Source of the DNA: Pseudomonas putida
GTDB lineage: Bacteria > Pseudomonadota > Gammaproteobacteria > Pseudomonadales > Pseudomonadaceae
Assembly: GCF_026625125.1 (NCBI RefSeq)
Contig: NZ_CP113097.1
Coordinates: forward strand, 5,442,001-5,506,000
Direction: 5' to 3'
Length of the DNA: 64,000 nucleotides
In this document: piece by piece, positions 1 through 64,000 of the stretch
Layout of the letters: each line of letters begins with the position of its first letter
How positions within the stretch are numbered: the stretch's first letter is position 1
The notes under the pieces: generated by a model
The model's input: only the letters and a program-made list of their open reading frames with translations
Databases searched by the model: none
Told to the model about the DNA's origin: nothing
Position numbers and translations under genes: made by a program

Positions 1-177
1 CACTACCACTTGGTGATCCCGCACGCCCGGCAAGCCGGCGTGGTGCCGTGGGCGATCCTGTGCTGGCAAGACCAGCAGTGGCGCATCCGAGTACGCCAGG
101 CCGGGCGCAGCAGCGATTGGTTGGCGCTGCCGGATGCCTACTCGCCGAGCCTTGGCAGCAACCGGTCCAGGCGCTGA
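1..177 (+). CDS. C-terminal fragment of an unidentified protein
   Basis: The window opens inside a rightward reading frame (frame 1) that stays open for 58 codons and ends at a TGA at 175-177. Codon third positions are strongly GC-rich, as in real genes of this genome, and the peptide is rich in Trp, Gln and Arg (for example VVPWAILCW and WQDQQW). It overlaps by about 40 bp, tail to tail, with the leftward kinase gene. In P. aeruginosa this side of the LPS-core operon carries mig-14, dnpA and a carbamoyltransferase, so a Mig-14-like protein is one guess from position only. The fragment is too short to identify. Confidence 0.5.
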   Translation, partial: HYHLVIPHARQAGVVPWAILCWQDQQWRIRVRQAGRSSDWLALPDAYSPSLGSNRSRR

Positions 178-1580
178 TGCAGGGCACTGCTGCTCGGCCA
201 GTTACGCAACAGCCGTGCCCGGTCACGGGCGTAGGCCGGTGCGAAGCTGAGCGCCGTGGCGTGCTGGCACATGGCGTCGAGGTCGATCAATGACCATTGG
301 CCGTTGTGCCAGAACAGGTTGTGGCCTTTGAAGTCGCCATGGCTGATTCGCTCGCGGATCAGTTGCTGCATCACCTCCACCAAGGCATCAACTTGCTCTT
401 CAGGCGCCTCGCCGTTTTCCACATAGGGCGCGAAGCACGCAGTCAGGTCCGGCCCATCGACATGTTCGGTGACCAGGTACGCCCGGCTGCGCAGGCCCAT
501 GACGCGCTGCTCCAGCACCGCCAACGGGCGCGGCGTGGCGATGCCCAGGAACTCCAGGCGATGGCCTTCGATCCAGGAGTGCCAGGCCCGGCTCGGGCGC
601 CAGAAGCGCTTGAACCAGTGCGCGGTGTTCTTGATGTTGTAGCGTTTGAGCACCAGTGAGCGCCCACCCACTTCGACACGCGCCACGCTGGCCGCGCCGC
701 CTGTCTTGTACAGGTGGCCCTGGTCGATCAAGGCATCGGCCTGTTCCAGCACCGGCAGCATGGCCTGGACTTCGCTGCGACGGATTGAGCGTAAGCCCGA
801 AAGGCTGCGCTCGACGCTGAACAGCGTGCATTCGCGACCGGCCTTCTCCAGGTAGTCCTTCAGCCGCCAGTTGCGCACCTTGTCCACCTGCTTCTGCAAC
901 GCCTCCATGGGCAAGGCGTGCTCGGCATTGGCCAGCAAGTAGTGCACCAGCAGCTCTTCGATGAAGGGCTCCAGGCGCTTGGGCAACTGCGCGAAGAACA
1001 CGCCGAGGTTTTCCAGCACACGCGGGCGCGACAGCTGCTGGCCGGGTGTTTCGGCCTTGATGCCAGCGCCATCGATGAGGTACAGCTTGCCGCCGTGACG
1101 CAGCAGGTTGTCCACGTGCAGATCTTCCTGCCAGAGGCCCTTGGCATGCATCTGGGCAACGGCGGTCAATGCTTCGCCAAGCACCAGGTGCTGTTCGTCG
1201 GCAAGCACCGGCAAGCCTGCCACTTTGTCCCAGGCATCGGCCAGGCTTTGGGCGCCGTCGAGGAACTCGAACAGCAGCCAGCCACCCTCACCGTCCTTGA
1301 GCCCATCGGCAAGCAGCCTGGGCGTGGTCAGGCCCTGCTCGGCCAGCAGCTTCACACCCTCCAGCTCCCGCTGGAAATGGCGCGCGGCGTTGCCACCCAC
1401 CAGCAACTTGGCCAACACCGGCGTACCGCGCCATACCCCGGCACCGACATAGCGCTGGCCCGGCAACACCCGCAGCAGGCTTAGCAGCTGAAGTTCGGCG
1501 TTGCCAGCGGCGTCGGCCAGGCTGATCGAGAGCGGCAGTGAAGGGCTGCGCCCGGCATCTTTCAATTCAGACAAACGCAT
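138..1580 (-). CDS. LPS core kinase-like protein with two tandem kinase domains (InaA/WaaP superfamily)
   Basis: A 480-aa protein of the lipopolysaccharide kinase (InaA/Kdo-WaaP) superfamily, probably acting on the LPS inner core at the cytoplasmic face of the inner membrane. It contains two kinase-like lobes. The first has a candidate ATP-site lysine near residue 58 (TPVLAKLL), a catalytic-loop motif EDLHVDNLL near 152-160 and a metal-binding LIDGAG just after. The second has VLKRYNIK, SHGDFKGHNLF and SLIDLDAM near its end. Both lobes look catalytically competent. It is the last gene of the leftward waaF-waaC-waaG-waaP-kinase operon, and its start overlaps the preceding stop by one base (TGATG). 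The two-lobed architecture and position resemble P. aeruginosa PA5006. The substrate is not evident. Confidence 0.85.
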   Translation of the reverse strand: MRLSELKDAGRSPSLPLSISLADAAGNAELQLLSLLRVLPGQRYVGAGVWRGTPVLAKLLVGGNAARHFQRELEGVKLLAEQGLTTPRLLADGLKDGEGGWLLFEFLDGAQSLADAWDKVAGLPVLADEQHLVLGEALTAVAQMHAKGLWQEDLHVDNLLRHGGKLYLIDGAGIKAETPGQQLSRPRVLENLGVFFAQLPKRLEPFIEELLVHYLLANAEHALPMEALQKQVDKVRNWRLKDYLEKAGRECTLFSVERSLSGLRSIRRSEVQAMLPVLEQADALIDQGHLYKTGGAASVARVEVGGRSLVLKRYNIKNTAHWFKRFWRPSRAWHSWIEGHRLEFLGIATPRPLAVLEQRVMGLRSRAYLVTEHVDGPDLTACFAPYVENGEAPEEQVDALVEVMQQLIRERISHGDFKGHNLFWHNGQWSLIDLDAMCQHATALSFAPAYARDRARLLRNWPSSSALHQRLDRLLPRLGE

Positions 1581-2332
1581 CAGCGGGCCTCTTTTTCACG
1601 ACGGCGTTGTGTCAGCCGCTGCAACCAGGTGCCAACCAGCGCGCTGTCGGCCGGCAGGGCAAGGTAGGCAGCCAGCAGCGTGCGCACCTGCGCTTCGCTC
1701 CAGGCCGGGGCGCGGCGCAGCAGCGGCTCCAGGTCCTTCAGGCGGTCGCGCATGCCGAACAGCAGTGGCCGGGTCTTTTCCAGGTCGATCAGTTGCGCGT
1801 CCCAGCCTTCGCGGCGCTGGCGCAGGAAGATGTGCTTGGGGTAGAAGCAGCCGTGCACCTGGCCGGCGCTGTGCAGCGTGCGCGCCAGCTGGCCACAGGC
1901 CTGGAGGATACCGTTGCGCTGAGCGTCACCGAGCTGCGGCCATTGGCCCAGCAGGCTTTCCAGGTCGCTCCAGTCATCCAGCGCACGGGTGAGCAGAATC
2001 GCCCGGTGCTGGCCCGCGTGCTTGCGCTCACCGTAGAACACTGCCTGCAGGGCCGGGATATGCAGCTTCTGGTAACGGCTGATGTTGCGGAACTCACGGG
2101 CGAACGTCGGCTCGCCGAACGGGCGGTGCAAAGTGCGGGTCAGGTAGTCGCTCTGGCGCTTGAGGTAATACCCTTTACCCTCGAGCTCCAGGCGATAGAC
2201 ACTGCTCCAGCCGCCACGGCCGGTGTTGGGTTCGTCCACGGCATCGAGCTGCAGCGCCCACAGCGCTTCGAAGTCATTCAGGCCATGGCGTTTGAGCAGC
2301 GCGAGGTCCGCGCTGGCCAGGTAATCGGTCAT
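1580..2332 (-). CDS. lipopolysaccharide kinase InaA family protein
   Basis: A 250-aa LPS kinase-superfamily protein. The start MTDYLASADLALLKR was chosen because its ATG overlaps the upstream gene's stop as ATGA at 2329-2332; a longer frame upstream is an antisense shadow of that gene. Kinase features visible are GYYLKRQSDY (candidate ATP-binding lysine), a degraded catalytic loop with GQVHGCFYPKHIFL, and AQLIDLEKTRPL, which supplies the metal-binding Asp. In the catalytic loop the usual HxD/HGD is replaced by HGC, so activity is less certain than for its neighbours. It lies between two other core kinases and most resembles the PA5007 position of P. aeruginosa. A role in phosphorylating or otherwise decorating heptose residues is inferred. 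Confidence 0.8.
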   Translation of the reverse strand: MTDYLASADLALLKRHGLNDFEALWALQLDAVDEPNTGRGGWSSVYRLELEGKGYYLKRQSDYLTRTLHRPFGEPTFAREFRNISRYQKLHIPALQAVFYGERKHAGQHRAILLTRALDDWSDLESLLGQWPQLGDAQRNGILQACGQLARTLHSAGQVHGCFYPKHIFLRQRREGWDAQLIDLEKTRPLLFGMRDRLKDLEPLLRRAPAWSEAQVRTLLAAYLALPADSALVGTWLQRLTQRRREKEAR

Positions 2333-3063
2333 TCCCTTCCCTCGAAGAAGCTCAGTACCTGACGAACCCGGCGCTTGTCGCGTGCATTCAGGCGCTGACG
2401 CCCGCGGTACTGCAAATAGAAGCGCAGACGCTGGGTCGCCGTCAGGTGGTACTTGGCGACCTTGTCCAGGCATGCCAGGTCCTTGATCAGCCGGTGGCGC
2501 CACATGAAACCGCGCCAGAAGTCGCCGGTCGGGCAATCGATGAAGAACAGCGTGCCCCGGTCATCGACCAGCAGGTTGCGCCACTTGAGGTCGTTGTGGG
2601 CAAAACGATGTTCATGCATGACCCGGGTATGGCGCGCCAGCTGTTGGCTGATATGGTCGACCCAGGCGCGATCGGCCAGGCGCGGATCATTGCGCTCAGC
2701 CAGCGCCGACAGGTCTTCGGTGCGGGGCAGCTCGCGAGTGATCATCGCGCCACGGCCAAACGCCAGGCCTTTGCGCTCAAGGCCCCAGGCGACGACTTCG
2801 GCGGTGGGGATGTCCCATTTGGCGAACTGCTTGAGGTTCTGCCATTCGGCCTTGATACGCGGCCGGCCGAGGTAACGGCGCATGTGTTTGCCGGCGCCGG
2901 TGTAGCGCTTGACGTAATAGTTGACCCCGTCACGCTCGACGCGGACCACCTCGCTGAGCGGGTCACGGGTCAGGCGCTCACCCTGCAGGGCAAACACCGC
3001 ATCAAGAGTGCCGAAGTCCGCCGCCAGGTGTTCATAGCCCGGCGCCAGTGTCCAACCCGCCAT
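2329..3063 (-). CDS. lipopolysaccharide kinase InaA family protein (WapP-like)
   Basis: A 244-aa kinase-superfamily protein starting MAGWTLAPGYEHLAADFG. It has NYYVKRYTGAGKHMRRYLG (ATP-site lysine plus a basic stretch), a well preserved catalytic loop FAHNDLKWRNLL and the metal-binding segment LFFIDCPTGDFW. Length and motifs match the small inner-core heptose kinases encoded beside waaP in Pseudomonas (PA5008/WapP type). It is translationally coupled on both sides: its start shares a base with the waaP stop, and its stop overlaps the next start as ATGA. The reaction is inferred to be phosphorylation of core heptose, and the exact position is not known from sequence. Confidence 0.85.
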   Translation of the reverse strand: MAGWTLAPGYEHLAADFGTLDAVFALQGERLTRDPLSEVVRVERDGVNYYVKRYTGAGKHMRRYLGRPRIKAEWQNLKQFAKWDIPTAEVVAWGLERKGLAFGRGAMITRELPRTEDLSALAERNDPRLADRAWVDHISQQLARHTRVMHEHRFAHNDLKWRNLLVDDRGTLFFIDCPTGDFWRGFMWRHRLIKDLACLDKVAKYHLTATQRLRFYLQYRGRQRLNARDKRRVRQVLSFFEGRE

Positions 3064-3869
3064 CAGAGTGCATCCCCATAGCGTTGTTTGCGATCGTAGA
3101 GTTTCTGCGCCTTGCGATCCAGCCAGGCCAGCAGCGCGGCTTCCTCGCTGAGGACCTGACGCAGCGGGCGCTGGAAGTAACCACGCAGGAAACGCAGCTT
3201 GTCGCGCCGGGTCAGGCCAATGTCCAGCGCCGAAAAGTACAGCGCGGCCAGGTCCTTGTCCCGCCAGCGGCGGCTGATTTTCGCCCGGGTCTGGGCGCGG
3301 TGCAGGTCGATTACCGACAGCTTGAAGTCTTGCGCCGTCACCGGGCGATCGGTGTGCAGCAGGAAGTGGCAGATGTAGCAGTCGCGGTGGTTGACCCCGG
3401 CGCGGTGCATGCCGCCGGTCATCTTCGCCACTTCGGCGATCAGCGCGTGCTTGAGCGCCGGCTCAGGCGGCTGCCTGACCCAGTCGATGCTGAAGTCTTC
3501 CAGGCTGATGGTCGGCGCCAGCTCTTGAGTGACGATGAACGAATGCTGCGTGGCCGGGTTGCTGCCACGCTCGCCGTAGGCCACTGCAGTCATGGTCGGC
3601 ACGCCGACTTCATGCAGGCGCTCGATGGCCCGCCATTCCTGGCCGGCACCCAGCACCGGAAGCTTGGCGGTGAGCAGGTTCTTGAAGATTTCGCCCCAGC
3701 CAATGCCCCGGTGGATCTTGACGAAGAAACCTTCGCCATCGACCTCGGTGCGCAGCGTGCGGCGACCTTCCAGCTCGCGGTACACCTCGCCTTGCAGGGC
3801 TTCCACGGCATCAAAGGCATCACGCCCCGCCCACAGGCGCTTGAAAGGTTCGGCCAGTATCAGCTTCAT
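3063..3869 (-). CDS. waaP: lipopolysaccharide core heptose(I) kinase WaaP (RfaP)
   Basis: A 268-aa WaaP homologue. It is a kinase-fold enzyme that phosphorylates the first heptose of the LPS inner core, which in Pseudomonas is required for outer-membrane integrity. Visible motifs are GFFVKIHRGIGWGEIFKNL (ATP-site Lys), NHRDCYICHFLL (catalytic loop, WaaP signature HRDCYxCHF) and LSVIDLHRAQ (metal site). The start MKLILAEPFKRLW overlaps the waaG stop as ATGA, which rules out a longer upstream start. It lies in the order waaF-waaC-waaG-waaP seen in other pseudomonads. Confidence 0.95.
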   Translation of the reverse strand: MKLILAEPFKRLWAGRDAFDAVEALQGEVYRELEGRRTLRTEVDGEGFFVKIHRGIGWGEIFKNLLTAKLPVLGAGQEWRAIERLHEVGVPTMTAVAYGERGSNPATQHSFIVTQELAPTISLEDFSIDWVRQPPEPALKHALIAEVAKMTGGMHRAGVNHRDCYICHFLLHTDRPVTAQDFKLSVIDLHRAQTRAKISRRWRDKDLAALYFSALDIGLTRRDKLRFLRGYFQRPLRQVLSEEAALLAWLDRKAQKLYDRKQRYGDAL

Positions 3870-4990
3870 GCGCTCTCCTGCCCCAGAATCACGTCGGCGG
3901 CGTGCTGCGGCATGCTGTACAGGTCGGCGGTATCGGCAAAGGCCAGCCCATTGCGCGACCACTCAGCACGCGCCGCTGGCGCTTCGAGCATGCGCTGCAG
4001 GTAGCCATTGAGCTGTTCCTGCTCGAACGGCTCGTCCAGCACCAGGCCGCTGTCGGCCTCGGCAATGTAATGGGCATAACCGCAGACCTTGGAAACCAAT
4101 ACCGGCAAGCCCGCCACCAGTGCTTCGAGCAGCACCGTGCCGGTGTTCTCGTTGTAGGCCGGGTGAATCAACAGGTCCGCACCCAACAGGAAGCGTGGAA
4201 TGTCACTGCGCCCCTTGAGAAACTGCACCTGCTCGCCCAGGCCCAATGCTGCGCTCTGCAGCTGGAACACCTTGGGGTCGTCCTGGCCTATGACCATCAG
4301 CCGGGTGCGCTTGCGCAAAGACGCCGGCAGAGCGGCCAGGGCTTTGAGGCTACGGTCGACGCCCTTGGTTTTGAAGCCGGAGCCGATCTGTACCAGCAGC
4401 AGGTCGTCATCGCCCAGGTTGAACTCCTTGCGAAACGCCGCGCGGATCTCGGCGGCATTGGCCGGCGCACGGCGGTCCTGGGAAATGCCGGGCGGCAGCA
4501 GGTGGAAGCGCTCGACAGGGGTGCCGTAGTGCTTGATGAACAGCGGTTGCTGCACCTCTGAAATCATCAGCACCTCAGTGCGCGCATCCTTGGCGAACAC
4601 GGCCCGCTCGTACTCGGCAAAGTGCCGGTAGCGGCCCCAGCGGCGGTACAGGCCGCCACGCAAGGTCTGGGCCTTGTCCTCGAAACAGCCATCGGCCGCG
4701 TAATACACGTCCAGGCCCGGCATCTTGTTGAAGCCGATCAACCGGTCTACCGGGCGCTTGGCCAGATCGGCCTGCATCCAGGCACTGAGTTTTTCGTTGC
4801 GACGGTGGTTGAACAGCGCCTTGACCGGTGCCACCAGCACCTCGAAACCGGGCGGAACGTCACCTTCCCAGATCAGCGTGTAGACACGGATCTGGTGGCC
4901 CCGCTTCTGGCATTCCAGGGCAATGCGCATGAAGTCGCGCTGCAGCCCGCCGAAGGGGAAATATTTGTAAAGCACGAAAGCCAGTTGCAT
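3866..4990 (-). CDS. waaG: LPS core glycosyltransferase WaaG (UDP-glucose/GalNAc:heptose I transferase)
   Basis: A 374-aa GT4-family glycosyltransferase that adds the first hexose-type sugar to the inner-core heptose. The N-terminus MQLAFVLYKYFPFGGLQRDF is characteristic of Pseudomonas WaaG. The C-terminal domain has the donor-binding pattern HPAYNENTGTVLLEALVAGLPVLV with the EX7E motif. An in-frame TTG three bases upstream is possible, but the ATG at 4990 sits on the waaC stop (TGATG) and is preferred. It is coupled to waaP downstream. Confidence 0.95.
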   Translation of the reverse strand: MQLAFVLYKYFPFGGLQRDFMRIALECQKRGHQIRVYTLIWEGDVPPGFEVLVAPVKALFNHRRNEKLSAWMQADLAKRPVDRLIGFNKMPGLDVYYAADGCFEDKAQTLRGGLYRRWGRYRHFAEYERAVFAKDARTEVLMISEVQQPLFIKHYGTPVERFHLLPPGISQDRRAPANAAEIRAAFRKEFNLGDDDLLLVQIGSGFKTKGVDRSLKALAALPASLRKRTRLMVIGQDDPKVFQLQSAALGLGEQVQFLKGRSDIPRFLLGADLLIHPAYNENTGTVLLEALVAGLPVLVSKVCGYAHYIAEADSGLVLDEPFEQEQLNGYLQRMLEAPAARAEWSRNGLAFADTADLYSMPQHAADVILGQESA

Positions 4991-6048
4991 CAACGGACAT
5001 CCTCAGCCAGCAGCAACGCGCTCAAGCGGCTCGCCACATGCTCGGGATTCAGGCGAGTGAAGCACAGTGGCCACTCGCGTTTGAGATCGAACCGGCGCAG
5101 GTCGTCGGCGCTCGGTTTGTAGGTGCACTTTTTCTGCAGGCACGGCGCACAGGGGAAATCGCTGGCCTGATGGACCTGTACACGGCCATAGGCGCCGGTC
5201 AGGCCCGGGTTGGTCGGGCCGAACAGCGAAATGGTAGGCACATCCAGCGCCGCCGCCAGGTGGCCCAGCCCAGTGTCCACCGCAACACAGGCCTTTGCCG
5301 CCGCCAGCACGCGGGCAACACCGGCAAGGTTCAATCTGGGGAGCACCTGGCAGTTGTTCAAGCCCTGGGCGATACGCTCGGCGCGGTCTTTCTCGGCCTG
5401 GTTGCCCCATGGCAGGCATACCTGCAGCCTGCTGCGGCCCAAGCGTTCAGCCAGCTCGCGCCAGTAGGCCTCGGGCCAGTGCTTGGTCGCCCAGGTGGTG
5501 CCGTGCAGAAACACCACGTACGGCGCTGCCGGCGGCAGTTGCAGGCGGTCCAGGTCCAGGCCGTACCTGCCGATACCTTCGGGCAGGTCATAGGCCAGCG
5601 CCATGGCGAACAGCTGGCGCACGCGCTCTACCGCATGCTGGCCGACGGCGACCGAAAGGCGCCGGTCATAGAAGCGGCTGGCCCAGCCCTCGCGCGCCGA
5701 GTAACGGTCCAGGCCGGCCACCGGCGCCTTGACGTAGCGGGTCAGCCAAGCCGACTTGACCAGCCCCTGGGCATCGATCACCAGGTCGTACTTGCGCTCG
5801 CGCACGCGTTGCTTGAACGCCTTCCACTCGCCGCTTTTGATGGTCTGCCAGACATTCTTGCGCCAGCGCCGAATGGCCACCGGTATCACCTGGTCGACCG
5901 CCGGGTGCCAGCTGGGGATCTCGGCGAAGCCTTCTTCTACCACCCAGTCGAAACGGATGCCTGGGATCGCATGGGCGGCATCGGTGAGCGCCGGCAGGGT
6001 GTGGATCACATCCCCCAGCGACGAGGTCTTGATGATCAGTACCCGCAC
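4990..6048 (-). CDS. waaC: lipopolysaccharide heptosyltransferase I
   Basis: A 352-aa GT9-family enzyme that transfers the first L-glycero-D-manno-heptose to Kdo of the LPS inner core. The N-terminus MRVLIIKTSSLGDVIHTLPAL is the WaaC signature. The C-terminal nucleotide-binding half contains VDTGLGHLAAALDVPTISLFG and the family-typical ACLQKKC-like Cys segment (PCAPCLQKKCTY). Translation starts at a GTG directly abutting the waaF TAA stop. The gene is embedded in the core operon. Confidence 0.95.
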   Translation of the reverse strand: MRVLIIKTSSLGDVIHTLPALTDAAHAIPGIRFDWVVEEGFAEIPSWHPAVDQVIPVAIRRWRKNVWQTIKSGEWKAFKQRVRERKYDLVIDAQGLVKSAWLTRYVKAPVAGLDRYSAREGWASRFYDRRLSVAVGQHAVERVRQLFAMALAYDLPEGIGRYGLDLDRLQLPPAAPYVVFLHGTTWATKHWPEAYWRELAERLGRSRLQVCLPWGNQAEKDRAERIAQGLNNCQVLPRLNLAGVARVLAAAKACVAVDTGLGHLAAALDVPTISLFGPTNPGLTGAYGRVQVHQASDFPCAPCLQKKCTYKPSADDLRRFDLKREWPLCFTRLNPEHVASRLSALLLAEDVR

Positions 6049-7098
6049 TTACTCGACCTCGGCCACGGTATCGATCAGGTTTGGCCCACCCAGGCTGTGC
6101 AGGGCGGCGATGACTTTGCCCGGCTCCAGCAGACGCAGGCAGTTGTAGTGGCCGAAGCGGCAGGTGCGGTCGAAGCATGGGCTGCACTCGATGCCCGTGC
6201 GCACGACCTCCACCTGCTCGGCCAACGGCGGAGTGAAGCCCGGCGAGGTCGAGCCATAGACGGCAACCAAAGGGCGGTTCAACGCCGCCGCAACGTGCAT
6301 CAACCCGGAGTCGTTGGACACCACCGCGTTGGCGCAGGACATGAGGTCGATCGCCTCGGCCAACGAGGTTTCGCCTGCCAGGTTGCAGGACTCTTCACGC
6401 AAACCCGGGATCAGCCGGTCGCGGATCTGTTCGCCGACCGGGTGATCGTTCTTCGAGCCGAACAGCCAGACCTGCCAGCCTTGGCGAATCATGGCGTCGG
6501 CAACGTTGGCGTAGTGCTCTGCCGGCCAGCGCTTGGCTTCCCCGAACTCGGCGCCTGGGCACAACGCAAGCACCGGGCGGTCCAGCTCCAGGCCGAACTT
6601 GGCCAGCGCCGCCTCACGGCTCGGCGCTTCGATCTGCAGGCTCGGCCGAGGATAAGGCTGCGGCAGCTCGGCACCCGGCGCGTAGGCCAGCGCCATGAAG
6701 CGCTCGATCATCAGCGGGTAACGGGCCTTGTCCAGTTTACGCACGTCGTTGAGCAGGCCGAAGCGCATTTCGCCGCGCCAGCCGGTGCGCTTGGGGATGC
6801 CGGCAAAGAACGGCACCAGCGCCGACTTCAGCGAGTTGGGCAGCAGGATCGCCTGGTCGTACTGCCCGGCCAGGGACTTGCCGATGCGCCGGCGCGTAGC
6901 CAGTTCCAGCGCGCCATGGCCGAGCGGGAAGCTCAAGGCCTGACGCACTTGGGGCATGCGCTCAAGGATCGGCCGGCTCCACTCGGGCGCCAGCACGTCG
7001 ATCACGCAGTCGGGGTGCTGCTGTTTCAGGCACTGGAACAGGGTTTGCGCCATCACCATGTCGCCAACCCAGCTGGGGCCAATGATCAGTATTCTCAT
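6049..7098 (-). CDS. waaF: ADP-heptose--LPS heptosyltransferase II
   Basis: A 349-aa GT9-family heptosyltransferase that adds the second heptose of the inner core. The start MRILIIGPSWVGDMVMAQTL is the conserved family N-terminus; the open frame continues upstream but with no family similarity. NDSGLMHVAAALNRPLVAVYGSTSPGFTPP is the donor-binding region, and CSPCFDRTCRFGHYNCL matches the cysteine-containing C-terminal segment of WaaF. It appears to be the promoter-proximal gene of the leftward LPS-core operon. The ilvE gene found next to waaF in P. aeruginosa is absent here. Confidence 0.95.
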   Translation of the reverse strand: MRILIIGPSWVGDMVMAQTLFQCLKQQHPDCVIDVLAPEWSRPILERMPQVRQALSFPLGHGALELATRRRIGKSLAGQYDQAILLPNSLKSALVPFFAGIPKRTGWRGEMRFGLLNDVRKLDKARYPLMIERFMALAYAPGAELPQPYPRPSLQIEAPSREAALAKFGLELDRPVLALCPGAEFGEAKRWPAEHYANVADAMIRQGWQVWLFGSKNDHPVGEQIRDRLIPGLREESCNLAGETSLAEAIDLMSCANAVVSNDSGLMHVAAALNRPLVAVYGSTSPGFTPPLAEQVEVVRTGIECSPCFDRTCRFGHYNCLRLLEPGKVIAALHSLGGPNLIDTVAEVE

Positions 7099-7273
7099 GC
7101 TTAGTCCAGAAACGCTCGGGGAGGCTACAGGCTGCGGTACAGCCTGGCCTCCCCTCTTTATATTCAGGCTATGTGGCGGACAGTGTACCACCCGGGCCGC
7201 TTCGCGCCCCAATCGCCACCAAGCAGGCCCCACAGGGGGCATGCAGGCCTCAGGTACTGCAGCGCCCTCTGGA

Positions 7274-7294
7274 GGCCGGCTTGCCGGCGATTGG
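7274..7294. repeat. single REP element between glnE and waaF
   Basis: A short palindromic GCCGGCTTGCCGGC core sits just downstream of the glnE stop, in the 199-bp gap before waaF. It is the same element that recurs in most intergenic gaps of this window. A role as transcript 3' end protection or topoisomerase target is known for REP elements generally but is not shown here. Confidence 0.8.
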
Positions 7295-7297
7295 CCC

Positions 7298-10231
7298 TCA
7301 AGTCAAACCGAGCTGCGCCCAAATCCTTCGAACGTCGCGGCGCTCATCGATAAACTGTGCCGCATCGATCACCCCGGCTTGCTTCTGCAGGGCCTGCCGG
7401 TGCGAGGCTGAGCGAAACGCCTTGTACACTTCACGCAACAAAACCGCATCGCTGGCCGGCATCAAGCCTGCCTGCTCCAGCTCTTCCAGAATGCGAATGT
7501 TATCGGTCCAGCGCAGTATGGCCGGATGGTCGTGTGACCAGGCCAAAGCGGCGTATTGCACCATAAATTCGATATCGACGATACCGCCGGCATCCTGCTT
7601 GATATCGAACGCCATCCCCGCATCGAAGGCATTGCCCGCGGTGCCTGCGGCGGTAGCCTTGGTGCCGAGGTTGTCGCGCATCTTGGCGCGCATCTCGCTG
7701 ACTTCGCTGCGCAGCTTGTCCAGGTCACGGGCCTGGCCCAGAACCTTGGCACGCACCCCCTCGAACGCTGCCGCCACCTGCTTGCAGCCCACCAGCACGC
7801 GGGCGCGCACCAGGGCCTGATGTTCCCAGGTCCAGGCTTCGTTCTGCTGGTAGCGCTCGAACGCGCCCAGCGAGCTGACCAAAAGCCCCGCAGCGCCCGA
7901 GGGCCGCAGGCGCATGTCGACGTCATACAGCTGGCCGGAATTGGTTTGCGTGGTCAGCAAATGGATGATGCGCTGGCCCAGCCGCGTGAAGAACTGCGCG
8001 CTGTCGATCGGCTTGGCGCCATCGGTTTCCGCCTGCGGGTCACCGTCGTGGATGAACACCAGGTCCAGGTCCGAGCCGTGGCCCAACTCAAGGCCGCCTA
8101 CCTTGCCGTAACCAAGGATGATGAAGCCCGGGTCGCACAGGCTGCCATCGGTGCGCTTGGGCTGGCCGTGACGCGCCACGGTCTGGCGCCAGGCCAGGGC
8201 CAGCACCTGGTCAAGAATGGCTTCGGCCAGCCAGGTCAGGTAGTCGCTGACTTTCATTAATGGCAGGTTGCCACTGATTTCGGAAGCGGCCACGCGCAGG
8301 CTGTGGGCCAGCTTGAAGTGGCGCAAGGCCTCCATCTGTTGCTCAAGATCGTCCTCGGGGATGCGCGTCAGCCGCTCACGCAGCTCGGCGGCCAGCTCCG
8401 GCGCCAGCGGCGGGCTGAACAGGCGGCCTTCATTGAGCAACTCATCGAGCAGCAATGGGTAACGGGCAATCTGTTCGGCGATCCACGGGCTGGCAGCACA
8501 CAGGGTCAGCAGGCGGCGCAAGGCCCCCGGGTTTTCAGTCAGCAGCACCAGGTAGGCCGAACGCCGCGCCACAGCTTCGACCAGCGGCAACACCCGTTCC
8601 AGCACCAAGTCAGGGTTGTCATGCTCGACCGCCTGGGCCAGCAGGCGCGGGATGAAGGCATCCAGGCGTTCACGGCCGATGCGCTGCATCGAACGCAACT
8701 GTGGGCTGGCACGCAGCCCCGCCAGCCTGCGCAACGCTTCGGCGGGCTGCTGGAACCCGGCTTCCTCCAGCTGACGGCCGGCGGCCTCCTCATCCTGCGC
8801 CTGCTCCCACAAGGGCGACCACTCGCCGCCAACCACCAGGTCACCCTCGCCGTCTTCTTCATCCGGGTCGGCAATGACCTGGCGGAAGTGCCAGTCGACA
8901 CGGCCGCGCCAGTGCATCAGCTGGTCGTGGAAACGCTGCCAGCCGCTAAAGCCAAGCACATAGGCCACGCGTTCACGGTCAGTCTCATCATCGGGCAGCA
9001 TCTGCGTCTGGCGATCGGCAATGGCCTGGATGGCGTGCTCGGTATAGCGCAGGAACTCATAGCCTTCGCGCAGCTCCGCCACCACAGCCGGCGGCAGATA
9101 GCCTTGGCCTTCCAGGGTCGCCAGCACTTTCAGCAATGGCCGCTGCTGCAGGCTCAGGTCGCGCCCGCCATGGATCAGCTGGAAGGCCTGGGCGATGAAC
9201 TCCACTTCACGGATGCCACCGGCACCGAGCTTGATGTTCTCGGCCATGCCCTTGCGCCGTACCTCCTGCTGGATCAGCTGTTTCATGGTGCGCAGCGCTT
9301 CGATCGCCGAAAAGTCCAGGTAACGCCGGTACACGAACGGGCGCAGCATCTCCTGCAATTGCGCGCCTGCCGCCTGGTCGCCAGCCACCACCCGCGCCTT
9401 GATCATCGCGTAGCGTTCCCAGTCGCGGCCCTGATCCTGGTAGTACTGCTCCAGGGCATTGAAACTGAGCACCAGCGCACCGGCCGAGCCGTAGGGGCGC
9501 AGGCGCATGTCGACGCGGAACACGAAGCCATCGACGGTGACCGGGTCGAGCGCCTTGATCAGGCGCTGGCCCAGACGGGTGAAAAACTCCTGATTGTCCA
9601 GCGAGCGCTTGACCCCTTCGGTCTCACCGCCCTCGGGGAAGGCGAAGATCAGGTCGATATCCGATGACAGGTTGAGCTCGACCGCCCCCAGCTTACCCAT
9701 GCCCAGCACCACCATATGCTGCGGTTCGCCGCTGCGGTTGCCGATCGGCGTACCGAACTGCTGGCAGTGGCGCGGATACAACCATTGATAAGCTTCGTCG
9801 ATGGCCGCATCAGCCAGGTCGGACAGGTCACGGCAGGTCTCGCCCAGTTCGGCCTGGCGGGTGATATCGCGCCAGATGATGCGCAGCTGCTGGCGGTTGC
9901 GCTCGCGGCGCAGGTTGCGTGCCAGCTCGTCTTCACTCGACGCCGCCTGGGCGGCTGCCGCAATGTGCCCACGCAGCTCGCCCGGCGCATAACGGCGGTC
10001 CATCTCGCCGCTGGCCAGCAGGGCAAACAGCATCGCCGGCTCACGCTGGGCCAGGCCGAGCACGAAGTCGCTGGCGGCGGCCACCTGGTCGAACTGTTGC
10101 CGGTGAGCCGGGCTCCAGGCGTTCGGGTCGAGCGCCGGGTGGCTGCTCAGGGCATCGAGCAGAAACTGCCGATTACGGGCGACCAGCGGTTGCAGGGAGG
10201 CAGGCAGTTCGAGCGGCAAAGGCAGGCGCAT
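7298..10231 (-). CDS. glnE: bifunctional glutamine synthetase adenylyltransferase/adenylyl-removing enzyme
   Basis: A 977-aa GlnE, which adenylylates and deadenylylates glutamine synthetase in response to PII. It has two nucleotidyltransferase domains, each with a G/SxDxD metal motif: LNLSSDIDLIFAF in the N-terminal half (adenylyl-removing) and LELGHGSDLDLVFIH in the C-terminal half (adenylyl transferase). Helical PII-responsive linkers lie between. Length fits the family. The start MRLPLPLELPASLQPL is 383 bp from the divergent aceE. The gene lies upstream of waaF in the same direction but is separated by a REP-containing gap. Confidence 0.97.
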   Translation of the reverse strand: MRLPLPLELPASLQPLVARNRQFLLDALSSHPALDPNAWSPAHRQQFDQVAAASDFVLGLAQREPAMLFALLASGEMDRRYAPGELRGHIAAAAQAASSEDELARNLRRERNRQQLRIIWRDITRQAELGETCRDLSDLADAAIDEAYQWLYPRHCQQFGTPIGNRSGEPQHMVVLGMGKLGAVELNLSSDIDLIFAFPEGGETEGVKRSLDNQEFFTRLGQRLIKALDPVTVDGFVFRVDMRLRPYGSAGALVLSFNALEQYYQDQGRDWERYAMIKARVVAGDQAAGAQLQEMLRPFVYRRYLDFSAIEALRTMKQLIQQEVRRKGMAENIKLGAGGIREVEFIAQAFQLIHGGRDLSLQQRPLLKVLATLEGQGYLPPAVVAELREGYEFLRYTEHAIQAIADRQTQMLPDDETDRERVAYVLGFSGWQRFHDQLMHWRGRVDWHFRQVIADPDEEDGEGDLVVGGEWSPLWEQAQDEEAAGRQLEEAGFQQPAEALRRLAGLRASPQLRSMQRIGRERLDAFIPRLLAQAVEHDNPDLVLERVLPLVEAVARRSAYLVLLTENPGALRRLLTLCAASPWIAEQIARYPLLLDELLNEGRLFSPPLAPELAAELRERLTRIPEDDLEQQMEALRHFKLAHSLRVAASEISGNLPLMKVSDYLTWLAEAILDQVLALAWRQTVARHGQPKRTDGSLCDPGFIILGYGKVGGLELGHGSDLDLVFIHDGDPQAETDGAKPIDSAQFFTRLGQRIIHLLTTQTNSGQLYDVDMRLRPSGAAGLLVSSLGAFERYQQNEAWTWEHQALVRARVLVGCKQVAAAFEGVRAKVLGQARDLDKLRSEVSEMRAKMRDNLGTKATAAGTAGNAFDAGMAFDIKQDAGGIVDIEFMVQYAALAWSHDHPAILRWTDNIRILEELEQAGLMPASDAVLLREVYKAFRSASHRQALQKQAGVIDAAQFIDERRDVRRIWAQLGLT

Positions 10232-10437
10232 GGTCTATCCTTGATCGGCGAGAAAGAGAGAGGAAAAAGCGGCCACGAGGAAACCGGACCACGGTTGGAC
10301 TGTCGTACAAAAGTTGGAAATAGCTGAAAAAAACGAATCATTGGCAAGAAACATCAAGAATCACCCGCTCGTAGCACAATGCCAACCAACATGAACGTTT
10401 TTCCTCACAAGCCACGGTGCGACCAAACGTCGCATTT

Positions 10438-10506
10438 GTGTAGTTTTACTACTACCCCACCCGTGCAAAAGCATGAAATGCGAAAGCAAATGTAGTAAAA
10501 CTACAC
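10438..10506. promoter_or_regulatory. paired palindromic operator in the aceE-glnE divergent region
   Basis: Two exact copies of the same 15-bp sequence lie in inverted orientation: GTGTAGTTTTACTAC at 10438-10452 and its reverse complement at 10492-10506, centre to centre 54 bp (about five helical turns). Each copy is itself a near-perfect palindrome (GTAGT-3 bp-ACTAC), so each could bind a dimer. The pattern is of the GT-N-AC type bound by GntR-family regulators such as PdhR, but the regulator is not identified from sequence. The position, 109-177 bp before the aceE ATG, suggests control of pyruvate dehydrogenase. The rest of the 383-bp gap shows no gene. Confidence 0.65.
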
Positions 10507-10614
10507 GCCGCCGGGTCACACTCCGGTAATCCAAGAATTCACGACGTCTGCCCATAAGGCCAGTCGCAAACTCAGGCCCCCGATTCTGGTGGCCTTTCCG
10601 CCCTGGAGCAAGCC

Positions 10615-13260
10615 ATGCAAGACCTCGATCCAATCGAAACCCAGGAATGGCTGGATGCCCTGGAGTCGGTCCTCGACAAAGAAGGCGAAGACCGCGCTCA
10701 TTACCTGATGACCCGCATGGGCGAGCTGGCCACCCGCAGTGGCTCTCAGCTGCCGTACGCGATCACCACGCCATACCGCAACACCATCCCTGTCACCCAC
10801 GAAGCACGCATGCCTGGCGACCTGTTCATGGAACGCCGCATTCGCTCGATGGTGCGTTGGAACGCGCTGGCCATGGTGATGCGCACCAACCTGAAGGATT
10901 CGGACCTGGGCGGCCACATCTCCAGCTTCGCCTCCAGTGCCACCCTGTATGACATCGGCTTCAACTACTTCTTCCAGGCCCCGACCGAAGAACACGGCGG
11001 CGACCTGATCTTCTTCCAGGGCCACGCTTCGCCAGGCGTTTACGCCCGTGCCTTCATGGAAGGCCGCATCAACGAAGAGCAGATGAACAACTTCCGTCAG
11101 GAAGTGGACGGCAAAGGCCTGTCTTCGTACCCGCACCCATGGCTGATGCCTGACTTCTGGCAGTTCCCGACCGTTTCGATGGGCTTGGGCCCGATCCAGG
11201 CGATCTACCAGGCGCGCTTCATGAAGTACCTGGAAGCCCGTGGTTTCATCCCGGCCGGCAAGCAGAAGGTCTGGTGCTTCATGGGCGACGGCGAGTGCGA
11301 CGAGCCGGAATCCCTCGGTGCCATCGCCCTGGCCGGCCGCGAGAAGCTGGACAACCTGATCTTCGTCATCAACTGCAACCTGCAGCGCCTCGACGGCCCG
11401 GTTCGCGGCAACGGCAAGATCATCCAGGAACTCGAAGGCGTGTTCCGTGGCGGCGGCTGGAACGTCAACAAAGTCGTCTGGGGCCGCTTCTGGGACCCAC
11501 TGCTGGCCAAGGACACCAACGGTGCCCTGCAGCGCCGCATGGACGAAGTCATCGACGGCGAGTACCAGAACTACAAAGCCAAAGACGGCGCGTACGTTCG
11601 TGAGAACTTCTTCAACACCCCAGAGCTCAAGGCCATGGTCGAAGACCTGTCCGACGACGAGATCTGGAAGCTCAACCGTGGCGGTCACGACCCGTACAAG
11701 GTCTATGCGGCCTACCACCAGGCAGTCAACCACAAAGAGCAGCCAACCGTCATCCTGGCCAAGACCATCAAGGGTTACGGCACCGGTGCTGGCGAAGCCA
11801 AGAACACCGCGCATAACACCAAGAAGGTCGACGTCGACAGCCTGCGCCACTTCCGTGACCGCTTCGACATCCCGGTCAAGGATGCCGACCTTGAGAACCT
11901 GCCGTTCTACAAGCCCGAAGAAGGTTCGGCCGAAGCCAAGTACCTGGCCGAGCGCCGCGCAGCCCTGGGTGGCTTCGTACCGCAGCGCCGTGCCAAGAGC
12001 TTCAGCGTGCCGACCCCGCCTCTGGAAACGCTGAAAGCGATCCTGGACGGCTCGGGCGACCGCGAAATCTCCACCACCATGGCCTTCGTGCGTATCCTTG
12101 CGCAGCTGGTCAAGGACAAGGACATCGGCCAGCGCATCGTGCCGATCATCCCGGACGAAGCCCGTACCTTCGGTATGGAAGGCATGTTCCGCCAGTTGGG
12201 CATCTACTCGTCGGTCGGCCAGCTCTACGAGCCAGTCGATAAAGACCAGGTGATGTTCTACCGCGAAGACAAGAAGGGCCAGATCCTCGAGGAAGGCATC
12301 AACGAAGCCGGCGCCATGTCGTCGTTCATCGCTGCCGGTACCTCGTACAGCTGCCACAACCAGCCGATGCTGCCGTTCTACATCTTCTACTCGATGTTCG
12401 GCTTCCAGCGTATCGGCGACCTGGCCTGGGCCGCTGGCGACAGCCGCACCCGTGGCTTCCTGATCGGCGGCACCGCCGGCCGTACCACCCTCAACGGTGA
12501 AGGCCTGCAGCACGAAGACGGTCACAGCCACATGATGGCGGGCACCATCCCGAACTGCCGCACCTATGATCCGACCTACGGCTACGAGCTGGCGGTGATC
12601 ATCCAGGACGGCATGAAGAAGATGACCGAAGAGCAACAGGACATCTTCTACTACATCACCGTGATGAACGAATCCTACCAGCAGCCAGCCATGCCGGCCG
12701 GTGTCGAGGAAGGCATCATCAAGGGCATGTACCTGCTGGAAGAAGATACCCGCGAAGCCGCGCACCACGTTCAGCTGATGGGCTCCGGCACCATCCTGCG
12801 CGAAGTCCGCGAGGCGGCGAAGATCCTGCGTGAAGAGTTCAACGTCGGTGCCGACGTGTGGAGCGTCACCAGCTTCAACGAACTGCGTCGCGACGGCCTG
12901 GCCGTGGAACGCGCCAACCGCCTCAAGCCTGGCCAGAAGCCTCTGCAGACTTACGTCGAAGAGTGCCTGGCCGGTCGCAAAGGCCCGGTCATCGCGTCCA
13001 CCGACTACATGAAGCTGTTCGCCGAACAGATTCGCCAGTGGGTACCGAGCAAAGAGTTCAAGGTCCTGGGTACCGATGGCTACGGTCGCAGCGACAGCCG
13101 CAAGAAGCTGCGTCACTTCTTCGAAGTCGACCGCCACTTCGTGGTGCTGGCTGCCCTGGAAGCCTTGGCTGACCGTGGCGAGATCGAACCGAAGGTGGTG
13201 GCCGACGCCATCGTCAAGTTCGGCATCGATCCGGACAAGCGCAACCCACTGGACTGCTGA
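10615..13260 (+). CDS. aceE: pyruvate dehydrogenase E1 component, homodimeric type
   Basis: An 881-aa thiamine-diphosphate enzyme that decarboxylates pyruvate and reductively acetylates the lipoyl groups of AceF. The ThDP-binding motif GDGECDEPESLGAIALAGREKL followed by NLIFVINCNLQRLDG is present around residues 223-262. Length matches gammaproteobacterial homodimeric E1. A weak Shine-Dalgarno (GGAGC) precedes the ATG. aceF follows after 13 bp, so the two are cotranscribed. The long leftward open frame on the opposite strand is a codon-bias shadow. Confidence 0.98.
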   Translation: MQDLDPIETQEWLDALESVLDKEGEDRAHYLMTRMGELATRSGSQLPYAITTPYRNTIPVTHEARMPGDLFMERRIRSMVRWNALAMVMRTNLKDSDLGGHISSFASSATLYDIGFNYFFQAPTEEHGGDLIFFQGHASPGVYARAFMEGRINEEQMNNFRQEVDGKGLSSYPHPWLMPDFWQFPTVSMGLGPIQAIYQARFMKYLEARGFIPAGKQKVWCFMGDGECDEPESLGAIALAGREKLDNLIFVINCNLQRLDGPVRGNGKIIQELEGVFRGGGWNVNKVVWGRFWDPLLAKDTNGALQRRMDEVIDGEYQNYKAKDGAYVRENFFNTPELKAMVEDLSDDEIWKLNRGGHDPYKVYAAYHQAVNHKEQPTVILAKTIKGYGTGAGEAKNTAHNTKKVDVDSLRHFRDRFDIPVKDADLENLPFYKPEEGSAEAKYLAERRAALGGFVPQRRAKSFSVPTPPLETLKAILDGSGDREISTTMAFVRILAQLVKDKDIGQRIVPIIPDEARTFGMEGMFRQLGIYSSVGQLYEPVDKDQVMFYREDKKGQILEEGINEAGAMSSFIAAGTSYSCHNQPMLPFYIFYSMFGFQRIGDLAWAAGDSRTRGFLIGGTAGRTTLNGEGLQHEDGHSHMMAGTIPNCRTYDPTYGYELAVIIQDGMKKMTEEQQDIFYYITVMNESYQQPAMPAGVEEGIIKGMYLLEEDTREAAHHVQLMGSGTILREVREAAKILREEFNVGADVWSVTSFNELRRDGLAVERANRLKPGQKPLQTYVEECLAGRKGPVIASTDYMKLFAEQIRQWVPSKEFKVLGTDGYGRSDSRKKLRHFFEVDRHFVVLAALEALADRGEIEPKVVADAIVKFGIDPDKRNPLDC

Positions 13261-13273
13261 GGAGTATTTTTAA

Positions 13274-14929
13274 GTGAGCGAACTCATTCGCGTACCTGAC
13301 ATCGGCAGCGGTGAAGGTGAAATCATCGAGCTGTTCGTCAAGGTCGGTGACCGTATCGAGGCTGACCAGAGCCTGCTGACCCTGGAGTCCGACAAGGCCT
13401 CCATGGAAATCCCGGCCCCCAAGGCCGGTGTCATCAAGGAACTGAAGGTCAAGCTGGGCGATCGCCTGAAAGAAGGCGACGAGCTGCTGGTACTGGAAGC
13501 CGAGGGCGCCGCTGCGGCGGCCGAGGCTCCCGCTGCCGCACCTGCGCCTGCCGCCGCTCCGGCTGCTGCTGAAAAGCCAGCTGCCGAAGCCGCCCCTGCG
13601 CCGGCTGCAGCCCCTGCTGCCGCCAGCGTGCAGGATATCCACGTACCGGACATCGGTTCGTCGGGCAAGGCCAAGATCATCGAAGTACTGGTCAAGGTCG
13701 GCGACACCGTCGAAGCCGACCAGTCGCTGATTACCCTGGAGTCGGACAAGGCCTCCATGGAGATCCCTTCGCCCGCCGCAGGTGTGGTCAAGGAAGTGAT
13801 CGCCAAGCTGGACGACGAAGTCGGCACCGGTGACCTGATCCTCAAGCTGGAAGTTGCAGGCGCCGCTCCGGCTGCTGCACCAGCGCCTGCCGCTGCTGCA
13901 CCGGCCAAGGCTGAGGCTGAGGCTGAGGCTGCTCCGGCCGCCGCACCTGCTGCCGCTGCTCCAGCTGCTGCCCCTGCACCGGTCGCTACCGCGCCGGCTG
14001 CCGGCAGCAACGCCAAGGTTCACGCAGGCCCTGCTGTTCGCCAGCTGGCCCGCGAGTTCGGCGTAGACCTGGGCGCGGTCACCGCGACCGGTCCGCACGG
14101 CCGCATCCTGAAAGAAGACGTGCAGGTGTACGTCAAGTCGGTCATGCAGAAGGCCAAGGACGCACCGGCAGCTGCTGGCGCGACCGGCGGCGCCGGCATC
14201 CCGCCGATCCCGGTGGTGGACTTCAGCAAGTTCGGTGAAGTGGAAGAAGTGGCAATGACCCGCCTGATGCAGGTCGGTGCCGCCAACCTGCACCGCAGCT
14301 GGCTGAACGTGCCGCACGTAACGCAGTTCGACTCCGCCGACATCACTGAGCTGGAAGCCTTCCGCGTGGCGCAGAAGGCCGTGGCCGAGAAGGCTGGCGT
14401 CAAGCTGACCGTACTGCCACTGCTGCTCAAGGCCTGCGCCTTCCTGCTCAAGGAACTGCCGGACTTCAACAGCTCGCTGGCGCCAAGCGGCAAAGCCGTG
14501 ATCCGCAAGAAGTACGTGCACATCGGCTTCGCCGTGGACACCCCGGACGGCCTGCTGGTCCCTGTGATCAAGAACGTCGACCAGAAGAGCCTGCTGCAAC
14601 TGGCTGCCGAAGCCGCAGCGCTGGCCGAGAAGGCACGCACCAAGAAACTGTCGGCTGACGACATGCAAGGCGCCTGCTTCACCATCTCCAGCCTCGGCCA
14701 CATTGGCGGCACCGGCTTCACGCCGATCGTCAACGCGCCTGAAGTGGCGATCCTCGGTGTGTCCAAGGCGACCATGCAGCCCGTCTGGGATGGCAAAGCC
14801 TTCCAGCCGAAGCTGATGTTGCCGCTGTCGCTGTCCTACGATCACCGTGTGATCAATGGCGCGGCCGCCGCGCGCTTCACCAAGCGCCTGGGCGACGTGC
14901 TGGCGGATATCCGCACCATGCTGCTGTAA
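13274..14929 (+). CDS. aceF: dihydrolipoyllysine-residue acetyltransferase (pyruvate dehydrogenase E2)
   Basis: A 551-aa E2 subunit starting at GTG, preceded by GAGG. Two lipoyl domains are visible, each with the lipoylation motif ESDKASME (about residues 39 and 158). They are separated by Ala/Pro-rich swinging linkers. The peripheral subunit-binding domain follows (AGPAVRQLAREFGVDLGAV), and the CoA acetyltransferase domain ends with the active-site segment SYDHRVINGAAAARF. E. coli AceF has three lipoyl domains; two is a common number in other bacteria. lpd is not in the window. Confidence 0.97.
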   Translation: MSELIRVPDIGSGEGEIIELFVKVGDRIEADQSLLTLESDKASMEIPAPKAGVIKELKVKLGDRLKEGDELLVLEAEGAAAAAEAPAAAPAPAAAPAAAEKPAAEAAPAPAAAPAAASVQDIHVPDIGSSGKAKIIEVLVKVGDTVEADQSLITLESDKASMEIPSPAAGVVKEVIAKLDDEVGTGDLILKLEVAGAAPAAAPAPAAAAPAKAEAEAEAAPAAAPAAAAPAAAPAPVATAPAAGSNAKVHAGPAVRQLAREFGVDLGAVTATGPHGRILKEDVQVYVKSVMQKAKDAPAAAGATGGAGIPPIPVVDFSKFGEVEEVAMTRLMQVGAANLHRSWLNVPHVTQFDSADITELEAFRVAQKAVAEKAGVKLTVLPLLLKACAFLLKELPDFNSSLAPSGKAVIRKKYVHIGFAVDTPDGLLVPVIKNVDQKSLLQLAAEAAALAEKARTKKLSADDMQGACFTISSLGHIGGTGFTPIVNAPEVAILGVSKATMQPVWDGKAFQPKLMLPLSLSYDHRVINGAAAARFTKRLGDVLADIRTMLL

Positions 14930-14995
14930 CACGCAGCCAGCCTGCCCTCCTTTGGGGGCAGGTACCCTTTTCGAGCTGCCACGCTCGTACCTCAA

Positions 14996-15021
14996 CCCCG
15001 CCACCTGGCGGGGCTTTTTTT
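14996..15021 (+). terminator. Rho-independent terminator of aceEF
   Basis: CCCCGCC-ACCT-GGCGGGG forms a perfect 7-bp GC stem with a 4-nt loop, followed by C and seven T. A second weaker GC hairpin (CCTGCCC/GGGGCAGG) lies about 50 bp upstream. Confidence 0.9.
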
Positions 15022-15197
15022 GCCTGTAAGGGCGCGATGAAGCCCCTGCTTTTGCAGGATCGCTAAGGAATCGGCCACCACAGCCGAAAACATATACATG
15101 ACACCCCTCATGGCCGCTTGCCAGCCTCCGGGACATGATGCAACCTTGCCAGATGCGCCGCCGCCCAGGCCGCGTCACCTCTTCAAGCGAGTCTTCG

Positions 15198-17888
15198 ATG
15201 AAAAGCCAACCCGATGCCGCCAGCCGTGTGGCGGCCGAGGTCGTCACGCAGCTTCCCGTGCCTTCACGGCTCGGCATGCTGCGTTTCGAAAGGCTCAACG
15301 AAGCCACTTGGGCAATGCTTTACCTCGACCCAGCCTGCGAGCGCCAGTTCGGGCTAGCGGCTTCCCAGCTGTGCGCGCTGGTCGATTCACCGTATGCCAG
15401 CCTGATGGAGCCTGAGGCCCGCTACCGGCTGCATGACGAGATCCAGCGGCAACTGAGCACCCGTGGCTATTACCGTGTGCGCTACACCCTGCATGCCCAG
15501 CCGCGCTCGCTGCGCCTGCTCGAAGCGGGTGAAGCCTACAGGCAGCACAACCGCCAGCTGTTGCGCGGGTTTCTGACGGTACTCGACGACCTGCCCGAAG
15601 AGGCTGTCGAAGTGGATGCCGACGACCTCGAATCGCGTAACAGCCGCCTGCAACTTGCCCTGCAGCTGAACCAGCGCGCCCAGCAGGAACAGCTGGAACA
15701 CCTCGAGCGCGTGCGCAGCCAGCAGGACCTGATCCTGCGCCTCGCCCGCCAGCGCTACAGCGCGGAAAATTCGCTGCTCGAAGCCGCCCAACTGATAACC
15801 CGCAGCGCCTGCGAGATCTACAAGGTGGACTGCGCCAGCATCTGGCACCTGGAAGACCAGCGCCTGGAGCCGATCAGCGCCTGGTTGCGCAGCGAGCAAG
15901 TGCATCGCCTGCCCGAGCCCATCGATGCCAGCCGCTTCCCCGACTACCTCGATGCCCTGCACGCCAGCCGCGCCATCGATGCCCACAACGCCAACCACGA
16001 CCCGCGCACCCGTGAACTGGCCGAGAGCCTCTACGCCGACAACAATGCCATGCTCGATGCCAGCATCCGCGTCGATGGCCAGGTGGTTGGCGTGCTGTGC
16101 CTGGAGCAGACCGGCCAGCCGCGGACCTGGCAGTCGGACGAAATCGCCTTTGCCGGTGAGTTGGCCGACCAGTTCGCCCAGGTCATCACCAACCATAACC
16201 GGCGCACCGCCGCCAGCGCCCTGCACTTGTTCCAGCGCGCGGTGGAGCAAAGCGCCAGCGCCTTCCTGCTGGTCAACCGCGACGGCGTGGTGGAGTACGT
16301 CAACCCAAGTTTCACCGCGATCACCCAATACAGCACCGATGAAGTACAAGGCCACCACCTGGCAGAGTTGCCGGCGCTGGAGAATCTCAGCGAACTGCTG
16401 TTCGACACCCCGTCGAGCCTGGCCATGGGCAACAGCTGGCAGGGCGAATTCAAAAGCCGGCGCAAGAACCTTGAGCCCTACTGGGGCCAGCTGTCGATTT
16501 CCAAGGTGTATGGCGACAACCGTGAGCTCACCCATTACATCGGCATCTACGAAGACGTCACCCAGACCAAGCTGGCCCAGCAGCGCATCGAGCGCCTGGC
16601 CTACACCGACAACCTGACCAACCTGGGCAACCGCCCGGCGTTCATCCGCAGCCTCGACGAGCGCTTCGCCCGGGATGAGCAGAGCCCGATCTGCCTGCTG
16701 CTGGTGGATATCGACAACTTCAAGCGGATCAACGACAGCCTTGGCCACCAGACCGGTGACAAGCTGCTGATCAGCCTGGCCCGGCGCCTGCGCAACAGCC
16801 TGAGCGTTGGCGGCGTGCTGGCCCGCTTCGCCAGTAACGAATTCGCCGTGCTGCTCGACGACACCAGCCTGGAAGACGGGCAGGGCGTCGCCCAGCAGCT
16901 GCTGCGCACCCTCGACAAGCCGATGTTCGTCGACAACCAGTTGATCAACGTGACCGCCTCGGTAGGCCTGGCCTGCGCGCCGCTGCACGGCAGTGACCCG
17001 ACCACCCTCATGAAAAATGCCGGCCTTGCCCTGCACAAGGCCAAGGCCAACGGCAAGCACCAGGTGCAGGTATTCACCGAAGTGCTCAATGCCGAAGCCA
17101 GCTACAAGCTGTTCGTCGAGAACAACCTGCGCCGCGCCTTGACCCAGAACGAGCTGGAGGTGTTCTACCAGCCCAAGCTGTGCCTGCGCAGTGGCCGCCT
17201 GCTGGGGCTCGAAGCACTGCTGCGCTGGAACCACCCCGAGCGCGGCATGATCCGCCCGGACCAGTTCATCAGCGTGGCGGAAGAAACCGGCCTGATCATC
17301 CCCATCGGCAAGTGGGTGGTGCGCCAGTCGTGCCGAATGAGCCAGCAACTGCGCGAGGCCGGCATGGGCAACCTGCACGTGGCCATCAACCTGTCGCCCA
17401 AGCAGTTCTCCGACCCCGACCTGGTGGCGTCGATCGCCTCGATCCTCCACGAAGAAGCCCTGCCTGCGCACCTGCTGGAGCTGGAGCTGACCGAGGGCCT
17501 GCTGCTGGAAGCTACCGAGGATACCCACCGTCAGCTCGACGAGCTGAAGGCACTGGGCCTGACCCTGGCCATGGATGACTTCGGCACCGGTTATTCGTCG
17601 CTGAGCTACCTGAAGAAATTCCCGATCGACATCATCAAGATCGACCGCAGCTTCATCAACGAAATCCCCGACAACCAGGACGACATGGAGATCACCTCGG
17701 CGGTGGTGGCCATGGCCCACAACCTCAAGCTCAAGGTGGTGGCAGAAGGGATCGAGACGCCTGAACAGCTGGCCTTCCTGCGCCGGCATCGTTGCGATGT
17801 GGGCCAAGGGTATCTGTTCGACCGGCCGATCCCGGGGCGGGAGCTGGCCGAACGACTCAAGCGCTATCCGCGCGGTCCAATGGCCTGA
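15198..17888 (+). CDS. dipA: c-di-GMP phosphodiesterase with GAF-PAS-degenerate GGDEF-EAL (DipA/Pch-like)
   Basis: An 896-aa signalling protein from the preferred start MKSQPDAASRVAAEVV; an ATG 63 bp upstream is also open. Order: N-terminal sensory region, coiled-coil-like segment near 150-200, GAF-type domain (about 205-340), PAS domain (about 345-455), GGDEF domain whose signature reads ASNEF (degenerate, no cyclase activity expected), and an intact EAL domain with LEALLRW, ELTEGLLL and MDDFGTGYSSLSYL. The domain order, the ASNEF motif and the location between aceF and msrA match P. aeruginosa PA5017 DipA, a phosphodiesterase needed for biofilm dispersion. It lacks predicted membrane segments and is probably cytoplasmic. 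Confidence 0.9.
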   Translation: MKSQPDAASRVAAEVVTQLPVPSRLGMLRFERLNEATWAMLYLDPACERQFGLAASQLCALVDSPYASLMEPEARYRLHDEIQRQLSTRGYYRVRYTLHAQPRSLRLLEAGEAYRQHNRQLLRGFLTVLDDLPEEAVEVDADDLESRNSRLQLALQLNQRAQQEQLEHLERVRSQQDLILRLARQRYSAENSLLEAAQLITRSACEIYKVDCASIWHLEDQRLEPISAWLRSEQVHRLPEPIDASRFPDYLDALHASRAIDAHNANHDPRTRELAESLYADNNAMLDASIRVDGQVVGVLCLEQTGQPRTWQSDEIAFAGELADQFAQVITNHNRRTAASALHLFQRAVEQSASAFLLVNRDGVVEYVNPSFTAITQYSTDEVQGHHLAELPALENLSELLFDTPSSLAMGNSWQGEFKSRRKNLEPYWGQLSISKVYGDNRELTHYIGIYEDVTQTKLAQQRIERLAYTDNLTNLGNRPAFIRSLDERFARDEQSPICLLLVDIDNFKRINDSLGHQTGDKLLISLARRLRNSLSVGGVLARFASNEFAVLLDDTSLEDGQGVAQQLLRTLDKPMFVDNQLINVTASVGLACAPLHGSDPTTLMKNAGLALHKAKANGKHQVQVFTEVLNAEASYKLFVENNLRRALTQNELEVFYQPKLCLRSGRLLGLEALLRWNHPERGMIRPDQFISVAEETGLIIPIGKWVVRQSCRMSQQLREAGMGNLHVAINLSPKQFSDPDLVASIASILHEEALPAHLLELELTEGLLLEATEDTHRQLDELKALGLTLAMDDFGTGYSSLSYLKKFPIDIIKIDRSFINEIPDNQDDMEITSAVVAMAHNLKLKVVAEGIETPEQLAFLRRHRCDVGQGYLFDRPIPGRELAERLKRYPRGPMA

Positions 17889-17927
17889 CAGCTGCGTAAT
17901 CCTCGGGCACTATAGAGCCCATTCGGG

Positions 17928-18020
17928 CCTCATCGCCGCCAAGCCGGCTCCCACAGGTAGGCACCGTTAGCAAAGCCTGTGGGGTTGCTGGTGTAGCTGG
18001 CGTGCCGGCGATGAGGCCAC
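17928..18020. repeat. inverted REP pair (BIME)
   Basis: Two REP cores in opposite orientation (CCAAGCCGGCTCCCACAG near 17939 and GTGCCGGCGATGAGGCC near 18003) flank about 40 bp between dipA and msrA. Confidence 0.75.
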
Positions 18021-18053
18021 ATCCTGCCCAACTGAAAACACAGAGGAACGGCC

Positions 18054-18722
18054 ATGGTCCTGCGTTCGGAAATCCTGGTGAACAAAAACGTCATGCCAAC
18101 CGCGGAACAGGCCCTGCCTGGCCGCGAAACGCCAATGTCCCTGCCCGAGTTCCACTACGTCTTCAAAGACACCCCGCTGCTCGGCCCGTTCTTTGAAGGC
18201 AGCGTCGACTTCGCGATCTTCGGCCTGGGTTGCTTCTGGGGCGCAGAGCGCCGCTTCTGGCAGCGTGAAGGCGTGGTCAGCACCGTGGTCGGCTATGCGG
18301 GCGGCTTTACCCCCAACCCCACCTACGAAGAAGTCTGCTCGGGCCTGACTGGCCACACTGAAGTCGTACTGGTGGTGTTCGACAAGGACAAGGTCAGCTA
18401 CCGCGAGTTGCTGGCGATGTTCTGGGAGCTGCACAACCCGACCCAGGGCATGCGCCAGGGCAACGACGTCGGCACCCAGTACCGCTCGGCCATCTACTGC
18501 ACCTCGCCCCAGCAGCTCGAAGAAGCCAAAGCCAGCCGCGACGCCTTCCAGGCCGAGCTGAACAAGGCCGGTTTCGGCGAGATCACCACCGAAATCGACC
18601 AGGCGCCGACCGTGTACTTCGCCGAGGCTTACCACCAGCAGTACCTGGCCAAGAACCCAGACGGCTACTGCGGTATCGGCGGCACCGGTGTGTGCCTGCC
18701 ACCCAGCCTGCAGGGCAACTGA
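18054..18722 (+). CDS. msrA: peptide-methionine (S)-S-oxide reductase MsrA
   Basis: A 222-aa MsrA that reduces methionine-S-sulfoxide in oxidised proteins. The catalytic motif [13 protein letters not shown] is near residues 57-69, followed by [27 protein letters not shown] and the C-terminal recycling region [14 protein letters not shown] with its cysteines. The N-terminal extension of about 50 residues before the catalytic motif matches the longer proteobacterial MsrA. The downstream GST gene begins three bases after the stop, so the two are likely one operon. Confidence 0.96.
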
Positions 18723-18725
18723 ACC

Positions 18726-19349
18726 ATGAGCACGATGACCCTGTTCCACTCACCGCTGTCGCCATTCGTGCGCAAGGTGATGGTCGTGCTGCACGAGACC
18801 GGGCAGCTTGAGCGCGTGGCGCTGCAGGGGGTGAACATCACCCCGGTCAGCGGCGATGACCAGCTCAACCACGGCAACCCGATCGGCAAGATCCCGGCCC
18901 TGCGCCTGGAGGATGGCACTGTGCTGCATGACAGCCGGGTCATCTGCGAATACCTCGACCTGCAGCATGTCGGCCTGCCGCTGCTGCCGCGCGAGGGCTC
19001 GGCGCGCTGGCGGCGCATGACGCTGGTGTCGCAGGCCGATGCAATCATGGATGCGGCGGTTTCCAGCCGTTATGAGAGCGTCCTGCGGCCTGAGGACAAG
19101 CGCTGGGACGGCTGGCTCGAAGCGCAGCGGGAGAAAATCCGCCGCAGCCTGGCCAACCTGGAGCAGGAGCACCTGGCTGAACTGATATCCGGCTTTGATC
19201 TGGCCGCGATTGGCGTGGCCTGTGCGCTGGGCTACCTGGACTTGCGCCAGCCCGATTTCGGCTGGCGGGAGCAGCAGCCAGGGTTGGCGGCGTGGTATGC
19301 CGAGGTGGCCAAGCGGCCGTCGATGGTCGCCACAGCACCGAACGCCTGA
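18726..19349 (+). CDS. glutathione S-transferase family protein
   Basis: A 207-aa GST-fold protein. The N-terminal thioredoxin-like domain begins MSTMTLFHSPLSPFVRKVMVVLHETG and has the glutathione-contact segment GKIPALRLEDGTVLHDSRVICEYLD. The helical C-terminal domain contains DLAAIGVACALGYLDLR. Ser in SPLSPFVRK could be the catalytic residue, as in other bacterial GSTs. It is tightly coupled to msrA, which suggests a role in oxidative or electrophile stress. The substrate is unknown. Confidence 0.9.
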   Translation: MSTMTLFHSPLSPFVRKVMVVLHETGQLERVALQGVNITPVSGDDQLNHGNPIGKIPALRLEDGTVLHDSRVICEYLDLQHVGLPLLPREGSARWRRMTLVSQADAIMDAAVSSRYESVLRPEDKRWDGWLEAQREKIRRSLANLEQEHLAELISGFDLAAIGVACALGYLDLRQPDFGWREQQPGLAAWYAEVAKRPSMVATAPNA

Positions 19350-19358
19350 TACACCGCA

Positions 19359-19487
19359 ATCGCCGGCAAGCCGGCTCCCACCGGGATCGCGCCAGCTTTT
19401 GCACGTTGAGCAAGACAGTTGCCCCCACAGGGATGTGGACTGCCCTTCAGAACTGCAGCGAACCTGTGGGGCTTGCCGGCGATTGCT
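19359..19487. repeat. inverted REP pair between GST and creD
   Basis: REP cores at 19359-19382 and, inverted, 19463-19487 occupy the 229-bp gap between convergent genes. No independent terminator with a T-tract is visible. Confidence 0.8.
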
Positions 19488-19578
19488 CAGCATGGCAACC
19501 ATCGGCCTCAGCGGGGCATCACAGGAAACAGCTGCCCAATCCTGTGAGCCAGCCACCGCCCGATCTCTCTGTCCTCCC

Positions 19579-20907
19579 TCATGCCGCCCTCCCCACCCGG
19601 GCCCAGTCCAGGCGACGGGTCAGCACCATGAACACACCCAGCAAGCCAAAGCACAGCAGCGACCCCATCAACAGCGCATAGTCCTCGGCACTGAGCAGCC
19701 CATAGAGCAGGGCGTACAACACCGCCAGCCCCGCCGCAAAGCTCACGCCACGCATCAGGCTGCGCAATACGTGGCGCAGGTAGAAGCCGAGCAGCGACAC
19801 GCAGGCCGAGGCTGACAGGCCATACGCCAGACCAAAACCGATGTGCTCGGACAACGAAAGCAACAGCAGGTAGAAGAACGCCAGAGCCACCCCCACCAGG
19901 GTGTACTGCACGGGGTGCACGCTGAGGTTCTTCAGCACCTCGAACAGGAAGAAACCGGCAAAGGTCAGGGCGATGAATAACAGCGCGTATTTGATGGCCC
20001 GCTCACTCTTGAGGTACTGGTCCACCGGGTCGATGAAACTCACCCCGAAGGTCCGCTCGCTGAACTCCGCACACTGCCCGCTGCCGGCACATTGGCGCAG
20101 GGCATCTTCAAGGTTGGTGGCGAAGAATGAGGTCTGCCAGTGCGCGCTGAAGCCTTTGTCGTCGATTTCGCGGCGGCTTGGCAGGTAACTGCCAACGAAA
20201 CTGGGGTGCGGCCAGTTGGCCCGCATGTCCACGCTGCTGGTGCGGCCCACTGGCAACAGGTGCAGTTGCCCGGTGCCTTGCAGTGCCAGATCGAAACCGT
20301 AGGTGAACGCACGGGCCTGTTGGCCATCCAGTTGCGGCAGCGCGACGTGCACGCCACTGCGCAGCCAGTCCAGCCTGGTCCCGGCTTCGAACGCCAGGCG
20401 CTGGCCATCGATGTCGAGTTCCAGGGCATTTTCAATGCCGCGGATGTCGCTTATGCCGACCACCAGAAACGGCTTGTCGAAGCGGTAGTCGTCGAAGTCC
20501 TTGTCGATGCCCCAGCGCTCCGGCAGCTGGAAACGGCCCGCAAGTCGCCCTTTGGCATGGAACAGCCGCGCCTGGTAGATACCGCGCGCCCGCAGTTCGG
20601 TGTCCACGCCGAGGTCGGCATCGAAGGTTTCCGGGAGGAAATACAGGTGGCCGGCGACAGTGCTGGTTTCCTGCACGCTCTGGCCGTCCTTGTCGATCCA
20701 GCGGCGCTGCACCTTGCGGTACGGCACCACCAGCAGCGGCCCGCTGATCTGCTGGTCGAAACTGGCGCTACGGGCGATGTCCTGCAGTACGTTGTCACGC
20801 AGGGCCTGGCGTTCATCGATCAGGCCGTTGATCAGCAGCAACGGGAAGAGCAGCAGCATGATGAGCACGGCGATCATGCCGAGTTTGTAACCGAGGGTCT
20901 TGTTCAT
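19579..20907 (-). CDS. creD: cell envelope integrity/inner membrane protein CreD
   Basis: A 442-aa CreD-family inner-membrane protein. It has an N-terminal signal anchor (GMIAVLIMLLLFPLLLINGLI), a large periplasmic domain with YRKVQRRWIDKDG, FVGSYLPSRREI and CAEFSERTFGVSFIDPVDQYLKSERAIKYA, and five or so C-terminal membrane helices. The start MNKTLGYKLGM follows a GGAGG Shine-Dalgarno; the open frame extends upstream without similarity. In Pseudomonas, CreD is the principal target of the CreBC system and contributes to envelope stress tolerance. It lies 269 bp downstream of creC, with a REP array between. Confidence 0.93.
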   Translation of the reverse strand: MNKTLGYKLGMIAVLIMLLLFPLLLINGLIDERQALRDNVLQDIARSASFDQQISGPLLVVPYRKVQRRWIDKDGQSVQETSTVAGHLYFLPETFDADLGVDTELRARGIYQARLFHAKGRLAGRFQLPERWGIDKDFDDYRFDKPFLVVGISDIRGIENALELDIDGQRLAFEAGTRLDWLRSGVHVALPQLDGQQARAFTYGFDLALQGTGQLHLLPVGRTSSVDMRANWPHPSFVGSYLPSRREIDDKGFSAHWQTSFFATNLEDALRQCAGSGQCAEFSERTFGVSFIDPVDQYLKSERAIKYALLFIALTFAGFFLFEVLKNLSVHPVQYTLVGVALAFFYLLLLSLSEHIGFGLAYGLSASACVSLLGFYLRHVLRSLMRGVSFAAGLAVLYALLYGLLSAEDYALLMGSLLCFGLLGVFMVLTRRLDWARVGRAA

Positions 20908-21000
20908 AGGGGCCTCCATTGGCAGTGGGCGCAGTGTCTGCGCCTTGCATGGAGGCATTGAGGAGCGTGTGTGGAGATCGTGTGTATTTTCGAGGGCCAA

Positions 21001-21165
21001 ATCGCTGGCAAGCCAGCTCCCACAGGTCCAGCGCAACGCCCGAACCCTGCGCAGTACCTGCGGGCTGGCCTACCAGCGATGGGCTGCAAAGCAGCGCCAA
21101 CGCAAAGCCCGAACCCTGCGCAGTACCTGTGGGAGCTGGCTTGCCGGCGATGGGCTGCAAAGCAG
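21001..21165. repeat. REP pair with a tandemly duplicated internal segment
   Basis: In the creC-creD gap two inverted REP cores (21001-21027 and 21128-21152) flank a segment present twice in tandem. The unit, about 75-85 bp, contains GCCCGAACCCTGCGCAGTA and GCGATGGGCTGCAAAGCAGC. Confidence 0.8.
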
Positions 21166-21176
21166 CCCCAACAATC

Positions 21177-22610
21177 TCAGCTCACGCGCCGCACCGGCAG
21201 CCATAACCGCACCCGGACCCCGCCATCGACGTTATCCACCGCCAGCGACCCACCATGCAGTTGCATCACCTCATCCACAAAGTTCAGCCCCAGCCCGGTG
21301 CTCTTGCGCCCACTCCCCGGCCGCGGCAGCGAATAGAAACGCTCGGCAACCCGGCCGATGGCATACGCGGGTATCGCCTCCCTCTGATTGAACAGGCTCA
21401 GCGCCACCCGCTCGCCATCGCGCTCCAGCTCGAACAGCAGCGCCCCGCCCGGCGGGGTGAAATCCAGCGCATTGTCGAGCAAGTTGGCCAGCGCCTGGCG
21501 CATGAGAAACGGATCGCACAGCAGCCACATCCCTGCCGGCACCCGCTGGCGCACCTGCAGGCCGTTTGCGTCGATGCGTGCGGCATGCGCCAGCAGCAGC
21601 TCATCGACCAACGGGGCCAAGGCAACCTGCTGCTCCTCTTCCAGCGCCTGCATCTGCTCGACCCGCGCCAGGTTGAGCAAGCGTTCGATCATCTGCTGCA
21701 GCCGCTCGCTTTCACGCTCGATGTTGCCGGCAAAGCGCGCCCGCTGTTCGGCAGGCATATCACCCTGGAGCAATTCAGACGCACCGCGTATAGCCGCCAG
21801 CGGGCTCTTCAACTCGTGCGTCAGGGTGTGAACGTAGCGTTCGACGTACGCCTTGCCCTCAAGCTGTGTGCGCATGCGCTCCACCGCATTGGCCAGGTGC
21901 GCCAGCTCACCGCCCTTGTAGTAAGGCAACGCGGCGCGCTGGCCTTCGCTGACCGCCTGCGCATAACGGGCCAGCCGGCGCAGGGAGCGGGCCAGCCACC
22001 AAGACAGCGCAGCGCCGATCAACAGGCCCATGCCGATCAGCCCCACCCCCAGGCCAAGCAAGCGCTGCTCGGAGCGGTCGATATACGGTTGCAGCGAGCT
22101 GTTGGGCTTGGCCACTGTGACCACGCCGATAACCTGCCCCTGGTCAACGATCGGCGCGGCCACGTGCATCACCGAGGTGCTTTCATCCTCTTCCACGCTG
22201 CGGGTGGAACGAGCACCGTACTGGCCGCGCAGCGTCAGGTACACGTCATTCCAGCGCGAATAGTCCTTGCCCAGGTCCTGGCCGCTGGAATCGAGCAGCA
22301 CGATGCCTTTGGCATCGGTCACGTAGATGCGGTGGCTGACCTGGTTCTTGGCCAGGCCCCAGATCTGCGCGCCCGGGCTGCGCAAGCCGTACGCCTTGAG
22401 CACCTCAGGCAGGCGGCTCTGGGCCAGGGTACCGGCCTTGACGTCATCGTGGAGGATCTCGGCCAGGAGGTTGGCCGTGTCGACCAGGGTTTCCTCGGAA
22501 GACTGGCGTACCACAGGGCGGATCTGCTCGCGCACGGTATTGAGCAGGAAGTAACCGGCCAAGCCGACGAACAGGAAGTACACCAGAAAGATCCGAATGC
22601 CCAGGCGCAT
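21177..22610 (-). CDS. creC: two-component sensor histidine kinase CreC
   Basis: A 477-aa membrane histidine kinase. An N-terminal transmembrane segment (FLVYFLFVGLAGYFLL) precedes a periplasmic sensor domain. A second transmembrane segment (GLGVGLIGMGLLIGAALSWWLA) leads into HAMP, then the dimerisation/phosphoacceptor motif YVHTLTHELKSPLAAIRGASELL, the N box (ALANLLDNALDF) and the G2 box (GLGLNFVDEVMQLHGG). The start is coupled to the creB stop (TGATG). CreC with CreB responds to metabolic state in enterics and to beta-lactam/PBP4 inhibition in pseudomonads. Confidence 0.95.
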   Translation of the reverse strand: MRLGIRIFLVYFLFVGLAGYFLLNTVREQIRPVVRQSSEETLVDTANLLAEILHDDVKAGTLAQSRLPEVLKAYGLRSPGAQIWGLAKNQVSHRIYVTDAKGIVLLDSSGQDLGKDYSRWNDVYLTLRGQYGARSTRSVEEDESTSVMHVAAPIVDQGQVIGVVTVAKPNSSLQPYIDRSEQRLLGLGVGLIGMGLLIGAALSWWLARSLRRLARYAQAVSEGQRAALPYYKGGELAHLANAVERMRTQLEGKAYVERYVHTLTHELKSPLAAIRGASELLQGDMPAEQRARFAGNIERESERLQQMIERLLNLARVEQMQALEEEQQVALAPLVDELLLAHAARIDANGLQVRQRVPAGMWLLCDPFLMRQALANLLDNALDFTPPGGALLFELERDGERVALSLFNQREAIPAYAIGRVAERFYSLPRPGSGRKSTGLGLNFVDEVMQLHGGSLAVDNVDGGVRVRLWLPVRRVS

Positions 22611-23290
22611 CAGGCGTGTTCCGGGCTGTAGCTGTAACCCAGGCCGCGGTGGGTCTGGATCGGCTCGGCGTCGGCAGCTACCTGGCGCAGCTTGGCGCGC
22701 AGGCTCTTGATATGGCTGTCGATGGTGCGTTCATAACCGACGTCGGAGGCCACCCCCAGGGCATCGAGCAACTGTTCGCGGCTGAACACACGTTGTGGCT
22801 GTTCGAGCAGGCACTGCAACAGGCGGAACTCATGGCGCGTCAGCACCAGTGGCTGAGCGCGATAGCTGATTTGCATGCGCAGGGTATCGAGCTGGAACAG
22901 TAGCGCCTCGGTGGTGGTTTCTTGCCGCGGCGCCATGCGCTTGAGGATCGCACGAACCCGCGCCGCCACTTCACGCGGGCTGAAGGGTTTGACCACGTAG
23001 TCGTCCGCACCGATCTCCAGGCCGACCACACGGTCGATTTCACCATCACGCGCACTGAGGAACATCACCGGCACCTCACTGAAGCGGCGCAGCTGGCGAC
23101 AGGTTTCGAAACCACTGATATCGGGCAGACCGATGTCGAGGATGATCAGGTCGGCAGGGCGCAGCCGCTGTTGCTCCAGGGCTACACCACCGAGGGTGAC
23201 CCATTCGGTGCTATGGCCATCGGCCTGCAGGGCGTAGACCAAGGTATCGGCGATGGCGGCTTCGTCTTCGACGATGAGAATGTGGGGCAT
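22610..23290 (-). CDS. creB: two-component response regulator CreB
   Basis: A 226-aa OmpR/PhoB-type regulator. The receiver has DE at residues 9-10 (ILIVEDEAAIA), phosphoacceptor Asp in LIILDIGLPDISGFE, and Lys in YVVKPFSPREV. The C-terminal winged helix contains LTRHEFRLLQCLLEQPQRVFSREQLLDALG. The start MPHILIVEDE was chosen by family alignment over an upstream in-frame ATG. It is the first gene of the creB-creC pair. Confidence 0.95.
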   Translation of the reverse strand: MPHILIVEDEAAIADTLVYALQADGHSTEWVTLGGVALEQQRLRPADLIILDIGLPDISGFETCRQLRRFSEVPVMFLSARDGEIDRVVGLEIGADDYVVKPFSPREVAARVRAILKRMAPRQETTTEALLFQLDTLRMQISYRAQPLVLTRHEFRLLQCLLEQPQRVFSREQLLDALGVASDVGYERTIDSHIKSLRAKLRQVAADAEPIQTHRGLGYSYSPEHA

Positions 23291-23293
23291 CTG

Positions 23294-23393
23294 AGCTGCA
23301 AGCCTCAAGCTTCAAGCTTCAAGTAAAAGCGGATCGCATGAACTTACACCGATCTGCTTTAACTTGCAGCTTGTAGCTTGCAGCTTGCGGCTC
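23294..23393. repeat. inverted arrays of a heptamer (GCTTGCA/TGCAAGC type)
   Basis: The 111-bp gap between the RimB-like gene and creB consists largely of two arms built from heptamers such as GCTTCAA/GCTGCAA (23294-23323) and TTGCAGC/TTGTAGC (23361-23393). They are mutually complementary and would form a long imperfect hairpin. It probably ends the rimB-like transcript. Confidence 0.6.
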
Positions 23394-23401
23394 GCGACTG
23401 C

Positions 23402-23902
23402 TCAGCAGTCAGGCTTGCCCGCAGTGAAGCGTTTTGCCGGATTTACCGCGGCCTTGAATTCGCGCAACGCCTTGGCACCCACCAGCAATGGGTAGTTGAA
23501 GCTGCTGCGGTCGACCAGGTTCACTTCCACGGTGCGCTTCTCATCACCCAGGCACAATTCAAGGTCGATTACCGGCCGGCGCGACAGCTCGGGCGCATCG
23601 CCTTCGTCGTCTTCGTCAGCGCGGTTCTTGATCTTGCTGATCCGCGAAACCTTATGCTCGTAGACCTTGCCGTCGGACGCCTTGGTCGCCAGGCGGAAAC
23701 GCACCCAGTCCTCGCCGTCGCGCGTGAAGCGCTCGATGTCCTTGGCCGACAACGAAGCGGTGTAAGCCCCGGTATCCATCTTGGCCTTCAGGGTTTCGCC
23801 CAGTTCAGGCAAAGAAATGTTCTCGTAACGGCCGTAAAGCGTAGGCTCCGCGGCCATTACCGGCAGCGCCAACAGCGACAACAGGGCTAGCATTGGTTTC
23901 AC
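23402..23902 (-). CDS. RimB-like retropepsin-fold (ATP-dependent zinc protease family) secreted protein
   Basis: A 166-aa protein of the family annotated as putative ATP-dependent zinc protease (PF05618), related to the retropepsin-like RimB protease. A signal peptide (KPMLALLSLLALPVMAAEP) is followed by the domain with the Asp motif AKMDTGAYTASLS, then RRPVIDLELCLGDEKRTVEVNLVDRSSFNYPLLVG. The GTG start at 23902 is preferred because an AAGGA ribosome site lies at suitable distance; an ATG three codons later is possible. No rimK is adjacent. A periplasmic location is predicted and the substrate is unknown. Confidence 0.8.
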   Translation of the reverse strand: MKPMLALLSLLALPVMAAEPTLYGRYENISLPELGETLKAKMDTGAYTASLSAKDIERFTRDGEDWVRFRLATKASDGKVYEHKVSRISKIKNRADEDDEGDAPELSRRPVIDLELCLGDEKRTVEVNLVDRSSFNYPLLVGAKALREFKAAVNPAKRFTAGKPDC

Positions 23903-24084
23903 AGGCAGGCTTCCTTGAAAGGGTTGTGTGCTTAGACTGTGCAGGCAGGATAGGTTCGCTGTCACAAGGGTAAACAACATAATGTGAAACATTTGTCCTG
24001 GCCGCTGGGCATTGGACATTTGGCGTAGGCTGCGGCGCTGCTTATCATTGCCGCCCGTTCAAATCCCACAACAAGAGTTTCCCT

Positions 24085-24972
24085 ATGCGTCGCCTGCTGA
24101 CCGGCATTCTTACGACCACCCTGCTGCTGCTCAACACCGTGGTGCTGATCTGCCCGCTGCTGGTCTTCGCTCTGCTCAAACTGGTGCTGCCGGGCCGTTG
24201 GCGTGACTATGCCTCCGCTGCCGTGATGTGGGTCGCTGAAGCCTGGTCGGAAATCGACAAGGCCATTTTCGCCTTGTGCATCCCAACCCAGTGGGATATC
24301 CGCGGCGTCGAAAACCTGCGTAAAGACACCTCCTACCTGGCCGTGAGCAACCACCAGAGCTGGGTAGACATTCCCGCGCTGATCGAAAGCCTCAACCGCC
24401 GCACGCCGTTCTTCAAGTTTTTCCTCAAGAAGGAACTGATCTGGGTACCCCTGCTGGGCCTGGCCTGGTGGGGCCTGGATTACCCGTTCATGAAGCGCTA
24501 CAGCAAGGCGTTCCTGGAGAAACACCCCGAGCTCAAGGGCAAGGACCTGGAGATCACCAAAGCGGCCTGTGAGCTGTTCAAGCGTCAGCCGGTGACCGTG
24601 GTGAACTACCTGGAGGGCACCCGGTTTACCGAAGCCAAGCGCCAGGCACAACAGTCACCGTACCGCTACCTGCTCAAGCCGAAGGCAGGGGGCGTGGCGT
24701 TTGTACTGGCGGCGCTGGGCGAGCAGCTAGATGCGCTGCTGGACGTGACCATCGTATACCCCGGCAACAAGGCACCGGGGTTCTGGGACCTGCTCAACGG
24801 CAGCATCAGCCGCGTGGTTATCGACATTCAGGTGCGTGAACTGGACCCGGCATTGTGGGCCGGGGATTACGAGAATGACCCGGCATTCCGCCAGACCGTG
24901 CAGGCTTGGGTGAATCAGCTGTGGATCGAGAAGGACCAGCGGATCGAGCGGTTGCGAAGCGAGATGGGTTGA
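24085..24972 (+). CDS. PlsC-type 1-acyl-glycerol-3-phosphate acyltransferase family protein
   Basis: A 295-aa membrane acyltransferase. An N-terminal hydrophobic segment (TGILTTTLLLLNTVVLICPLLVFALLKLVL) anchors it. Family block I is NHQSWVD (about residue 93) and block III is VVNYLEGTRFT. It is longer than PlsC and closer to the YihG/LCLAT-type acyltransferases that use lysophospholipid acceptors. An AAGAG-like ribosome site precedes the ATG. The exact acceptor is not evident. Confidence 0.85.
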   Translation: MRRLLTGILTTTLLLLNTVVLICPLLVFALLKLVLPGRWRDYASAAVMWVAEAWSEIDKAIFALCIPTQWDIRGVENLRKDTSYLAVSNHQSWVDIPALIESLNRRTPFFKFFLKKELIWVPLLGLAWWGLDYPFMKRYSKAFLEKHPELKGKDLEITKAACELFKRQPVTVVNYLEGTRFTEAKRQAQQSPYRYLLKPKAGGVAFVLAALGEQLDALLDVTIVYPGNKAPGFWDLLNGSISRVVIDIQVRELDPALWAGDYENDPAFRQTVQAWVNQLWIEKDQRIERLRSEMG

Positions 24973-25102
24973 GCGTGGCGCACCTGTGAGGGCTCTTGCG
25001 CGGGTCCCCCGCACCACCCAGATTGCGCAAGGCCTGTAGCAGCGTAAGCCGCGGTTGCTTTGGGCCTGACATTATCTGGCGCTTTGCGTCGGTCGTGCCG
25101 AC

Positions 25103-25132
25103 CTCATCGCCGGCAAGCCGGCTCCCACAGGT
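25103..25132. repeat. REP element
   Basis: CTCATCGCCGGCAAGCCGG-type REP core in the gap after the acyltransferase. It marks the left border of the RHS island. Confidence 0.75.
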
Positions 25133-25151
25133 TTCGCGGCGGGCTGTAGAA

Positions 25152-25242
25152 CTAGTATTCCTATCAGTTTTAAATATCTCTGCGTCTGCTCAGAATGGAC
25201 CCTTGGCAACCCCTCTCACTCAGCGCCGCAGGGACATGAGTC
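25152..25242 (+). promoter_or_regulatory. leader of orphan RHS gene 1 (diverged copy)
   Basis: This 91-bp segment aligns over its whole length with the leader of the RHS fragment at 29217-29307, sharing blocks such as CTGCTCAGAATGG/CTGGTCAGAATGG and CAGGGAC before the ATG. The upstream 18 bp (25152-25169) match the shared leader element in about 11 of 18 positions and end exactly 73 nt before the ATG. It probably holds the promoter and 5' UTR. Confidence 0.5.
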
Positions 25243-26196
25243 ATGCTTAAAGCATCAACTCGCTCGTTATACTTCTATAGCGCCGAAAGGCCCATCATGA
25301 TCATGCTAGGCGACAGGCACCGCACAATTCTCCGCGCGTACGCCATCCCACTCGCCGAGCAACAATCGGATGGCCAAGGCCCTTGCTTACTGGCAGTTGA
25401 AGATAACGGCACCGTGTTACAGGTCCAACAAATTGGCCACGCTGAACCTCACCTCTACACCGCCTACGGCCATGACCCGAGACTGCCATCGCAATTGACA
25501 TTGCTAGGGTTCAATGGAGAAGCGTATATCTCATTACGCTGCGACTACCCATTGGGGAATGGCTATCGATCCTATAGCCCTGAGAGGATGCGCTTTAACT
25601 CACCCGACAGTTTGAGCCCATTTGGACGTGGTGGGCTGAATGCGTATTGCTATTGCGAGGGTGACCCAGTGAACAACGTGGATCCCAGTGGAAGAACCCC
25701 GTTAGGAATGCTCCGGAGATCTCGCTCGCTCCCCCATATTCCGAACCCACCCCCCCAAGCGGCACTCCCTTTACCCCGCCGACCGACACTCCCTTTACTC
25801 GGGCAAGCGCAAACGCATACTGCCTCAGCGCACGAAAGCAGGGTAGGCCCCGAGCTTCGATCACACCGTGGGCACGCGTCCAGCCTGCCAACAACGCGTT
25901 CCGCAAGCGAATCTACACTGGCTTCAGCGAATGGAAGCGCGGCCCCTACATTTACTATCGATCCGATACAATCCAGCCAGGCCGAGAGCCGGCATACGTC
26001 CAGGGACTCGACTCCGCCTGAAAGCCGATCACCCAGTCCTATGTTAAGGCGTACAAAGCCCTATTTCGTGGAGATTGTCGACGCCGTTCGTGGAAGTCCC
26101 TACTACAGCCCTAGGCATGATCCGATACCAAAACCTAAATTTTTACGGGGCGAAGATCCTTCGGATTTGAATGTCCTCCAACCCAGACCCTTTTAG
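25243..26196 (+). CDS. orphan RHS-repeat-associated core domain protein with a Pro/Ser-rich variable C-terminus
   Basis: A 317-aa short RHS protein. Residues 1-75 hold the P. putida-type orphan N-terminus (RSLYFYSAERPIMIML, then LLAVEDNGTVLQVQQ and HLYTAYGHDP). Residues 85-145 hold the RHS core signature LLGFNGEAY, GNGYRSYSPERMRFNSPDSL, SPFGRGGLNAYCYCEGDPVNNVDPSG. After the DPSG junction the sequence becomes low-complexity (PPPQAALPLPRRPTLPLLG), then Ser/Thr-rich, and ends with a region unlike any domain I recognise (FVEIVDAVRGSPYYSP). This is the layout of polymorphic-toxin tips. GC content falls below that of neighbours. No immunity gene is evident, and no secretion partner is encoded nearby. 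Confidence 0.85.
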   Translation: MLKASTRSLYFYSAERPIMIMLGDRHRTILRAYAIPLAEQQSDGQGPCLLAVEDNGTVLQVQQIGHAEPHLYTAYGHDPRLPSQLTLLGFNGEAYISLRCDYPLGNGYRSYSPERMRFNSPDSLSPFGRGGLNAYCYCEGDPVNNVDPSGRTPLGMLRRSRSLPHIPNPPPQAALPLPRRPTLPLLGQAQTHTASAHESRVGPELRSHRGHASSLPTTRSASESTLASANGSAAPTFTIDPIQSSQAESRHTSRDSTPPESRSPSPMLRRTKPYFVEIVDAVRGSPYYSPRHDPIPKPKFLRGEDPSDLNVLQPRPF

Positions 26197-26235
26197 AACT
26201 CTAGGGAAATCATCTGATCACTGAAAAAAAGAGCG

Positions 26236-26505
26236 ATCAGCATTGCACCATCTTCCGCACTGGGCACCAGCCGCTGGCAAAGCTCAGCAAAGACCAGGCG
26301 CAAGATGGTGGCCCGCTGGCCACCGGTGACGGAGGCTTTATTTTCATCGTGGACGGCCAGCCGAACAGCCACACAAAAGCCCTTCCCGCTGAGGGGCTCT
26401 TTGCAGCATCAATACGTCAAGCGGCGCCCCGCAACTTGCGCGGGCCGATCAAGAGCCTCTTCGGCACACAGGCATCGACTGTGTAGCACTCTGTCGGCGC
26501 CGACA
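26236..26505 (+). pseudogene. decayed duplicate of an RHS N-terminal fragment plus the fdhA terminator and 3' end
   Basis: This stretch aligns collinearly with 29370-29625. First it matches the RHS fragment (GCGATCAGCATTGCACCATC versus GCGACCAGCATCGCGCCATC; translation QHCTIFRTGHQPLAK...LATGDGG beside DQHRAIFRNAEQPLAE...LATDDKG). Then comes the AGGGGCTCTTT arm of the intergenic terminator, then the antisense fdhA tail (CTTCTTCGGCACAC versus CTCTTCGGCACAC). Identity is roughly two thirds by eye. It lacks a start and the rest of both genes. This occupies most of the 370-bp gap between RHS gene 1 and the DUF2780 gene. Confidence 0.75.
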
Positions 26506-26566
26506 CTGGCAATCCCTGGTGCTGTTGCACCCAAGCCCTAGCCTACTCTGCGAATCGGCTTCTACC

Positions 26567-27145
26567 TTAGACAGACGGCTGTTGTACCAGTGGCGCCGGT
26601 GTAGTCCACAGGCTACCAAGGTTCTGCAGCAGCGATCCGGCAATGCCCTGCTGGCCCAGGTACTGGAGGATCAGCGGAGCGAACTGGCCGATCATGCCGG
26701 TATCCATCCCTAGCGCCTTGAACGCTGCATCCAGGTCCGTGCGATTTTCCACGTCGTTGCCCAGTGCCTGGCTCAGGGCCGACTGGTTTTCGCTGTTGTT
26801 GCCCAGCAGTTCACCCAGGCCACTGAGGCCACCGAGGGCATTGGCACCGGAAAGCAGGTCGAGCCCCGGCACGGCCTTGGTCAACTGGCCGTAGTCGTCG
26901 CTACTGAGGTTGTTGCGCGCCAGCCCCAGCATCGCCCCTGCGCCGCCCACAGCCTGCTCCGGGGTGATGTTCAGTTCGCTGCCCAGGGTATTGAGCAGAT
27001 TGGCCTGCGCCTCAGGCGCCTGCACCTGGGCTTGCTGATTCTGGTTTTGCATGGCCGAGACGGCATTGGCGGCATCGCTGAGGTTGAAGGCGAACACCGG
27101 GCTTGCGGCCAGGGTCATCAGGGTTGCCAGGGTGAATGCTTTCAT
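26567..27145 (-). CDS. DUF2780 family secreted protein
   Basis: A 192-aa protein with signal peptide MKAFTLATLMTLAASPVFAF. A helical, Gly/Leu/Asn-rich region follows, with AQANLLNTLGSELNITPEQAVGGAGAMLGLARNNLSSDDYGQL and AFKALGMDTGMIGQFAPLILQYLGQQG, which is the DUF2780/VcgC-type pattern. The start was chosen at the signal peptide; the frame is open further upstream. The function is unknown. It is leftward inside the RHS island but has normal P. putida base composition, so it may be part of the older backbone. Confidence 0.8.
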   Translation of the reverse strand: MKAFTLATLMTLAASPVFAFNLSDAANAVSAMQNQNQQAQVQAPEAQANLLNTLGSELNITPEQAVGGAGAMLGLARNNLSSDDYGQLTKAVPGLDLLSGANALGGLSGLGELLGNNSENQSALSQALGNDVENRTDLDAAFKALGMDTGMIGQFAPLILQYLGQQGIAGSLLQNLGSLWTTPAPLVQQPSV

Positions 27146-27263
27146 CGGGAGGGACCTCGTAGGCCGGGATGGCCTGGGAAACGAGGGGTTTGACTGGCGT
27201 TTCAAGCTATTGTTCCAAGCTGCTTGTCGGGACGCTCTGGCAGCCATGATCAGTAGCGAACAC

Positions 27264-27281
27264 CTGTCATTTTTGCCAGTA
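27264..27281 (+). promoter_or_regulatory. shared RHS leader element (copy upstream of RHS gene 2)
   Basis: CTGTCATTTTTGCCAGTA is identical to the element upstream of RHS gene 3 (49630-49647, opposite strand) and differs by one base from that at 29217. 85 nt separate it from the RHS gene 2 ATG. A TTGCCA within it could act as a -35 box, but no clear -10 at the right spacing is common to all copies. Confidence 0.6.
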
Positions 27282-27366
27282 GCTACATGCGATAGGCATC
27301 GAGATACTCAGGGAAGCCAGAATAATCGGAGCGACAAAGCGCTCCGCCTGATGGAGATACAATTGT

Positions 27367-28095
27367 ATGAACAGAGGCGAAAAACATGTTTATACCGCCT
27401 ACGGGTTTTCTGCCACGGCCCAGCGAGCACGAACTGCGCTTGGTTTCAATGGCGAGCACCTACTAGCGCATACGTCACTTTATATTCTGGGCTCTGGCTA
27501 CAGAGCCTTCAACCCCAGCCTGCTTCGCTTTTACAGCGCTGACAGCTTGAGCCCGTTTGGCGATGGGGGAATAAACAGCTACGCCTATTGTTCAGGCGAC
27601 CCCGTGAATCAAATCGATCCGACGGGGCACGCCTCCTTCCTGTACCCAGCAAAAGCTCCAAAAATCCAATTACCTAGGCGTGGCCCGGAACTCAAGTTGC
27701 CGACGCACCCCACAACGTTAGCGCCCAAGCACTTTAGTAAAGCAAGCCTACAGGAAATGAATTATTCCGCTAATCAATATGTGTTCAGAATATCAAAATC
27801 GGAATTAGACGGTGCCAAGCTTGCCATTATGAGTGCTTCCAGTGAGGCGACTGCAGCCACTGCTACCAAACGCTTTATTTCGCTGGAAAACCGCCACCAT
27901 CAGATAGCTGAAGGACTCAACAGAAAGATCACCAGCCGCTATACACACGTTATTCAGCGTATGACCGTGCAAAATCTGTACAGTCCGAAACTGAGGGTGA
28001 GGTTTACTTCAGAGTTGCTCCACTTGGTCCGCGACGGAATGGATCTGGAAATCCCTAACGCTTATGACATGAGAACCATTAGGCCTCCTTACTAG
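27367..28095 (+). CDS. orphan RHS core protein with a distinct C-terminal tip
   Basis: A 242-aa protein starting MNRGEKHVYTAYGFSATAQ. It lacks the first 60 or so residues of longer orphan RHS proteins. The core is ALGFNGEHLL, GSGYRAFNPSLLRFYSADSL, SPFGDGGINSYAYCSGDPVNQIDPTGH. After DPTGH (about residue 92) a tip unrelated to that of RHS gene 1 follows, with FRISKSELDGAKLAIMSASSEATA and a basic helical region ending HLVRDGMDLEIPNAYD. Base composition is AT-richer than the chromosome. No immunity gene is evident downstream before the terminator. Toxin activity is inferred from architecture only. Confidence 0.82.
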   Translation: MNRGEKHVYTAYGFSATAQRARTALGFNGEHLLAHTSLYILGSGYRAFNPSLLRFYSADSLSPFGDGGINSYAYCSGDPVNQIDPTGHASFLYPAKAPKIQLPRRGPELKLPTHPTTLAPKHFSKASLQEMNYSANQYVFRISKSELDGAKLAIMSASSEATAATATKRFISLENRHHQIAEGLNRKITSRYTHVIQRMTVQNLYSPKLRVRFTSELLHLVRDGMDLEIPNAYDMRTIRPPY

Positions 28096-28551
28096 AAACG
28101 CAAGCACATACATGCTCAGCAGCTGGCCTGGACAGACTGCCTTCGTCAACCACATGGCTTTGCCTCCTGTACCCAGAGGGCAGCATGTTTGCTTGGCGAG
28201 ATCCTACTATGCGTTAACTAGGCCGAGCATAAGAAACCCAGCCCGAGTTTCGACTGGGTTTCAGTTTTTTCCGCTTACGTGTAGGACGTTTCTGAATTAC
28301 AGTCCCAAGCCGCTTGAGCCATTGCGATGATCTGGGCTCGGCACTAGTCTCGGGCGGTCGCTGCGAAATCAGCGACCGGCTTTGACAGGCCGCCTTGGTA
28401 TGAATCACATGGCTCGCTCTTATGGCAGCTGTGCATGGGGCACTTCGTGTGCGCCGGGTTTTGGTTCACCTACCGGTCTGTCAACCCATGTACAGCTGCC
28501 ACCAATTGTTTGACAGCAGATGGTGATGGCCCTCATTCAAGGTGTTCCATC
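28096..28551. other. intergenic stretch after RHS gene 2
   Basis: No convincing gene. It contains the terminator at 28233-28270 and a perfect 8-bp hairpin GGTCGCTG-6 nt-CAGCGACC at 28356-28377. Small open frames here have no recognisable features. Confidence 0.5.
28233..28270 (+). terminator. Rho-independent terminator downstream of RHS gene 2
   Basis: GAAACCCAG (28233-28241) pairs perfectly with CTGGGTTTC (28254-28262), followed by AG and six T. It lies about 140 bp after the RHS gene 2 stop. Confidence 0.85.
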
Positions 28552-28794
28552 ATGCTTAAGATTGTCCCCGATCCACCCCACACCTCCCTTTCCCTCGAAG
28601 ATACCCTCATCCAGGCCACGGACTACGCACTGTGCGCCCACACCGTCGCGCATCAGGCGCTTCTGCTGCAGCCCAAGTCGCCGGTTTCGATATTGATGAT
28701 GGCCACGATGCATGAACTCGAAACGCTGCGGGTGCTGCTTGAAACGGCGTTGGTCCAAGTGCAGCTGCCGGCGGAGCCGCGAACGCTGCACTGA
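28552..28794 (+). CDS. small conserved Pseudomonas protein of unknown function
   Basis: An 80-aa protein (MLKIVPDPPHTSLSLEDTLI...), helical with Cys in DYALCAHTVAHQALL and LMMATMHELETLRVLLETALVQVQ. The start was chosen at the MLKIVPDPP methionine, which begins a recognisable small-protein N-terminus; the frame upstream is out of character. It precedes a DUF3077 gene by 96 bp in the same direction, a pairing I believe is common in Pseudomonas genomes. Function unknown. Confidence 0.65.
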   Translation: MLKIVPDPPHTSLSLEDTLIQATDYALCAHTVAHQALLLQPKSPVSILMMATMHELETLRVLLETALVQVQLPAEPRTLH

Positions 28795-28890
28795 GGCTTG
28801 TATCGGCTGGGCTGGCCCTTCGCGGATAAATCCGCTTCTACAAGGATTGCGCAGGGCCTGGCAGTCGAGAACCTTCAGGGAGATTGAAAT

Positions 28891-29154
28891 ATGACCAGCG
28901 AAGACACCAAGACCACCGTAGGCAAGACTTTTTTCTACCAGGGCGAAGGCCAGACCCACCCGCTGTTCTGCATTGCGCCGGGCATCCCCTGCCAGAGCGC
29001 ACGCGAACAGGCATCGGAACTACTGGGCTATGTACGAGATTTGACCATAGACGGCCTGATGGAAAACAAGCCGCAGTTGCTGTGGGCTTCACATTATCTG
29101 AGCGCGCTGGCCAAGGCGCTGATGGATGATGCCGAGCTGGGTATGATGCGCTGA
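28891..29154 (+). CDS. DUF3077 family small protein
   Basis: An 87-aa protein with the DUF3077 pattern KTTVGKTFFYQGEGQTHPLFCIAPGIPCQSAREQASELLGY, then LTIDGLMENKPQLLWASHYLSALAKALMDDAE. A good ribosome site (AGGGAG) lies 8-9 nt before the ATG. Function unknown. It is followed by a REP element and the RHS fragment. Confidence 0.8.
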   Translation: MTSEDTKTTVGKTFFYQGEGQTHPLFCIAPGIPCQSAREQASELLGYVRDLTIDGLMENKPQLLWASHYLSALAKALMDDAELGMMR

Positions 29155-29169
29155 GCCTTGTGCTGGCCT

Positions 29170-29196
29170 CATCGCCGGCAAGCCGGCTCCCACACA
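29170..29196. repeat. REP element
   Basis: ATCGCCGGCAAGCCGGCTCC core between the DUF3077 gene and the RHS fragment leader. Confidence 0.8.
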
Positions 29197-29216
29197 GCCT
29201 GCGTGAGCTTCGAAAA

Positions 29217-29307
29217 CTGTTATTTTTGCCAGTATCAAAATTCCTGCGGCTGGTCAGAATGGGCTTTGAGCAAAGCCTCTTCATCCAGCTCGACAGGGAC
29301 TTGAACC
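29217..29307 (+). promoter_or_regulatory. leader of the RHS fragment
   Basis: It begins CTGTTATTTTTGCCAGTA (29217-29234), one mismatch from the copies at 27264 and 49647. Exactly 73 nt separate it from the ATG. The rest aligns with the RHS gene 1 leader (CAGAATGG, CAGGGAC). Confidence 0.6.
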
Positions 29308-29517
29308 ATGAGCAAAGCACCGAAGCGTTCGCTTTACTTCTACCAGGGCGACATGCTCATCACCGTGAAGCAAGGCGACCAGCATCGCGCCATCTTCCGT
29401 AATGCGGAACAACCGTTGGCAGAGGTGAATACGGAAGGAACCCACACCAGCGGCTTGCTGGCCACCGATGACAAAGGCTCTGTCCTGGTTGTGCAAGAGG
29501 CAAGCGAGCAGCCATAA
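29308..29517 (+). pseudogene. truncated orphan RHS gene, N-terminal region only
   Basis: A 69-codon frame (KRSLYFYQGDMLITVKQGDQ, then LLATDDKGSVLVVQE) that matches the first ~65 residues of orphan RHS proteins such as the one at 25243. It stops before the RHS core. The stop codon abuts the terminator shared with fdhA. The leader and start are intact, so a short peptide could still be made. The core and toxin tip have been lost. Confidence 0.75.
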
Positions 29518-29545
29518 AAGAGCCCCTCATATTAAGGGGCTCTTT
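29517..29545. terminator. bidirectional terminator between the RHS fragment and fdhA
   Basis: A perfect 11-bp stem AAAGAGCCCCT / AGGGGCTCTTT with a 7-nt loop, with A-tract and T-tract on the two sides. It serves both convergent transcripts. Confidence 0.93.
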
Positions 29546-29559
29546 GTTACTTCACGCGA

Positions 29560-30759
29560 TCACGCCGCGCCCCACATCTTGTGCGGGTCGATCACAAACT
29601 TCTTCGGCACACCTGCGTCGAACTCGCCATAGCCTTCCGGCGCCTGATCCAGGTTGATCACCTGCACGCCTACCACCTCGGCGATATTGATGCGGTCCCA
29701 CATGATCGCCTGCATCAATTGACGGTTGTACTTCATGGTTGGGGTCTGGCCGGTGTGGAAGCTGTGTGATTTTGCCCAGCCCAGGCCGAAGCGGATGCTC
29801 AGCGCACCGATCTTGGCGGCGGCATCGACCGCGCCCGGGTCTTCGGTCACATACAGGCCCGGAATACCGATGTTGCCGGCAACGCGGGTGACCTGCATCA
29901 GCGAGTTCAGCACCGTGGCTGGGGCTTCGTGCTTGGCGCCTTCGTGGCCGTGGCCACGTGCCTCGAAGCCAACGGCGTCGACGGCGCAGTCCACTTCAGG
30001 CTCGCCGAGGATGTCGACGATCTGCTCGTGCAGCGGGGTGTCCTTGGACAGGTCGACCACTTCGAAGCCTTGCGCCTTGGCATGCGCCAGGCGGGCCGGG
30101 TTCAGGTCACCGACAATGACGCAGGCAGCGCCGAGCAGACGCGCCGAGGCAGCGGCGGCCAGGCCGACCGGGCCGGCACCGGCCACGTAAACGGTGCTGC
30201 CTGGGCCTACGCCAGCCGTCACGGCACCGTGATAGCCGGTGGGCAGAATGTCGGACAGGCAGGTCAGGTCACGGATCTTCTCCATGGCCTTGTCGCGATC
30301 CGGCAGCTTCAGCAGGTTGAAGTCGGCGTACGGGACCAGCACGTATTCCGCCTGGCCGCCGGTCCAGTCGCCCATGTCGACGTAGCCGTAGGCACCGCCG
30401 GCGCGGGCCGGGTTGACGGTGAGGCAGACACCGGTGTGCATCTCTTTGCACGAGCGGCAGCGGCCGCAGGCGACGTTGAACGGCACCGATACCAGGTCGC
30501 CGATTTTCAGGCGTTCGACATCACGCCCCATCTCGACGATTTCACCGGTGATTTCGTGGCCCAGGACCAGGCCGACCTGGGCAGTGGTGCGGCCGCGGAC
30601 CATGTGCTGGTCGGAGCCGCAGATGTTGGTGGAGACCACCTTGAGGATGACGCCGTGCTCGATCTTCTTGCCGCGCGGGTCCTGCATCTTCGGGTAGTCG
30701 ATCTTCTGCACCTCGACCTTGCCAGCGCCCAGGTACACCACTCCACGATTGCCAGACAT
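29560..30759 (-). CDS. fdhA: glutathione-independent, NAD-dependent formaldehyde dehydrogenase
   Basis: A 399-aa zinc-containing medium-chain dehydrogenase that oxidises formaldehyde to formate. It has STNICGSDQHMVRGRT (catalytic Zn Cys), GHEITGEIVE (catalytic His/Glu) and the structural-zinc cysteines CGRCRSCKEMHTGVC. The Rossmann motif is VYVAGAGPVGLAAAASARLLGA. The sequence from MSGNRGVVYLGAGKVEVQ is typical of P. putida FdhA. Next to purU and the sarcosine oxidase genes, it disposes of formaldehyde released by demethylation. The 3' end exists a second time as a decayed fragment near 26400-26500. Confidence 0.96.
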   Translation of the reverse strand: MSGNRGVVYLGAGKVEVQKIDYPKMQDPRGKKIEHGVILKVVSTNICGSDQHMVRGRTTAQVGLVLGHEITGEIVEMGRDVERLKIGDLVSVPFNVACGRCRSCKEMHTGVCLTVNPARAGGAYGYVDMGDWTGGQAEYVLVPYADFNLLKLPDRDKAMEKIRDLTCLSDILPTGYHGAVTAGVGPGSTVYVAGAGPVGLAAAASARLLGAACVIVGDLNPARLAHAKAQGFEVVDLSKDTPLHEQIVDILGEPEVDCAVDAVGFEARGHGHEGAKHEAPATVLNSLMQVTRVAGNIGIPGLYVTEDPGAVDAAAKIGALSIRFGLGWAKSHSFHTGQTPTMKYNRQLMQAIMWDRINIAEVVGVQVINLDQAPEGYGEFDAGVPKKFVIDPHKMWGAA

Positions 30760-30864
30760 GCTCTTACCTCGCTTGATTTGTATTTATGCAGCGTTGGTTG
30801 AAGCGCCGCCGTCCATGGGCGACATGTGTTACTGGAATGCAGAGAATTGTGGGCTTGATGGGGC

Positions 30865-30887
30865 GCGAGACACTGACTGAAAGCGAC
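30865..30887. promoter_or_regulatory. candidate activator site upstream of fdhA
   Basis: GCGAGACA at 30865-30872 is followed 11 bp later by CGACA. The same octamer followed by CGACC occurs upstream of the dipeptidase gene (58308). Both lie 100-165 bp before leftward genes of the betaine region. GbdR, which controls these genes in P. aeruginosa, is a candidate but unproven. Confidence 0.3.
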
Positions 30888-30929
30888 AGGGGAATGCCTT
30901 TTTACGGCAGGCCGAACGGGGTGGGGCCA

Positions 30930-31277
30930 ATCGCCGGCAAGCCGGCTCCCACCTCGACCGCGCAGTTCTTCAGGCCTGCGCTTTACCTGGGGAAGCAACC
31001 GTGTTGCCCAATTCCTTGAAGCCGGCGCAATCCAGGTGGGAGCCGGGCTTGCCGGCGATGGGCCGCAAAGCGGACCCAGATGCTCGCGGGTCCCGTCGAG
31101 CGCGCTGGGGTTATTACAGCTCCGCTATGGGGGCTGCTGCGCAGCCCATCGCCGGCAAGCCGGCTCCCACCTCGACCGCGCAGTTCTTCAGGCCTGCGCT
31201 TTACCTGGGGAAGCAACCGTGTTGCCCAATTCCTTGAAGCCGGCGCAATCCAGGTGGGAGCCGGCTTGCCGGCGATG
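30930..31277. repeat. direct duplication of a BIME (two ~130-bp copies)
   Basis: Copy A (30930-31060) and copy B (31148-31277) are nearly identical. Each begins with ATCGCCGGCAAGCCGGCTCC, holds the unique middle CCTGGGGAAGCAACCGTGTT, and ends with an inverted REP core. About 87 bp of unrelated sequence separates them. They fill most of the 533-bp gap between fdhA and purU. Confidence 0.92.
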
Positions 31278-31292
31278 AGGCCCGAAAGGCCT

Positions 31293-32150
31293 CTACAAAA
31301 CGACAGTCCGATTGGCGTTGAGGAACACCCGCCGCTCGATGTGATACCCGACCGCCCGCGCCAGCGTCAGGCATTCGATGTCACGCCCCTTGGCAATCAG
31401 GTCCTCGGGGTAGTGGCTATGGTCCACCACCTCGACCCCCTGGGCGATGATCGGCCCTTCATCCAGGTCGTTGTTGATGTAATGCGCCGTGGCACCCACC
31501 ATCTTCACACCCTTGTTGTACGCCTGGTGATAAGGCTTGGCGCCCTTGAACCCCGGCAACAGCGAATGGTGGATATTGATCGCCCAACCATCCAGGCGCC
31601 GGCACAGTTCAGGCGACAGCACCTGCATGTAACGGGCAAGGATAACCAGCTCGGCCCCGTTCTCTTCGATCACCTGCAATACCTTGCGCTCTTGCCCGGC
31701 CTTGTCGCTGGGGTCCAGTGCGAAGTGGTAATAGGGAATCTTGTGCCAGTGTGCCAGTGGCTCGAGGTCGGGGTGGTTGGACACCACCGCGACCACGTCC
31801 ATGCCCAGTTGGCCGATGCGCTGGCGGTAAAGCAGATCGTTCAGGCAATGGTCGGCCTTGGACACCATGATGACCACCTTGGGGCGGTGATTCGGTGCGG
31901 TCAGTTCAAACACCATGCCAAACGCATCACCCCGCTCGGCAAGGCCGGCACGGAAACCGACCTCGTCAAAACCGTCCGGCTGGCGGAACTCGACGCGAAT
32001 GAAGAAGCGCCCCGACTGCCGGTCATCGAACGAATGGTGCTCCGTCACGTAGCAGCGCTGCTCGAAGAGGTAACGCGTCACCACGTCGACGGTGCCGAGC
32101 ATGCTCGGGCAGTCGGCGGTGAGAATCCAGGTATCCGGTGCCCGACTCAT
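31293..32150 (-). CDS. purU: formyltetrahydrofolate deformylase
   Basis: A 285-aa PurU, which hydrolyses 10-formyl-THF to THF and formate. An N-terminal ACT-like domain (TWILTADCPSMLGTVDVVTRYL) is followed by the formyltransferase-fold catalytic domain. That domain has VVAVVSNHPDLEPLA, NIHHSLLPGFKGAKPYHQAY (catalytic His) and GATAHYINNDLDEGPII (catalytic Asp). It sits 10 bp downstream of soxG, so it likely belongs to the sox operon and recycles the folate-bound one-carbon unit from sarcosine oxidation. Confidence 0.95.
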   Translation of the reverse strand: MSRAPDTWILTADCPSMLGTVDVVTRYLFEQRCYVTEHHSFDDRQSGRFFIRVEFRQPDGFDEVGFRAGLAERGDAFGMVFELTAPNHRPKVVIMVSKADHCLNDLLYRQRIGQLGMDVVAVVSNHPDLEPLAHWHKIPYYHFALDPSDKAGQERKVLQVIEENGAELVILARYMQVLSPELCRRLDGWAINIHHSLLPGFKGAKPYHQAYNKGVKMVGATAHYINNDLDEGPIIAQGVEVVDHSHYPEDLIAKGRDIECLTLARAVGYHIERRVFLNANRTVVL

Positions 32151-32160
32151 GTTGCTCTCC

Positions 32161-32793
32161 TTAGGCTTCGATGCTCAGGCCGTACTCGGCAGAAGCGTCC
32201 TGCAGCCACAGCCACCAGTAATCGGCAAAGCTGCGGCGAATCACCAGTTCCCAGGTGTCCTCGGCCGTGCGGCGGATCACCAGTTGCGACTTGGCGAACA
32301 CGGTACCCACCGCTTTGCCCACCGGGAAGTTGTTGGGGTGAACATCATAGCTGGTGGACTTCATCAGCACTTCGCGCACGTGCGGGCCGCGCAGCTCCAG
32401 CAGGCTTTGCCCGCCGCTGACGTTGACCACCTGGATGTGCTGGCCCTCGAGGGCTGCGCGCAGCTTTTGCTCGACGGCGAACTCCTGGCCACCTGGGACG
32501 ATCAGCAACCACTCATCGGGGCCGAGCCACTGCAGCGACATTTCACTGTTGGCGACTACGGTCAGGGCCACTGGCAGCTCCAGGCCCAGGGCCTTGTGCA
32601 CGCCGGCGGCGAATTCCGGGTCGTGGCCGTTACCGCGCAGGGTCAGGTGGCCGAGGAATTTCTTTTCACGCAGGGTCACGCCTGCGTTCTTGCGGCCTTT
32701 GCCAACCAGGCTGGCCAGGTCGGCGTGGTGCAGCGGCGACTGCGCCTTGGCGTCGGCGCCGGGGTTTTGCTGGAAGACGTTGATAGCGCTCAT
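32161..32793 (-). CDS. soxG: heterotetrameric sarcosine oxidase gamma subunit
   Basis: A 210-aa SoxG. It starts MSAINVFQQNPGADAKAQSP and contains LGPDEWLLIVPGG and SGGQSLLELRGPHVREVLMKST, the pattern of the GcvT-like gamma subunit. It is separated from soxA by a REP pair (about 180 bp), which may adjust stoichiometry, and is followed closely by purU. Confidence 0.95.
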   Translation of the reverse strand: MSAINVFQQNPGADAKAQSPLHHADLASLVGKGRKNAGVTLREKKFLGHLTLRGNGHDPEFAAGVHKALGLELPVALTVVANSEMSLQWLGPDEWLLIVPGGQEFAVEQKLRAALEGQHIQVVNVSGGQSLLELRGPHVREVLMKSTSYDVHPNNFPVGKAVGTVFAKSQLVIRRTAEDTWELVIRRSFADYWWLWLQDASAEYGLSIEA

Positions 32794-32856
32794 TTCTTAC
32801 CTGCCTTGAATTCTTGGTCGTCGATACGAAGCAGCTTGCAGGGCGTATTTGCCGGC

Positions 32857-32947
32857 CTCATCGCCGGCAAGCCGGCTCCCACAGGGACCGCACCTACCTT
32901 CAGGACTGCATCGCACCTGTGGGAGCCGGCTTGCCGGCGATTGGGCC
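32857..32947. repeat. inverted REP pair (BIME) between soxA and soxG
   Basis: REP cores at 32857-32884 and, inverted, 32918-32947 lie inside the operon. Confidence 0.9.
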
Positions 32948-32972
32948 AGCCGGCTCGACACAGGGCCTGGAG

Positions 32973-35900
32973 TCAAACGTTCTGCCGCTCACCCTTCGGA
33001 TCGAAGAACACCGAAGACACGATTTCTGCCTCGATCACGCTGCCATCGGCTTGCGGCGAATAAACGCGCTCGCCCATGCGTTTCAAGCCGCCTTTGACCA
33101 CACCCATGGCAAACGAATACCCCAGGGAGTTGGCCGCGTAGCTGGAGGTGACGTGGCCGACCATGTCCATCGGGATCGGCTGCTTCGGATCGAACACCAA
33201 CTGGGCGCCTTCGGGCAGCCACTTGGTCGGGTCCACAGGCTTGAGGCCCACCAGCTGCTTGCGGTTTTCCCGCACGCAGTCCTCGCGGTTCATGCCACGC
33301 AGGCCGATCCACGAGAACGGCTTGTTACGGCCCACGCACCAGCTCATGTTGAGGTCGTCCGGGGTCATCGAACCATCGGTGTCCTGGCCAACGATGATGA
33401 AGCCCTTCTCGGCACGCAGTACGTGCATGGTTTCGGTGCCGTACGGGGTCAGGTTGTACTTCTTGCCGGCCTCGATGACTTTTTCCAGTACGCCCATGGC
33501 GTAGTTGGCCTGCACGTTGACTTCGTACGACAGCTCACCGGTGAACGAAATCCGGAACACACGGGCCGGCACGCCGCCGACAGTGCCTTCCTTCCAGGTC
33601 ATGAACGGGAAGGCGTCCTTGTCCAGGTCGATGTCGTCGGTCAGCTCGCTGAGCAGCTTGCGGCTGTTGGGGCCAGACAGGGTCAGCGTGGCCCAGTGGT
33701 CGGTGACCGAGGTGAAATACACCTTCATCTCTGGCCATTCGGTCTGGTGGTACAGCTCCAGCCACTGCAGCACGCGTGCGGCACCGCCGGTCGTGGTGGT
33801 CATGTAGAAGTGGTTGTCGCCGACACAGGCGGTCACGCCGTCGTCGAAGACCATGCCGTCTTCTTTGCACATCAGGCCATAACGGGCCTTGCCCACGTCG
33901 AGCTTGGTCCAGGCGTTGCTGTAGATGCGGTTGAGGAACTCGCGGGCATCCGGGCCCTGGATATCGATCTTGCCCAGGGTCGAGGCGTCCAGCAGGCCCA
34001 CGCTGTCGCGCACGGCCTTGCACTCACGGGCCACGGCGGTGTGGATGTCTTCACCCGCCTTGGGGAAGTACCAAGGGCGCTTCCATTGGCCGACATCTTC
34101 GAACTCGGCGCCGTTCTTCACGTGCCAGGCATGCAGGGCAGTGAAGCGCACGGGTTCGAACAAGTGGCCACAGTGACGGCCCGCTACCGCACCGAAAGTC
34201 ACCGGCGTGTAGTTGGGGCGGAACATGGTGGTGCCCATTTCCGGAATGGTGATACCGATCGAACGGGCGGCGATGGCAAGGCCGTTGATGTTGCCCAGTT
34301 TGCCCTGGTCGGTACCGAAGCCCAGCGCGGTATAGCGCTTGACGTGCTCGACCGATTCGAAGCCTTCGCGGGTGGCCAGCTCGATACCGGCGGCGGTCAC
34401 ATCGTTCTGCTGGTCGACGAACTGCTTCGGCCCCTTGCTGCCTTTGTCGTGCGGCACCTGGAACAGCGCCACGGTGGCCTCTTCCTTGCGCGCAACGGTT
34501 TTTGGCAGCGTGCCGGTGGTTGCCTTGAAGCCGGCCTCAGTGGCTGCGCGCACGCCCCCCTCGAAGCCATCGGCAATCACATCGCCCAGCGCATACACAC
34601 CGTGGATGCCACCCACGCACACGCGCTTCTGCGGCGCATCACCGGGCACGAAGCCAAGAATGTCGTCACGCCATACCGGGCGACCGCCCAGGTGCGAGGC
34701 CAGGTGGACGATAGGGCTGTAGCCGCCGGAGGTCGCGATCAGGTCGCAGTCGAGGGTTTCGCCTGGGCTGGTGACCTTGTGTGCCTGCACATCGATGGCC
34801 GCCACGCGGGCGCCAGTGACGTGCTTGCTGCCTTTGGCCTCGATCACAGCACTGGAAGTGAGGATGCGGATGCCTTTGGCACGGGCTTCCTCGACCAGCG
34901 AACCACGTGGATTGTGGCGGGCGTCGGCGATGGCGACGACCTGCAGGCCGGCGTCATGCCAATCCAGCGCAGCGCGGTAGGCATGATCGTTGTTGGTCGA
35001 CAGCACCAGCTTGCGGCCCGGTGCCACGCCATAACGGCGCACATAGGTCGAGACAGCACCTGCCAGCATGTTGCCCGGCACGTCGTTGTTACCGTACACC
35101 AGCGGGCGCTCGTGGGCGCCGGCGGCCAGTACGACGCGCTTGGCACGTACACGGTGCACGCGGTGGCGAACCTGGCCGATCGGGGCGCGGTCACCCAGGT
35201 GGTCGGTGAGGCGCTCGTGAATGGTCAGGAAGTTGTGGTCGTGGTAGCCGTTGACCGTGGCGCGTGGCAGCAGGGTCACGTCCGGCAGGCTTTGCAGCTC
35301 TTTGACCACGGCGTTTACCCAGTCAGCGGCCGGTTTGCCGTCGAGGGTCTCGCGGCTGTCGAGCAGGCTGCCGCCGAACTCTTCCTGTTCGTCTGCCAGG
35401 ATCACCCGGGCACCGCTGCGCGCAGCCGCCAGGGCAGCGGCCAGGCCTGCAGGGCCGGCGCCGACGATCAGCACGTCGCAGTGCTGGTTCATGTAGTCGT
35501 AGCTGTCCGGGTCGTTCTGCAGCGGCGCACGGCCAAGGCCTGCTGCCTTACGGATGTACTTCTCGTACGTCATCCAGAACGATTTCGGGTACATGAAGGT
35601 TTTGTAGTAGAAGCCAGGCGGCATCATGCTGCCGCCCACCTTGCCGAGGATGCCCATGACGTCGTTGTTGACGTTCGGCCAGCCGTTGGTGCTGGTGGCG
35701 ACAAGGCCTGCGTACAGCGCCTGTTGGGTAGCGCGCACGTTGGGGATCTGGGTGGCTTCGCTGGAGCCGATCTGCAAGATGGCGTTCGGCTCTTCGGTGC
35801 CGGCGGCGATGATGCCGCGTGGGCGCGAGTACTTGAAGCTGCGGCCAACGATGTCGACGCCATTGGCCAGCAGCGCGGCGGCCAGGCTGTCGCCGGCATA

Positions 35901-35990
35901 ACCCTGGTAGGTCTTGCCGTTGAAGGTGAAGTTCAGGACCTTGCTGCGGTCGATACGGCCGCCGCTGGCGAGGCGATAGGTCTGGCTCAT
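32973..35990 (-). CDS. soxA: heterotetrameric sarcosine oxidase alpha subunit
   Basis: A 1005-aa SoxA. An N-terminal ferredoxin-like domain (LNFTFNGKTYQGYAGDSLAAALL) is followed by an NAD-binding region CDVLIVGAGPAGLAAALAAAR (near residue 170). A C-terminal aminomethyltransferase (GcvT-like) folate-binding domain contains DASTLGKIDIQGPDAREFLNRIYSN. Together with SoxB, SoxD and SoxG it oxidises sarcosine to glycine and transfers the methyl carbon to THF. The start is fixed by the ATGA overlap with soxD. Confidence 0.97.
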   Translation of the reverse strand: MSQTYRLASGGRIDRSKVLNFTFNGKTYQGYAGDSLAAALLANGVDIVGRSFKYSRPRGIIAAGTEEPNAILQIGSSEATQIPNVRATQQALYAGLVATSTNGWPNVNNDVMGILGKVGGSMMPPGFYYKTFMYPKSFWMTYEKYIRKAAGLGRAPLQNDPDSYDYMNQHCDVLIVGAGPAGLAAALAAARSGARVILADEQEEFGGSLLDSRETLDGKPAADWVNAVVKELQSLPDVTLLPRATVNGYHDHNFLTIHERLTDHLGDRAPIGQVRHRVHRVRAKRVVLAAGAHERPLVYGNNDVPGNMLAGAVSTYVRRYGVAPGRKLVLSTNNDHAYRAALDWHDAGLQVVAIADARHNPRGSLVEEARAKGIRILTSSAVIEAKGSKHVTGARVAAIDVQAHKVTSPGETLDCDLIATSGGYSPIVHLASHLGGRPVWRDDILGFVPGDAPQKRVCVGGIHGVYALGDVIADGFEGGVRAATEAGFKATTGTLPKTVARKEEATVALFQVPHDKGSKGPKQFVDQQNDVTAAGIELATREGFESVEHVKRYTALGFGTDQGKLGNINGLAIAARSIGITIPEMGTTMFRPNYTPVTFGAVAGRHCGHLFEPVRFTALHAWHVKNGAEFEDVGQWKRPWYFPKAGEDIHTAVARECKAVRDSVGLLDASTLGKIDIQGPDAREFLNRIYSNAWTKLDVGKARYGLMCKEDGMVFDDGVTACVGDNHFYMTTTTGGAARVLQWLELYHQTEWPEMKVYFTSVTDHWATLTLSGPNSRKLLSELTDDIDLDKDAFPFMTWKEGTVGGVPARVFRISFTGELSYEVNVQANYAMGVLEKVIEAGKKYNLTPYGTETMHVLRAEKGFIIVGQDTDGSMTPDDLNMSWCVGRNKPFSWIGLRGMNREDCVRENRKQLVGLKPVDPTKWLPEGAQLVFDPKQPIPMDMVGHVTSSYAANSLGYSFAMGVVKGGLKRMGERVYSPQADGSVIEAEIVSSVFFDPKGERQNV

Positions 35991-36322
35991 ACTTTTTCCC
36001 CTTGGCCTTTGACGGTCGACGGTGCGTTGCTTTGCTTGCCGCCTGCGGTCACCTGCGGCTTCTCGCCGATCTTGTAGGTTTCCAGAATTTCGTAGGTCAC
36101 GGTGTCGCGGGTGACGTTGAAGTACTGACGGCAGCCGGCAACGTGGTCCCACAGCTCATGGTGAATACCGCGCGGGTTGTCGCGGAAGAACATGTAGGTG
36201 CCCCACTCTTCGTCGGAGCAGGCGTTAGGGTCCAGCGGGCGGGCGATGTGCGCCTGGCCAGAGGCGTGGAACTCTTCTTCGGAGCGCAGCTCGCCGCAGT
36301 GGGGACAGAAAATATGCAACAT
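35987..36322 (-). CDS. soxD: heterotetrameric sarcosine oxidase delta subunit
   Basis: A 111-aa SoxD. The zinc-binding N-terminus MLHIFCPHCGELRSEEEFHASGQAH provides C-x2-C plus His ligands, with a further Cys in HVAGCRQYFNV. The start was chosen at the zinc motif; the frame is open upstream inside soxB antisense. It overlaps soxA by ATGA and follows soxB by 14 bp. Confidence 0.96.
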   Translation of the reverse strand: MLHIFCPHCGELRSEEEFHASGQAHIARPLDPNACSDEEWGTYMFFRDNPRGIHHELWDHVAGCRQYFNVTRDTVTYEILETYKIGEKPQVTAGGKQSNAPSTVKGQGEKV

Positions 36323-36336
36323 GACGGTGTCTCCGG

Positions 36337-37587
36337 TTAGTGGGCGACGGCGGCGGCGCCGTGTTCGTCGATCAGTGCGCCGTTGTAGAAACGGTCCATG
36401 GAGAACGGCGCAGCCAGCGGGTGCATCTCGCCTTTGGCCAGGCTGGCGGCGAAGACGTTGCCCGAGCCCGGGGTCGCCTTGAAGCCGCCGGTGCCCCAGC
36501 CGCAGTTGAAGAACATGTTCTTGACCGGGGTCTTGGAGATGATCGGGCAGGCGTCCGGCGAGGTGTCGACGATGCCGCCCCACTGGCGGTTCATGCGCAC
36601 GCGCGAGAGGTTGGGGAACATCTCGACGATGGCCTGCAGGGTGTGCTCGATGACCGGGTACGAACCGCGCTGGCCGTAGCCGACCCAGCCGTCGATACCG
36701 GCGCCGATCACCAGGTCGCCCTTGTCGGACTGGCTGATGTAGCCGTGCACGGCGTTGGACATGATCACGCTATCGATGATCGGCTTGATCGGCTCGGACA
36801 CCAGTGCTTGCAGGGGGTGCGATTCCAGCGGCAGGCGGAAGCCGGCCAGCTTGGCCATGTGCCCGGAGTTACCGGCGGTGACCACGCCGACGCGCTTGGC
36901 GCCGATGAAGCCTTTGTTGGTTTCCACACCGATCACTGCACCGTTTTCCTTGCGGAAACCGATCACTTCGGTCTGCTGGATCAGGTCCACGCCCAGGGCG
37001 TCGGCGGCACGGGCATAGCCCCAGGCCACCGCGTCGTGACGGGCGACGCCGCCACGGCGCTGAACGGTAGCGCCGAGAATCGGGTAACGGGTGTTCTTCG
37101 AGCAGTCCAGGTACGGGATTTCGGCCGCGACCTGGGCGGTGTTCAGCAGTTCGCCATCGACGCCGTTGAGGCGGTTGGCGCTGACGCGGCGCTCGGAGTC
37201 ACGAATGTCCTGCAGGGTATGGCACAGGTTGTAGACGCCGCGCTGGGAGAACATCACGTTGTAGTTGATGTCCTGGGACAGGCCCTCCCACAGCTTCATG
37301 GCGTGCTCGTACAGCTGCGCCGACTCGTCCCACAGGTAGTTGGAACGCACGATGGTGGTGTTACGGGCGGTGTTGCCGCCGCCCAGGTAACCTTTCTCAA
37401 CCACCGCGACATTGGTGATGCCATGTTCCTTGGCCAGGTAGTAGGCCGTGGCCAGGCCATGGCCGCCACCGCCAACGATGACCACGTCGTAGACCTTTTT
37501 AGGGGTCGGCGTGCGCCACATGCGCTGCCAGTTCTCGTGGTGGCTGAGGGAGTGTTTGAAGAGGCCGAAGCCCGAGTAGCGTTGCAT
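36337..37587 (-). CDS. soxB: heterotetrameric sarcosine oxidase beta subunit
   Basis: A 416-aa FAD-dependent oxidoreductase (DAO family). The FAD-binding motif VYDVVIVGGGGHGLATAYYLAKEHG is near residues 32-56, and the covalent-FMN and folate-tunnel regions follow the SoxB pattern (GWGTGGFKATPGSG near the end). It is the catalytic subunit where sarcosine is oxidised. It lies 15 bp after glyA. Confidence 0.97.
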   Translation of the reverse strand: MQRYSGFGLFKHSLSHHENWQRMWRTPTPKKVYDVVIVGGGGHGLATAYYLAKEHGITNVAVVEKGYLGGGNTARNTTIVRSNYLWDESAQLYEHAMKLWEGLSQDINYNVMFSQRGVYNLCHTLQDIRDSERRVSANRLNGVDGELLNTAQVAAEIPYLDCSKNTRYPILGATVQRRGGVARHDAVAWGYARAADALGVDLIQQTEVIGFRKENGAVIGVETNKGFIGAKRVGVVTAGNSGHMAKLAGFRLPLESHPLQALVSEPIKPIIDSVIMSNAVHGYISQSDKGDLVIGAGIDGWVGYGQRGSYPVIEHTLQAIVEMFPNLSRVRMNRQWGGIVDTSPDACPIISKTPVKNMFFNCGWGTGGFKATPGSGNVFAASLAKGEMHPLAAPFSMDRFYNGALIDEHGAAAVAH

Positions 37588-37602
37588 GGTCGTTTACTCC
37601 AC

Positions 37603-38856
37603 TCAGCGGTAAACAGGGAAGTCTGCGCACAGGGCCGCGACGTTCTTCGCCACATCGGCTTCGACGTCAGCGTCACCGAGGTTGTCGAGGATGTCGCAGA
37701 TCCAGCCGGCCAGGGCCACACACTGGGCGACCTTGAAGCCGCGGGTGGTGACAGCCGGGGTACCGATGCGCAGGCCGGAAGTGACGAACGGCGATTGCGG
37801 GTCGTTCGGCACGGCGTTCTTGTTGACGGTGATGTGCGCGCGGCCCAGGGCTGCGTCGGCATCTTTGCCGGTCAGGCCCTGGCGGATGAGGCTGACCAGG
37901 AACAGGTGGTTGTCGGTGCCGCCGGAGACCACGTCGTAGCCGCGGTCGATGAATACCTGGGCCATGGCCTGGGCGTTCTCGATGACCTGCTTCTGGTAGC
38001 TCTTGAACTCAGCCTCCTGAGCTTCCTTGAAGCACACAGCCTTGGCGGCGATGACGTGCATCAGCGGGCCGCCCTGGGCGCCAGGGAACACAGCGGCGTT
38101 GAGCTTTTTCTCGATCTCTTCGTTCGACTTGGCCAGGATCAGGCCGCCACGTGGGCCGCGCAGGGTCTTGTGGGTGGTGGTGGTCACCACGTCGGCGAAT
38201 GGGATCGGGTTCGGGTACAGGCCAGCGGCAACCAGGCCGGCGACGTGGGCCATGTCGACGAACAGCAGTGCACCGACCTTGTCGGCGATGGCGCGAAAGC
38301 GTGGGAAATCGAGGGTTTTGGAGTATGCCGAGAAGCCGGCAACGATCATCTTCGGCTTGTGCTCGACGGCCAGGCGCTCGACCTCGTCGTAATCGATCAG
38401 GCCGGTGTTGGTATCGATGCCGTACTGCACGGCGTTGTACAGCTTGCCCGAAGACGACACTTTGGCGCCGTGGGTCAGGTGGCCGCCGTGGGCCAGGCTC
38501 ATGCCAAGGATGGTGTCACCGGCCTGCAGCAGGGCCAGGTAAACCGCACTGTTGGCCGAAGAGCCGGAGTGCGGCTGAACGTTGGCGTAGTCGGCGCCGA
38601 ACAGCTGCTTGGCGCGCTCGATGGCCAGCGCCTCGACCTTGTCGACGTGCTCGCAGCCACCGTAGTAGCGCTTGCCTGGGTAGCCTTCGGCGTACTTGTT
38701 GGTCAGGCCGCTGCCTTGGGCCTGCATGACGCGCTTGCTGGTGTAGTTCTCCGAGGCGATCAGCTCGATGTGATCTTCCTGGCGCTGTTCTTCGGCATTC
38801 ATCGCCGCCAGCAGTGCGTCGTCGTAACCCTGGATCTGGTCTTGCTTGCTGAACAT
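37603..38856 (-). CDS. glyA: serine hydroxymethyltransferase
   Basis: A 417-aa PLP enzyme that combines glycine with 5,10-methylene-THF to give serine. It has [11 protein letters not shown], the PLP-lysine motif [16 protein letters not shown] and [13 protein letters not shown]. The start [16 protein letters not shown] follows GGGAGAA. As first gene of glyA-soxBDAG-purU it uses both products of sarcosine oxidase. This is likely the catabolic GlyA paralogue (glyA1 type). Confidence 0.96.
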
Positions 38857-39007
38857 CGTGGTTCTCCCGGCAGCGATCGTTTCTTGTCTGTAAGGCACTG
38901 TGGCCCTTTGTGGCGATGGTATGACTGGCCGGGGAGGGTCAGATGCCTGCGCACGCCTTGCAATGGCGCGTTTACGACATTCGCTTTTTTGTTGCTCGCA
39001 CCGGCCC

Positions 39008-39243
39008 TATCGCCGGCAAGCCGGCACCCACCGGACTGCGGCAGTTTTCGAGGCCTGAGTCTTATCTGCGGGGGCTGGCCTGCGGCAGTGCTTGAGGCTG
39101 GCACCGTATTGGTTGGAGCCGACTTGCCGGCTCCCACCGGACTGCGGCAGTGTTCGAGGCCTGGGTCTTATCTGCGGGGGCTGGCCTGCGGCAGTTCTTG
39201 AGGCTGGCACCGTATTGGTGGGAGCCGGCTTGCCGGCGATGGG
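39008..39243. repeat. two tandem 106-bp repeats flanked by REP cores
   Basis: A 106-bp unit containing CACCGGACTGCGGCAGT, CTTATCTGCGGGGGCTGGCC and TGAGGCTGGCACCGTATTGG occurs twice head to tail (about 39022-39127 and 39128-39233) with few differences, bounded by REP cores. It takes up the middle of the 575-bp gap between divergent glyA and ltaE. The remaining flanks hold the two promoters and no gene. Confidence 0.92.
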
Positions 39244-39431
39244 CTGCGCAGCAGCCCTGATCAGACTCACTGCGCCACTGCTGCCAAGGCCGCTGGAGCC
39301 CCGCCAGGTACCGCTTACCGGCGATTCGGCCGGCATGCGAACCCCACACCAGCAACCGTGCAGAGCTTGTATAGGCAACCGCTGAATCGATGGTTTAGAG
39401 TGCTGTTCTGCTTCGTTCACAGGACCGTGTC

Positions 39432-40472
39432 ATGACAGACAAAAGCCAACAATTCGCCAGCGACAATTATTCCGGTATCTGCCCCGAAGCCTGGGCAGCG
39501 ATGGAAAAGGCCAACATCGGCCACGACCGCGCCTACGGCGACGACCAGTGGACCGAGCGCGCCGCCCAGTACTTCCGCGAGCTGTTCGAAACCGACTGCG
39601 AAGTGTTTTTCGCCTTCAACGGCACCGCCGCCAATTCGCTGGCCCTGGCCTCTTTGTGCCAGAGCTACCACAGCGTGATCTGCTCCGAGACCGCCCACGT
39701 AGAAACCGATGAATGTGGCGCGCCGGAGTTTTTCTCCAACGGCTCCAAGCTGCTCACCGCGCCCAGCGTCAACGGCAAGCTGACGCCGCAATCGATCCGT
39801 GAAGTAGCGCTCAAGCGCCAAGACATTCACTACCCCAAGCCACGTGTGGTGACCCTGACCCAGGCTACCGAAGTCGGTACCGTGTACCGCCCCGATGAGC
39901 TCAAGGCGATCAGCGCCACCTGCAAAGAGCTGGGCCTGAACCTGCACATGGACGGCGCGCGGTTCACCAATGCCTGCGCATTTCTTGGCTGCAGCCCGGC
40001 CGAGCTGACCTGGAAGGCCGGCGTGGATGTGCTGTGCTTTGGCGGCACCAAGAACGGTATGGCGGTCGGTGAGGCGATCCTGTTCTTCAACCGCGACCTG
40101 GCCGAGGACTTCGACTACCGCTGCAAGCAGGCCGGGCAGTTGGCCTCGAAAATGCGCTTTTTGTCGGCACCCTGGGTGGGGCTGCTGGAAAACGGCGCCT
40201 GGCTGCGCCATGGCAACCACGCCAACCATTGCGCGCAGCTGCTGGCGTCGTTGGTGAGTGACCTGCCGGGGGTAGAGCTGATGTTCCCGGTTGAGGCTAA
40301 CGGGGTGTTCCTGCAGATGCCGGAGCCCGCGCTGGAAGCGTTGCGCGCCAGAGGCTGGCGCTTCTACACCTTCATTGGTAGCGGCGGGGCGCGGTTCATG
40401 TGTTCATGGGATACCGAAGAGGAACGGGTGCGCTCACTGGCAGCGGATATCCATAGCGTCATCGGCGCCTGA
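39432..40472 (+). CDS. ltaE: low-specificity L-threonine aldolase
   Basis: A 346-aa PLP-dependent aldolase that cleaves threonine/allo-threonine to glycine and acetaldehyde. It has FAFNGTAANSLAL, GLNLHMDGARFTNACAFL (PLP Asp) and the PLP lysine in VLCFGGTKNGMAVGEA. It is divergent from glyA and presumably feeds or drains the glycine pool. The start is ATG 39432, after ACAGGA. Confidence 0.95.
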   Translation: MTDKSQQFASDNYSGICPEAWAAMEKANIGHDRAYGDDQWTERAAQYFRELFETDCEVFFAFNGTAANSLALASLCQSYHSVICSETAHVETDECGAPEFFSNGSKLLTAPSVNGKLTPQSIREVALKRQDIHYPKPRVVTLTQATEVGTVYRPDELKAISATCKELGLNLHMDGARFTNACAFLGCSPAELTWKAGVDVLCFGGTKNGMAVGEAILFFNRDLAEDFDYRCKQAGQLASKMRFLSAPWVGLLENGAWLRHGNHANHCAQLLASLVSDLPGVELMFPVEANGVFLQMPEPALEALRARGWRFYTFIGSGGARFMCSWDTEEERVRSLAADIHSVIGA

Positions 40473-40483
40473 CGTCATTGCTC

Positions 40484-40503
40484 GGCGGGCCTTACGGCCC
40501 GCC
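40484..40503 (+). terminator. GC-rich hairpin after ltaE
   Basis: GGCGGGCC-TTAC-GGCCCGCC, a perfect 8-bp stem starting 12 bp after the ltaE stop. There is no T-tract (AAAACGC follows), so it may be a weak or Rho-assisted terminator. Confidence 0.55.
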
Positions 40504-40551
40504 AAAACGCTTGTTCAACAACGCTTACAACAGCCTTGCACTGAATGTCAC

Positions 40552-40569
40552 CTGACAGTTCTGCCAGTT
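40552..40569 (+). promoter_or_regulatory. RHS-type leader element upstream of the 160-aa ORF
   Basis: CTGACAGTTCTGCCAGTT matches the RHS leader element in 14 of 18 positions. It ends exactly 73 nt before the ATG, the same spacing as at RHS gene 1 and the RHS fragment. Confidence 0.4.
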
Positions 40570-40642
40570 TGCAGCCCGTCACAGAGCTTTTATGTTCTTC
40601 GGGGCCACAACCCTCAGTGGCTGAGTTTTCCGAGGACGTATC

Positions 40643-41125
40643 ATGGCCACTAAAATATTGATCAACGATAACGAATTGCCAGGTATTGAAGCCGAGAACC
40701 TCAAGTACTTCCGCGCTCTCAAGCCTGGGCACTACTTTAGCCACCATGGAACCTCAGGCACCGTGGTCAAGATCTCGCAGGAACGGCTCAACGGCGACGA
40801 GAGCGTGGCAATCACGCTGGATAAATCCCAAAAGGCAAAAGTTTCAATCAGTGAAAGAACCAGAAATGCGCTCAAGGCAACTATTGAGCAACGCACTGCA
40901 AACAGCACTGAAACTATCGTGTATCTCATCACACCGCATGATGAAAGCTATGAAATTGAAGACATTTCCGATAAATACATGCTCGTCAATTTATTGCAGG
41001 ACGATAAGTTAGAAATCATCAGCGACGGCGACGAACTCAAGTACTCGGTCAAAGAACAGCAGTTCGAGTATAAAGTGCTGGACAACATGTCTTGGTGGAT
41101 CACTGAAACCAAAGACACAGCATGA
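40643..41125 (+). CDS. hypothetical protein, 160 aa, likely horizontally acquired
   Basis: The protein begins MATKILINDNELPGIEAENL and is acidic, with no signal peptide, membrane segment or motif I recognise. A ribosome site (GAGGA) lies 8 nt before the ATG. Base composition is clearly AT-richer than that of the flanking ltaE and chemoreceptor genes, and codon use is less GC3-biased, which suggests recent acquisition. The upstream element resembles those of the orphan RHS cassettes, so it may belong with that accessory pool. No toxin, immunity or enzymatic function can be assigned. Confidence 0.75.
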   Translation: MATKILINDNELPGIEAENLKYFRALKPGHYFSHHGTSGTVVKISQERLNGDESVAITLDKSQKAKVSISERTRNALKATIEQRTANSTETIVYLITPHDESYEIEDISDKYMLVNLLQDDKLEIISDGDELKYSVKEQQFEYKVLDNMSWWITETKDTA

Positions 41126-41228
41126 GCATCTTTTGGGTTAGCCGCCCACCGTAGCAACGCCGCTTCCATTGGCGCCGGCACTCCGGGAGCGGCATTGGTC
41201 ACGATGGACCGTAACCTGGCCTGCGTGT

Positions 41229-43164
41229 TTAAAGCTTGAACCCACCCATCTGCCGGGCCAGGTCATCGGCCAGCCCGCGCAACGCCTGGCACTCCTGCCG
41301 ACACCCCTGCACTTCCGCCGCGGTCTGCCTGGCCAGGTCAGAAATCCCCTGCACCGTGCGGTTGATCTCCTCGGTCACCGCCGACTGCTCTTCCGTCGCC
41401 GTGGCCACCTGGTGGTTCATGTCGCTGATGTGCTCGACCTGGTCGGTAATCGCCCCCAACGAGGCCCCGGTTCGCTGGCTCGACGCCACGCCACTCCCCG
41501 TCGCCTGCTGCCCCGCCTGCATCGACGTCACCGCCGAACCTGCGCCGTGCTTGAGGCGCTGGATCATCTGCTGAACTTCATCGGTGGACACCTGGGTACG
41601 CCGCGCCAGCGTCCGCACCTCATCGGCCACCACGGCAAAGCCGCGCCCCATCTCCCCTGCCCGCGCCGCCTCGATGGCAGCATTGAGCGCCAAAAGGTTG
41701 GTCTGCTCGGAGATGCTGCGGATCACCGCCAATACTTCATCGATGGAGGCGACTTCGTCGGCCAGTTGCGCCACCGCATCCGCCGCCTTGCCGATGTCAC
41801 CCGACATGCCCTCGATACCTTGGATCGACCGGCGTACCACCTCACGCGCCTGCAAGGCTTCCTCACGCGCTGACTGCGAAGCTTGCGCAGCATCGCCGGC
41901 GTTGCGGGCAATGTCCTGCACGGTGAGCCCTCTCGTGCACGGCGGTGGCGACCATTTCGGTCATTTCCTGCTGCCGCCCGGAACGTTCAGCCGTGTTGTC
42001 CACCACCTGCGTCACCTGCTCGACCGCACGATGCAAACGCTCGGTGGTGCGCAGCACTTCGCCGATCAGGCCGCGCTGGCTGTCGAGAAATCGGTTGAAT
42101 CCGCGGGCCAGTTCGCCCAGTTCGTCCTGACGCGAATCGTCCAGACGATGGCTGAGGTCGCCGCCACCACTGCCAATCTGCACCAACGCGGCAGTCACTC
42201 GGCGCACAGGCTGTACCAAGCCACGCGCCAGCACCACCACCAGCAACAGCGAGAGCAGCGCCACACCCCCGCCGATCAACGTGGTAAGCCAGAGGGCCTG
42301 ACGCATCTGTGCATAGATCTCTGCCTCCGGCACCTCGGCAACCAAGGTCCAGTTCAGGTCGCGCAGGGGTAAGCCCAAGGCCAGAAAGTCTTTACCATCA
42401 CGCTGGAATCGGCTGGTGCGCAAACCCGGCTCACCGCTGATCACCGCCTTGGCCGCCTGTTCATCGAGCTGCTGCGCGAGCTGTCGCTTGCCGCTGAGGG
42501 CAGCGTCCGGATGCACCTGGATCAAGCCATCGTTACGTACCAGAAACACCTTGCCGTGCTCGCCAAAGCTGAAGTCATGGATCAGTTGTGACAACTCGGT
42601 CATGCGCAGGCCCATGCCGGCCACACCGACCAGCTTGCCGTCCTTTTCCACACGGTAATCGATGAACAGCGCCAGCTCGCCCGTGGAACCGTCGATATCG
42701 ATATTGATCAGGCGCTCGGCGCCGCTGTCGATGTAGCCGTAAAACCACGTGTCTTTGGGGTTGTCGCGGCTGAGGGTGCGGTCCAAGCCATTTTCGTTGT
42801 AGTAGTGGCCGGTTTCGGTCGAGGCGAAAAGCGTGGTGAAGGCCTGGTTGCGCTGCTTTGCGGCCTGCAGGTATTCGATAAAGCGTGGCATTTCGCCGGC
42901 GTCTTCACCAGCGGCCAGCCAGTCACGCAGCAGCGTGTTGCCGGCGATGTCGGCTGCGGCGACCAGCGGCTTGCCGAGCATTCGCTCGATGTCGTTGCGG
43001 ATGGCTTCGATGCTGGCCGGGAGGGCTGTGTCGACCAGATAGCGATCGGTGAGGCGGTTGAGCGCTACGGTGAAAATGATCACGACCACCAGGATGCTCG
43101 CCAGCAGTGCCGCGCCCATGCTCGCGATCAATTGCCACTGGATACTTCGACGCCAGATACCCAT
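41229..43164 (-). pseudogene. methyl-accepting chemotaxis protein disrupted by a frameshift
   Basis: The N-terminal part (43164 down to about 41930) encodes a transmembrane segment (MGAALLASILVVVIIFTVALN), a periplasmic dCache-like ligand-binding domain (DTWFYGYIDSG, FIDYRVEKDGKLVGVAGMGL, HGKVFLVRNDGLIQVHPD), a second transmembrane segment and HAMP. The C-terminal part, in another frame, encodes the signalling hairpin [39 protein letters not shown]. The frame is lost near 41928-41933. There GAG-AGGG-CTC stands where GAG-ATG-GGG-CTC would restore [12 protein letters not shown], consistent with a 2-bp deletion. In P. putida KT2440 the MCP beside ltaE is, I believe, the purine receptor McpH; this may be its orthologue. 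A sequencing error is possible. Confidence 0.85.
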
Positions 43165-43301
43165 GCCCCTTCCTCCCCAGGAATAATTGTTTGGGGGAAA
43201 GTGTATACACTCAGGTATCCATTAATACCAGCGACCTGCGACAAGGTTGAAGACACTGCGGGGGCAGGCAAACCCGTCCCCGCAGTACTGACAGCGTGCT
43301 T

Positions 43302-43604
43302 TTACTGTTCGGCGATGGTCCGAACGATCGCGTCCACCGTGGCGTCGATCTGTGCCTGTGTACGCTCCAGTGTCTGCTGATGTTCCTTCTGCAGTTCAAC
43401 CTGCTTGGAACACAGATTCAGGGCGGCCAGCACCAGCAGCTTATCGCCGATCAGGGTCGGGTACGAACGTTTGGTTTCGGCAAGGGCGGTGTTGAGCATG
43501 CGTACCGCCTGCGCCAGGGTTTCTTCCTGGCCTTCGGGCGCCTTGATCGAATAGTCGTTGCCGAGGATCGACACGACATTGACCGGCTGCGCTTGCAGTC
43601 TCAT
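43302..43604 (-). CDS. zapA: cell division protein ZapA
   Basis: A 100-aa ZapA-family protein, an FtsZ-ring-stabilising factor. It has NVVSILGNDYSIKAPEGQEETLAQAVRMLN, the globular N-terminal half, then a coiled coil (LCSKQVELQKEHQQTLERTQAQIDATVDAIVRTI). The start overlaps the upstream TIGR02449 gene by ATGA. In many gammaproteobacteria zapA is followed by ssrS (6S RNA) and ygfA; neither is seen here. Confidence 0.9.
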   Translation of the reverse strand: MRLQAQPVNVVSILGNDYSIKAPEGQEETLAQAVRMLNTALAETKRSYPTLIGDKLLVLAALNLCSKQVELQKEHQQTLERTQAQIDATVDAIVRTIAEQ

Positions 43605-43831
43605 GCGCCGACGACACCTGCGCTGGCGCGTTCAACCAGCGCCTGGATGCGCGCAGCGGTGGCACCGTGCTTTTCTTCCTGCTCCATCAACGACAGTTGC
43701 AGGGTTTCGTTCTCTTCCTTGGCTTGGGCCAGTTCCTGGCCAAGCGTGGTGTTCTGCTCGGTGAGTTGAGCGTTTTTCTGCATCAGGTCGCTGACCAGTT
43801 GCTCGAGTTGATTCAGGGAGGCTTCCAGCAT
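43601..43831 (-). CDS. TIGR02449 family small coiled-coil protein (ZapB-like)
   Basis: A 76-aa protein, almost entirely coiled coil (SLNQLEQLVSDLMQKNAQLTEQNTTLGQELAQAKEENETLQ). This family is regularly encoded directly upstream of zapA and is likely a Z-ring accessory factor. The start MLEASLNQ was chosen by family length; the frame extends upstream. Translationally coupled to zapA. Confidence 0.85.
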   Translation of the reverse strand: MLEASLNQLEQLVSDLMQKNAQLTEQNTTLGQELAQAKEENETLQLSLMEQEEKHGATAARIQALVERASAGVVGA

Positions 43832-44108
43832 GGGGTCTATCTCGGGTTGTTGCAAAGGGCGCACACGATAAAGAAAAGTGTGAGCACTCGCCATTAAATA
43901 TCGGAATCTCAAGGTTTCTAACCCGCAGATTGACAGGGTATCGGGCGCCTTGTTCCGACTTGGGTCAACCGCCGGTCAGGTAAATGGATAGCAGGCTCAC
44001 AATTTTTGCCGTTCACACTCAAGACTGGCCGGTCACGACCGATAGCCAGGCAAGTCATATTTCGTCGCAGGGAACGCGTCCACTCCTTTTGCCTGGATTC
44101 GTCCCGCC

Positions 44109-45734
44109 ATGTCCCTACGCAACATGAATATCGCCCCCCGCGCCTTGCTCGGGTTCGCCTTGATCGGCTTGCTCATGCTCGGCCTTGGTATCTTCTCGCT
44201 CATGCAGATGGGCAACATCCGCCAGGCGGGCCTTGCCATCGAAAACATCAGCGTGCCCAGTATCAAGACCCTGGACGAGCTGACCTCGCTCAACCTGCGC
44301 CTGCGCACCCTCTCCTACCGAATGCTGCTCAACCGCGAACCGGAAGTACAGCGCGACACCCTCAACCTGTTGGACCAGCGCAACGCCGAGATCGACCGCG
44401 CTCGCCAGGCCTACCTGCCACTGATCAGCGCGGCAGACGAACAGGCCGCCTTCGACCAGTACACCGAACTGCTCAACCAGTACCGTCAGCTGGAATCGCG
44501 CATGCGCAGCCTGAGCCAGGCCAACCGCACTGATGAACTGCGTGACCTGCTCAACCGCGACCTGCTGGCCAACTCCGAGCAAATCAACAAAGTCATGAAC
44601 ACCCTGGTGCGGATCAACACCGACCAGACCCGCGCGACCAACGAAACCGCCGCCAACCAGTACTCAGCGGCCTTCGTCCTGGTAGTCGGCCTGCTGGTTG
44701 CCGCAGCCGTGCTGACCTTCCTCTGCGCGTTGCTGCTGACCCGCAGCATCGTCAAACCTATCGACGAAGCCCTCAAGGCCGCCGAGCAGATTGCCGACGG
44801 TGACCTGACCCATACCATCCGCGCCGAAGGCACCGATGAGGCCGCGCGCCTGCTGCGCGCGATGGGGCGCATGCAGGAAAAATTGCGCGACACCCTGCAG
44901 CAGATCGCTGGCTCCGCTACCCAGCTGGCGTCGGCCGCCGAAGAGCTGAACGCCGTTACCGACGAGAGCGCGCGTGGCCTGCAACAGCAGAACAATGAAA
45001 TCGAGCAGGCCGCCACGGCGGTGACCGAAATGACCAGCGCCGTCGAAGAAGTGGCGCGTAACGCTGTGAGCACCTCAGAAGCCTCCAGCGAAGCCAGCCG
45101 CTCGACCGGCGACGGGCGTGACCTGGTGCTGGAAACCGTAGGCGCCATCGAGCGGATGAGCGGTGATGTGCAGGCCACCGCCAAACTGATCACTCACTTG
45201 GCCGAACAATCGCGCGACATCGGCAAGGTACTGGATGTGATCCGCGGCCTGGCCGACCAGACCAACCTGCTGGCGCTCAACGCGGCCATCGAAGCGGCGC
45301 GTGCCGGCGAGGCGGGCCGTGGGTTTGCGGTGGTGGCGGATGAAGTGCGTGCGCTGGCACACCGTACCCAGCAGTCGACCAGCGAAATCGAACGGATGAT
45401 CGGCAGCATCCAAGGCGGCACCGAACAGGCGGTCGAATCGATGCGCACCAGCACCGAACGCGCCGAGTCGACGCTGAACATCGCCAAGGGCGCCGGTATG
45501 GCGCTGGACACCATTGCCGGGGCCGTGGCGCAGATCAATGAACGCAACCTGGTAATCGCCAGCGCGGCGGAAGAACAAGCCCAGGTGGCGCGAGAGGTTG
45601 ACCGCAACCTGGTGAACATCAATGACTTGTCGGTGCAGAGCGCGACCGGCGCACATCAGACCAGCGCAGCGAGCGCAGAGCTGTCGCGCCTGGCTGTGGA
45701 TTTGAATGGGCTGGTGGCACGCTTTCGCACCTGA
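44109..45734 (+). CDS. methyl-accepting chemotaxis protein with four-helix-bundle sensor
   Basis: A 541-aa chemoreceptor. The N-terminal transmembrane segment [23 protein letters not shown] leads to a helical periplasmic 4HB_MCP domain (about residues 35-190). A second transmembrane segment ([25 protein letters not shown]), HAMP ([23 protein letters not shown]) and the conserved signalling tip [40 protein letters not shown] follow. No C-terminal CheR-binding pentapeptide is present. The ligand is unknown. The gene is complete, unlike the neighbouring receptor. Confidence 0.93.
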
Positions 45735-45757
45735 GAGCACCGGGGCCGCTTTGCGGC

Positions 45758-45916
45758 CCAATCGCCGGCAAGCCGGCTCCCACAGGGTCTGCGCCAGCCG
45801 TTAGAAATCGGGTAAAACCATTGCTCCCAAAAATGGCCTGCCCCAGGACATTGGATTGGTGTCCAACCTCTTGGGGGCAGTCCATCCTGTGGGAGCCGGC
45901 TTGCCGGCGATTGGGC
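45758..45916. repeat. inverted REP pair between the chemoreceptor and gbcB
   Basis: REP cores at 45758-45785 and, inverted, 45887-45916 bound about 100 bp between convergent genes. Confidence 0.9.
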
Positions 45917-45943
45917 TGCAAGGCAGCCCCAGCCATTAGCGGA

Positions 45944-47044
45944 TCAGTAATCGATCCGCACGTCCCCTTTGGGTACGCTGCAGCACGACAGGATATAGCC
46001 CTCGGCTTCATCTTCCTCGGTAATCCCGCCGTTGTGCTCCATCTCCACCTCGCCACCCAGCTTGAGCACCTTGCAGGTCCCGCAGATGCCCATGCCGCAA
46101 GCTTTGGGGATCATCAGCCCGACCTTGGCCGCCGCCGCATGCACGGTCTCGCCAGGAACGACTCGGATGCTCTTCTCGCTGCCGATGAACTCCACCAGGT
46201 TGAGCTCGGACACGTCCACTTCCGGCGCATCGGCCGCCTGCTCGGCATGCTCCACGGCATCGGCCTTGGCCTCTGCCGGCGTCGCGCCGAACGACTCCTC
46301 GTGGTAGTTCTTCATGTCGAAGCCGACCGCCTCGAGCATGCGCTTGACCGCAGTCATGTAGGGCGTCGGGCCGCAGCAGAACACCTCGCGCTCCATGTAA
46401 TCGGGCGCGATCAGTTCCATCAGCCGTTGGTTAAGATAGCCGCGATAACCCGCCCAAGGCTCACCCAGGCCGTGCTTCTCGCAAATGATGTGCAGGCTGA
46501 AGTTGGGGATGCGGGAAGCCATCTGCTCCAGTTCGCGGTGGTAGATGATGTCTTTGGGGGAGCGGGCGCTGTGCACGAACACCATGTCGACATTGGCATT
46601 GGTGTCGTAGAACCAGCGGGCCATGGACATCACCGGTGTGATACCGACACCGCCAGAGAGGTACAGCACCTTGCCCGCCGGGAAGTCGATGGCGTTGAAC
46701 AGCCCCACCGGGCCGTGCACAGGCACTTCAAAGCCTTCGTGCATGGTGTCGTGCAGGTAGTTGGACACATGCCCGCCCGGCACCCGCTTGACGGTGATCG
46801 AAAAGCTGTAGGGCACCGACGGCGAACTGGAGATGGTGTAGGAGCGCATCACCGGCTTGCCTTCGATCTCCAGTTCCAGGGTGACGAACTGCCCAGGCTT
46901 GAAGAAGAACATGATCGGCTGGTCGGCCATGAAGCAGAAGGTGCGCACGTCCCAGGTCTCCTGGATGACCTTGACGCAACGCACGATGTGGCGGCCATTG
47001 GCCCAGGTCTGGGTGGTGACCGGATTGAGGAATGTATCGGACAT
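45944..47044 (-). CDS. gbcB: glycine betaine monooxygenase reductase subunit GbcB
   Basis: A 366-aa flavin reductase that passes electrons from NAD(P)H to the Rieske oxygenase GbcA. The FAD-binding domain has MRSYTISSSPS and GGHVSNYLHDT. The NAD-binding domain has LYLSGGVGITPVMSMARWF and EVFCCGPTPYM. The C-terminal plant-type [2Fe-2S] ferredoxin has ACGMGICGTCKVLKLGG and a later Cys in YILSCCSVPKGDV. The second of two close ATGs is chosen: GGAG lies 6 nt before it but directly abuts the first. Divergent from gbcA. Confidence 0.95.
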   Translation of the reverse strand: MSDTFLNPVTTQTWANGRHIVRCVKVIQETWDVRTFCFMADQPIMFFFKPGQFVTLELEIEGKPVMRSYTISSSPSVPYSFSITVKRVPGGHVSNYLHDTMHEGFEVPVHGPVGLFNAIDFPAGKVLYLSGGVGITPVMSMARWFYDTNANVDMVFVHSARSPKDIIYHRELEQMASRIPNFSLHIICEKHGLGEPWAGYRGYLNQRLMELIAPDYMEREVFCCGPTPYMTAVKRMLEAVGFDMKNYHEESFGATPAEAKADAVEHAEQAADAPEVDVSELNLVEFIGSEKSIRVVPGETVHAAAAKVGLMIPKACGMGICGTCKVLKLGGEVEMEHNGGITEEDEAEGYILSCCSVPKGDVRIDY

Positions 47045-47107
47045 GTTCATCTCCAGCGGCCGACTAATGGCCCTTTTCATGGCTGCGATAATGCGCAAGC
47101 TGAAGGC

Positions 47108-47150
47108 GTCGCACATTCCTGCCTGCGACATCGGCGTGCTTATCGCGACC
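47108..47150. promoter_or_regulatory. candidate activator site in the gbcB-gbcA divergent promoter
   Basis: GTCGCA (47108-47113) and TGCGAC (47124-47129) form an inverted repeat with 10-bp spacer, and a further GCGACC lies 20 bp after GCGACA. The 296-bp region contains both promoters. GbdR, the betaine-responsive AraC-family activator, is the expected regulator from P. aeruginosa, but it is not encoded in this window and its site is not confirmed. Confidence 0.35.
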
Positions 47151-47340
47151 AGCCCCGTGCTACAAGGGCTGGCGCGTCGTAATTCAAATCGGCCATGTCG
47201 CCCATGGATACGGTTCGCGGCGTCTTCGGACGCACACTCCACGGCAAAAGAACCTGCTGTTTTTTCACAGATGCTCTTGCGGCACCACAACAACGATTAG
47301 CCACCTTTTGCCGGCCGCCTACGGCCCCGAGGATTACACG

Positions 47341-48633
47341 ATGGACGTCACCGCAACCCTGAGCCTGGGCGATCCACTGGAAGCTGCACGCAAGGCCACC
47401 GCCGAGATGCTGCAGACCCGCGAGCGCACCTACTCGCTGCCCCAGCCGTTCTACACCGACGAGCGTCTGTTCCAGATCGACATGCAGGAGATCTTCCACA
47501 AGGAATGGCTGATTGCCGGCATGACGTGCGAAATCCCGGCCAAGGGCAACTACATCACCCTGCAGATCGGCAAGAACCCGATCATCGTGGTGCGCGGCAG
47601 CGAAGGTAAGGTGCATGCCTTCCACAACGTCTGCCGCCATCGTGGCTCACGCCTGTGCGTCAACGAGAAAGGCAAAGTGGCAAAGCTGGTCTGCCATTAC
47701 CACCAGTGGACGTATGAACTGGATGGCCGCCTGCTGTTCGCAGGTACTGAAATGGGCGCCGACTTCGACATGAAAGAGTACGGCCTCAAGCCTGTGAACG
47801 TAAAAGTCGCCGGTGGCTACATCTTCATCAGCCTGGCGGAAAACCCACCTGCGATCGACGAGTTCCTGGCCACCCTGGACCACTACATGGAACCGTATGA
47901 CATGGAGAACACCAAGGTGGCAGTGCAAACCACCTTGATGGAAAAGGCCAACTGGAAGCTGGTGCTGGAAAACAACCGCGAGTGCTACCACTGCTCCGGC
48001 TCGCACCCGGAGTTGCTGCAAACCCTGCTGGAGTGGGACGACACCAACGACCCGCGCGCCAGCCAGGAATTCAAGGACCACGTGGCGGCCTCCGCCGCCG
48101 CTTGGGAAGCCGAGAAGATCCCGTACCTGCACAAGAGCCATGGCCTGCGTAACCGCATCGTGCGCATGCCGCTGCTCAAGGGCACCGTGTCGATGACCAT
48201 GGACGGTAAACAGGCGTGCCAGAAACTGATGGGCCGCATCAAGAACCCAGACCTGGGCTCGATGCGCATCCTGCACCTGCCACACTCGTGGAACCACTGC
48301 ATGGGCGACCACATGATCGTGTTCACCGTGTGGCCGATCAGCGCCCAGGAGACCATGGTCACCACCAAGTGGCTGGTGCACAAGGATGCCGTGGAAGGCG
48401 TGGACTACGACCCTGAGCGCATGCGCAAGGTGTGGGACGCCACCAACGACCAGGACCGCCGCCTGGCCGAAGAAAACCAGCGCGGTATCAACTCGACGGC
48501 GTATCAGCCGGGGCCTTACTCGAAGACTTACGAGTTCGGTGTGGTGAACTTCATTGACTGGTACAGCGACCGCGTATTGGCCAATTTGGGCGCAGAGCCT
48601 GCCCCCTACCTGAAAGAGGTGAAGGCGCAGTGA
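47341..48633 (+). CDS. gbcA: glycine betaine monooxygenase oxygenase subunit GbcA
   Basis: A 430-aa Rieske non-haem iron oxygenase that demethylates glycine betaine to dimethylglycine plus formaldehyde. The Rieske cluster ligands are in NVCRHRGSRLC and VCHYHQWTYELDG. The mononuclear iron site is in VLENNRECYHCSGSHPELL. The start MDVTATLSLGDPLEAARKAT was chosen by family length and an upstream GAGGA; the frame is open 33 bp further upstream. Confidence 0.97.
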   Translation: MDVTATLSLGDPLEAARKATAEMLQTRERTYSLPQPFYTDERLFQIDMQEIFHKEWLIAGMTCEIPAKGNYITLQIGKNPIIVVRGSEGKVHAFHNVCRHRGSRLCVNEKGKVAKLVCHYHQWTYELDGRLLFAGTEMGADFDMKEYGLKPVNVKVAGGYIFISLAENPPAIDEFLATLDHYMEPYDMENTKVAVQTTLMEKANWKLVLENNRECYHCSGSHPELLQTLLEWDDTNDPRASQEFKDHVAASAAAWEAEKIPYLHKSHGLRNRIVRMPLLKGTVSMTMDGKQACQKLMGRIKNPDLGSMRILHLPHSWNHCMGDHMIVFTVWPISAQETMVTTKWLVHKDAVEGVDYDPERMRKVWDATNDQDRRLAEENQRGINSTAYQPGPYSKTYEFGVVNFIDWYSDRVLANLGAEPAPYLKEVKAQ

Positions 48634-48646
48634 GTATTCAGCGTTA

Positions 48647-48688
48647 GCCGACGCGCTCCACTCGCCTGACGAGTAGGAGCGCGTCGGC
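48647..48688. terminator. long hairpin between convergent gbcA and RHS gene 3
   Basis: An 18-bp stem (GCCGACGCGCTCCACTCG pairing with 48670-48688, one bulged A) and a 5-nt loop fill most of the 81-bp gap. No T-tract follows, but the position 14 bp after gbcA suggests bidirectional termination or insulation. Confidence 0.65.
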
Positions 48689-48714
48689 CGACGCTTGGAC
48701 ACCAGGGCCTGACG

Positions 48715-49572
48715 CTACACGGTGACGCTGTGCGGGGTTGGGCGCATTGACCTTATGCTTTCCGCTGCTGCTGAAATCCTTTCCGCTGCTGCTGAAAGCC
48801 CCCGGCCCACGGTAGCGAACATTTCGTCCACCATCGTCACATCCATGAAAGTCTCCAGAGCGACACTGGGAATTTCAAATGGGTTTACTCTCAAGTAACT
48901 CACCACCTCACGGGCTGCAGCAAAGTTACCTGTCAAACCGCCGCTCAGGTTGGTGACTGAATTCACCACGCTAAACACATCTGTCGCTGTCTGGAAGGCA
49001 GGCGTTACCCCACTGATCGCAGCCGTCAACTGCCCAGCGACCCCAGCGCTCCCAGTCAGGAAAAACTGCTGATTCGAGATTCTGGATAGCTGAGGCAGCT
49101 CCTGATGGCCTACGGAGCGCCCGGGCTCGCTAGCTTGCGCAGCGTTATGCCTGGCCCGGAAAGCCACCCTGCGCCCCACTACATTCCTGGCCGTACGCGC
49201 CAACGAGCCCAACAACGTAGCACCGCTGGACGCCACGCCAATGGCTCTGAACACGACGCCCCAGAACGCCCCGCTTGGGTCATGGCGATTCACGGGATCG
49301 CCGCCACAATAGGCGTATGCATGGATACCTCCCTTGCCGAACGGGCTTAGCGGGTCAGCGCTGATAAACCGCCTCAGGCTCGGACTGTAGAAGCGGCGAC
49401 CATTGCCCAGGGCATAACAGCCTGTGAGCGGATCCGGGCGCTGACCACAGAAACCCAGCCCTGGTATCAGTGCGGTACCTGAGGCGCCATAAGGCGAATA
49501 AGCGAGCGCCTCGTGCCCCCCCCTACCCAATACAGAGCGCTGGCGGTCGACGCTTAGCAGTAATGTCTTCAT
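48715..49572 (-). CDS. orphan RHS core protein with hydrophobic C-terminal tip
   Basis: A 285-aa protein starting MKTLLLSVDRQRSVLGRGG, the second common N-terminal type of P. putida orphan RHS proteins; the frame is open upstream without similarity. RHS core: GLGFCGQRPDPLTGCYALGNGRRF, YSPSLRRFISADPLSPFGKG, GGIHAYAYCGGDPVNRHDPSG (about 42-110). The tip starts with a hydrophobic segment (FWGVVFRAIGVASSGATLLGSLA) and contains a second one (FLTGSAGVAGQLTAAISG), so it may be membrane-active. Tip function is unknown and no immunity gene is evident. Confidence 0.83.
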   Translation of the reverse strand: MKTLLLSVDRQRSVLGRGGHEALAYSPYGASGTALIPGLGFCGQRPDPLTGCYALGNGRRFYSPSLRRFISADPLSPFGKGGIHAYAYCGGDPVNRHDPSGAFWGVVFRAIGVASSGATLLGSLARTARNVVGRRVAFRARHNAAQASEPGRSVGHQELPQLSRISNQQFFLTGSAGVAGQLTAAISGVTPAFQTATDVFSVVNSVTNLSGGLTGNFAAAREVVSYLRVNPFEIPSVALETFMDVTMVDEMFATVGRGLSAAAERISAAAESIRSMRPTPHSVTV

Positions 49573-49629
49573 GGTTATCCACAATTCACAGAACGTGTGG
49601 TCAGGATAATGAGGGACGTTGTATTTGCG

Positions 49630-49647
49630 TACTGGCAAAAATGACAG
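49630..49647 (-). promoter_or_regulatory. shared RHS leader element (copy upstream of RHS gene 3)
   Basis: On the minus strand it reads CTGTCATTTTTGCCAGTA, identical to 27264-27281. 57 nt separate it from the RHS gene 3 ATG. A TTATCCACA box (49575-49583) lies between it and the start codon. Confidence 0.6.
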
Positions 49648-49656
49648 GCCGGCAAC

Positions 49657-50095
49657 TGGTCACTATTCAACCAATCCTATCAAGGCCCCACGCTTTCTGG
49701 GCTACAGCGATCTTCATACACCTTGTCCACAGAGACACCAACAGAGTTTGTGAGCAAAAAGCGGCATGCAGCTTCGTTTCTGTGGATAAGCGATTCAAGG
49801 CCCTGATAATCATGGATCAGGAGACACACGCCGCCATTTGATCATTTTGTAATCAATTCCTCACAAGCCACGGCCTCCGCGGCTTCCAAGTAGTACCGGA
49901 CAGCTTATCCACAGATCCGCCAACAGCGATTGTGGGCAAAACCACCCGGAGATAGGCTATCAGCGTCTGATTAACCCGGCTAAGACCTGATCAATTTATG
50001 ATCAAAGTTCTGTAAGCCCCTATATGTATAGCCTCCAGCCATGCACCAACACTTTATCCACACCTTGGCGAACAGATTCCGTGAGCAAAAAAAGA
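49657..50095 (+). repeat. three direct repeats each carrying a DnaA-box-like 9-mer at fixed geometry
   Basis: Copies start at 49657, 49839 and 49988. Each begins TGRTCA, has an (A)ATCA/ACCA block 13-17 bp in, AAGGCC/AAGCC at about position 27, and then, exactly 66 bp from its start, TTGTCCACA, TTATCCACA and TTATCCACA respectively. Exactly 31 bp after the box start comes GCAAAA, preceded by AACAG and TGTGRG/CGTGAG. An extra inverted TGTGGATAA lies at 49781. The copies are diverged between these anchors. They fill the AT-rich 745-bp gap between RHS gene 3 and etfB, in which I see no gene. Confidence 0.85.
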
Positions 50096-50317
50096 GTTGC
50101 ACCCGATGGTTGGGCCAGTTTCGCCAAAGCCAGCGGTGGAGTGGGGAACAGGATGGACTTATGCACAGGCAGAAGGTGCATGCAGCAGATCAGAAGTTGG
50201 GGGAGCGGGGTTGCCCTGCGAAGCAGCCGCGGTGCATGGCACCGGGTGCGCCTGTGTGCGCGGGGCAAGCCCGCCCCCACAGCGTGAGGGCGGCCTTGGC
50301 GGCGAGCCTGTAGGGCT

Positions 50318-51088
50318 TCAGCGCAGCACGCCCTCTTCCACCAGCAGCTTGAGGATGGCCTCGGCGCCTTCCTGTGGCGAAACATCCTTCAGCACCTTGC
50401 CGCCACCGCCACTGGCCTTGGCGGTCGCCGCCTTCATCCGGTCGGCGCCGCTTTTGGCCTTGATCACCTTAAGCCGCTTGGGCCGTGGCCGTGCCGGCTG
50501 CAACTCGGCCTCGGCCAGCAGATCATCCTCGACGATCGCCACATTGCGCGCCGCCAGCACACCCCGGCGCGCCGGCCCGAATGCGCTCTGGCGCGGCTTG
50601 GGCGCGGCGTTATCCACAGTCGCCAGCAACGGCAGGCGCACTTTCAGCCGGCGCCGCTGACCACGCGGCAGCGCCTGCAATACCTGGGCGGTGCCGTTTT
50701 CAATCGACTCCACCTCGGCCAGCCCCACGATCAATGGCCAGCCAAGCTTTTCGGCCAACAGGAAGGGCAACATGCCCGAGCCCTCACCCGTCTCGGCCTG
50801 GCTGCCGGTCAGCACCAGCTGTGCCCCGGCGTCGCGCAGGTAATCGCCCAGCACGCCCAGCACATCGGCTCCGGCGGGCTGCTCCAGCACATCCAGGTGA
50901 TCCAGGCCCATGCCCAGGTAGGCGCGCAATGCTTCCTCCTGTGGGTCGCCAGCATGCACCACCTGCAAGTTATCCCCAGCCAGCTGCAAACCCAGTTCCA
51001 CCGCGCGCGCATCCTGCTCAGCGCGCCGGGCCCGGCCGGAGCTAGGGTGGGCCCCGATGGAAACCAGGCTGATCACTTTCGTACTCAT
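50318..51088 (-). CDS. etfB: electron transfer flavoprotein beta subunit (dimethylglycine/sarcosine pathway-specific)
   Basis: A 256-aa EtfB-family protein starting MSTKVISLVSIGAHPSSGRARR. AMP/ADP-binding and dimerisation features are VVHAGDPQEEALRAYLGMGLDH and LVLTGSQAETGEGSGMLPFLLAEKLGWPL. The C-terminus is extended and basic (RPRPKRLKVIKAKSGADRMK). It is the last gene of dgcA-dgcB-etfA-etfB, 10 bp after etfA, matching PA5401. It likely carries electrons from DgcA/DgcB to the quinone pool rather than serving fatty-acid oxidation. Confidence 0.9.
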   Translation of the reverse strand: MSTKVISLVSIGAHPSSGRARRAEQDARAVELGLQLAGDNLQVVHAGDPQEEALRAYLGMGLDHLDVLEQPAGADVLGVLGDYLRDAGAQLVLTGSQAETGEGSGMLPFLLAEKLGWPLIVGLAEVESIENGTAQVLQALPRGQRRRLKVRLPLLATVDNAAPKPRQSAFGPARRGVLAARNVAIVEDDLLAEAELQPARPRPKRLKVIKAKSGADRMKAATAKASGGGGKVLKDVSPQEGAEAILKLLVEEGVLR

Positions 51089-51098
51089 GCTCGTGCCC

Positions 51099-52331
51099 TT
51101 ATGCCGCGTCGCGCTGGCCGCCGCTGCGGTAGTTGTCCACAGCCTCGATCAGTGCCTTGAGAATCGCCGAGCTGTCGCCAATCACCGACAGGTCGGCCCG
51201 TTTGATCATGTCGCAGCCCGGGTCCATGTTGATCGCCACCACCTTGTCGCAAGCGCCGATACCCTGCAGATGCTGGATCGCGCCCGAGATACCCACCGCC
51301 ACGTAGACCCGTGCGGTGACCCAGGTACCGGTAGCACCCACCTGGCGGTTACGCGGCATGAAGCCGTCGTCCACTGCCACGCGCGAGGCGCCTTCGGTAG
51401 CGCCGAGGGCTGCGGTCGCCTTGTGGTACAGGTCCCAGTCTTTGACGCCATTACCGCCCGAAACGATGAACTCGGATTCGGCCATGGCAATGGTGGCCGG
51501 GTCCACGGCCACCGAGCCGAGGTCCTCGATACGCGACAGGCTGCGTGCAACGCTTGTGGACAACTCCACTGGCAGCGCTTCATGACGGGTTTCGCTGACA
51601 GGTTCGGCACATTCCGCCGCAGCCAGGATCAACCGTGGCATGGCGCGTTGCAGGTCCTGCTGGCCCGCGCCGGCACGGCCGATGCACTGGCCGTCCTTGA
51701 CCTGCCAAACCCGCGTCGCCGGGCGCTCGCCCACGGCGGCAGCGAAGCGCCGGCCCACTTCGCCACCACCGGTGCGGCTATCGGGCAACAGCCAGTGGCG
51801 TGGCGTGAACTGGTTATCCACAGCCCGCAGCCCTTGCACCAGTTGCTCAGGTGCATAGCCTTCGAACGCCTCACCTTCCATAACCAGCAGGCGATCGACC
51901 CCGGCTGTGGAAAACGTGCTTTCCTTGTGCTCGCCAAACACCACGGCCAACACCGCGCCATCGCTGCCGGCCAGGCTATGGGCCAAGCCGAGCAAGTCGC
52001 GGTCGTGGCTGCTCAGGCGGCCACCGACCATGTCGGGCACCACGGCGATGTAGAACGCAGGCGCTGCAACCTGATGCAGCGGCAATTGCACTTCGGCCGG
52101 CGCGCTACGCCGCCCGCCGCCCCCGGTGCCCTGTTGGGCACCGCTGCGGTCGATACGCTTGAGGCCATTGGGGCCGATGAAACCGGCGGCGATGGCATGC
52201 GGGTTTTTGCGCGTGAGGCCACTGGGCCCCATCCAGCGAGTCTGTTGCGTCTGCAGCGCTGCATGCAGCGGGTGCAGGCGGTTACGGGCGATCCACTCGG
52301 CGCGTGGGTCGCGGCGGATGATGTCGCTCAT
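51099..52331 (-). CDS. etfA: electron transfer flavoprotein alpha subunit (pathway-specific)
   Basis: A 410-aa EtfA-family protein, longer than housekeeping EtfA because of an N-terminal extension. The C-terminal FAD domain carries NRQVGATGTWVTARVYVAVGISGAIQHLQGI, then KVVAINMDPGCDMIKRADLSVIGD. The start overlaps the dgcB stop (TGATG). Together with the downstream EtfB it forms the flavoprotein partner of dimethylglycine dehydrogenase. Confidence 0.9.
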   Translation of the reverse strand: MSDIIRRDPRAEWIARNRLHPLHAALQTQQTRWMGPSGLTRKNPHAIAAGFIGPNGLKRIDRSGAQQGTGGGGRRSAPAEVQLPLHQVAAPAFYIAVVPDMVGGRLSSHDRDLLGLAHSLAGSDGAVLAVVFGEHKESTFSTAGVDRLLVMEGEAFEGYAPEQLVQGLRAVDNQFTPRHWLLPDSRTGGGEVGRRFAAAVGERPATRVWQVKDGQCIGRAGAGQQDLQRAMPRLILAAAECAEPVSETRHEALPVELSTSVARSLSRIEDLGSVAVDPATIAMAESEFIVSGGNGVKDWDLYHKATAALGATEGASRVAVDDGFMPRNRQVGATGTWVTARVYVAVGISGAIQHLQGIGACDKVVAINMDPGCDMIKRADLSVIGDSSAILKALIEAVDNYRSGGQRDAA

Positions 52332-54283
52332 CAGTGCACCTCCGCAGGTTCACGTTCAACCGTTAGCGACTTTGGGGCCGCGGGCGTTTCCTCTTCGATC
52401 AGCACATCGGCTACCAACTCGGCGAGGTCCTTGATCTGTGGGCGCGGTTCGACCACCCCTTCGAGCATCGCAGTGCACTGTGGGCAGCCGACCGCCACCA
52501 GTTCAGCCTGGGTCTCTCGGATGTCATCCATGCGCATGTCGGGGATACGCTGCTTACCCGGGATGTCGGTGATCGGCGCACCGCCACCACCGCCACAGCA
52601 GCGGGAACGGAACCCCGAGCGCTGCATTTCGCGCACTTCGATGCCCAGCGCCTGCAACACTTGGCGCGGGGCCTCGTATTCGCCGTTGTAGCGGCCCAGG
52701 TAGCATGGGTCGTGATAGGTGACGCTGCCGCCCTTGTGCTGCCCGAGGTTGAGCTTCCCGGCTGCGATCAGCTCGGCGATGTAGGTGCTGTGGTGCTGCA
52801 CCTGGTAGTCGCCGCCCAGTGCGCCGTACTCGTTATTCAGCACATGGAAGCTGTGCGGATCGCAGGTGACGATGCGCTGGAACTTGTACTTGGCCAGGGT
52901 CTGGATATTGCGTTTGGCCAGTTGCTGGAAGGTCGCTTCGTCACCCAGGCGGCGCGCCACGTCGCCGCTGTCACGTTCTTCCAGGCCGAGCACGGCGAAG
53001 TCCACGCCCGAGGCCTTGAGTACTTTGACGAACGAGCGCAGGGTGCGCTGGTTGCGCATGTCGAACGCGCCGTCACCCACCCAGAACAGCACTTCGGTGG
53101 TTTTCACGTCAGACAGCAGGTTCAGGTTCAGGTCTGCCGCCCAGTTCATCCGGCCCCCAGGGGCAAAGCCGCCCGGGTTGTCGGTAGCGATCAGGTTATC
53201 CAGCACCTCGGCGCCCTTGTTCGGGGTCGCGCCCTTTTCCAGGGTGAGGTGGCGGCGCATGTCGACGATGGCATCGACGTGCTCGATCATCATCGGGCAT
53301 TCCTCGACGCAGGCACGGCAGGTGGTGCACGACCACAGGGTGTCGGCGTCGACCAGGCCATTGACGATCGGTTGGTGTGGATTACCGCCGTGTTCACCGA
53401 TCGGCTTGCCAGGGTACGGGCTGCCGGCGAACGTGGCATCGGTGCCACCGGCCAGGCCGATGACCATGTCCTGAATGAGTTTTTTCGGGTTAAGCGGCTG
53501 GCCGGCGGCGAACGCCGGGCACATCGCCTCACATTTGCCGCATTGCACACAGGCGTCGAAACCCAGCAGCTGGTTCCAGGTGAAGTCCACCGGCTTTTCC
53601 ACGCCCAGCGGGGCATTGCGGTCTTCCAGGTCCAGCGGTTTCAGGCCGGTCGAACGGCCACCGCCAAAGCGTTCGGCGCGGCGGTGCCAAGCCAGGTGCA
53701 GGGCCCCGGCGAAGGCGTGTTTCATCGGGCCGCCCCAGGTCATGCCGAAGAACAGCTCCGACACGCCCCACAGCACGCCCAGGCCAAGTATCGCGACCAT
53801 CACCCAGCCGCCCGTGTTGGCCGGCAGAATGCCGGCTACCGGCAAGGTAGCAATGAAGAAGCTTGCGGCGAACACCAGCAGGCTTTTCGGCAGGCGCATC
53901 CACGGGCCTTTGGACAGGCGCGATGGCGGGTTGAGCCGGCGTTTGAAGACGAAGATGGCACCGGTGAACATGATCACGGTGGCCACCAGCAAGGCGTAGC
54001 CAAGGATCTTGCTCTGCAGGCCAAAGCCGTGCACCAGGATTGCCAGCACCGCCGACAGCACAAAGCCGCCCGCAGTGGCCACGTGGGTCTTGGACATGTA
54101 CTTGTCGCGCTCGACCACGTGGTGCAGGTCCACGAGGTAGCGGCGCGGCATGGCCAGCAGGCCGCCGAGAAGATCGACCTTGGAGGCTCGGCCACGCCGC
54201 CACATGCGCACCCGGCGCAGGGCGCCGAGCACCGCCAGGCCAAGGGCAGCGAACAGCAGGATGGGTAATAGGGTGTTCAACAT
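52331..54283 (-). CDS. dgcB: dimethylglycine catabolism iron-sulfur membrane protein DgcB
   Basis: A 650-aa membrane Fe-S oxidoreductase. About five transmembrane helices lie within residues 1-190 (for example PILLFAALGLAVLGAL and WVMVAILGLGVLWGV). Two 4Fe-4S motifs follow (CVQCGKCEAMCP and CTTCRACVEECP). The C-terminal CCG-type domains have DPCYLGRYN, SRCCGGGGGAP and VGCPQCTAML. The start MLNTLLPILLF begins the first helix. It works with DgcA in demethylating dimethylglycine to sarcosine and probably links to the EtfAB pair encoded downstream. Confidence 0.93.
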   Translation of the reverse strand: MLNTLLPILLFAALGLAVLGALRRVRMWRRGRASKVDLLGGLLAMPRRYLVDLHHVVERDKYMSKTHVATAGGFVLSAVLAILVHGFGLQSKILGYALLVATVIMFTGAIFVFKRRLNPPSRLSKGPWMRLPKSLLVFAASFFIATLPVAGILPANTGGWVMVAILGLGVLWGVSELFFGMTWGGPMKHAFAGALHLAWHRRAERFGGGRSTGLKPLDLEDRNAPLGVEKPVDFTWNQLLGFDACVQCGKCEAMCPAFAAGQPLNPKKLIQDMVIGLAGGTDATFAGSPYPGKPIGEHGGNPHQPIVNGLVDADTLWSCTTCRACVEECPMMIEHVDAIVDMRRHLTLEKGATPNKGAEVLDNLIATDNPGGFAPGGRMNWAADLNLNLLSDVKTTEVLFWVGDGAFDMRNQRTLRSFVKVLKASGVDFAVLGLEERDSGDVARRLGDEATFQQLAKRNIQTLAKYKFQRIVTCDPHSFHVLNNEYGALGGDYQVQHHSTYIAELIAAGKLNLGQHKGGSVTYHDPCYLGRYNGEYEAPRQVLQALGIEVREMQRSGFRSRCCGGGGGAPITDIPGKQRIPDMRMDDIRETQAELVAVGCPQCTAMLEGVVEPRPQIKDLAELVADVLIEEETPAAPKSLTVEREPAEVH

Positions 54284-54300
54284 GGCAGGCACCTTTTTCA

Positions 54301-54484
54301 GCTGCAAGCTGCAAGCCGCAAGCTGCAAGCAGAAGCCCGGGGAGCTTCTGCCTACCGCTTGTACCTTGCAGATCACCTCTGCGTTACAGAGTCATTCCCA
54401 AGCAACTCTCAAGACTTCAGTTGCAAGCGAAGGCGACAACGATGGCTTCTTCTTGCAGCTTGCCGCTTGAAGCTTGCCGCTGCT
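54301..54484. repeat. inverted heptamer arrays between dgcA and dgcB
   Basis: Left arm (AGCTGCA)n type at 54301-54330 and right arm (TTGCAGC/TTGCCGC)n type at 54451-54484 are complementary. Between them is a perfect hairpin CAGAAGC/GCTTCTG at 54330-54350. The structure lies inside the dgcA-dgcB operon. Confidence 0.65.
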
Positions 54485-56545
54485 TCAGAAATCCTTGCAC
54501 AGCCGCAAGGCGTCGTAGATCGCCGCATGCACGTTGCGCTGGGCCACGCAGTCGCCGATGCGGTACAGCAGGTAACCTTCGCCCGGCTGGCTGAGGATCG
54601 GCTGTGGCTTGATGGCGAACAGCGCCTCCACATCGATCTGGCCCTTGTTGCGCGAGCCTTCCTTGAGCGCGTAGTACAGTGCTTCGTCAGGACGCACACC
54701 GTTCTCGACCACCACTTGGTCGACCACGCGTTCTTCCTTGGCGCCGGTGTATTCGTTCTCCAGCACCGCCACCAGCTTGTCGCCTTCGCGGTAGACCTTT
54801 TCCAGCATCATGTCGCCGGTCATGATCACTTCTTTGGGGTACATGCTGCGGTAGTAGGTCGGGAAGGTCGTGCCGCCCATGGCCACGCCCGGCTTGATGT
54901 CGTCGGTGACGATTTCGACCTGGCTGCCCTTGTCGGCGATGAAGTCGGCCACCGACATACCGGTGAATTCGCAGATGGTGTCGTACACCAGCACGTTCTT
55001 GCCCGGCGCGACCTTGCCGTCGAGCACGTCCCAGCTGCTGACCACCAAGCCTTCGGCAGCGCCCCAGTGCTCGTTCTGCTCCAGGAACGAGTGCCCGCCT
55101 ACTGCCAGCACGATCACGTCCGGGCGCAGGTCCTCGATGGTGGCCACATCAGCGGCAGTGCCCAGCCGCAGGTCGACCTTCAGGCGCGCCAGCTCCAACT
55201 GGTACCAGCGGGTGATACCGGCAATCTGGTCACGCTGCGGCGCCTTGGCGGCGATGGTGATCTGCCCGCCGATCTGGTCCTTCTTCTCGAACAGGGTCAC
55301 GTCGTGGCCGCGTTCGGCTGCCACGCGGGCTGCCTCCATACCGGCCGGGCCGGCACCGACTACCACCACCTTGCGCTTGACGCCGGTGGTCTTCTCGATG
55401 ATGTGCGGCACGCCCATGTATTCACGGGAGGTCGCAGCGTTCTGGATGCACAGCACATCCAGGCCCTGGTACTGCCGGTCGATGCAATAGTTGGCACCGA
55501 CGCACTGCTTGATCTGGTCGATCTGCCCCATCTTGATCTTGGCGATCAGGTGCGGGTCAGCGATGTGCGCACGGGTCATGCCGACCATGTCCACGTAGCC
55601 GCCTTCGAGGATGCGCGTGGCCTGGTTCGGGTCTTTGATGTTCTGCGCGTGCAGCACCGGGACCTTGACCACTTCCTTGATGCCGGCTGCCAGGTGCAGG
55701 AACGGCTCTGGCGGGTAGCTCATGTTGGGGATGACGTTGGCCAGGGTGTTGTGGGTATCGCAACCCGAGCCGACCACGCCGATGAAGTCGATCATGCCGG
55801 TAGCGTCGTAGTAGGCGGCGATCTGCTTCATGTCCTCGTGGCTGAGGCCATCGGGGTGGAACTCGTCACCACAGATACGCATGCCCACGCAGAAGTCATC
55901 GCCGACTTCGGCGCGCACCGCCTTGAGCACTTCCAGGCCGAACTTCATGCGGCCTTCGAAGGTGCCGCCCCACTCGTCAGTACGTTTGTTGACCCGCGGG
56001 CTCCAGAACTGGTCGATCATGTGCTGGTGCACAGCGGACAATTCGACACCGTCCAGGCCGCCCTCTTTTGCGCGCCGCGCAGCTTGCGCGTAGTTGCCGA
56101 TAACCCGCCAGATCTCTTCTACCTCGATGGTCTTGCAGGTGGCGCGGTGCACGGGCTCACGGATGCCGGAAGGCGACATCAGGGTCGGCCAGTTGAAACC
56201 GTCCCAGCGCGAGCGGCGCCCCATGTGGGTAATCTGGATCATGATCTTGGCGCCATGCTTGTGCATGGCGTCGGCCAGGTTCTGGAAGTGCGGGATGATG
56301 CGGTCGGTCGACAGGTTGACCGATGACCACCATTCCTGCGGGCTGTCGATGGCCACCACCGACGAGCCGCCGCAGATCGCCAGGCCGATGCCGCCCTTGG
56401 CCTTTTCTTCGTAATACTTCACATAGCGGTCGGTCGTCATGCCGCCGTCAGTGGCGTAGACCTCGGCGTGCGCGGTGCTGAGCACGCGGTTGCGGATGGT
56501 CAGTTTGCCGATCTGGATCGGCTGGAACATTGCTTCGAATGCCAT
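54485..56545 (-). CDS. dgcA: dimethylglycine demethylation protein DgcA (TMADH/old yellow enzyme family)
   Basis: A 686-aa flavoprotein of the trimethylamine dehydrogenase/2,4-dienoyl-CoA reductase type. The N-terminal FMN TIM barrel has MFQPIQIGKLTIRNRV, the catalytic-region motif VELSAVHQHMIDQFWSPRVNKRTDEWGG and GMTRAHIADPHL. A 4Fe-4S region follows (CVGANYCIDRQYQGLDVLC). The C-terminal FAD/NAD domain has KVVVVGAGPAGMEAARVAAERGHDV. It converts dimethylglycine to sarcosine with DgcB. It is 15 bp after the DUF5943 gene in the leftward operon. Confidence 0.95.
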   Translation of the reverse strand: MAFEAMFQPIQIGKLTIRNRVLSTAHAEVYATDGGMTTDRYVKYYEEKAKGGIGLAICGGSSVVAIDSPQEWWSSVNLSTDRIIPHFQNLADAMHKHGAKIMIQITHMGRRSRWDGFNWPTLMSPSGIREPVHRATCKTIEVEEIWRVIGNYAQAARRAKEGGLDGVELSAVHQHMIDQFWSPRVNKRTDEWGGTFEGRMKFGLEVLKAVRAEVGDDFCVGMRICGDEFHPDGLSHEDMKQIAAYYDATGMIDFIGVVGSGCDTHNTLANVIPNMSYPPEPFLHLAAGIKEVVKVPVLHAQNIKDPNQATRILEGGYVDMVGMTRAHIADPHLIAKIKMGQIDQIKQCVGANYCIDRQYQGLDVLCIQNAATSREYMGVPHIIEKTTGVKRKVVVVGAGPAGMEAARVAAERGHDVTLFEKKDQIGGQITIAAKAPQRDQIAGITRWYQLELARLKVDLRLGTAADVATIEDLRPDVIVLAVGGHSFLEQNEHWGAAEGLVVSSWDVLDGKVAPGKNVLVYDTICEFTGMSVADFIADKGSQVEIVTDDIKPGVAMGGTTFPTYYRSMYPKEVIMTGDMMLEKVYREGDKLVAVLENEYTGAKEERVVDQVVVENGVRPDEALYYALKEGSRNKGQIDVEALFAIKPQPILSQPGEGYLLYRIGDCVAQRNVHAAIYDALRLCKDF

Positions 56546-56560
56546 GACGCTATCTCCGGC

Positions 56561-57091
56561 TTACAACGGCTTTGTAACGAACAGGCCATCTTCGTGGCCT
56601 TCTTCCGACCCGCCGTAGACCTGCTCGGCCACGGTGCGGATCGCGCTGCCACGGGCAGCGAGAATCTGGTCCATTGCGCCGGCGAACCAGCCGGTGAACA
56701 TGTAGTCGACCTTGCGGCCGCACTTGCCATACACGTACACGAACGCCGAGTGCTTGAGCTTGACGCTGCAGGTGCCTTTGTCCAGGTCGATGTCCTGGAT
56801 TTCGAACAGGCCCCAGCCACGCTGGGACAGGCGCTTCATGTAGTGCTCGAACACCGCCACGCCTTCCAGGCCATGGCACTCGGCTTCTTTTTCACACCAG
56901 TGCCAGGCGGACTTGTAGCCAGCTTTGTAGAGGATCTCGGCGTAGGCGTCGGCGCCCAGCACTTCCTCGATACCCATGTGGTTGTTGACGAAGAAATGGC
57001 GCGGTACATACAGCATCGGCAGGGCGTCGCTGGTCCAGACACCGGTTTCGCTGTCGACTTCGATTGGCAATTGCGGGGCGATCTTGGCCAT
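56561..57091 (-). CDS. DUF5943/4-vinyl-reductase-like protein of the betaine cluster
   Basis: A 176-aa protein (MAKIAPQLPIEVDSETGVW...) that resembles P. aeruginosa PA5397. Conserved-looking aromatic and Cys residues occur in SAWHWCEKEAECHG and VYVYGKCGRKVDYMFTGWFAGAMDQILA, a pattern reminiscent of V4R-type domains. It sits between the dipeptidase homologue and dgcA in a tight operon, so a role in dimethylglycine demethylation or flavoprotein assembly is plausible. Function is unknown. Confidence 0.8.
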   Translation of the reverse strand: MAKIAPQLPIEVDSETGVWTSDALPMLYVPRHFFVNNHMGIEEVLGADAYAEILYKAGYKSAWHWCEKEAECHGLEGVAVFEHYMKRLSQRGWGLFEIQDIDLDKGTCSVKLKHSAFVYVYGKCGRKVDYMFTGWFAGAMDQILAARGSAIRTVAEQVYGGSEEGHEDGLFVTKPL

Positions 57092-57167
57092 GGAAACTCA
57101 ACTCCATAAAAATTTTGTGTGATTGCCCCGACGTTGCTGGCCGGGGCCTTGAGGCTTGGAGAGCGGC

Positions 57168-58145
57168 TTACTCGCCCCAGACGTCCTTGAGGACATTTAC
57201 CCAGTTCTCGCCCATGATCTTGCGCACCACACGCTCGGAGTGGCCGCGCTTGAGCAAGGTCTCGGTGAGGTTGGGGAACTCGCCGACGGTGCGGATGCCC
57301 AGCGGGTTGATGATCTTGCCGAAATTGGTCAGGCGGCGGGCGTAACCCTTGTCGTGGGTCAGGTACTCGAAGAAGTCCTGGCCGTGGCCCTGGGTGAAGT
57401 CGGTGCCGATACCGATGGCGTCTTCACCGACGATGTTCATGGTGTACTCGATGGCTTCGGCGTAGTCGTCGATGGTGGAGTCGATGCCCTTGGCCAGGAA
57501 CGGCGCGAACATGGTCACGCCGACAAAACCGCCATGGTCGGCGATGAACTTGAGCTCCGCGTCCGACTTGTTGCGCGGGTGCTCCTTGAGGCCCGAGGGC
57601 AGGCAGTGGGAGTAGCAGACTGGCTTTTTCGACTCCAGGATGACCTCTTCGGAGGTCTTGGAGCCAACGTGGGACAGGTCGCACATGATGCCCACGCGAT
57701 TCATCTCGGCGACGATTTCGCGACCGAAACCCGACAGCCCGCCATCACGCTCGTAGCAGCCTGTACCGACCAGGTTCTGGGTGTTGTAGCACATCTGCAC
57801 GATGCCCACGCCCAGCTGCTTGAACACATCCACGTAGGCGATCTGGTCCTCGAAGGCGTGAGCATTCTGGAAGCCGAAGAGGATCCCGGTCTTGCCCAGT
57901 TCCTTGGCCTTGCGGATGTCGGCGGTGGTGCGCACCGGCATCACCAGGTCGCTGTTGTCGCGGATAAGCTTCTGGCTCGCAGCGATGTTGTCGACGGTGG
58001 CCTTGAAGCCTTCCCAGACCGACACCGTGCAGTTGGCTGCGGTCAGCCCGCCTTTGCGCATATCCTCGAACAGTTCGCGGTTCCACTTGGCGATGATCAA
58101 ACCGTCGATGACGATGCTGTCGGCGTGAAGCTCGGCTGGGCTCAT
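57168..58145 (-). CDS. M19 membrane-dipeptidase-family protein with altered metal-ligand motifs
   Basis: A 325-aa TIM-barrel protein of the renal-dipeptidase family, first gene of the dgcA operon (PA5396 position). His ligands are recognisable in IMCDLSHVGSKT and VCYSHCLPSGLKEHPRNKS, and a late Asp in IGIGTDFTQGHGQDF. The usual N-terminal DGHxD reads IDGLIIAKWN, and the usual bridging Glu segment reads FGFQNAHAFED, so the standard binuclear site looks incomplete. A dipeptidase reaction should not be assumed. Its role in betaine catabolism is unknown. The start MSPAELHADSIVIDG follows GGGGA. Confidence 0.88.
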   Translation of the reverse strand: MSPAELHADSIVIDGLIIAKWNRELFEDMRKGGLTAANCTVSVWEGFKATVDNIAASQKLIRDNSDLVMPVRTTADIRKAKELGKTGILFGFQNAHAFEDQIAYVDVFKQLGVGIVQMCYNTQNLVGTGCYERDGGLSGFGREIVAEMNRVGIMCDLSHVGSKTSEEVILESKKPVCYSHCLPSGLKEHPRNKSDAELKFIADHGGFVGVTMFAPFLAKGIDSTIDDYAEAIEYTMNIVGEDAIGIGTDFTQGHGQDFFEYLTHDKGYARRLTNFGKIINPLGIRTVGEFPNLTETLLKRGHSERVVRKIMGENWVNVLKDVWGE

Positions 58146-58307
58146 CAGGCTGTCCCCTTTTATTGAGTGGGTTCGCACCGAACGTTGTGCCGGCGCTTTG
58201 GGGCCAGCATATGCCTGTGTCCGCGGGCGCCCCGATGCAAAAACGACAGGGGGTTTGCCGAAAGCGTCAATGCGCGACATGGCGGGTCTGGGACGCCGTC
58301 AGGGGAT

Positions 58308-58330
58308 GCGAGACAGTCTCGATAACGACC
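58308..58330. promoter_or_regulatory. candidate activator site upstream of the dipeptidase-dgcAB operon
   Basis: GCGAGACA at 58308-58315 is within the palindrome CGAGAC-A-GTCTCG (58309-58321), followed by CGACC at 58326. The octamer and following CGAC recur upstream of fdhA (30865). Confidence 0.35.
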
Positions 58331-58428
58331 CTTTCGGCCGTTGCATGAACATTTGCCCGGGGAGCTATCGCCGAGCCTGCGCCTGAGCGAGAATCTCGGC
58401 GATTCAACAGCCTGTTGAGGAGAAACGG

Positions 58429-58845
58429 ATGAAATCAATGGCATGGCTGGTGCTGCTGGCCTTCATGAGCGGGGCCCAGGCCGGTGAGGAAGAAAGCACG
58501 CCTTGCGACAATGTCGACACCGACCAGCAGACGTTCGCCTGCGCGGAATTCAACAAGCAGACCGCCGAACGTGAACTGAACTCGGCCTATGACGACATGG
58601 TGCAGCGGATGCTCGATCAGTATGGTGATGACGCCGGCCTGCAGTCGCAGATTGAGGCTGCCAGAAAGGTCTGGGCTCAATTGCGCGATGCCGATTGCAA
58701 AATCGAAACCCACGGTGAGCGAGCGGGTAGCAAGGCGTTCCAGATAGCCTGGAATAGCTGTATTGCGCAGCGTAGCGATGAGCGATCGGAGTATTTGCGC
58801 AGCCTGGGCTCGCAAAACAGTGATGAACCAGCCCCTGAGGATTGA
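58429..58845 (+). CDS. LprI/DUF1311 family secreted protein
   Basis: A 138-aa protein with signal peptide MKSMAWLVLLAFMSGAQAG. The DUF1311 pattern of four cysteines is visible in TPCDNV, FACAEFN, ADCKIE and NSCIAQRSDERSEYL, with the helical segment ERELNSAYDDMVQRMLDQY. Members include LprI, a lysozyme-binding protein, but most are uncharacterised. A ribosome site GAGGAG lies 6-7 nt upstream. It is divergent from the dipeptidase operon. Confidence 0.85.
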   Translation: MKSMAWLVLLAFMSGAQAGEEESTPCDNVDTDQQTFACAEFNKQTAERELNSAYDDMVQRMLDQYGDDAGLQSQIEAARKVWAQLRDADCKIETHGERAGSKAFQIAWNSCIAQRSDERSEYLRSLGSQNSDEPAPED

Positions 58846-58953
58846 TCAGGCACGCGTGCGTGAACGATCAACGCCATAGGAACCCTATGCTGCTGATCAT
58901 GCCCTGCTTTCTCGCTAGTGCGTCCAGAGGCTGCAAACGCCAAGCCTGGTTTT

Positions 58954-59017
58954 GCTCAAGCCTCGTGCTTGAGCGCTCCCGATCAGTCTCCACCCCCCTG
59001 GCGGAAAATTGATCGGG
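58954..59017. other. double hairpin in the lprI-cdhR gap
   Basis: GCTCAAGC-5 nt-GCTTGAGC (58954-58974) is followed after 3 bp by CCCGATCA-24 nt-TGATCGGG (58978-59017). Both stems are perfect 8-mers. There is no T-tract after the second on the plus strand. They lie 80 bp past the cdhR stop on the minus strand. Confidence 0.55.
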
Positions 59018-59093
59018 GCTCCTGTGTGCCCTGCTGCCCCCCCATTCGCGCACCTGTCGAAGATGATCCTTCCACGGCATCACGCAGGTGTAG

Positions 59094-60038
59094 TCAAACC
59101 GCCCTGATAAGCCGGTCTTCCCTTGGGCAACGTTCGTACCGTGCCCGGTAGCAACGGGTGAAGTACGAAGCCGATTCGAACCCACACGCCACCGCCACCT
59201 CCAACACGCTCATGTCAGTCTGGCGCAACAGCTGCCGCGCCTTGTCCAACCGCAAACGCAGATAAAACCCACTCGGCGTGTCATCCAGGTGCAAGCGGAA
59301 CAACCGCTCCAGCTGCCGCCGCGTCACCTGCACCGCATCGGCCAGCACCTGGGTATTGAGTGGCTGCTCGGTATTGCGCTCCATCTCCCCGATCACCTTC
59401 ACCAGCTTCTTGTTGCTGATGCCATAGCGGCTTGCGATCTGCATGCGCTGGTGGTCCTGGCGCGGGCGGATTCGCCCGAGTACGAACTGCTCGGACACCT
59501 GCACCGCCAGCTCACTGCCATGCGCTTGGGCAATCAGGTCGAGCATCAGGTCGATGGAGGCGGTGCCGCCCGCGCACGTGATGCGCCGGCGGTCGATCTC
59601 GAACAGCTCCTGGGTCGCATGCAAGCGAGGGTAGCGCTCTTTGAAGGCGTCCAGTGCTTCCCAATGCAACGTAGCGCGGTGGCCGTCGAGCAGGCCCGCT
59701 TCGGCGAGCACCACGGGGCCGGTATCGATGCCGCCGAGAATCGCGCCTTCGTGATCGAGGCGGCGCAACGCCTGCTGCAGCGCCGGGCCGTAACACCGCA
59801 ACGGCTCGAAGCCGGCGACGATCAACAGTATTGCACCCGCCTCCCCTTCCCCCAGCGCACCATCGGCATTCACCGACATGCCGTTACTGGCCGCCACTGC
59901 GCCGCCATCCAGGCTCAACACACGCCAGCGGTACGAAGGCCCTTTGAACCGGTTGGCCACGCGCAGCGGCTCCAGGGCACTGATGAAGCCCATGGCCGAG
60001 AACCCCGGCAGCAGCAGGAAATGGATCAGTTGCGGCAT
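59094..60038 (-). CDS. cdhR: AraC-family transcriptional activator of carnitine catabolism CdhR
   Basis: A 314-aa GATase1-like AraC regulator. The N-terminal DJ-1/PfpI-type sensor domain (LIHFLLLPGFSAMGFISALEPLRVAN, ILGGIDTGPVVLAEAGLL) is followed by a C-terminal HTH domain (VLADAVQVTRRQLERLFRLHL and LEVAVACGFESASYFTRCYRARY). It is divergent from caiX, as PA5389 cdhR is in P. aeruginosa, which separates it from the related gbdR. The start MPQLIHFLL has GGAG 5 nt upstream; a longer frame with ATG at 60104 is less likely. Confidence 0.88.
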   Translation of the reverse strand: MPQLIHFLLLPGFSAMGFISALEPLRVANRFKGPSYRWRVLSLDGGAVAASNGMSVNADGALGEGEAGAILLIVAGFEPLRCYGPALQQALRRLDHEGAILGGIDTGPVVLAEAGLLDGHRATLHWEALDAFKERYPRLHATQELFEIDRRRITCAGGTASIDLMLDLIAQAHGSELAVQVSEQFVLGRIRPRQDHQRMQIASRYGISNKKLVKVIGEMERNTEQPLNTQVLADAVQVTRRQLERLFRLHLDDTPSGFYLRLRLDKARQLLRQTDMSVLEVAVACGFESASYFTRCYRARYERCPREDRLIRAV

Positions 60039-60058
60039 TGCGTGCTCCACGTCGCAGG

Positions 60059-60086
60059 TGGTCGCTTCCGTGCAAATGTTGGTCGC
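60059..60086. promoter_or_regulatory. direct TGGTCGC repeats, candidate CdhR site
   Basis: TGGTCGC occurs at 60059-60065 and 60080-60086, spaced 21 bp (two helical turns), in the 146-bp cdhR-caiX divergent region. This spacing fits tandem half-sites for an AraC-family dimer. Confidence 0.4.
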
Positions 60087-60184
60087 CAGGGTGCGATTTT
60101 CCACCCTGCCGCCAGCGTAGCGTATTCACACGGTCCGCAGAGGCCGCCCTCAATAACAATATGCACTGCCGATGGAGAGCCACC

Positions 60185-61129
60185 ATGCACAGCTTGATCC
60201 GCCGCAGCCTGTTGTCCCTTGCACTGAGCAGCATCGTTGTCACACCGCTTTTCGCCGCCGAACCTGCGGCCTGCAAGAACGTGCGCCTTGGCGTGGTCAA
60301 CTGGACCGACGTCATCGCCACCAGCGCCATGGCGCAAGTGTTGCTCGACGGCCTGGGCTACCAGACCAAACAGACCAGCGCCTCGCAGCAGATCATCTTC
60401 GCCGGCATCCGCGACAAGCGCCTGGACATGTTCCTGGGTTACTGGAACCCGATCATGACCCAGACCATTACACCGTTCATCGATGCCGGGCAGGTCAAAG
60501 TGCTCGACCAACCGAGCCTGGAGGATGCCAGGGCCACCTTGGCCGTACCTAAGTACCTGGCCGACAAAGGCCTGAAAAGCTTCGCAGATATCCACAAGTT
60601 CGAGAAAGCGCTGGGCGGCAAGATCTACGGCATCGAACCCGGGTCCGGCGCCAACACCCAGATCAAGGCGATGATCGCCAAGAACCAGTTCGGCCTGGGC
60701 AAGTTCCAGCTGGTCGAGTCCAGCGAGGCCGGCATGCTCGCCGCAGTCGACCGCGCCGTGCGCCGCAAGCAGGCGGTGGTGTTCTTCGGCTGGGCGCCGC
60801 ACCCGATGAACGTGAACATCGACATGGTCTACCTGGGCGACAGCCAGGATGCCCTGGGCCCTGACGAAGGCCGTGCCACGGTGTGGACCGTCACCGCGCC
60901 GGACTACGCACAACGCTGCCCCAACGCCCATCGCCTGCTGGCCAACCTGAAATTCAGCGCCGAAGACGAGAGCCGCATGATGCAGCCGCTGCTCGACCAC
61001 AAGGACGCCCTGGAGTCAGCGCGCCAGTGGCTCAAGGACCACCCCGAGGACAAGGCGCGCTGGCTTGAAGGGGTCACCACCTTCGATGGCAAGCCTGCGG
61101 CGGACAACCTCAAGCTTACCGCCAACTGA
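60185..61129 (+). CDS. caiX: carnitine/betaine ABC transporter substrate-binding protein CaiX
   Basis: A 314-aa periplasmic binding protein (OpuAC/ChoX type). Signal peptide MHSLIRRSLLSLALSSIVVTPLFA is followed by RLGVVNWTDVIATSAMAQVLLDGLGY, FLGYWNPIMTQTITPFI and QAVVFFGWAPHPMNVNIDMVYLGD, whose tryptophans could form the quaternary-amine box. The start has GGAG 7 nt upstream. No permease genes are adjacent. In P. aeruginosa CaiX works with the core CbcWV transporter encoded elsewhere. Confidence 0.92.
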   Translation: MHSLIRRSLLSLALSSIVVTPLFAAEPAACKNVRLGVVNWTDVIATSAMAQVLLDGLGYQTKQTSASQQIIFAGIRDKRLDMFLGYWNPIMTQTITPFIDAGQVKVLDQPSLEDARATLAVPKYLADKGLKSFADIHKFEKALGGKIYGIEPGSGANTQIKAMIAKNQFGLGKFQLVESSEAGMLAAVDRAVRRKQAVVFFGWAPHPMNVNIDMVYLGDSQDALGPDEGRATVWTVTAPDYAQRCPNAHRLLANLKFSAEDESRMMQPLLDHKDALESARQWLKDHPEDKARWLEGVTTFDGKPAADNLKLTAN

Positions 61130-61137
61130 CAGGGCCT

Positions 61138-61225
61138 GATCGCCCGCAAACCGGCTCCCCCAGCGTCATCTCCCACCAGGGTTCACCGCGAACCTTGTGG
61201 GAGCCGGCTTGCCGGCGATTGGGCC
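61138..61225. repeat. inverted REP pair between caiX and cdhC
   Basis: A degenerate REP (CGCCCGCAAACCGGCTCC, 61141-) and a consensus inverted core at 61195-61225 lie inside the carnitine operon. Confidence 0.8.
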
Positions 61226-61252
61226 ACCACAGACCAGAAAAGGAACCCAACC

Positions 61253-62137
61253 ATGAATAACGACGTCATCATCACCTGCGCCCTCACCGGCGCCGGCGAC
61301 ACAGTCGCCAAGAGCCACCTAGTCCCGGTCACCCCAAAGCAGATCGCCGAGGCCGCCGTCGAGGCCGCCAAAGCCGGCGCCACCGTGGTCCACTGCCATG
61401 TCCGTGACCCGCAAACCGGCCGTTTCAGCCGCGACGTGAACCTGTACCGCGAGGTCATGGAGCGCATCCGCGAAGCCGACGTGGACATCATCGTCAACCT
61501 CACCGCCGGCATGGGTGGCGACCTGGAAATCGGCCCGGGCGAGTCGCCCATGGCGTTCGGCCCCGGCACCGACCTGATCGGCCCGCTGGAGCGCCTGGCC
61601 CACGTCGAAGCCCTGCTGCCGGAGATCTGCACGCTCGATTGCGGCACCCTCAACTTCGGCGACGGCAACGCCATCTATGTTTCCACGCCGGCGCAATTGC
61701 GCGCCGGCGCCAAACGCATCACCGAGCTTGGCGTGAAGGCCGAGCTGGAAATCTTCGACACCGGCCACCTGTGGTTCGCCAAACAGATGATCAAGGAAGG
61801 CCTGCTGGACGACCCGCTGTTCCAGCTGTGCCTGGGCATCCCATGGGGCGCGCCGGCCGATACCACCACCATGAAGGCGATGGTCGACAACCTGCCAGCC
61901 AATGTCACCTGGGCCGGCTTCGGCATCGGCCGCATGCAAATGCCGATGGCCGCGCAGGCCGTGCTGCTGGGCGGCAACGTGCGGGTCGGCCTGGAAGACA
62001 ACCTGTACCTGGACCGCGGCGTGCTGGCCAGCAACGGCCAGCTGGTGGAACGCGCTGCCGAGATCATTACCCGCATGGGCGGCCGTGTACTCAGCCCGGC
62101 AGAAGGCCGGGAAAAAATGAACCTCAAGCGCCGCTGA
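61253..62137 (+). CDS. cdhC: BKACE-family 3-dehydrocarnitine cleavage enzyme CdhC
   Basis: A 294-aa beta-keto acid cleavage enzyme (DUF849). With acetyl-CoA it converts 3-dehydrocarnitine to betainyl-CoA and acetoacetate. Zn ligands HCHVRDP are near residues 46-52. Further motifs are [18 protein letters not shown] and [28 protein letters not shown]. The start [15 protein letters not shown] is typical. It lies 18 bp before cdhA. Confidence 0.93.
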
Positions 62138-62155
62138 TTCCTTCAGGAGACCGAT

Positions 62156-63121
62156 ATGCCTTTCATCACCGAGATAAAGACCTTTGCCGCCCTGGGTAGC
62201 GGCGTGATCGGCAGCGGCTGGGTCGCCCGCGCCCTCGCCCACGGCCTGGACGTGGTGGCCTGGGACCCGGCTCCCGGCGCCGAACAGGCACTGCGCAAGC
62301 GGATCGCCAACGCCTGGCCAGCGCTCGAAAAGCAAGGCCTGGCCGAAGGTGCCTCCCAGGGCCGGCTGACGTTCGTCAGCACCATCGAAGCGTGCGTGCG
62401 CAACGCCGACTTCATCCAGGAAAGCGCGCCAGAGCGGCTGGACCTCAAACTCGACCTACACGCCAAAATCAGCGCCGCAGCCAAGCCTGACGCGATCATC
62501 GGTTCAAGCACCTCGGGCCTGCTGCCCAGCGAGTTCTACGAGTCGTCCACCCACCCTGAACGCTGCGTCGTCGGCCACCCATTCAACCCGGTGTACCTGC
62601 TGCCGCTGGTCGAGATCGTCGGCGGTTCCCGCACTTCACCCGATGCCATTGAAGCCGCCAAAACCATCTACACCGCACTCGGCATGCGCCCACTGCACGT
62701 GCGCAAGGAAGTGCCAGGCTTCATCGCCGACCGCCTGCTCGAAGCGTTGTGGCGCGAGGCGCTGCACCTGGTCAACGACGGTGTGGCGACCACCGGTGAG
62801 ATCGACGATGCCATCCGCTTCGGCGCCGGCCTGCGCTGGTCGTTCATGGGTACCTTCCTCACCTACACCCTGGCCGGTGGCGATGCCGGCATGCGCCACT
62901 TCATGTCGCAGTTCGGCCCTGCCCTGAAGCTGCCCTGGACCTACCTGCCAGCGCCGGAGCTGACCGACAAGCTGATCGACGATGTGGTCGACGGCACCTC
63001 CGAGCAACTGGGCGAGCGCAGCATCGCCGCGCTGGAGCGCTATCGTGATGACACCCTGCTGGCAGTGCTGGAGGCGGTGAAGACCAGCAAAGCCACACAC
63101 GGCATGGCCTTTGGCGATTGA
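62156..63121 (+). CDS. cdhA: L-carnitine dehydrogenase CdhA
   Basis: A 321-aa 3-hydroxyacyl-CoA-dehydrogenase-like NAD enzyme that oxidises carnitine to 3-dehydrocarnitine. The Rossmann motif [20 protein letters not shown] is near residue 14. The catalytic region is [21 protein letters not shown], followed by the dimerisation helices. The C-terminus overlaps the region carrying the cdhB ribosome site. Length (321) fits the family. Confidence 0.95.
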
Positions 63122-63131
63122 GGAGCAAGCG

Positions 63132-63602
63132 ATGCCCGCACTGATCACCTACCGCACCCCAGTCCAGGAGGACTGGGTCGACTACAACGGGCATCTGCGC
63201 GATGCCTTCTACATGCTCATTTTCAGCTACGCCACCGACGCGCTGATGGAGCGCATTGGCCTGGATACCGATAGCCGTGGGCAAAGCGGCAACTCGCTGT
63301 TCACCCTGGAAGCGCATATCAACTACCTGCACGAGGTGAAACTCGGTACCGAGGTGTGGGTACAAACGCACATCTTGGGCTTTGATCGTAAGCGTCTGCA
63401 CGTTTATCACAGCCTGCACAGGGCGGGGTTCGAAGACGTGCTGGCAGCCAGTGAGCAGATGCTGCTGCACGTAGACTTGGCCGGGCCTAAATCTGCGCCA
63501 TTTAACCAGAAGGCCGAGGCGGCTCTGCAAAGCATCCTGGATTCACAGAAGGACTTGGCGTCACCCGAGCACGTTGCCAGAGTGATGCGTCTTGCCCGGT
63601 AG
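63132..63602 (+). CDS. cdhB: betainyl-CoA thioesterase CdhB (hot-dog fold)
   Basis: A 156-aa acyl-CoA thioesterase of the 4HBT hot-dog type, inferred to hydrolyse betainyl-CoA to glycine betaine. The motif VQEDWVDYNGHLRDAFYMLIFSYATDALM contains the family Asp/Asn-Gly-His. The start MPALITYRTP follows GGAG by 8 nt; a GTG/ATG-type start further upstream would overlap cdhA. It completes the carnitine-to-betaine module. Confidence 0.92.
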   Translation: MPALITYRTPVQEDWVDYNGHLRDAFYMLIFSYATDALMERIGLDTDSRGQSGNSLFTLEAHINYLHEVKLGTEVWVQTHILGFDRKRLHVYHSLHRAGFEDVLAASEQMLLHVDLAGPKSAPFNQKAEAALQSILDSQKDLASPEHVARVMRLAR

Positions 63603-63767
63603 AGGCTTCGCCAGGTATTCAGCGGGTCGCATTAATACCGTTGACTCCCCGTGGTTTGCCCGCAGTGGACCCAATCGCTGACGAGTAGACAACTGGCATG
63701 AGCCCAAAAAAATTGCCCCGGAAAGCCGTGAGCATCCGGGGCCAAGAGCGAGCAACATCCACTGTGC

Positions 63768-64000
63768 ATGAAGAAGGTGACCAAACCCTCCGTTGCGGTA
63801 GATGGCGTGAGTGTGCGCAGTTGCGACCCGGCGAATTTAGCCGTAAACGACCTGTTCTTAGCCAAAGCAGCCATGCCGGTATTCTGTTGTTGCGGGTATG
63901 TCGCACTCGTCACAGAATCAGTCGTAAATCACAGCAGCACTCTCTTAGCGATAAAAGGGACAACAGCCATGATGCATGCGGATTTGATTGATCAGGACGA
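63768..64000 (+). CDS. unidentified ORF running off the window end
   Basis: A frame beginning MKKVTKPSVAVDGVSVRSCD (ATG 63768) stays open for 77 codons to the window edge. Downstream in the same frame MMHADLIDQD (63969) follows AAGGGAC and is an alternative start. The style resembles short Pseudomonas proteins such as DUF3077, but this is not established. The preceding 165 bp (63603-63767) show no gene. Confidence 0.4.
   Translation, partial: MKKVTKPSVAVDGVSVRSCDPANLAVNDLFLAKAAMPVFCCCGYVALVTESVVNHSSTLLAIKGTTAMMHADLIDQD

Follow-up and report, generated by a model that had tools for sequence, protein, structure and literature searches.

A tandem, origin-proximal array of putative DARS-type DnaA-control units in Pseudomonas putida

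The window analysed here is a stretch of 64,000 nucleotides of the Pseudomonas putida genome that corresponds to positions 5,442,001-5,506,000 of the 5.86-Mb chromosome. A repeat array at 49575-50088 (+) occupies the gap between two convergent genes, gbcA (+) and etfB (-), both named according to NCBIfam. It comprises three full units and a remnant of another one, arranged head to tail (Table 1). A gene for an Rhs-core protein is located in the same gap and has its start 3 bp from the box of the remnant. In this genome, the first unit is cut off at the start of the Rhs-core gene. The initial annotation had placed the locus far from dnaA and oriC. This proved wrong: dnaA is only 370 kb away (6.3% of the genome), so that the array is not far from the origin. 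The window is rich in DnaA boxes, with 21 occurrences of TTATCCACA at no more than one mismatch vs 5.1 expected, and none of 100 shuffles reaches 21. At 28344-28506, the window also contains a C4 antisense RNA and its a1/b1 target (RF01695, RF03163), a phage-type immunity RNA.

Table 1. Features of the array and its flanking genes (positions are those of the window)
Feature	Position	Strand	Score or remark
gbcA, glycine betaine monooxygenase oxygenase subunit, conserved neighbour	47308..48633	+	NF058607, 814 bits (cut-off 670)
Rhs-core protein gene, begins beside the remnant unit	48715..49572	-	TIGR03696
Whole array	49575..50088	+	3 full units and 1 remnant, head to tail
Strong DnaA box of remnant, upstream-truncated first unit	49575..49583	+	box 9/9; box II position 3/9
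Unit 1, Fis-type site GGTCACTATTCAACC	49658..49672	+	1 mismatch
Unit 1, inverted-repeat flank	49678..49708	+	
Unit 1, DnaA box III TTGTCCACA	49723..49731	+	8/9
Unit 1, weak direct box II ACACCAACA	49735..49743	+	5/9
Unit 1, inverted weak box I (TGTGAGCAA on +)	49749..49757	-	7/9
Additional perfect DnaA box, inverted	49781..49789	-	
Unit 2, Fis-type site GATCATTTTGTAATC	49840..49854	+	1 mismatch to the W-core form, 0 to the published form
Unit 2, inverted-repeat flank	49860..49890	+	
Unit 2, DnaA box III TTATCCACA	49905..49913	+	9/9
Unit 2, weak direct box II CCGCCAACA	49917..49925	+	4/9
Unit 2, inverted weak box I (TGTGGGCAA on +)	49931..49939	-	7/9
Unit 3, Fis-type site GATCAATTTATGATC	49989..50003	+	exact
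Unit 3, inverted-repeat flank	50009..50039	+	
Unit 3, DnaA box III TTATCCACA	50054..50062	+	9/9
Unit 3, weak direct box II TGGCGAACA	50066..50074	+	5/9
Unit 3, inverted weak box I (CGTGAGCAA on +)	50080..50088	-	6/9
etfB, electron transfer flavoprotein beta, conserved neighbour	50318..51088	-	NF051844, 422 bits (cut-off 350)

Positions within a unit are numbered from the first base of its strong box (box III). In a full unit, a Fis-consensus site and an inverted-repeat flank are followed by three DnaA boxes in the arrangement 9-N3-9-N5-9(inverted). That three copies share a fixed geometry had already been noticed in the initial annotation and was confirmed. TGGTCA, TGATCA and TGATCA are found at 49657, 49839 and 49988, a box begins exactly 66 bp after each of them (49723 with TTGTCCACA, 49905 and 50054 with TTATCCACA), and GCAAAA starts exactly at box+31. 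Both anchors can now be described more precisely. TGRTCA forms one arm of a 15-bp palindrome in agreement with the Fis consensus, and GCAAAA includes the last bases of a weak box, inverted and located at box+26 to +34 (TGTGAGCAA, TGTGGGCAA, CGTGAGCAA). The two extra boxes at 49575 (+) and 49781 (-) exist as described. The former looks like the remnant of a fourth unit; a Fis-type site is absent from it (5 mismatches).

For a comparison across genomes, 311 boxes were listed. 270 of them passed a filter that required at least four A/T among the six positions -61 to -56 and AACA, CACA or CCAA within -8 to -3, and 150 non-redundant units with less than 80% identity were retained. Since all of these units had passed the A/T and -8/-3 filter, the following Fis and CNAACA counts are conditional on it: The Fis form GNNYRWWWWWYRNNC is exact in 120 of the 150 units and has at most one mismatch in 147 (a shift of 2 allowed), compared to 0.24 and 3.6 expected after composition-preserving shuffling; CNAACA is present at -8 in 139; and the published Fis consensus GnnYAnnnnnTRnnC (PMC8682772) is matched exactly by 78 and with at most one mismatch by 144 units vs 0.2 and 3.7 in shuffled sequences. 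The Fis-type palindrome begins at -65 or -66. An ANR/FNR-type site was considered for this palindrome and rejected, because the half-site spacing is incompatible. Such sites have the form TTGAT-N4-ATCAA. Downstream, an inverted repeat extends from -43 to -16, with TGCAGGCC...GGCCTGCA as its commonest form. This flank (e.g. 49860-49890) displays sequence symmetry without covariation, as would be expected of a site for a dimeric protein. Box II at +12 is a weak direct box with a mean of 4.76/9 in the 150 units. The inverted weak box I at +26 reaches a mean of 6.89/9; TGTGNNNAA is exact in 82 and has at most one mismatch in 140 of 150 units. The positions of the head-to-head boxes I and II are kept, also in the window (for their scores, see Table 1). 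By contrast to Fis, no consistent IHF site was found in the units, with 1/150 exact at the best offset, and IHF enrichment in the arrays is negligible (5 exact sites in 72 arrays vs 2.0 expected).

A search across Pseudomonas genomes, as proposed in the initial annotation, revealed that the array is widespread in the genus: A 551-bp query matches 77 of 99 sampled genomes, its own included (E <= 1e-3). The neighbouring genes were checked in 75 of the 76 other matching genomes, and a gbcA-, etfB- or etfA-like gene lies in the fetched stretch at 72 of these 75 loci. At least three boxes in a row are present at 72 of 76 loci (the window's own included). In the underlying box table, G007 was read as one box, G065 and G081 yielded two, and G003 is a second-array locus, from which the 203-bp spacing originates. 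Unit-to-unit spacings of at least 120 bp fall into classes of 128, 139, 150, 161, 172, 182, 193 and 203 bp. Shorter spacings (about 55, 66 and 106 bp) are mostly due to an extra box that precedes the last unit. The class centres fit a period of 10.75 bp (R 0.986; 0 of 20,000 random sets are as good), a figure that is only indicative: The genomes are related, so that the spacing classes lack phylogenetic independence, and finer steps were used to scan for the observed period than for that of the random sets. Weighted by occurrence, the fit is R 0.94 at 10.80 bp, and R 0.89 at 10.65 bp when the short spacings are included. With such spacing classes, species differ by whole helix turns. This whole-turn phasing points to a DNA-protein complex. 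A second, two-unit array with the same anatomy was found in the same genome at 5,133,018-5,133,305 (L006), beside genes for a TetR-family and a UPF0029 protein. Box spacings in this second array are 185, 203 and 202 bp in three genomes (L006, L040, L086).

Fixed geometry had been attributed to selection on a nucleoprotein or an RNA structure. The first part of this proposal, in the form of a DnaA nucleoprotein, is well supported; the RNA part did not hold (see below). The options discussed then missed the inverted weak box, the Fis-type site, the helical phasing and the proximity of the origin as well as the relation to DARS. The box order III-N3-II-N5-I(inverted) of the units is the DARS order; the strength of the boxes differs. 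In E. coli DARS1, located at bioD-uvrB, the same order reads TAATACACA-TGG-TTATCCACA-GGAAT-AGTGGATAA (25/27). The DARS2 region in the E. coli rppH-mutH gap exhibits the same core geometry (24/27) plus a second core of 22. Within the 218 kb of MG1655 examined, cores of at least 22 were confined to the DARS1 and DARS2 stretches, and the datA stretch scored 21/27, just below the cut-off of 22. DARS2 has been described about 650 bp from an insertion at ptsP-rppH (PMC5010248), which is consistent with the rppH-mutH gap.

Within 18 kb of E. coli, the sequence-only model R1, built from 82 units, scores highest at DARS1, where it keeps the register of the units (8.8 bits, E 0.02); DARS2 is not found by it. 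When windows are ranked by a profile of the unit flank (-45 to -14), the flank of DARS1 comes first of 35,767, at the offset seen in the units, and is among 10 of 435,512; with a widened profile (-48 to -2), DARS1 falls to rank 151 of 35,647. The DARS2 flank does not match the unit-flank profile. Box III of DARS1 is also preceded by an inverted repeat similar to that of the units, with an identical offset. According to PMC4585315, full DARS1 activity needs a 42-bp flank of the last box, and this would be the same flank as that of the array unit. DARS1 differs from the array in that it is a single copy with a perfect box II, located 32.9% of the genome from oriC. The Fis consensus at -66 is absent from both DARS1 and DARS2 of E. 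coli. DARS2 is reported to depend on Fis (PMC4245941, PMC8682772). It differs from the array by Fis sites at other places, a need for IHF, an unlike flank and a location 20.6% from oriC. As candidate Fis sites, the consensus matches in the units and in the scan described below would agree with DARS2 in kind and not in placement.

E. coli datA is described as an IHF site between DnaA boxes (PMC4585315, PMC10380432). The array resembles datA as a cluster of DnaA boxes near the origin (6.3% of the genome here, 10.1% for E. coli datA). It is unlike datA in that datA is built on its IHF site, whereas the units have no IHF feature; neither the IHF site of the DARS2 type nor that of the datA type was found in the array. 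A plain datA was rejected, since its anatomy is incompatible with the array. A datA-like titration site had been among the initial options. The chromosomal position speaks for it; the anatomy, with 5 vs 2.0 expected IHF sites and a unit geometry of the DARS type, speaks against it.

The units are not restricted to the genus. R1 matches at E <= 0.01, weak ones included, were obtained in 196 of 198 genomes of the family and in 19 of 19 genera, with up to 19 candidates scored per genome. In another genus of the family (L192), nine R1 matches are located within about 1.2 kb, in a genome whose array lies ~49 kb from dnaA. At the order level, 65 of 76 genomes had matches at the same threshold, among them 62 of 73 in other families. 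From the best R1 matches in the order, 36 stretches with 41 other-family matches were picked. A core of at least 22 is present in 40 of the 41 (placed by best score; the next-best geometry has a mean of 22.0 vs 24.5), and 34 carry an exact TTATCCACA at box II, although box II is degraded in R1.

A second scan of GTDB genomes used boxes II and I only and no unit filter, i.e. it was blind to Fis and to box III. It yielded at least 118 loci; the 80 named ones among them belong mostly to Beta- and Gammaproteobacteria, a few to non-proteobacteria. Box III scored at least 7/9 in 76 of the 121 usable sites. A Fis-type match with at most one mismatch was found at -68 to -63 in 45 of these 76 three-box cores, in 30 of them at -66 alone, compared to a mean of 0.74 over all 90 offsets. 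For sites with a poor box III, the corresponding number is 4/45. The match is missing in 31 of the 76 cores, including the Legionella ones shown. The flank profile attains p < 0.05 in 37% of the 76 cores (median p 0.13). Since the Fis-blind scan recovers it in 45/76 cores, the combination of a Fis site with a three-box core seems to be of old origin. According to a review, many proteobacteria have conserved DARS-like sequences (PMC10380432), and canonical sites outside E. coli are, on that account, not new as such. In the titles and abstracts of the open-licence literature searched, neither DARS nor datA is described in Pseudomonas.

The genome of the window also contains two canonical DARS-like sites at 1,453,958 and 1,481,196, about 25% of the genome from dnaA. 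Both have a perfect box II and a box III of 7/9; their Fis-type sites, again at -66, deviate from the consensus by 2 and 0 mismatches, respectively. With the array they share the three-box geometry; they differ from it by the perfect box II, the box III of 7/9 and the location, and by being single copies. One of the two (L315 / L320 and similar) has a near-perfect box II + I palindrome, TTATCCACA-N5-TGTGGATAA. In the genome studied here, this palindromic site adjoins DUF1232 and FKBP genes. The bare box II + I pattern was matched in all 37 single-contig genomes of the family scanned. In 24 single-contig genomes of the genus, the median distance between canonical sites and dnaA is 28.4% of the genome (range 2.7-33.6; 48 positions, hand-picked, with matches not ending in TGTGG omitted and palindromic pairs merged). 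For the array, the median is 8.3% (range 5.9-17.0; 22 genomes, with the arrays of G167, G284 and G020 taken from R1 matches alone); two of the 24 genomes have no array entry. Four genome lengths in this table were rounded. In G029, both classes are displaced, the array to 17.0% and the canonical sites to 2.7-3.0%. This means, the mid-arm position of the E. coli DARS sites is that of the canonical sites (28.4%, n=48) and not that of the array.

In our view, the array is very probably a DARS-type DnaA/Fis control array as far as its structure is concerned: an origin-proximal, tandem and helically phased variant of DARS. The sign of its action is not settled by sequence alone. That the array would be a tandem DARS-type DnaA-control site with a restraining, datA-like role, direction included, is a statement to which we assign even chances. 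The direction is read from chromosomal position and box strength only. A restraining role appears somewhat likelier than reactivation, because box II is degraded, the copies with a strong box II are located mid-arm and the array lies mostly 6-9% from dnaA. Against a datA-like direction stand further units of the window type, which are found as far as 2.16 Mb away from dnaA. Mechanistically, DnaA would nucleate on box III and spread onto the weak boxes II and I. Since the units are in one helical register, stacking of DnaA and Fis along the same DNA face into a single large complex is conceivable, and Fis might gate the DnaA complex at the phased units. The array, duplicated soon after initiation, would then keep DnaA off oriC.

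The strongest competitor is a true DARS near oriC, where ADP-DnaA on the head-to-head boxes drops ADP, ATP-DnaA is regenerated and Fis acts as activator. For E. coli DARS, ADP release is reported to require boxes I and II (PMC10380432) and to be stimulated by box III, and Fis both activates DARS2 and competes there with ATP-DnaA (PMC8682772, PMC4245941, PMC10380432). The three-box DARS geometry fits this explanation, and so does the Fis-type site in the units, given that E. coli DARS2 needs Fis (PMC4245941, PMC8682772). However, box II amounts to only 4-5/9 in the window and is poor in general (mean 4.76/9), so that a working DARS core remains putative. Furthermore, the units have no IHF site, their chromosomal position is unlike that of E. 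coli DARS, and canonical sites exist elsewhere in the genome. On balance, a true DARS is possible, if rather unlikely.

A simpler explanation is titration: The units would merely hold DnaA, its nucleotide state would be unaffected, and the Fis-type sites would serve DNA packing. It draws on the distribution of boxes over the whole genome (G000), where TTATCCACA occurs 126 times vs 16 times for the reversed pattern and 112 of the 126 perfect boxes lie within 1 Mb of dnaA vs 43 expected (26 of the 126 placed by inference from an ordered listing). Similar crowding of DnaA boxes near oriC has been reported for E. coli and Salmonella (PMC12371093). This crowding suits the control array as well. However, neither a constant order of the three boxes nor a set distance of the Fis site nor helical phasing would be needed for simple titration, which makes it improbable.

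A mobile or Rhs-linked repeat, spreading with no part in replication, finds some support in the Rhs-core gene that abuts the array, in an Rhs-like match at 7 of 75 other array loci and in the occurrence of units at several places in the genome: There are eight further R1 matches with E < 1e-6, one of them 2.16 Mb away from dnaA and others at distances of 0.43, 0.64, 0.73 and 0.74 Mb. However, 68 of the 75 loci have no Rhs-like match in the fetched stretch (some only 2-3 kb), the gbcA/etf position is kept in 72/75, and the core geometry extends to other families, so that such a repeat is hardly credible. As Rhs-core genes abut the array in some genomes, the gbcA-etfB gap rather seems to be a repeated landing place for Rhs.

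A tandem structured RNA had been suggested on the basis of small hairpins in each copy. These hairpins show no convincing covariation across species, and the RNA option fails the covariation test as a whole. In alignment A2 (82 rows, hand-chosen from the 150 units, with two window copies added), the proposed helices pair in 69.1% of the cells vs 68.6% after shuffling of columns, and 101 of 500 shuffles were as high (82 units). Their covariation score is slightly raised (46 of 500 shuffles as high), and an apparent covariation of the complementary inner arms was removed by the column-composition control. Watson-Crick pairing of the symmetric flank arms is 0.544 vs 0.523 expected, RNAalifold returned zero pairs on the unit alignment, and Rfam has no match within the array. 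A single unit folds with z -1.63 on the minus strand, which would suit an RNA, and with z -0.11 on the plus strand, which would not; the 10.75-bp phasing is a further argument against RNA. Because helix pairing does not beat the column shuffles, an RNA is very unlikely. The flank symmetry instead lies in the conserved sequence itself, like that of a site bound by a dimer. Finally, a captured or cryptic replication origin, for which the cluster of DnaA boxes in an intergenic gap is the sole argument, is very unlikely: No initiator gene is found among five identified neighbours, the gene context of the array is conserved, an oriC would be expected beside dnaA, from which the array is separated by 370 kb, and an ordinary DnaA-box cluster exists upstream of dnaA.

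DnaA control by DARS and datA has so far been worked out in E. coli and its near relatives. If the DARS-type reading of the array is true, it provides DARS-type coordinates in a tractable genus and links Fis with DARS through a constant spacing across a wide bacterial range. As a tentative proposal, a DARS module with Fis at ~66 bp may be an old trait common to Beta- and Gammaproteobacteria, and Pseudomonas may have split it into reactivating mid-arm sites and a second class of opposite effect, namely tandem arrays near oriC that are helically phased and box-swapped and serve as a substitute for datA, with the sign set by the strong box and the place. The timing of initiation in such bacteria would become testable, and the comparison of mid-arm sites with a strong box II and near-origin arrays with a weak box II would offer a way to separate reactivation from titration.
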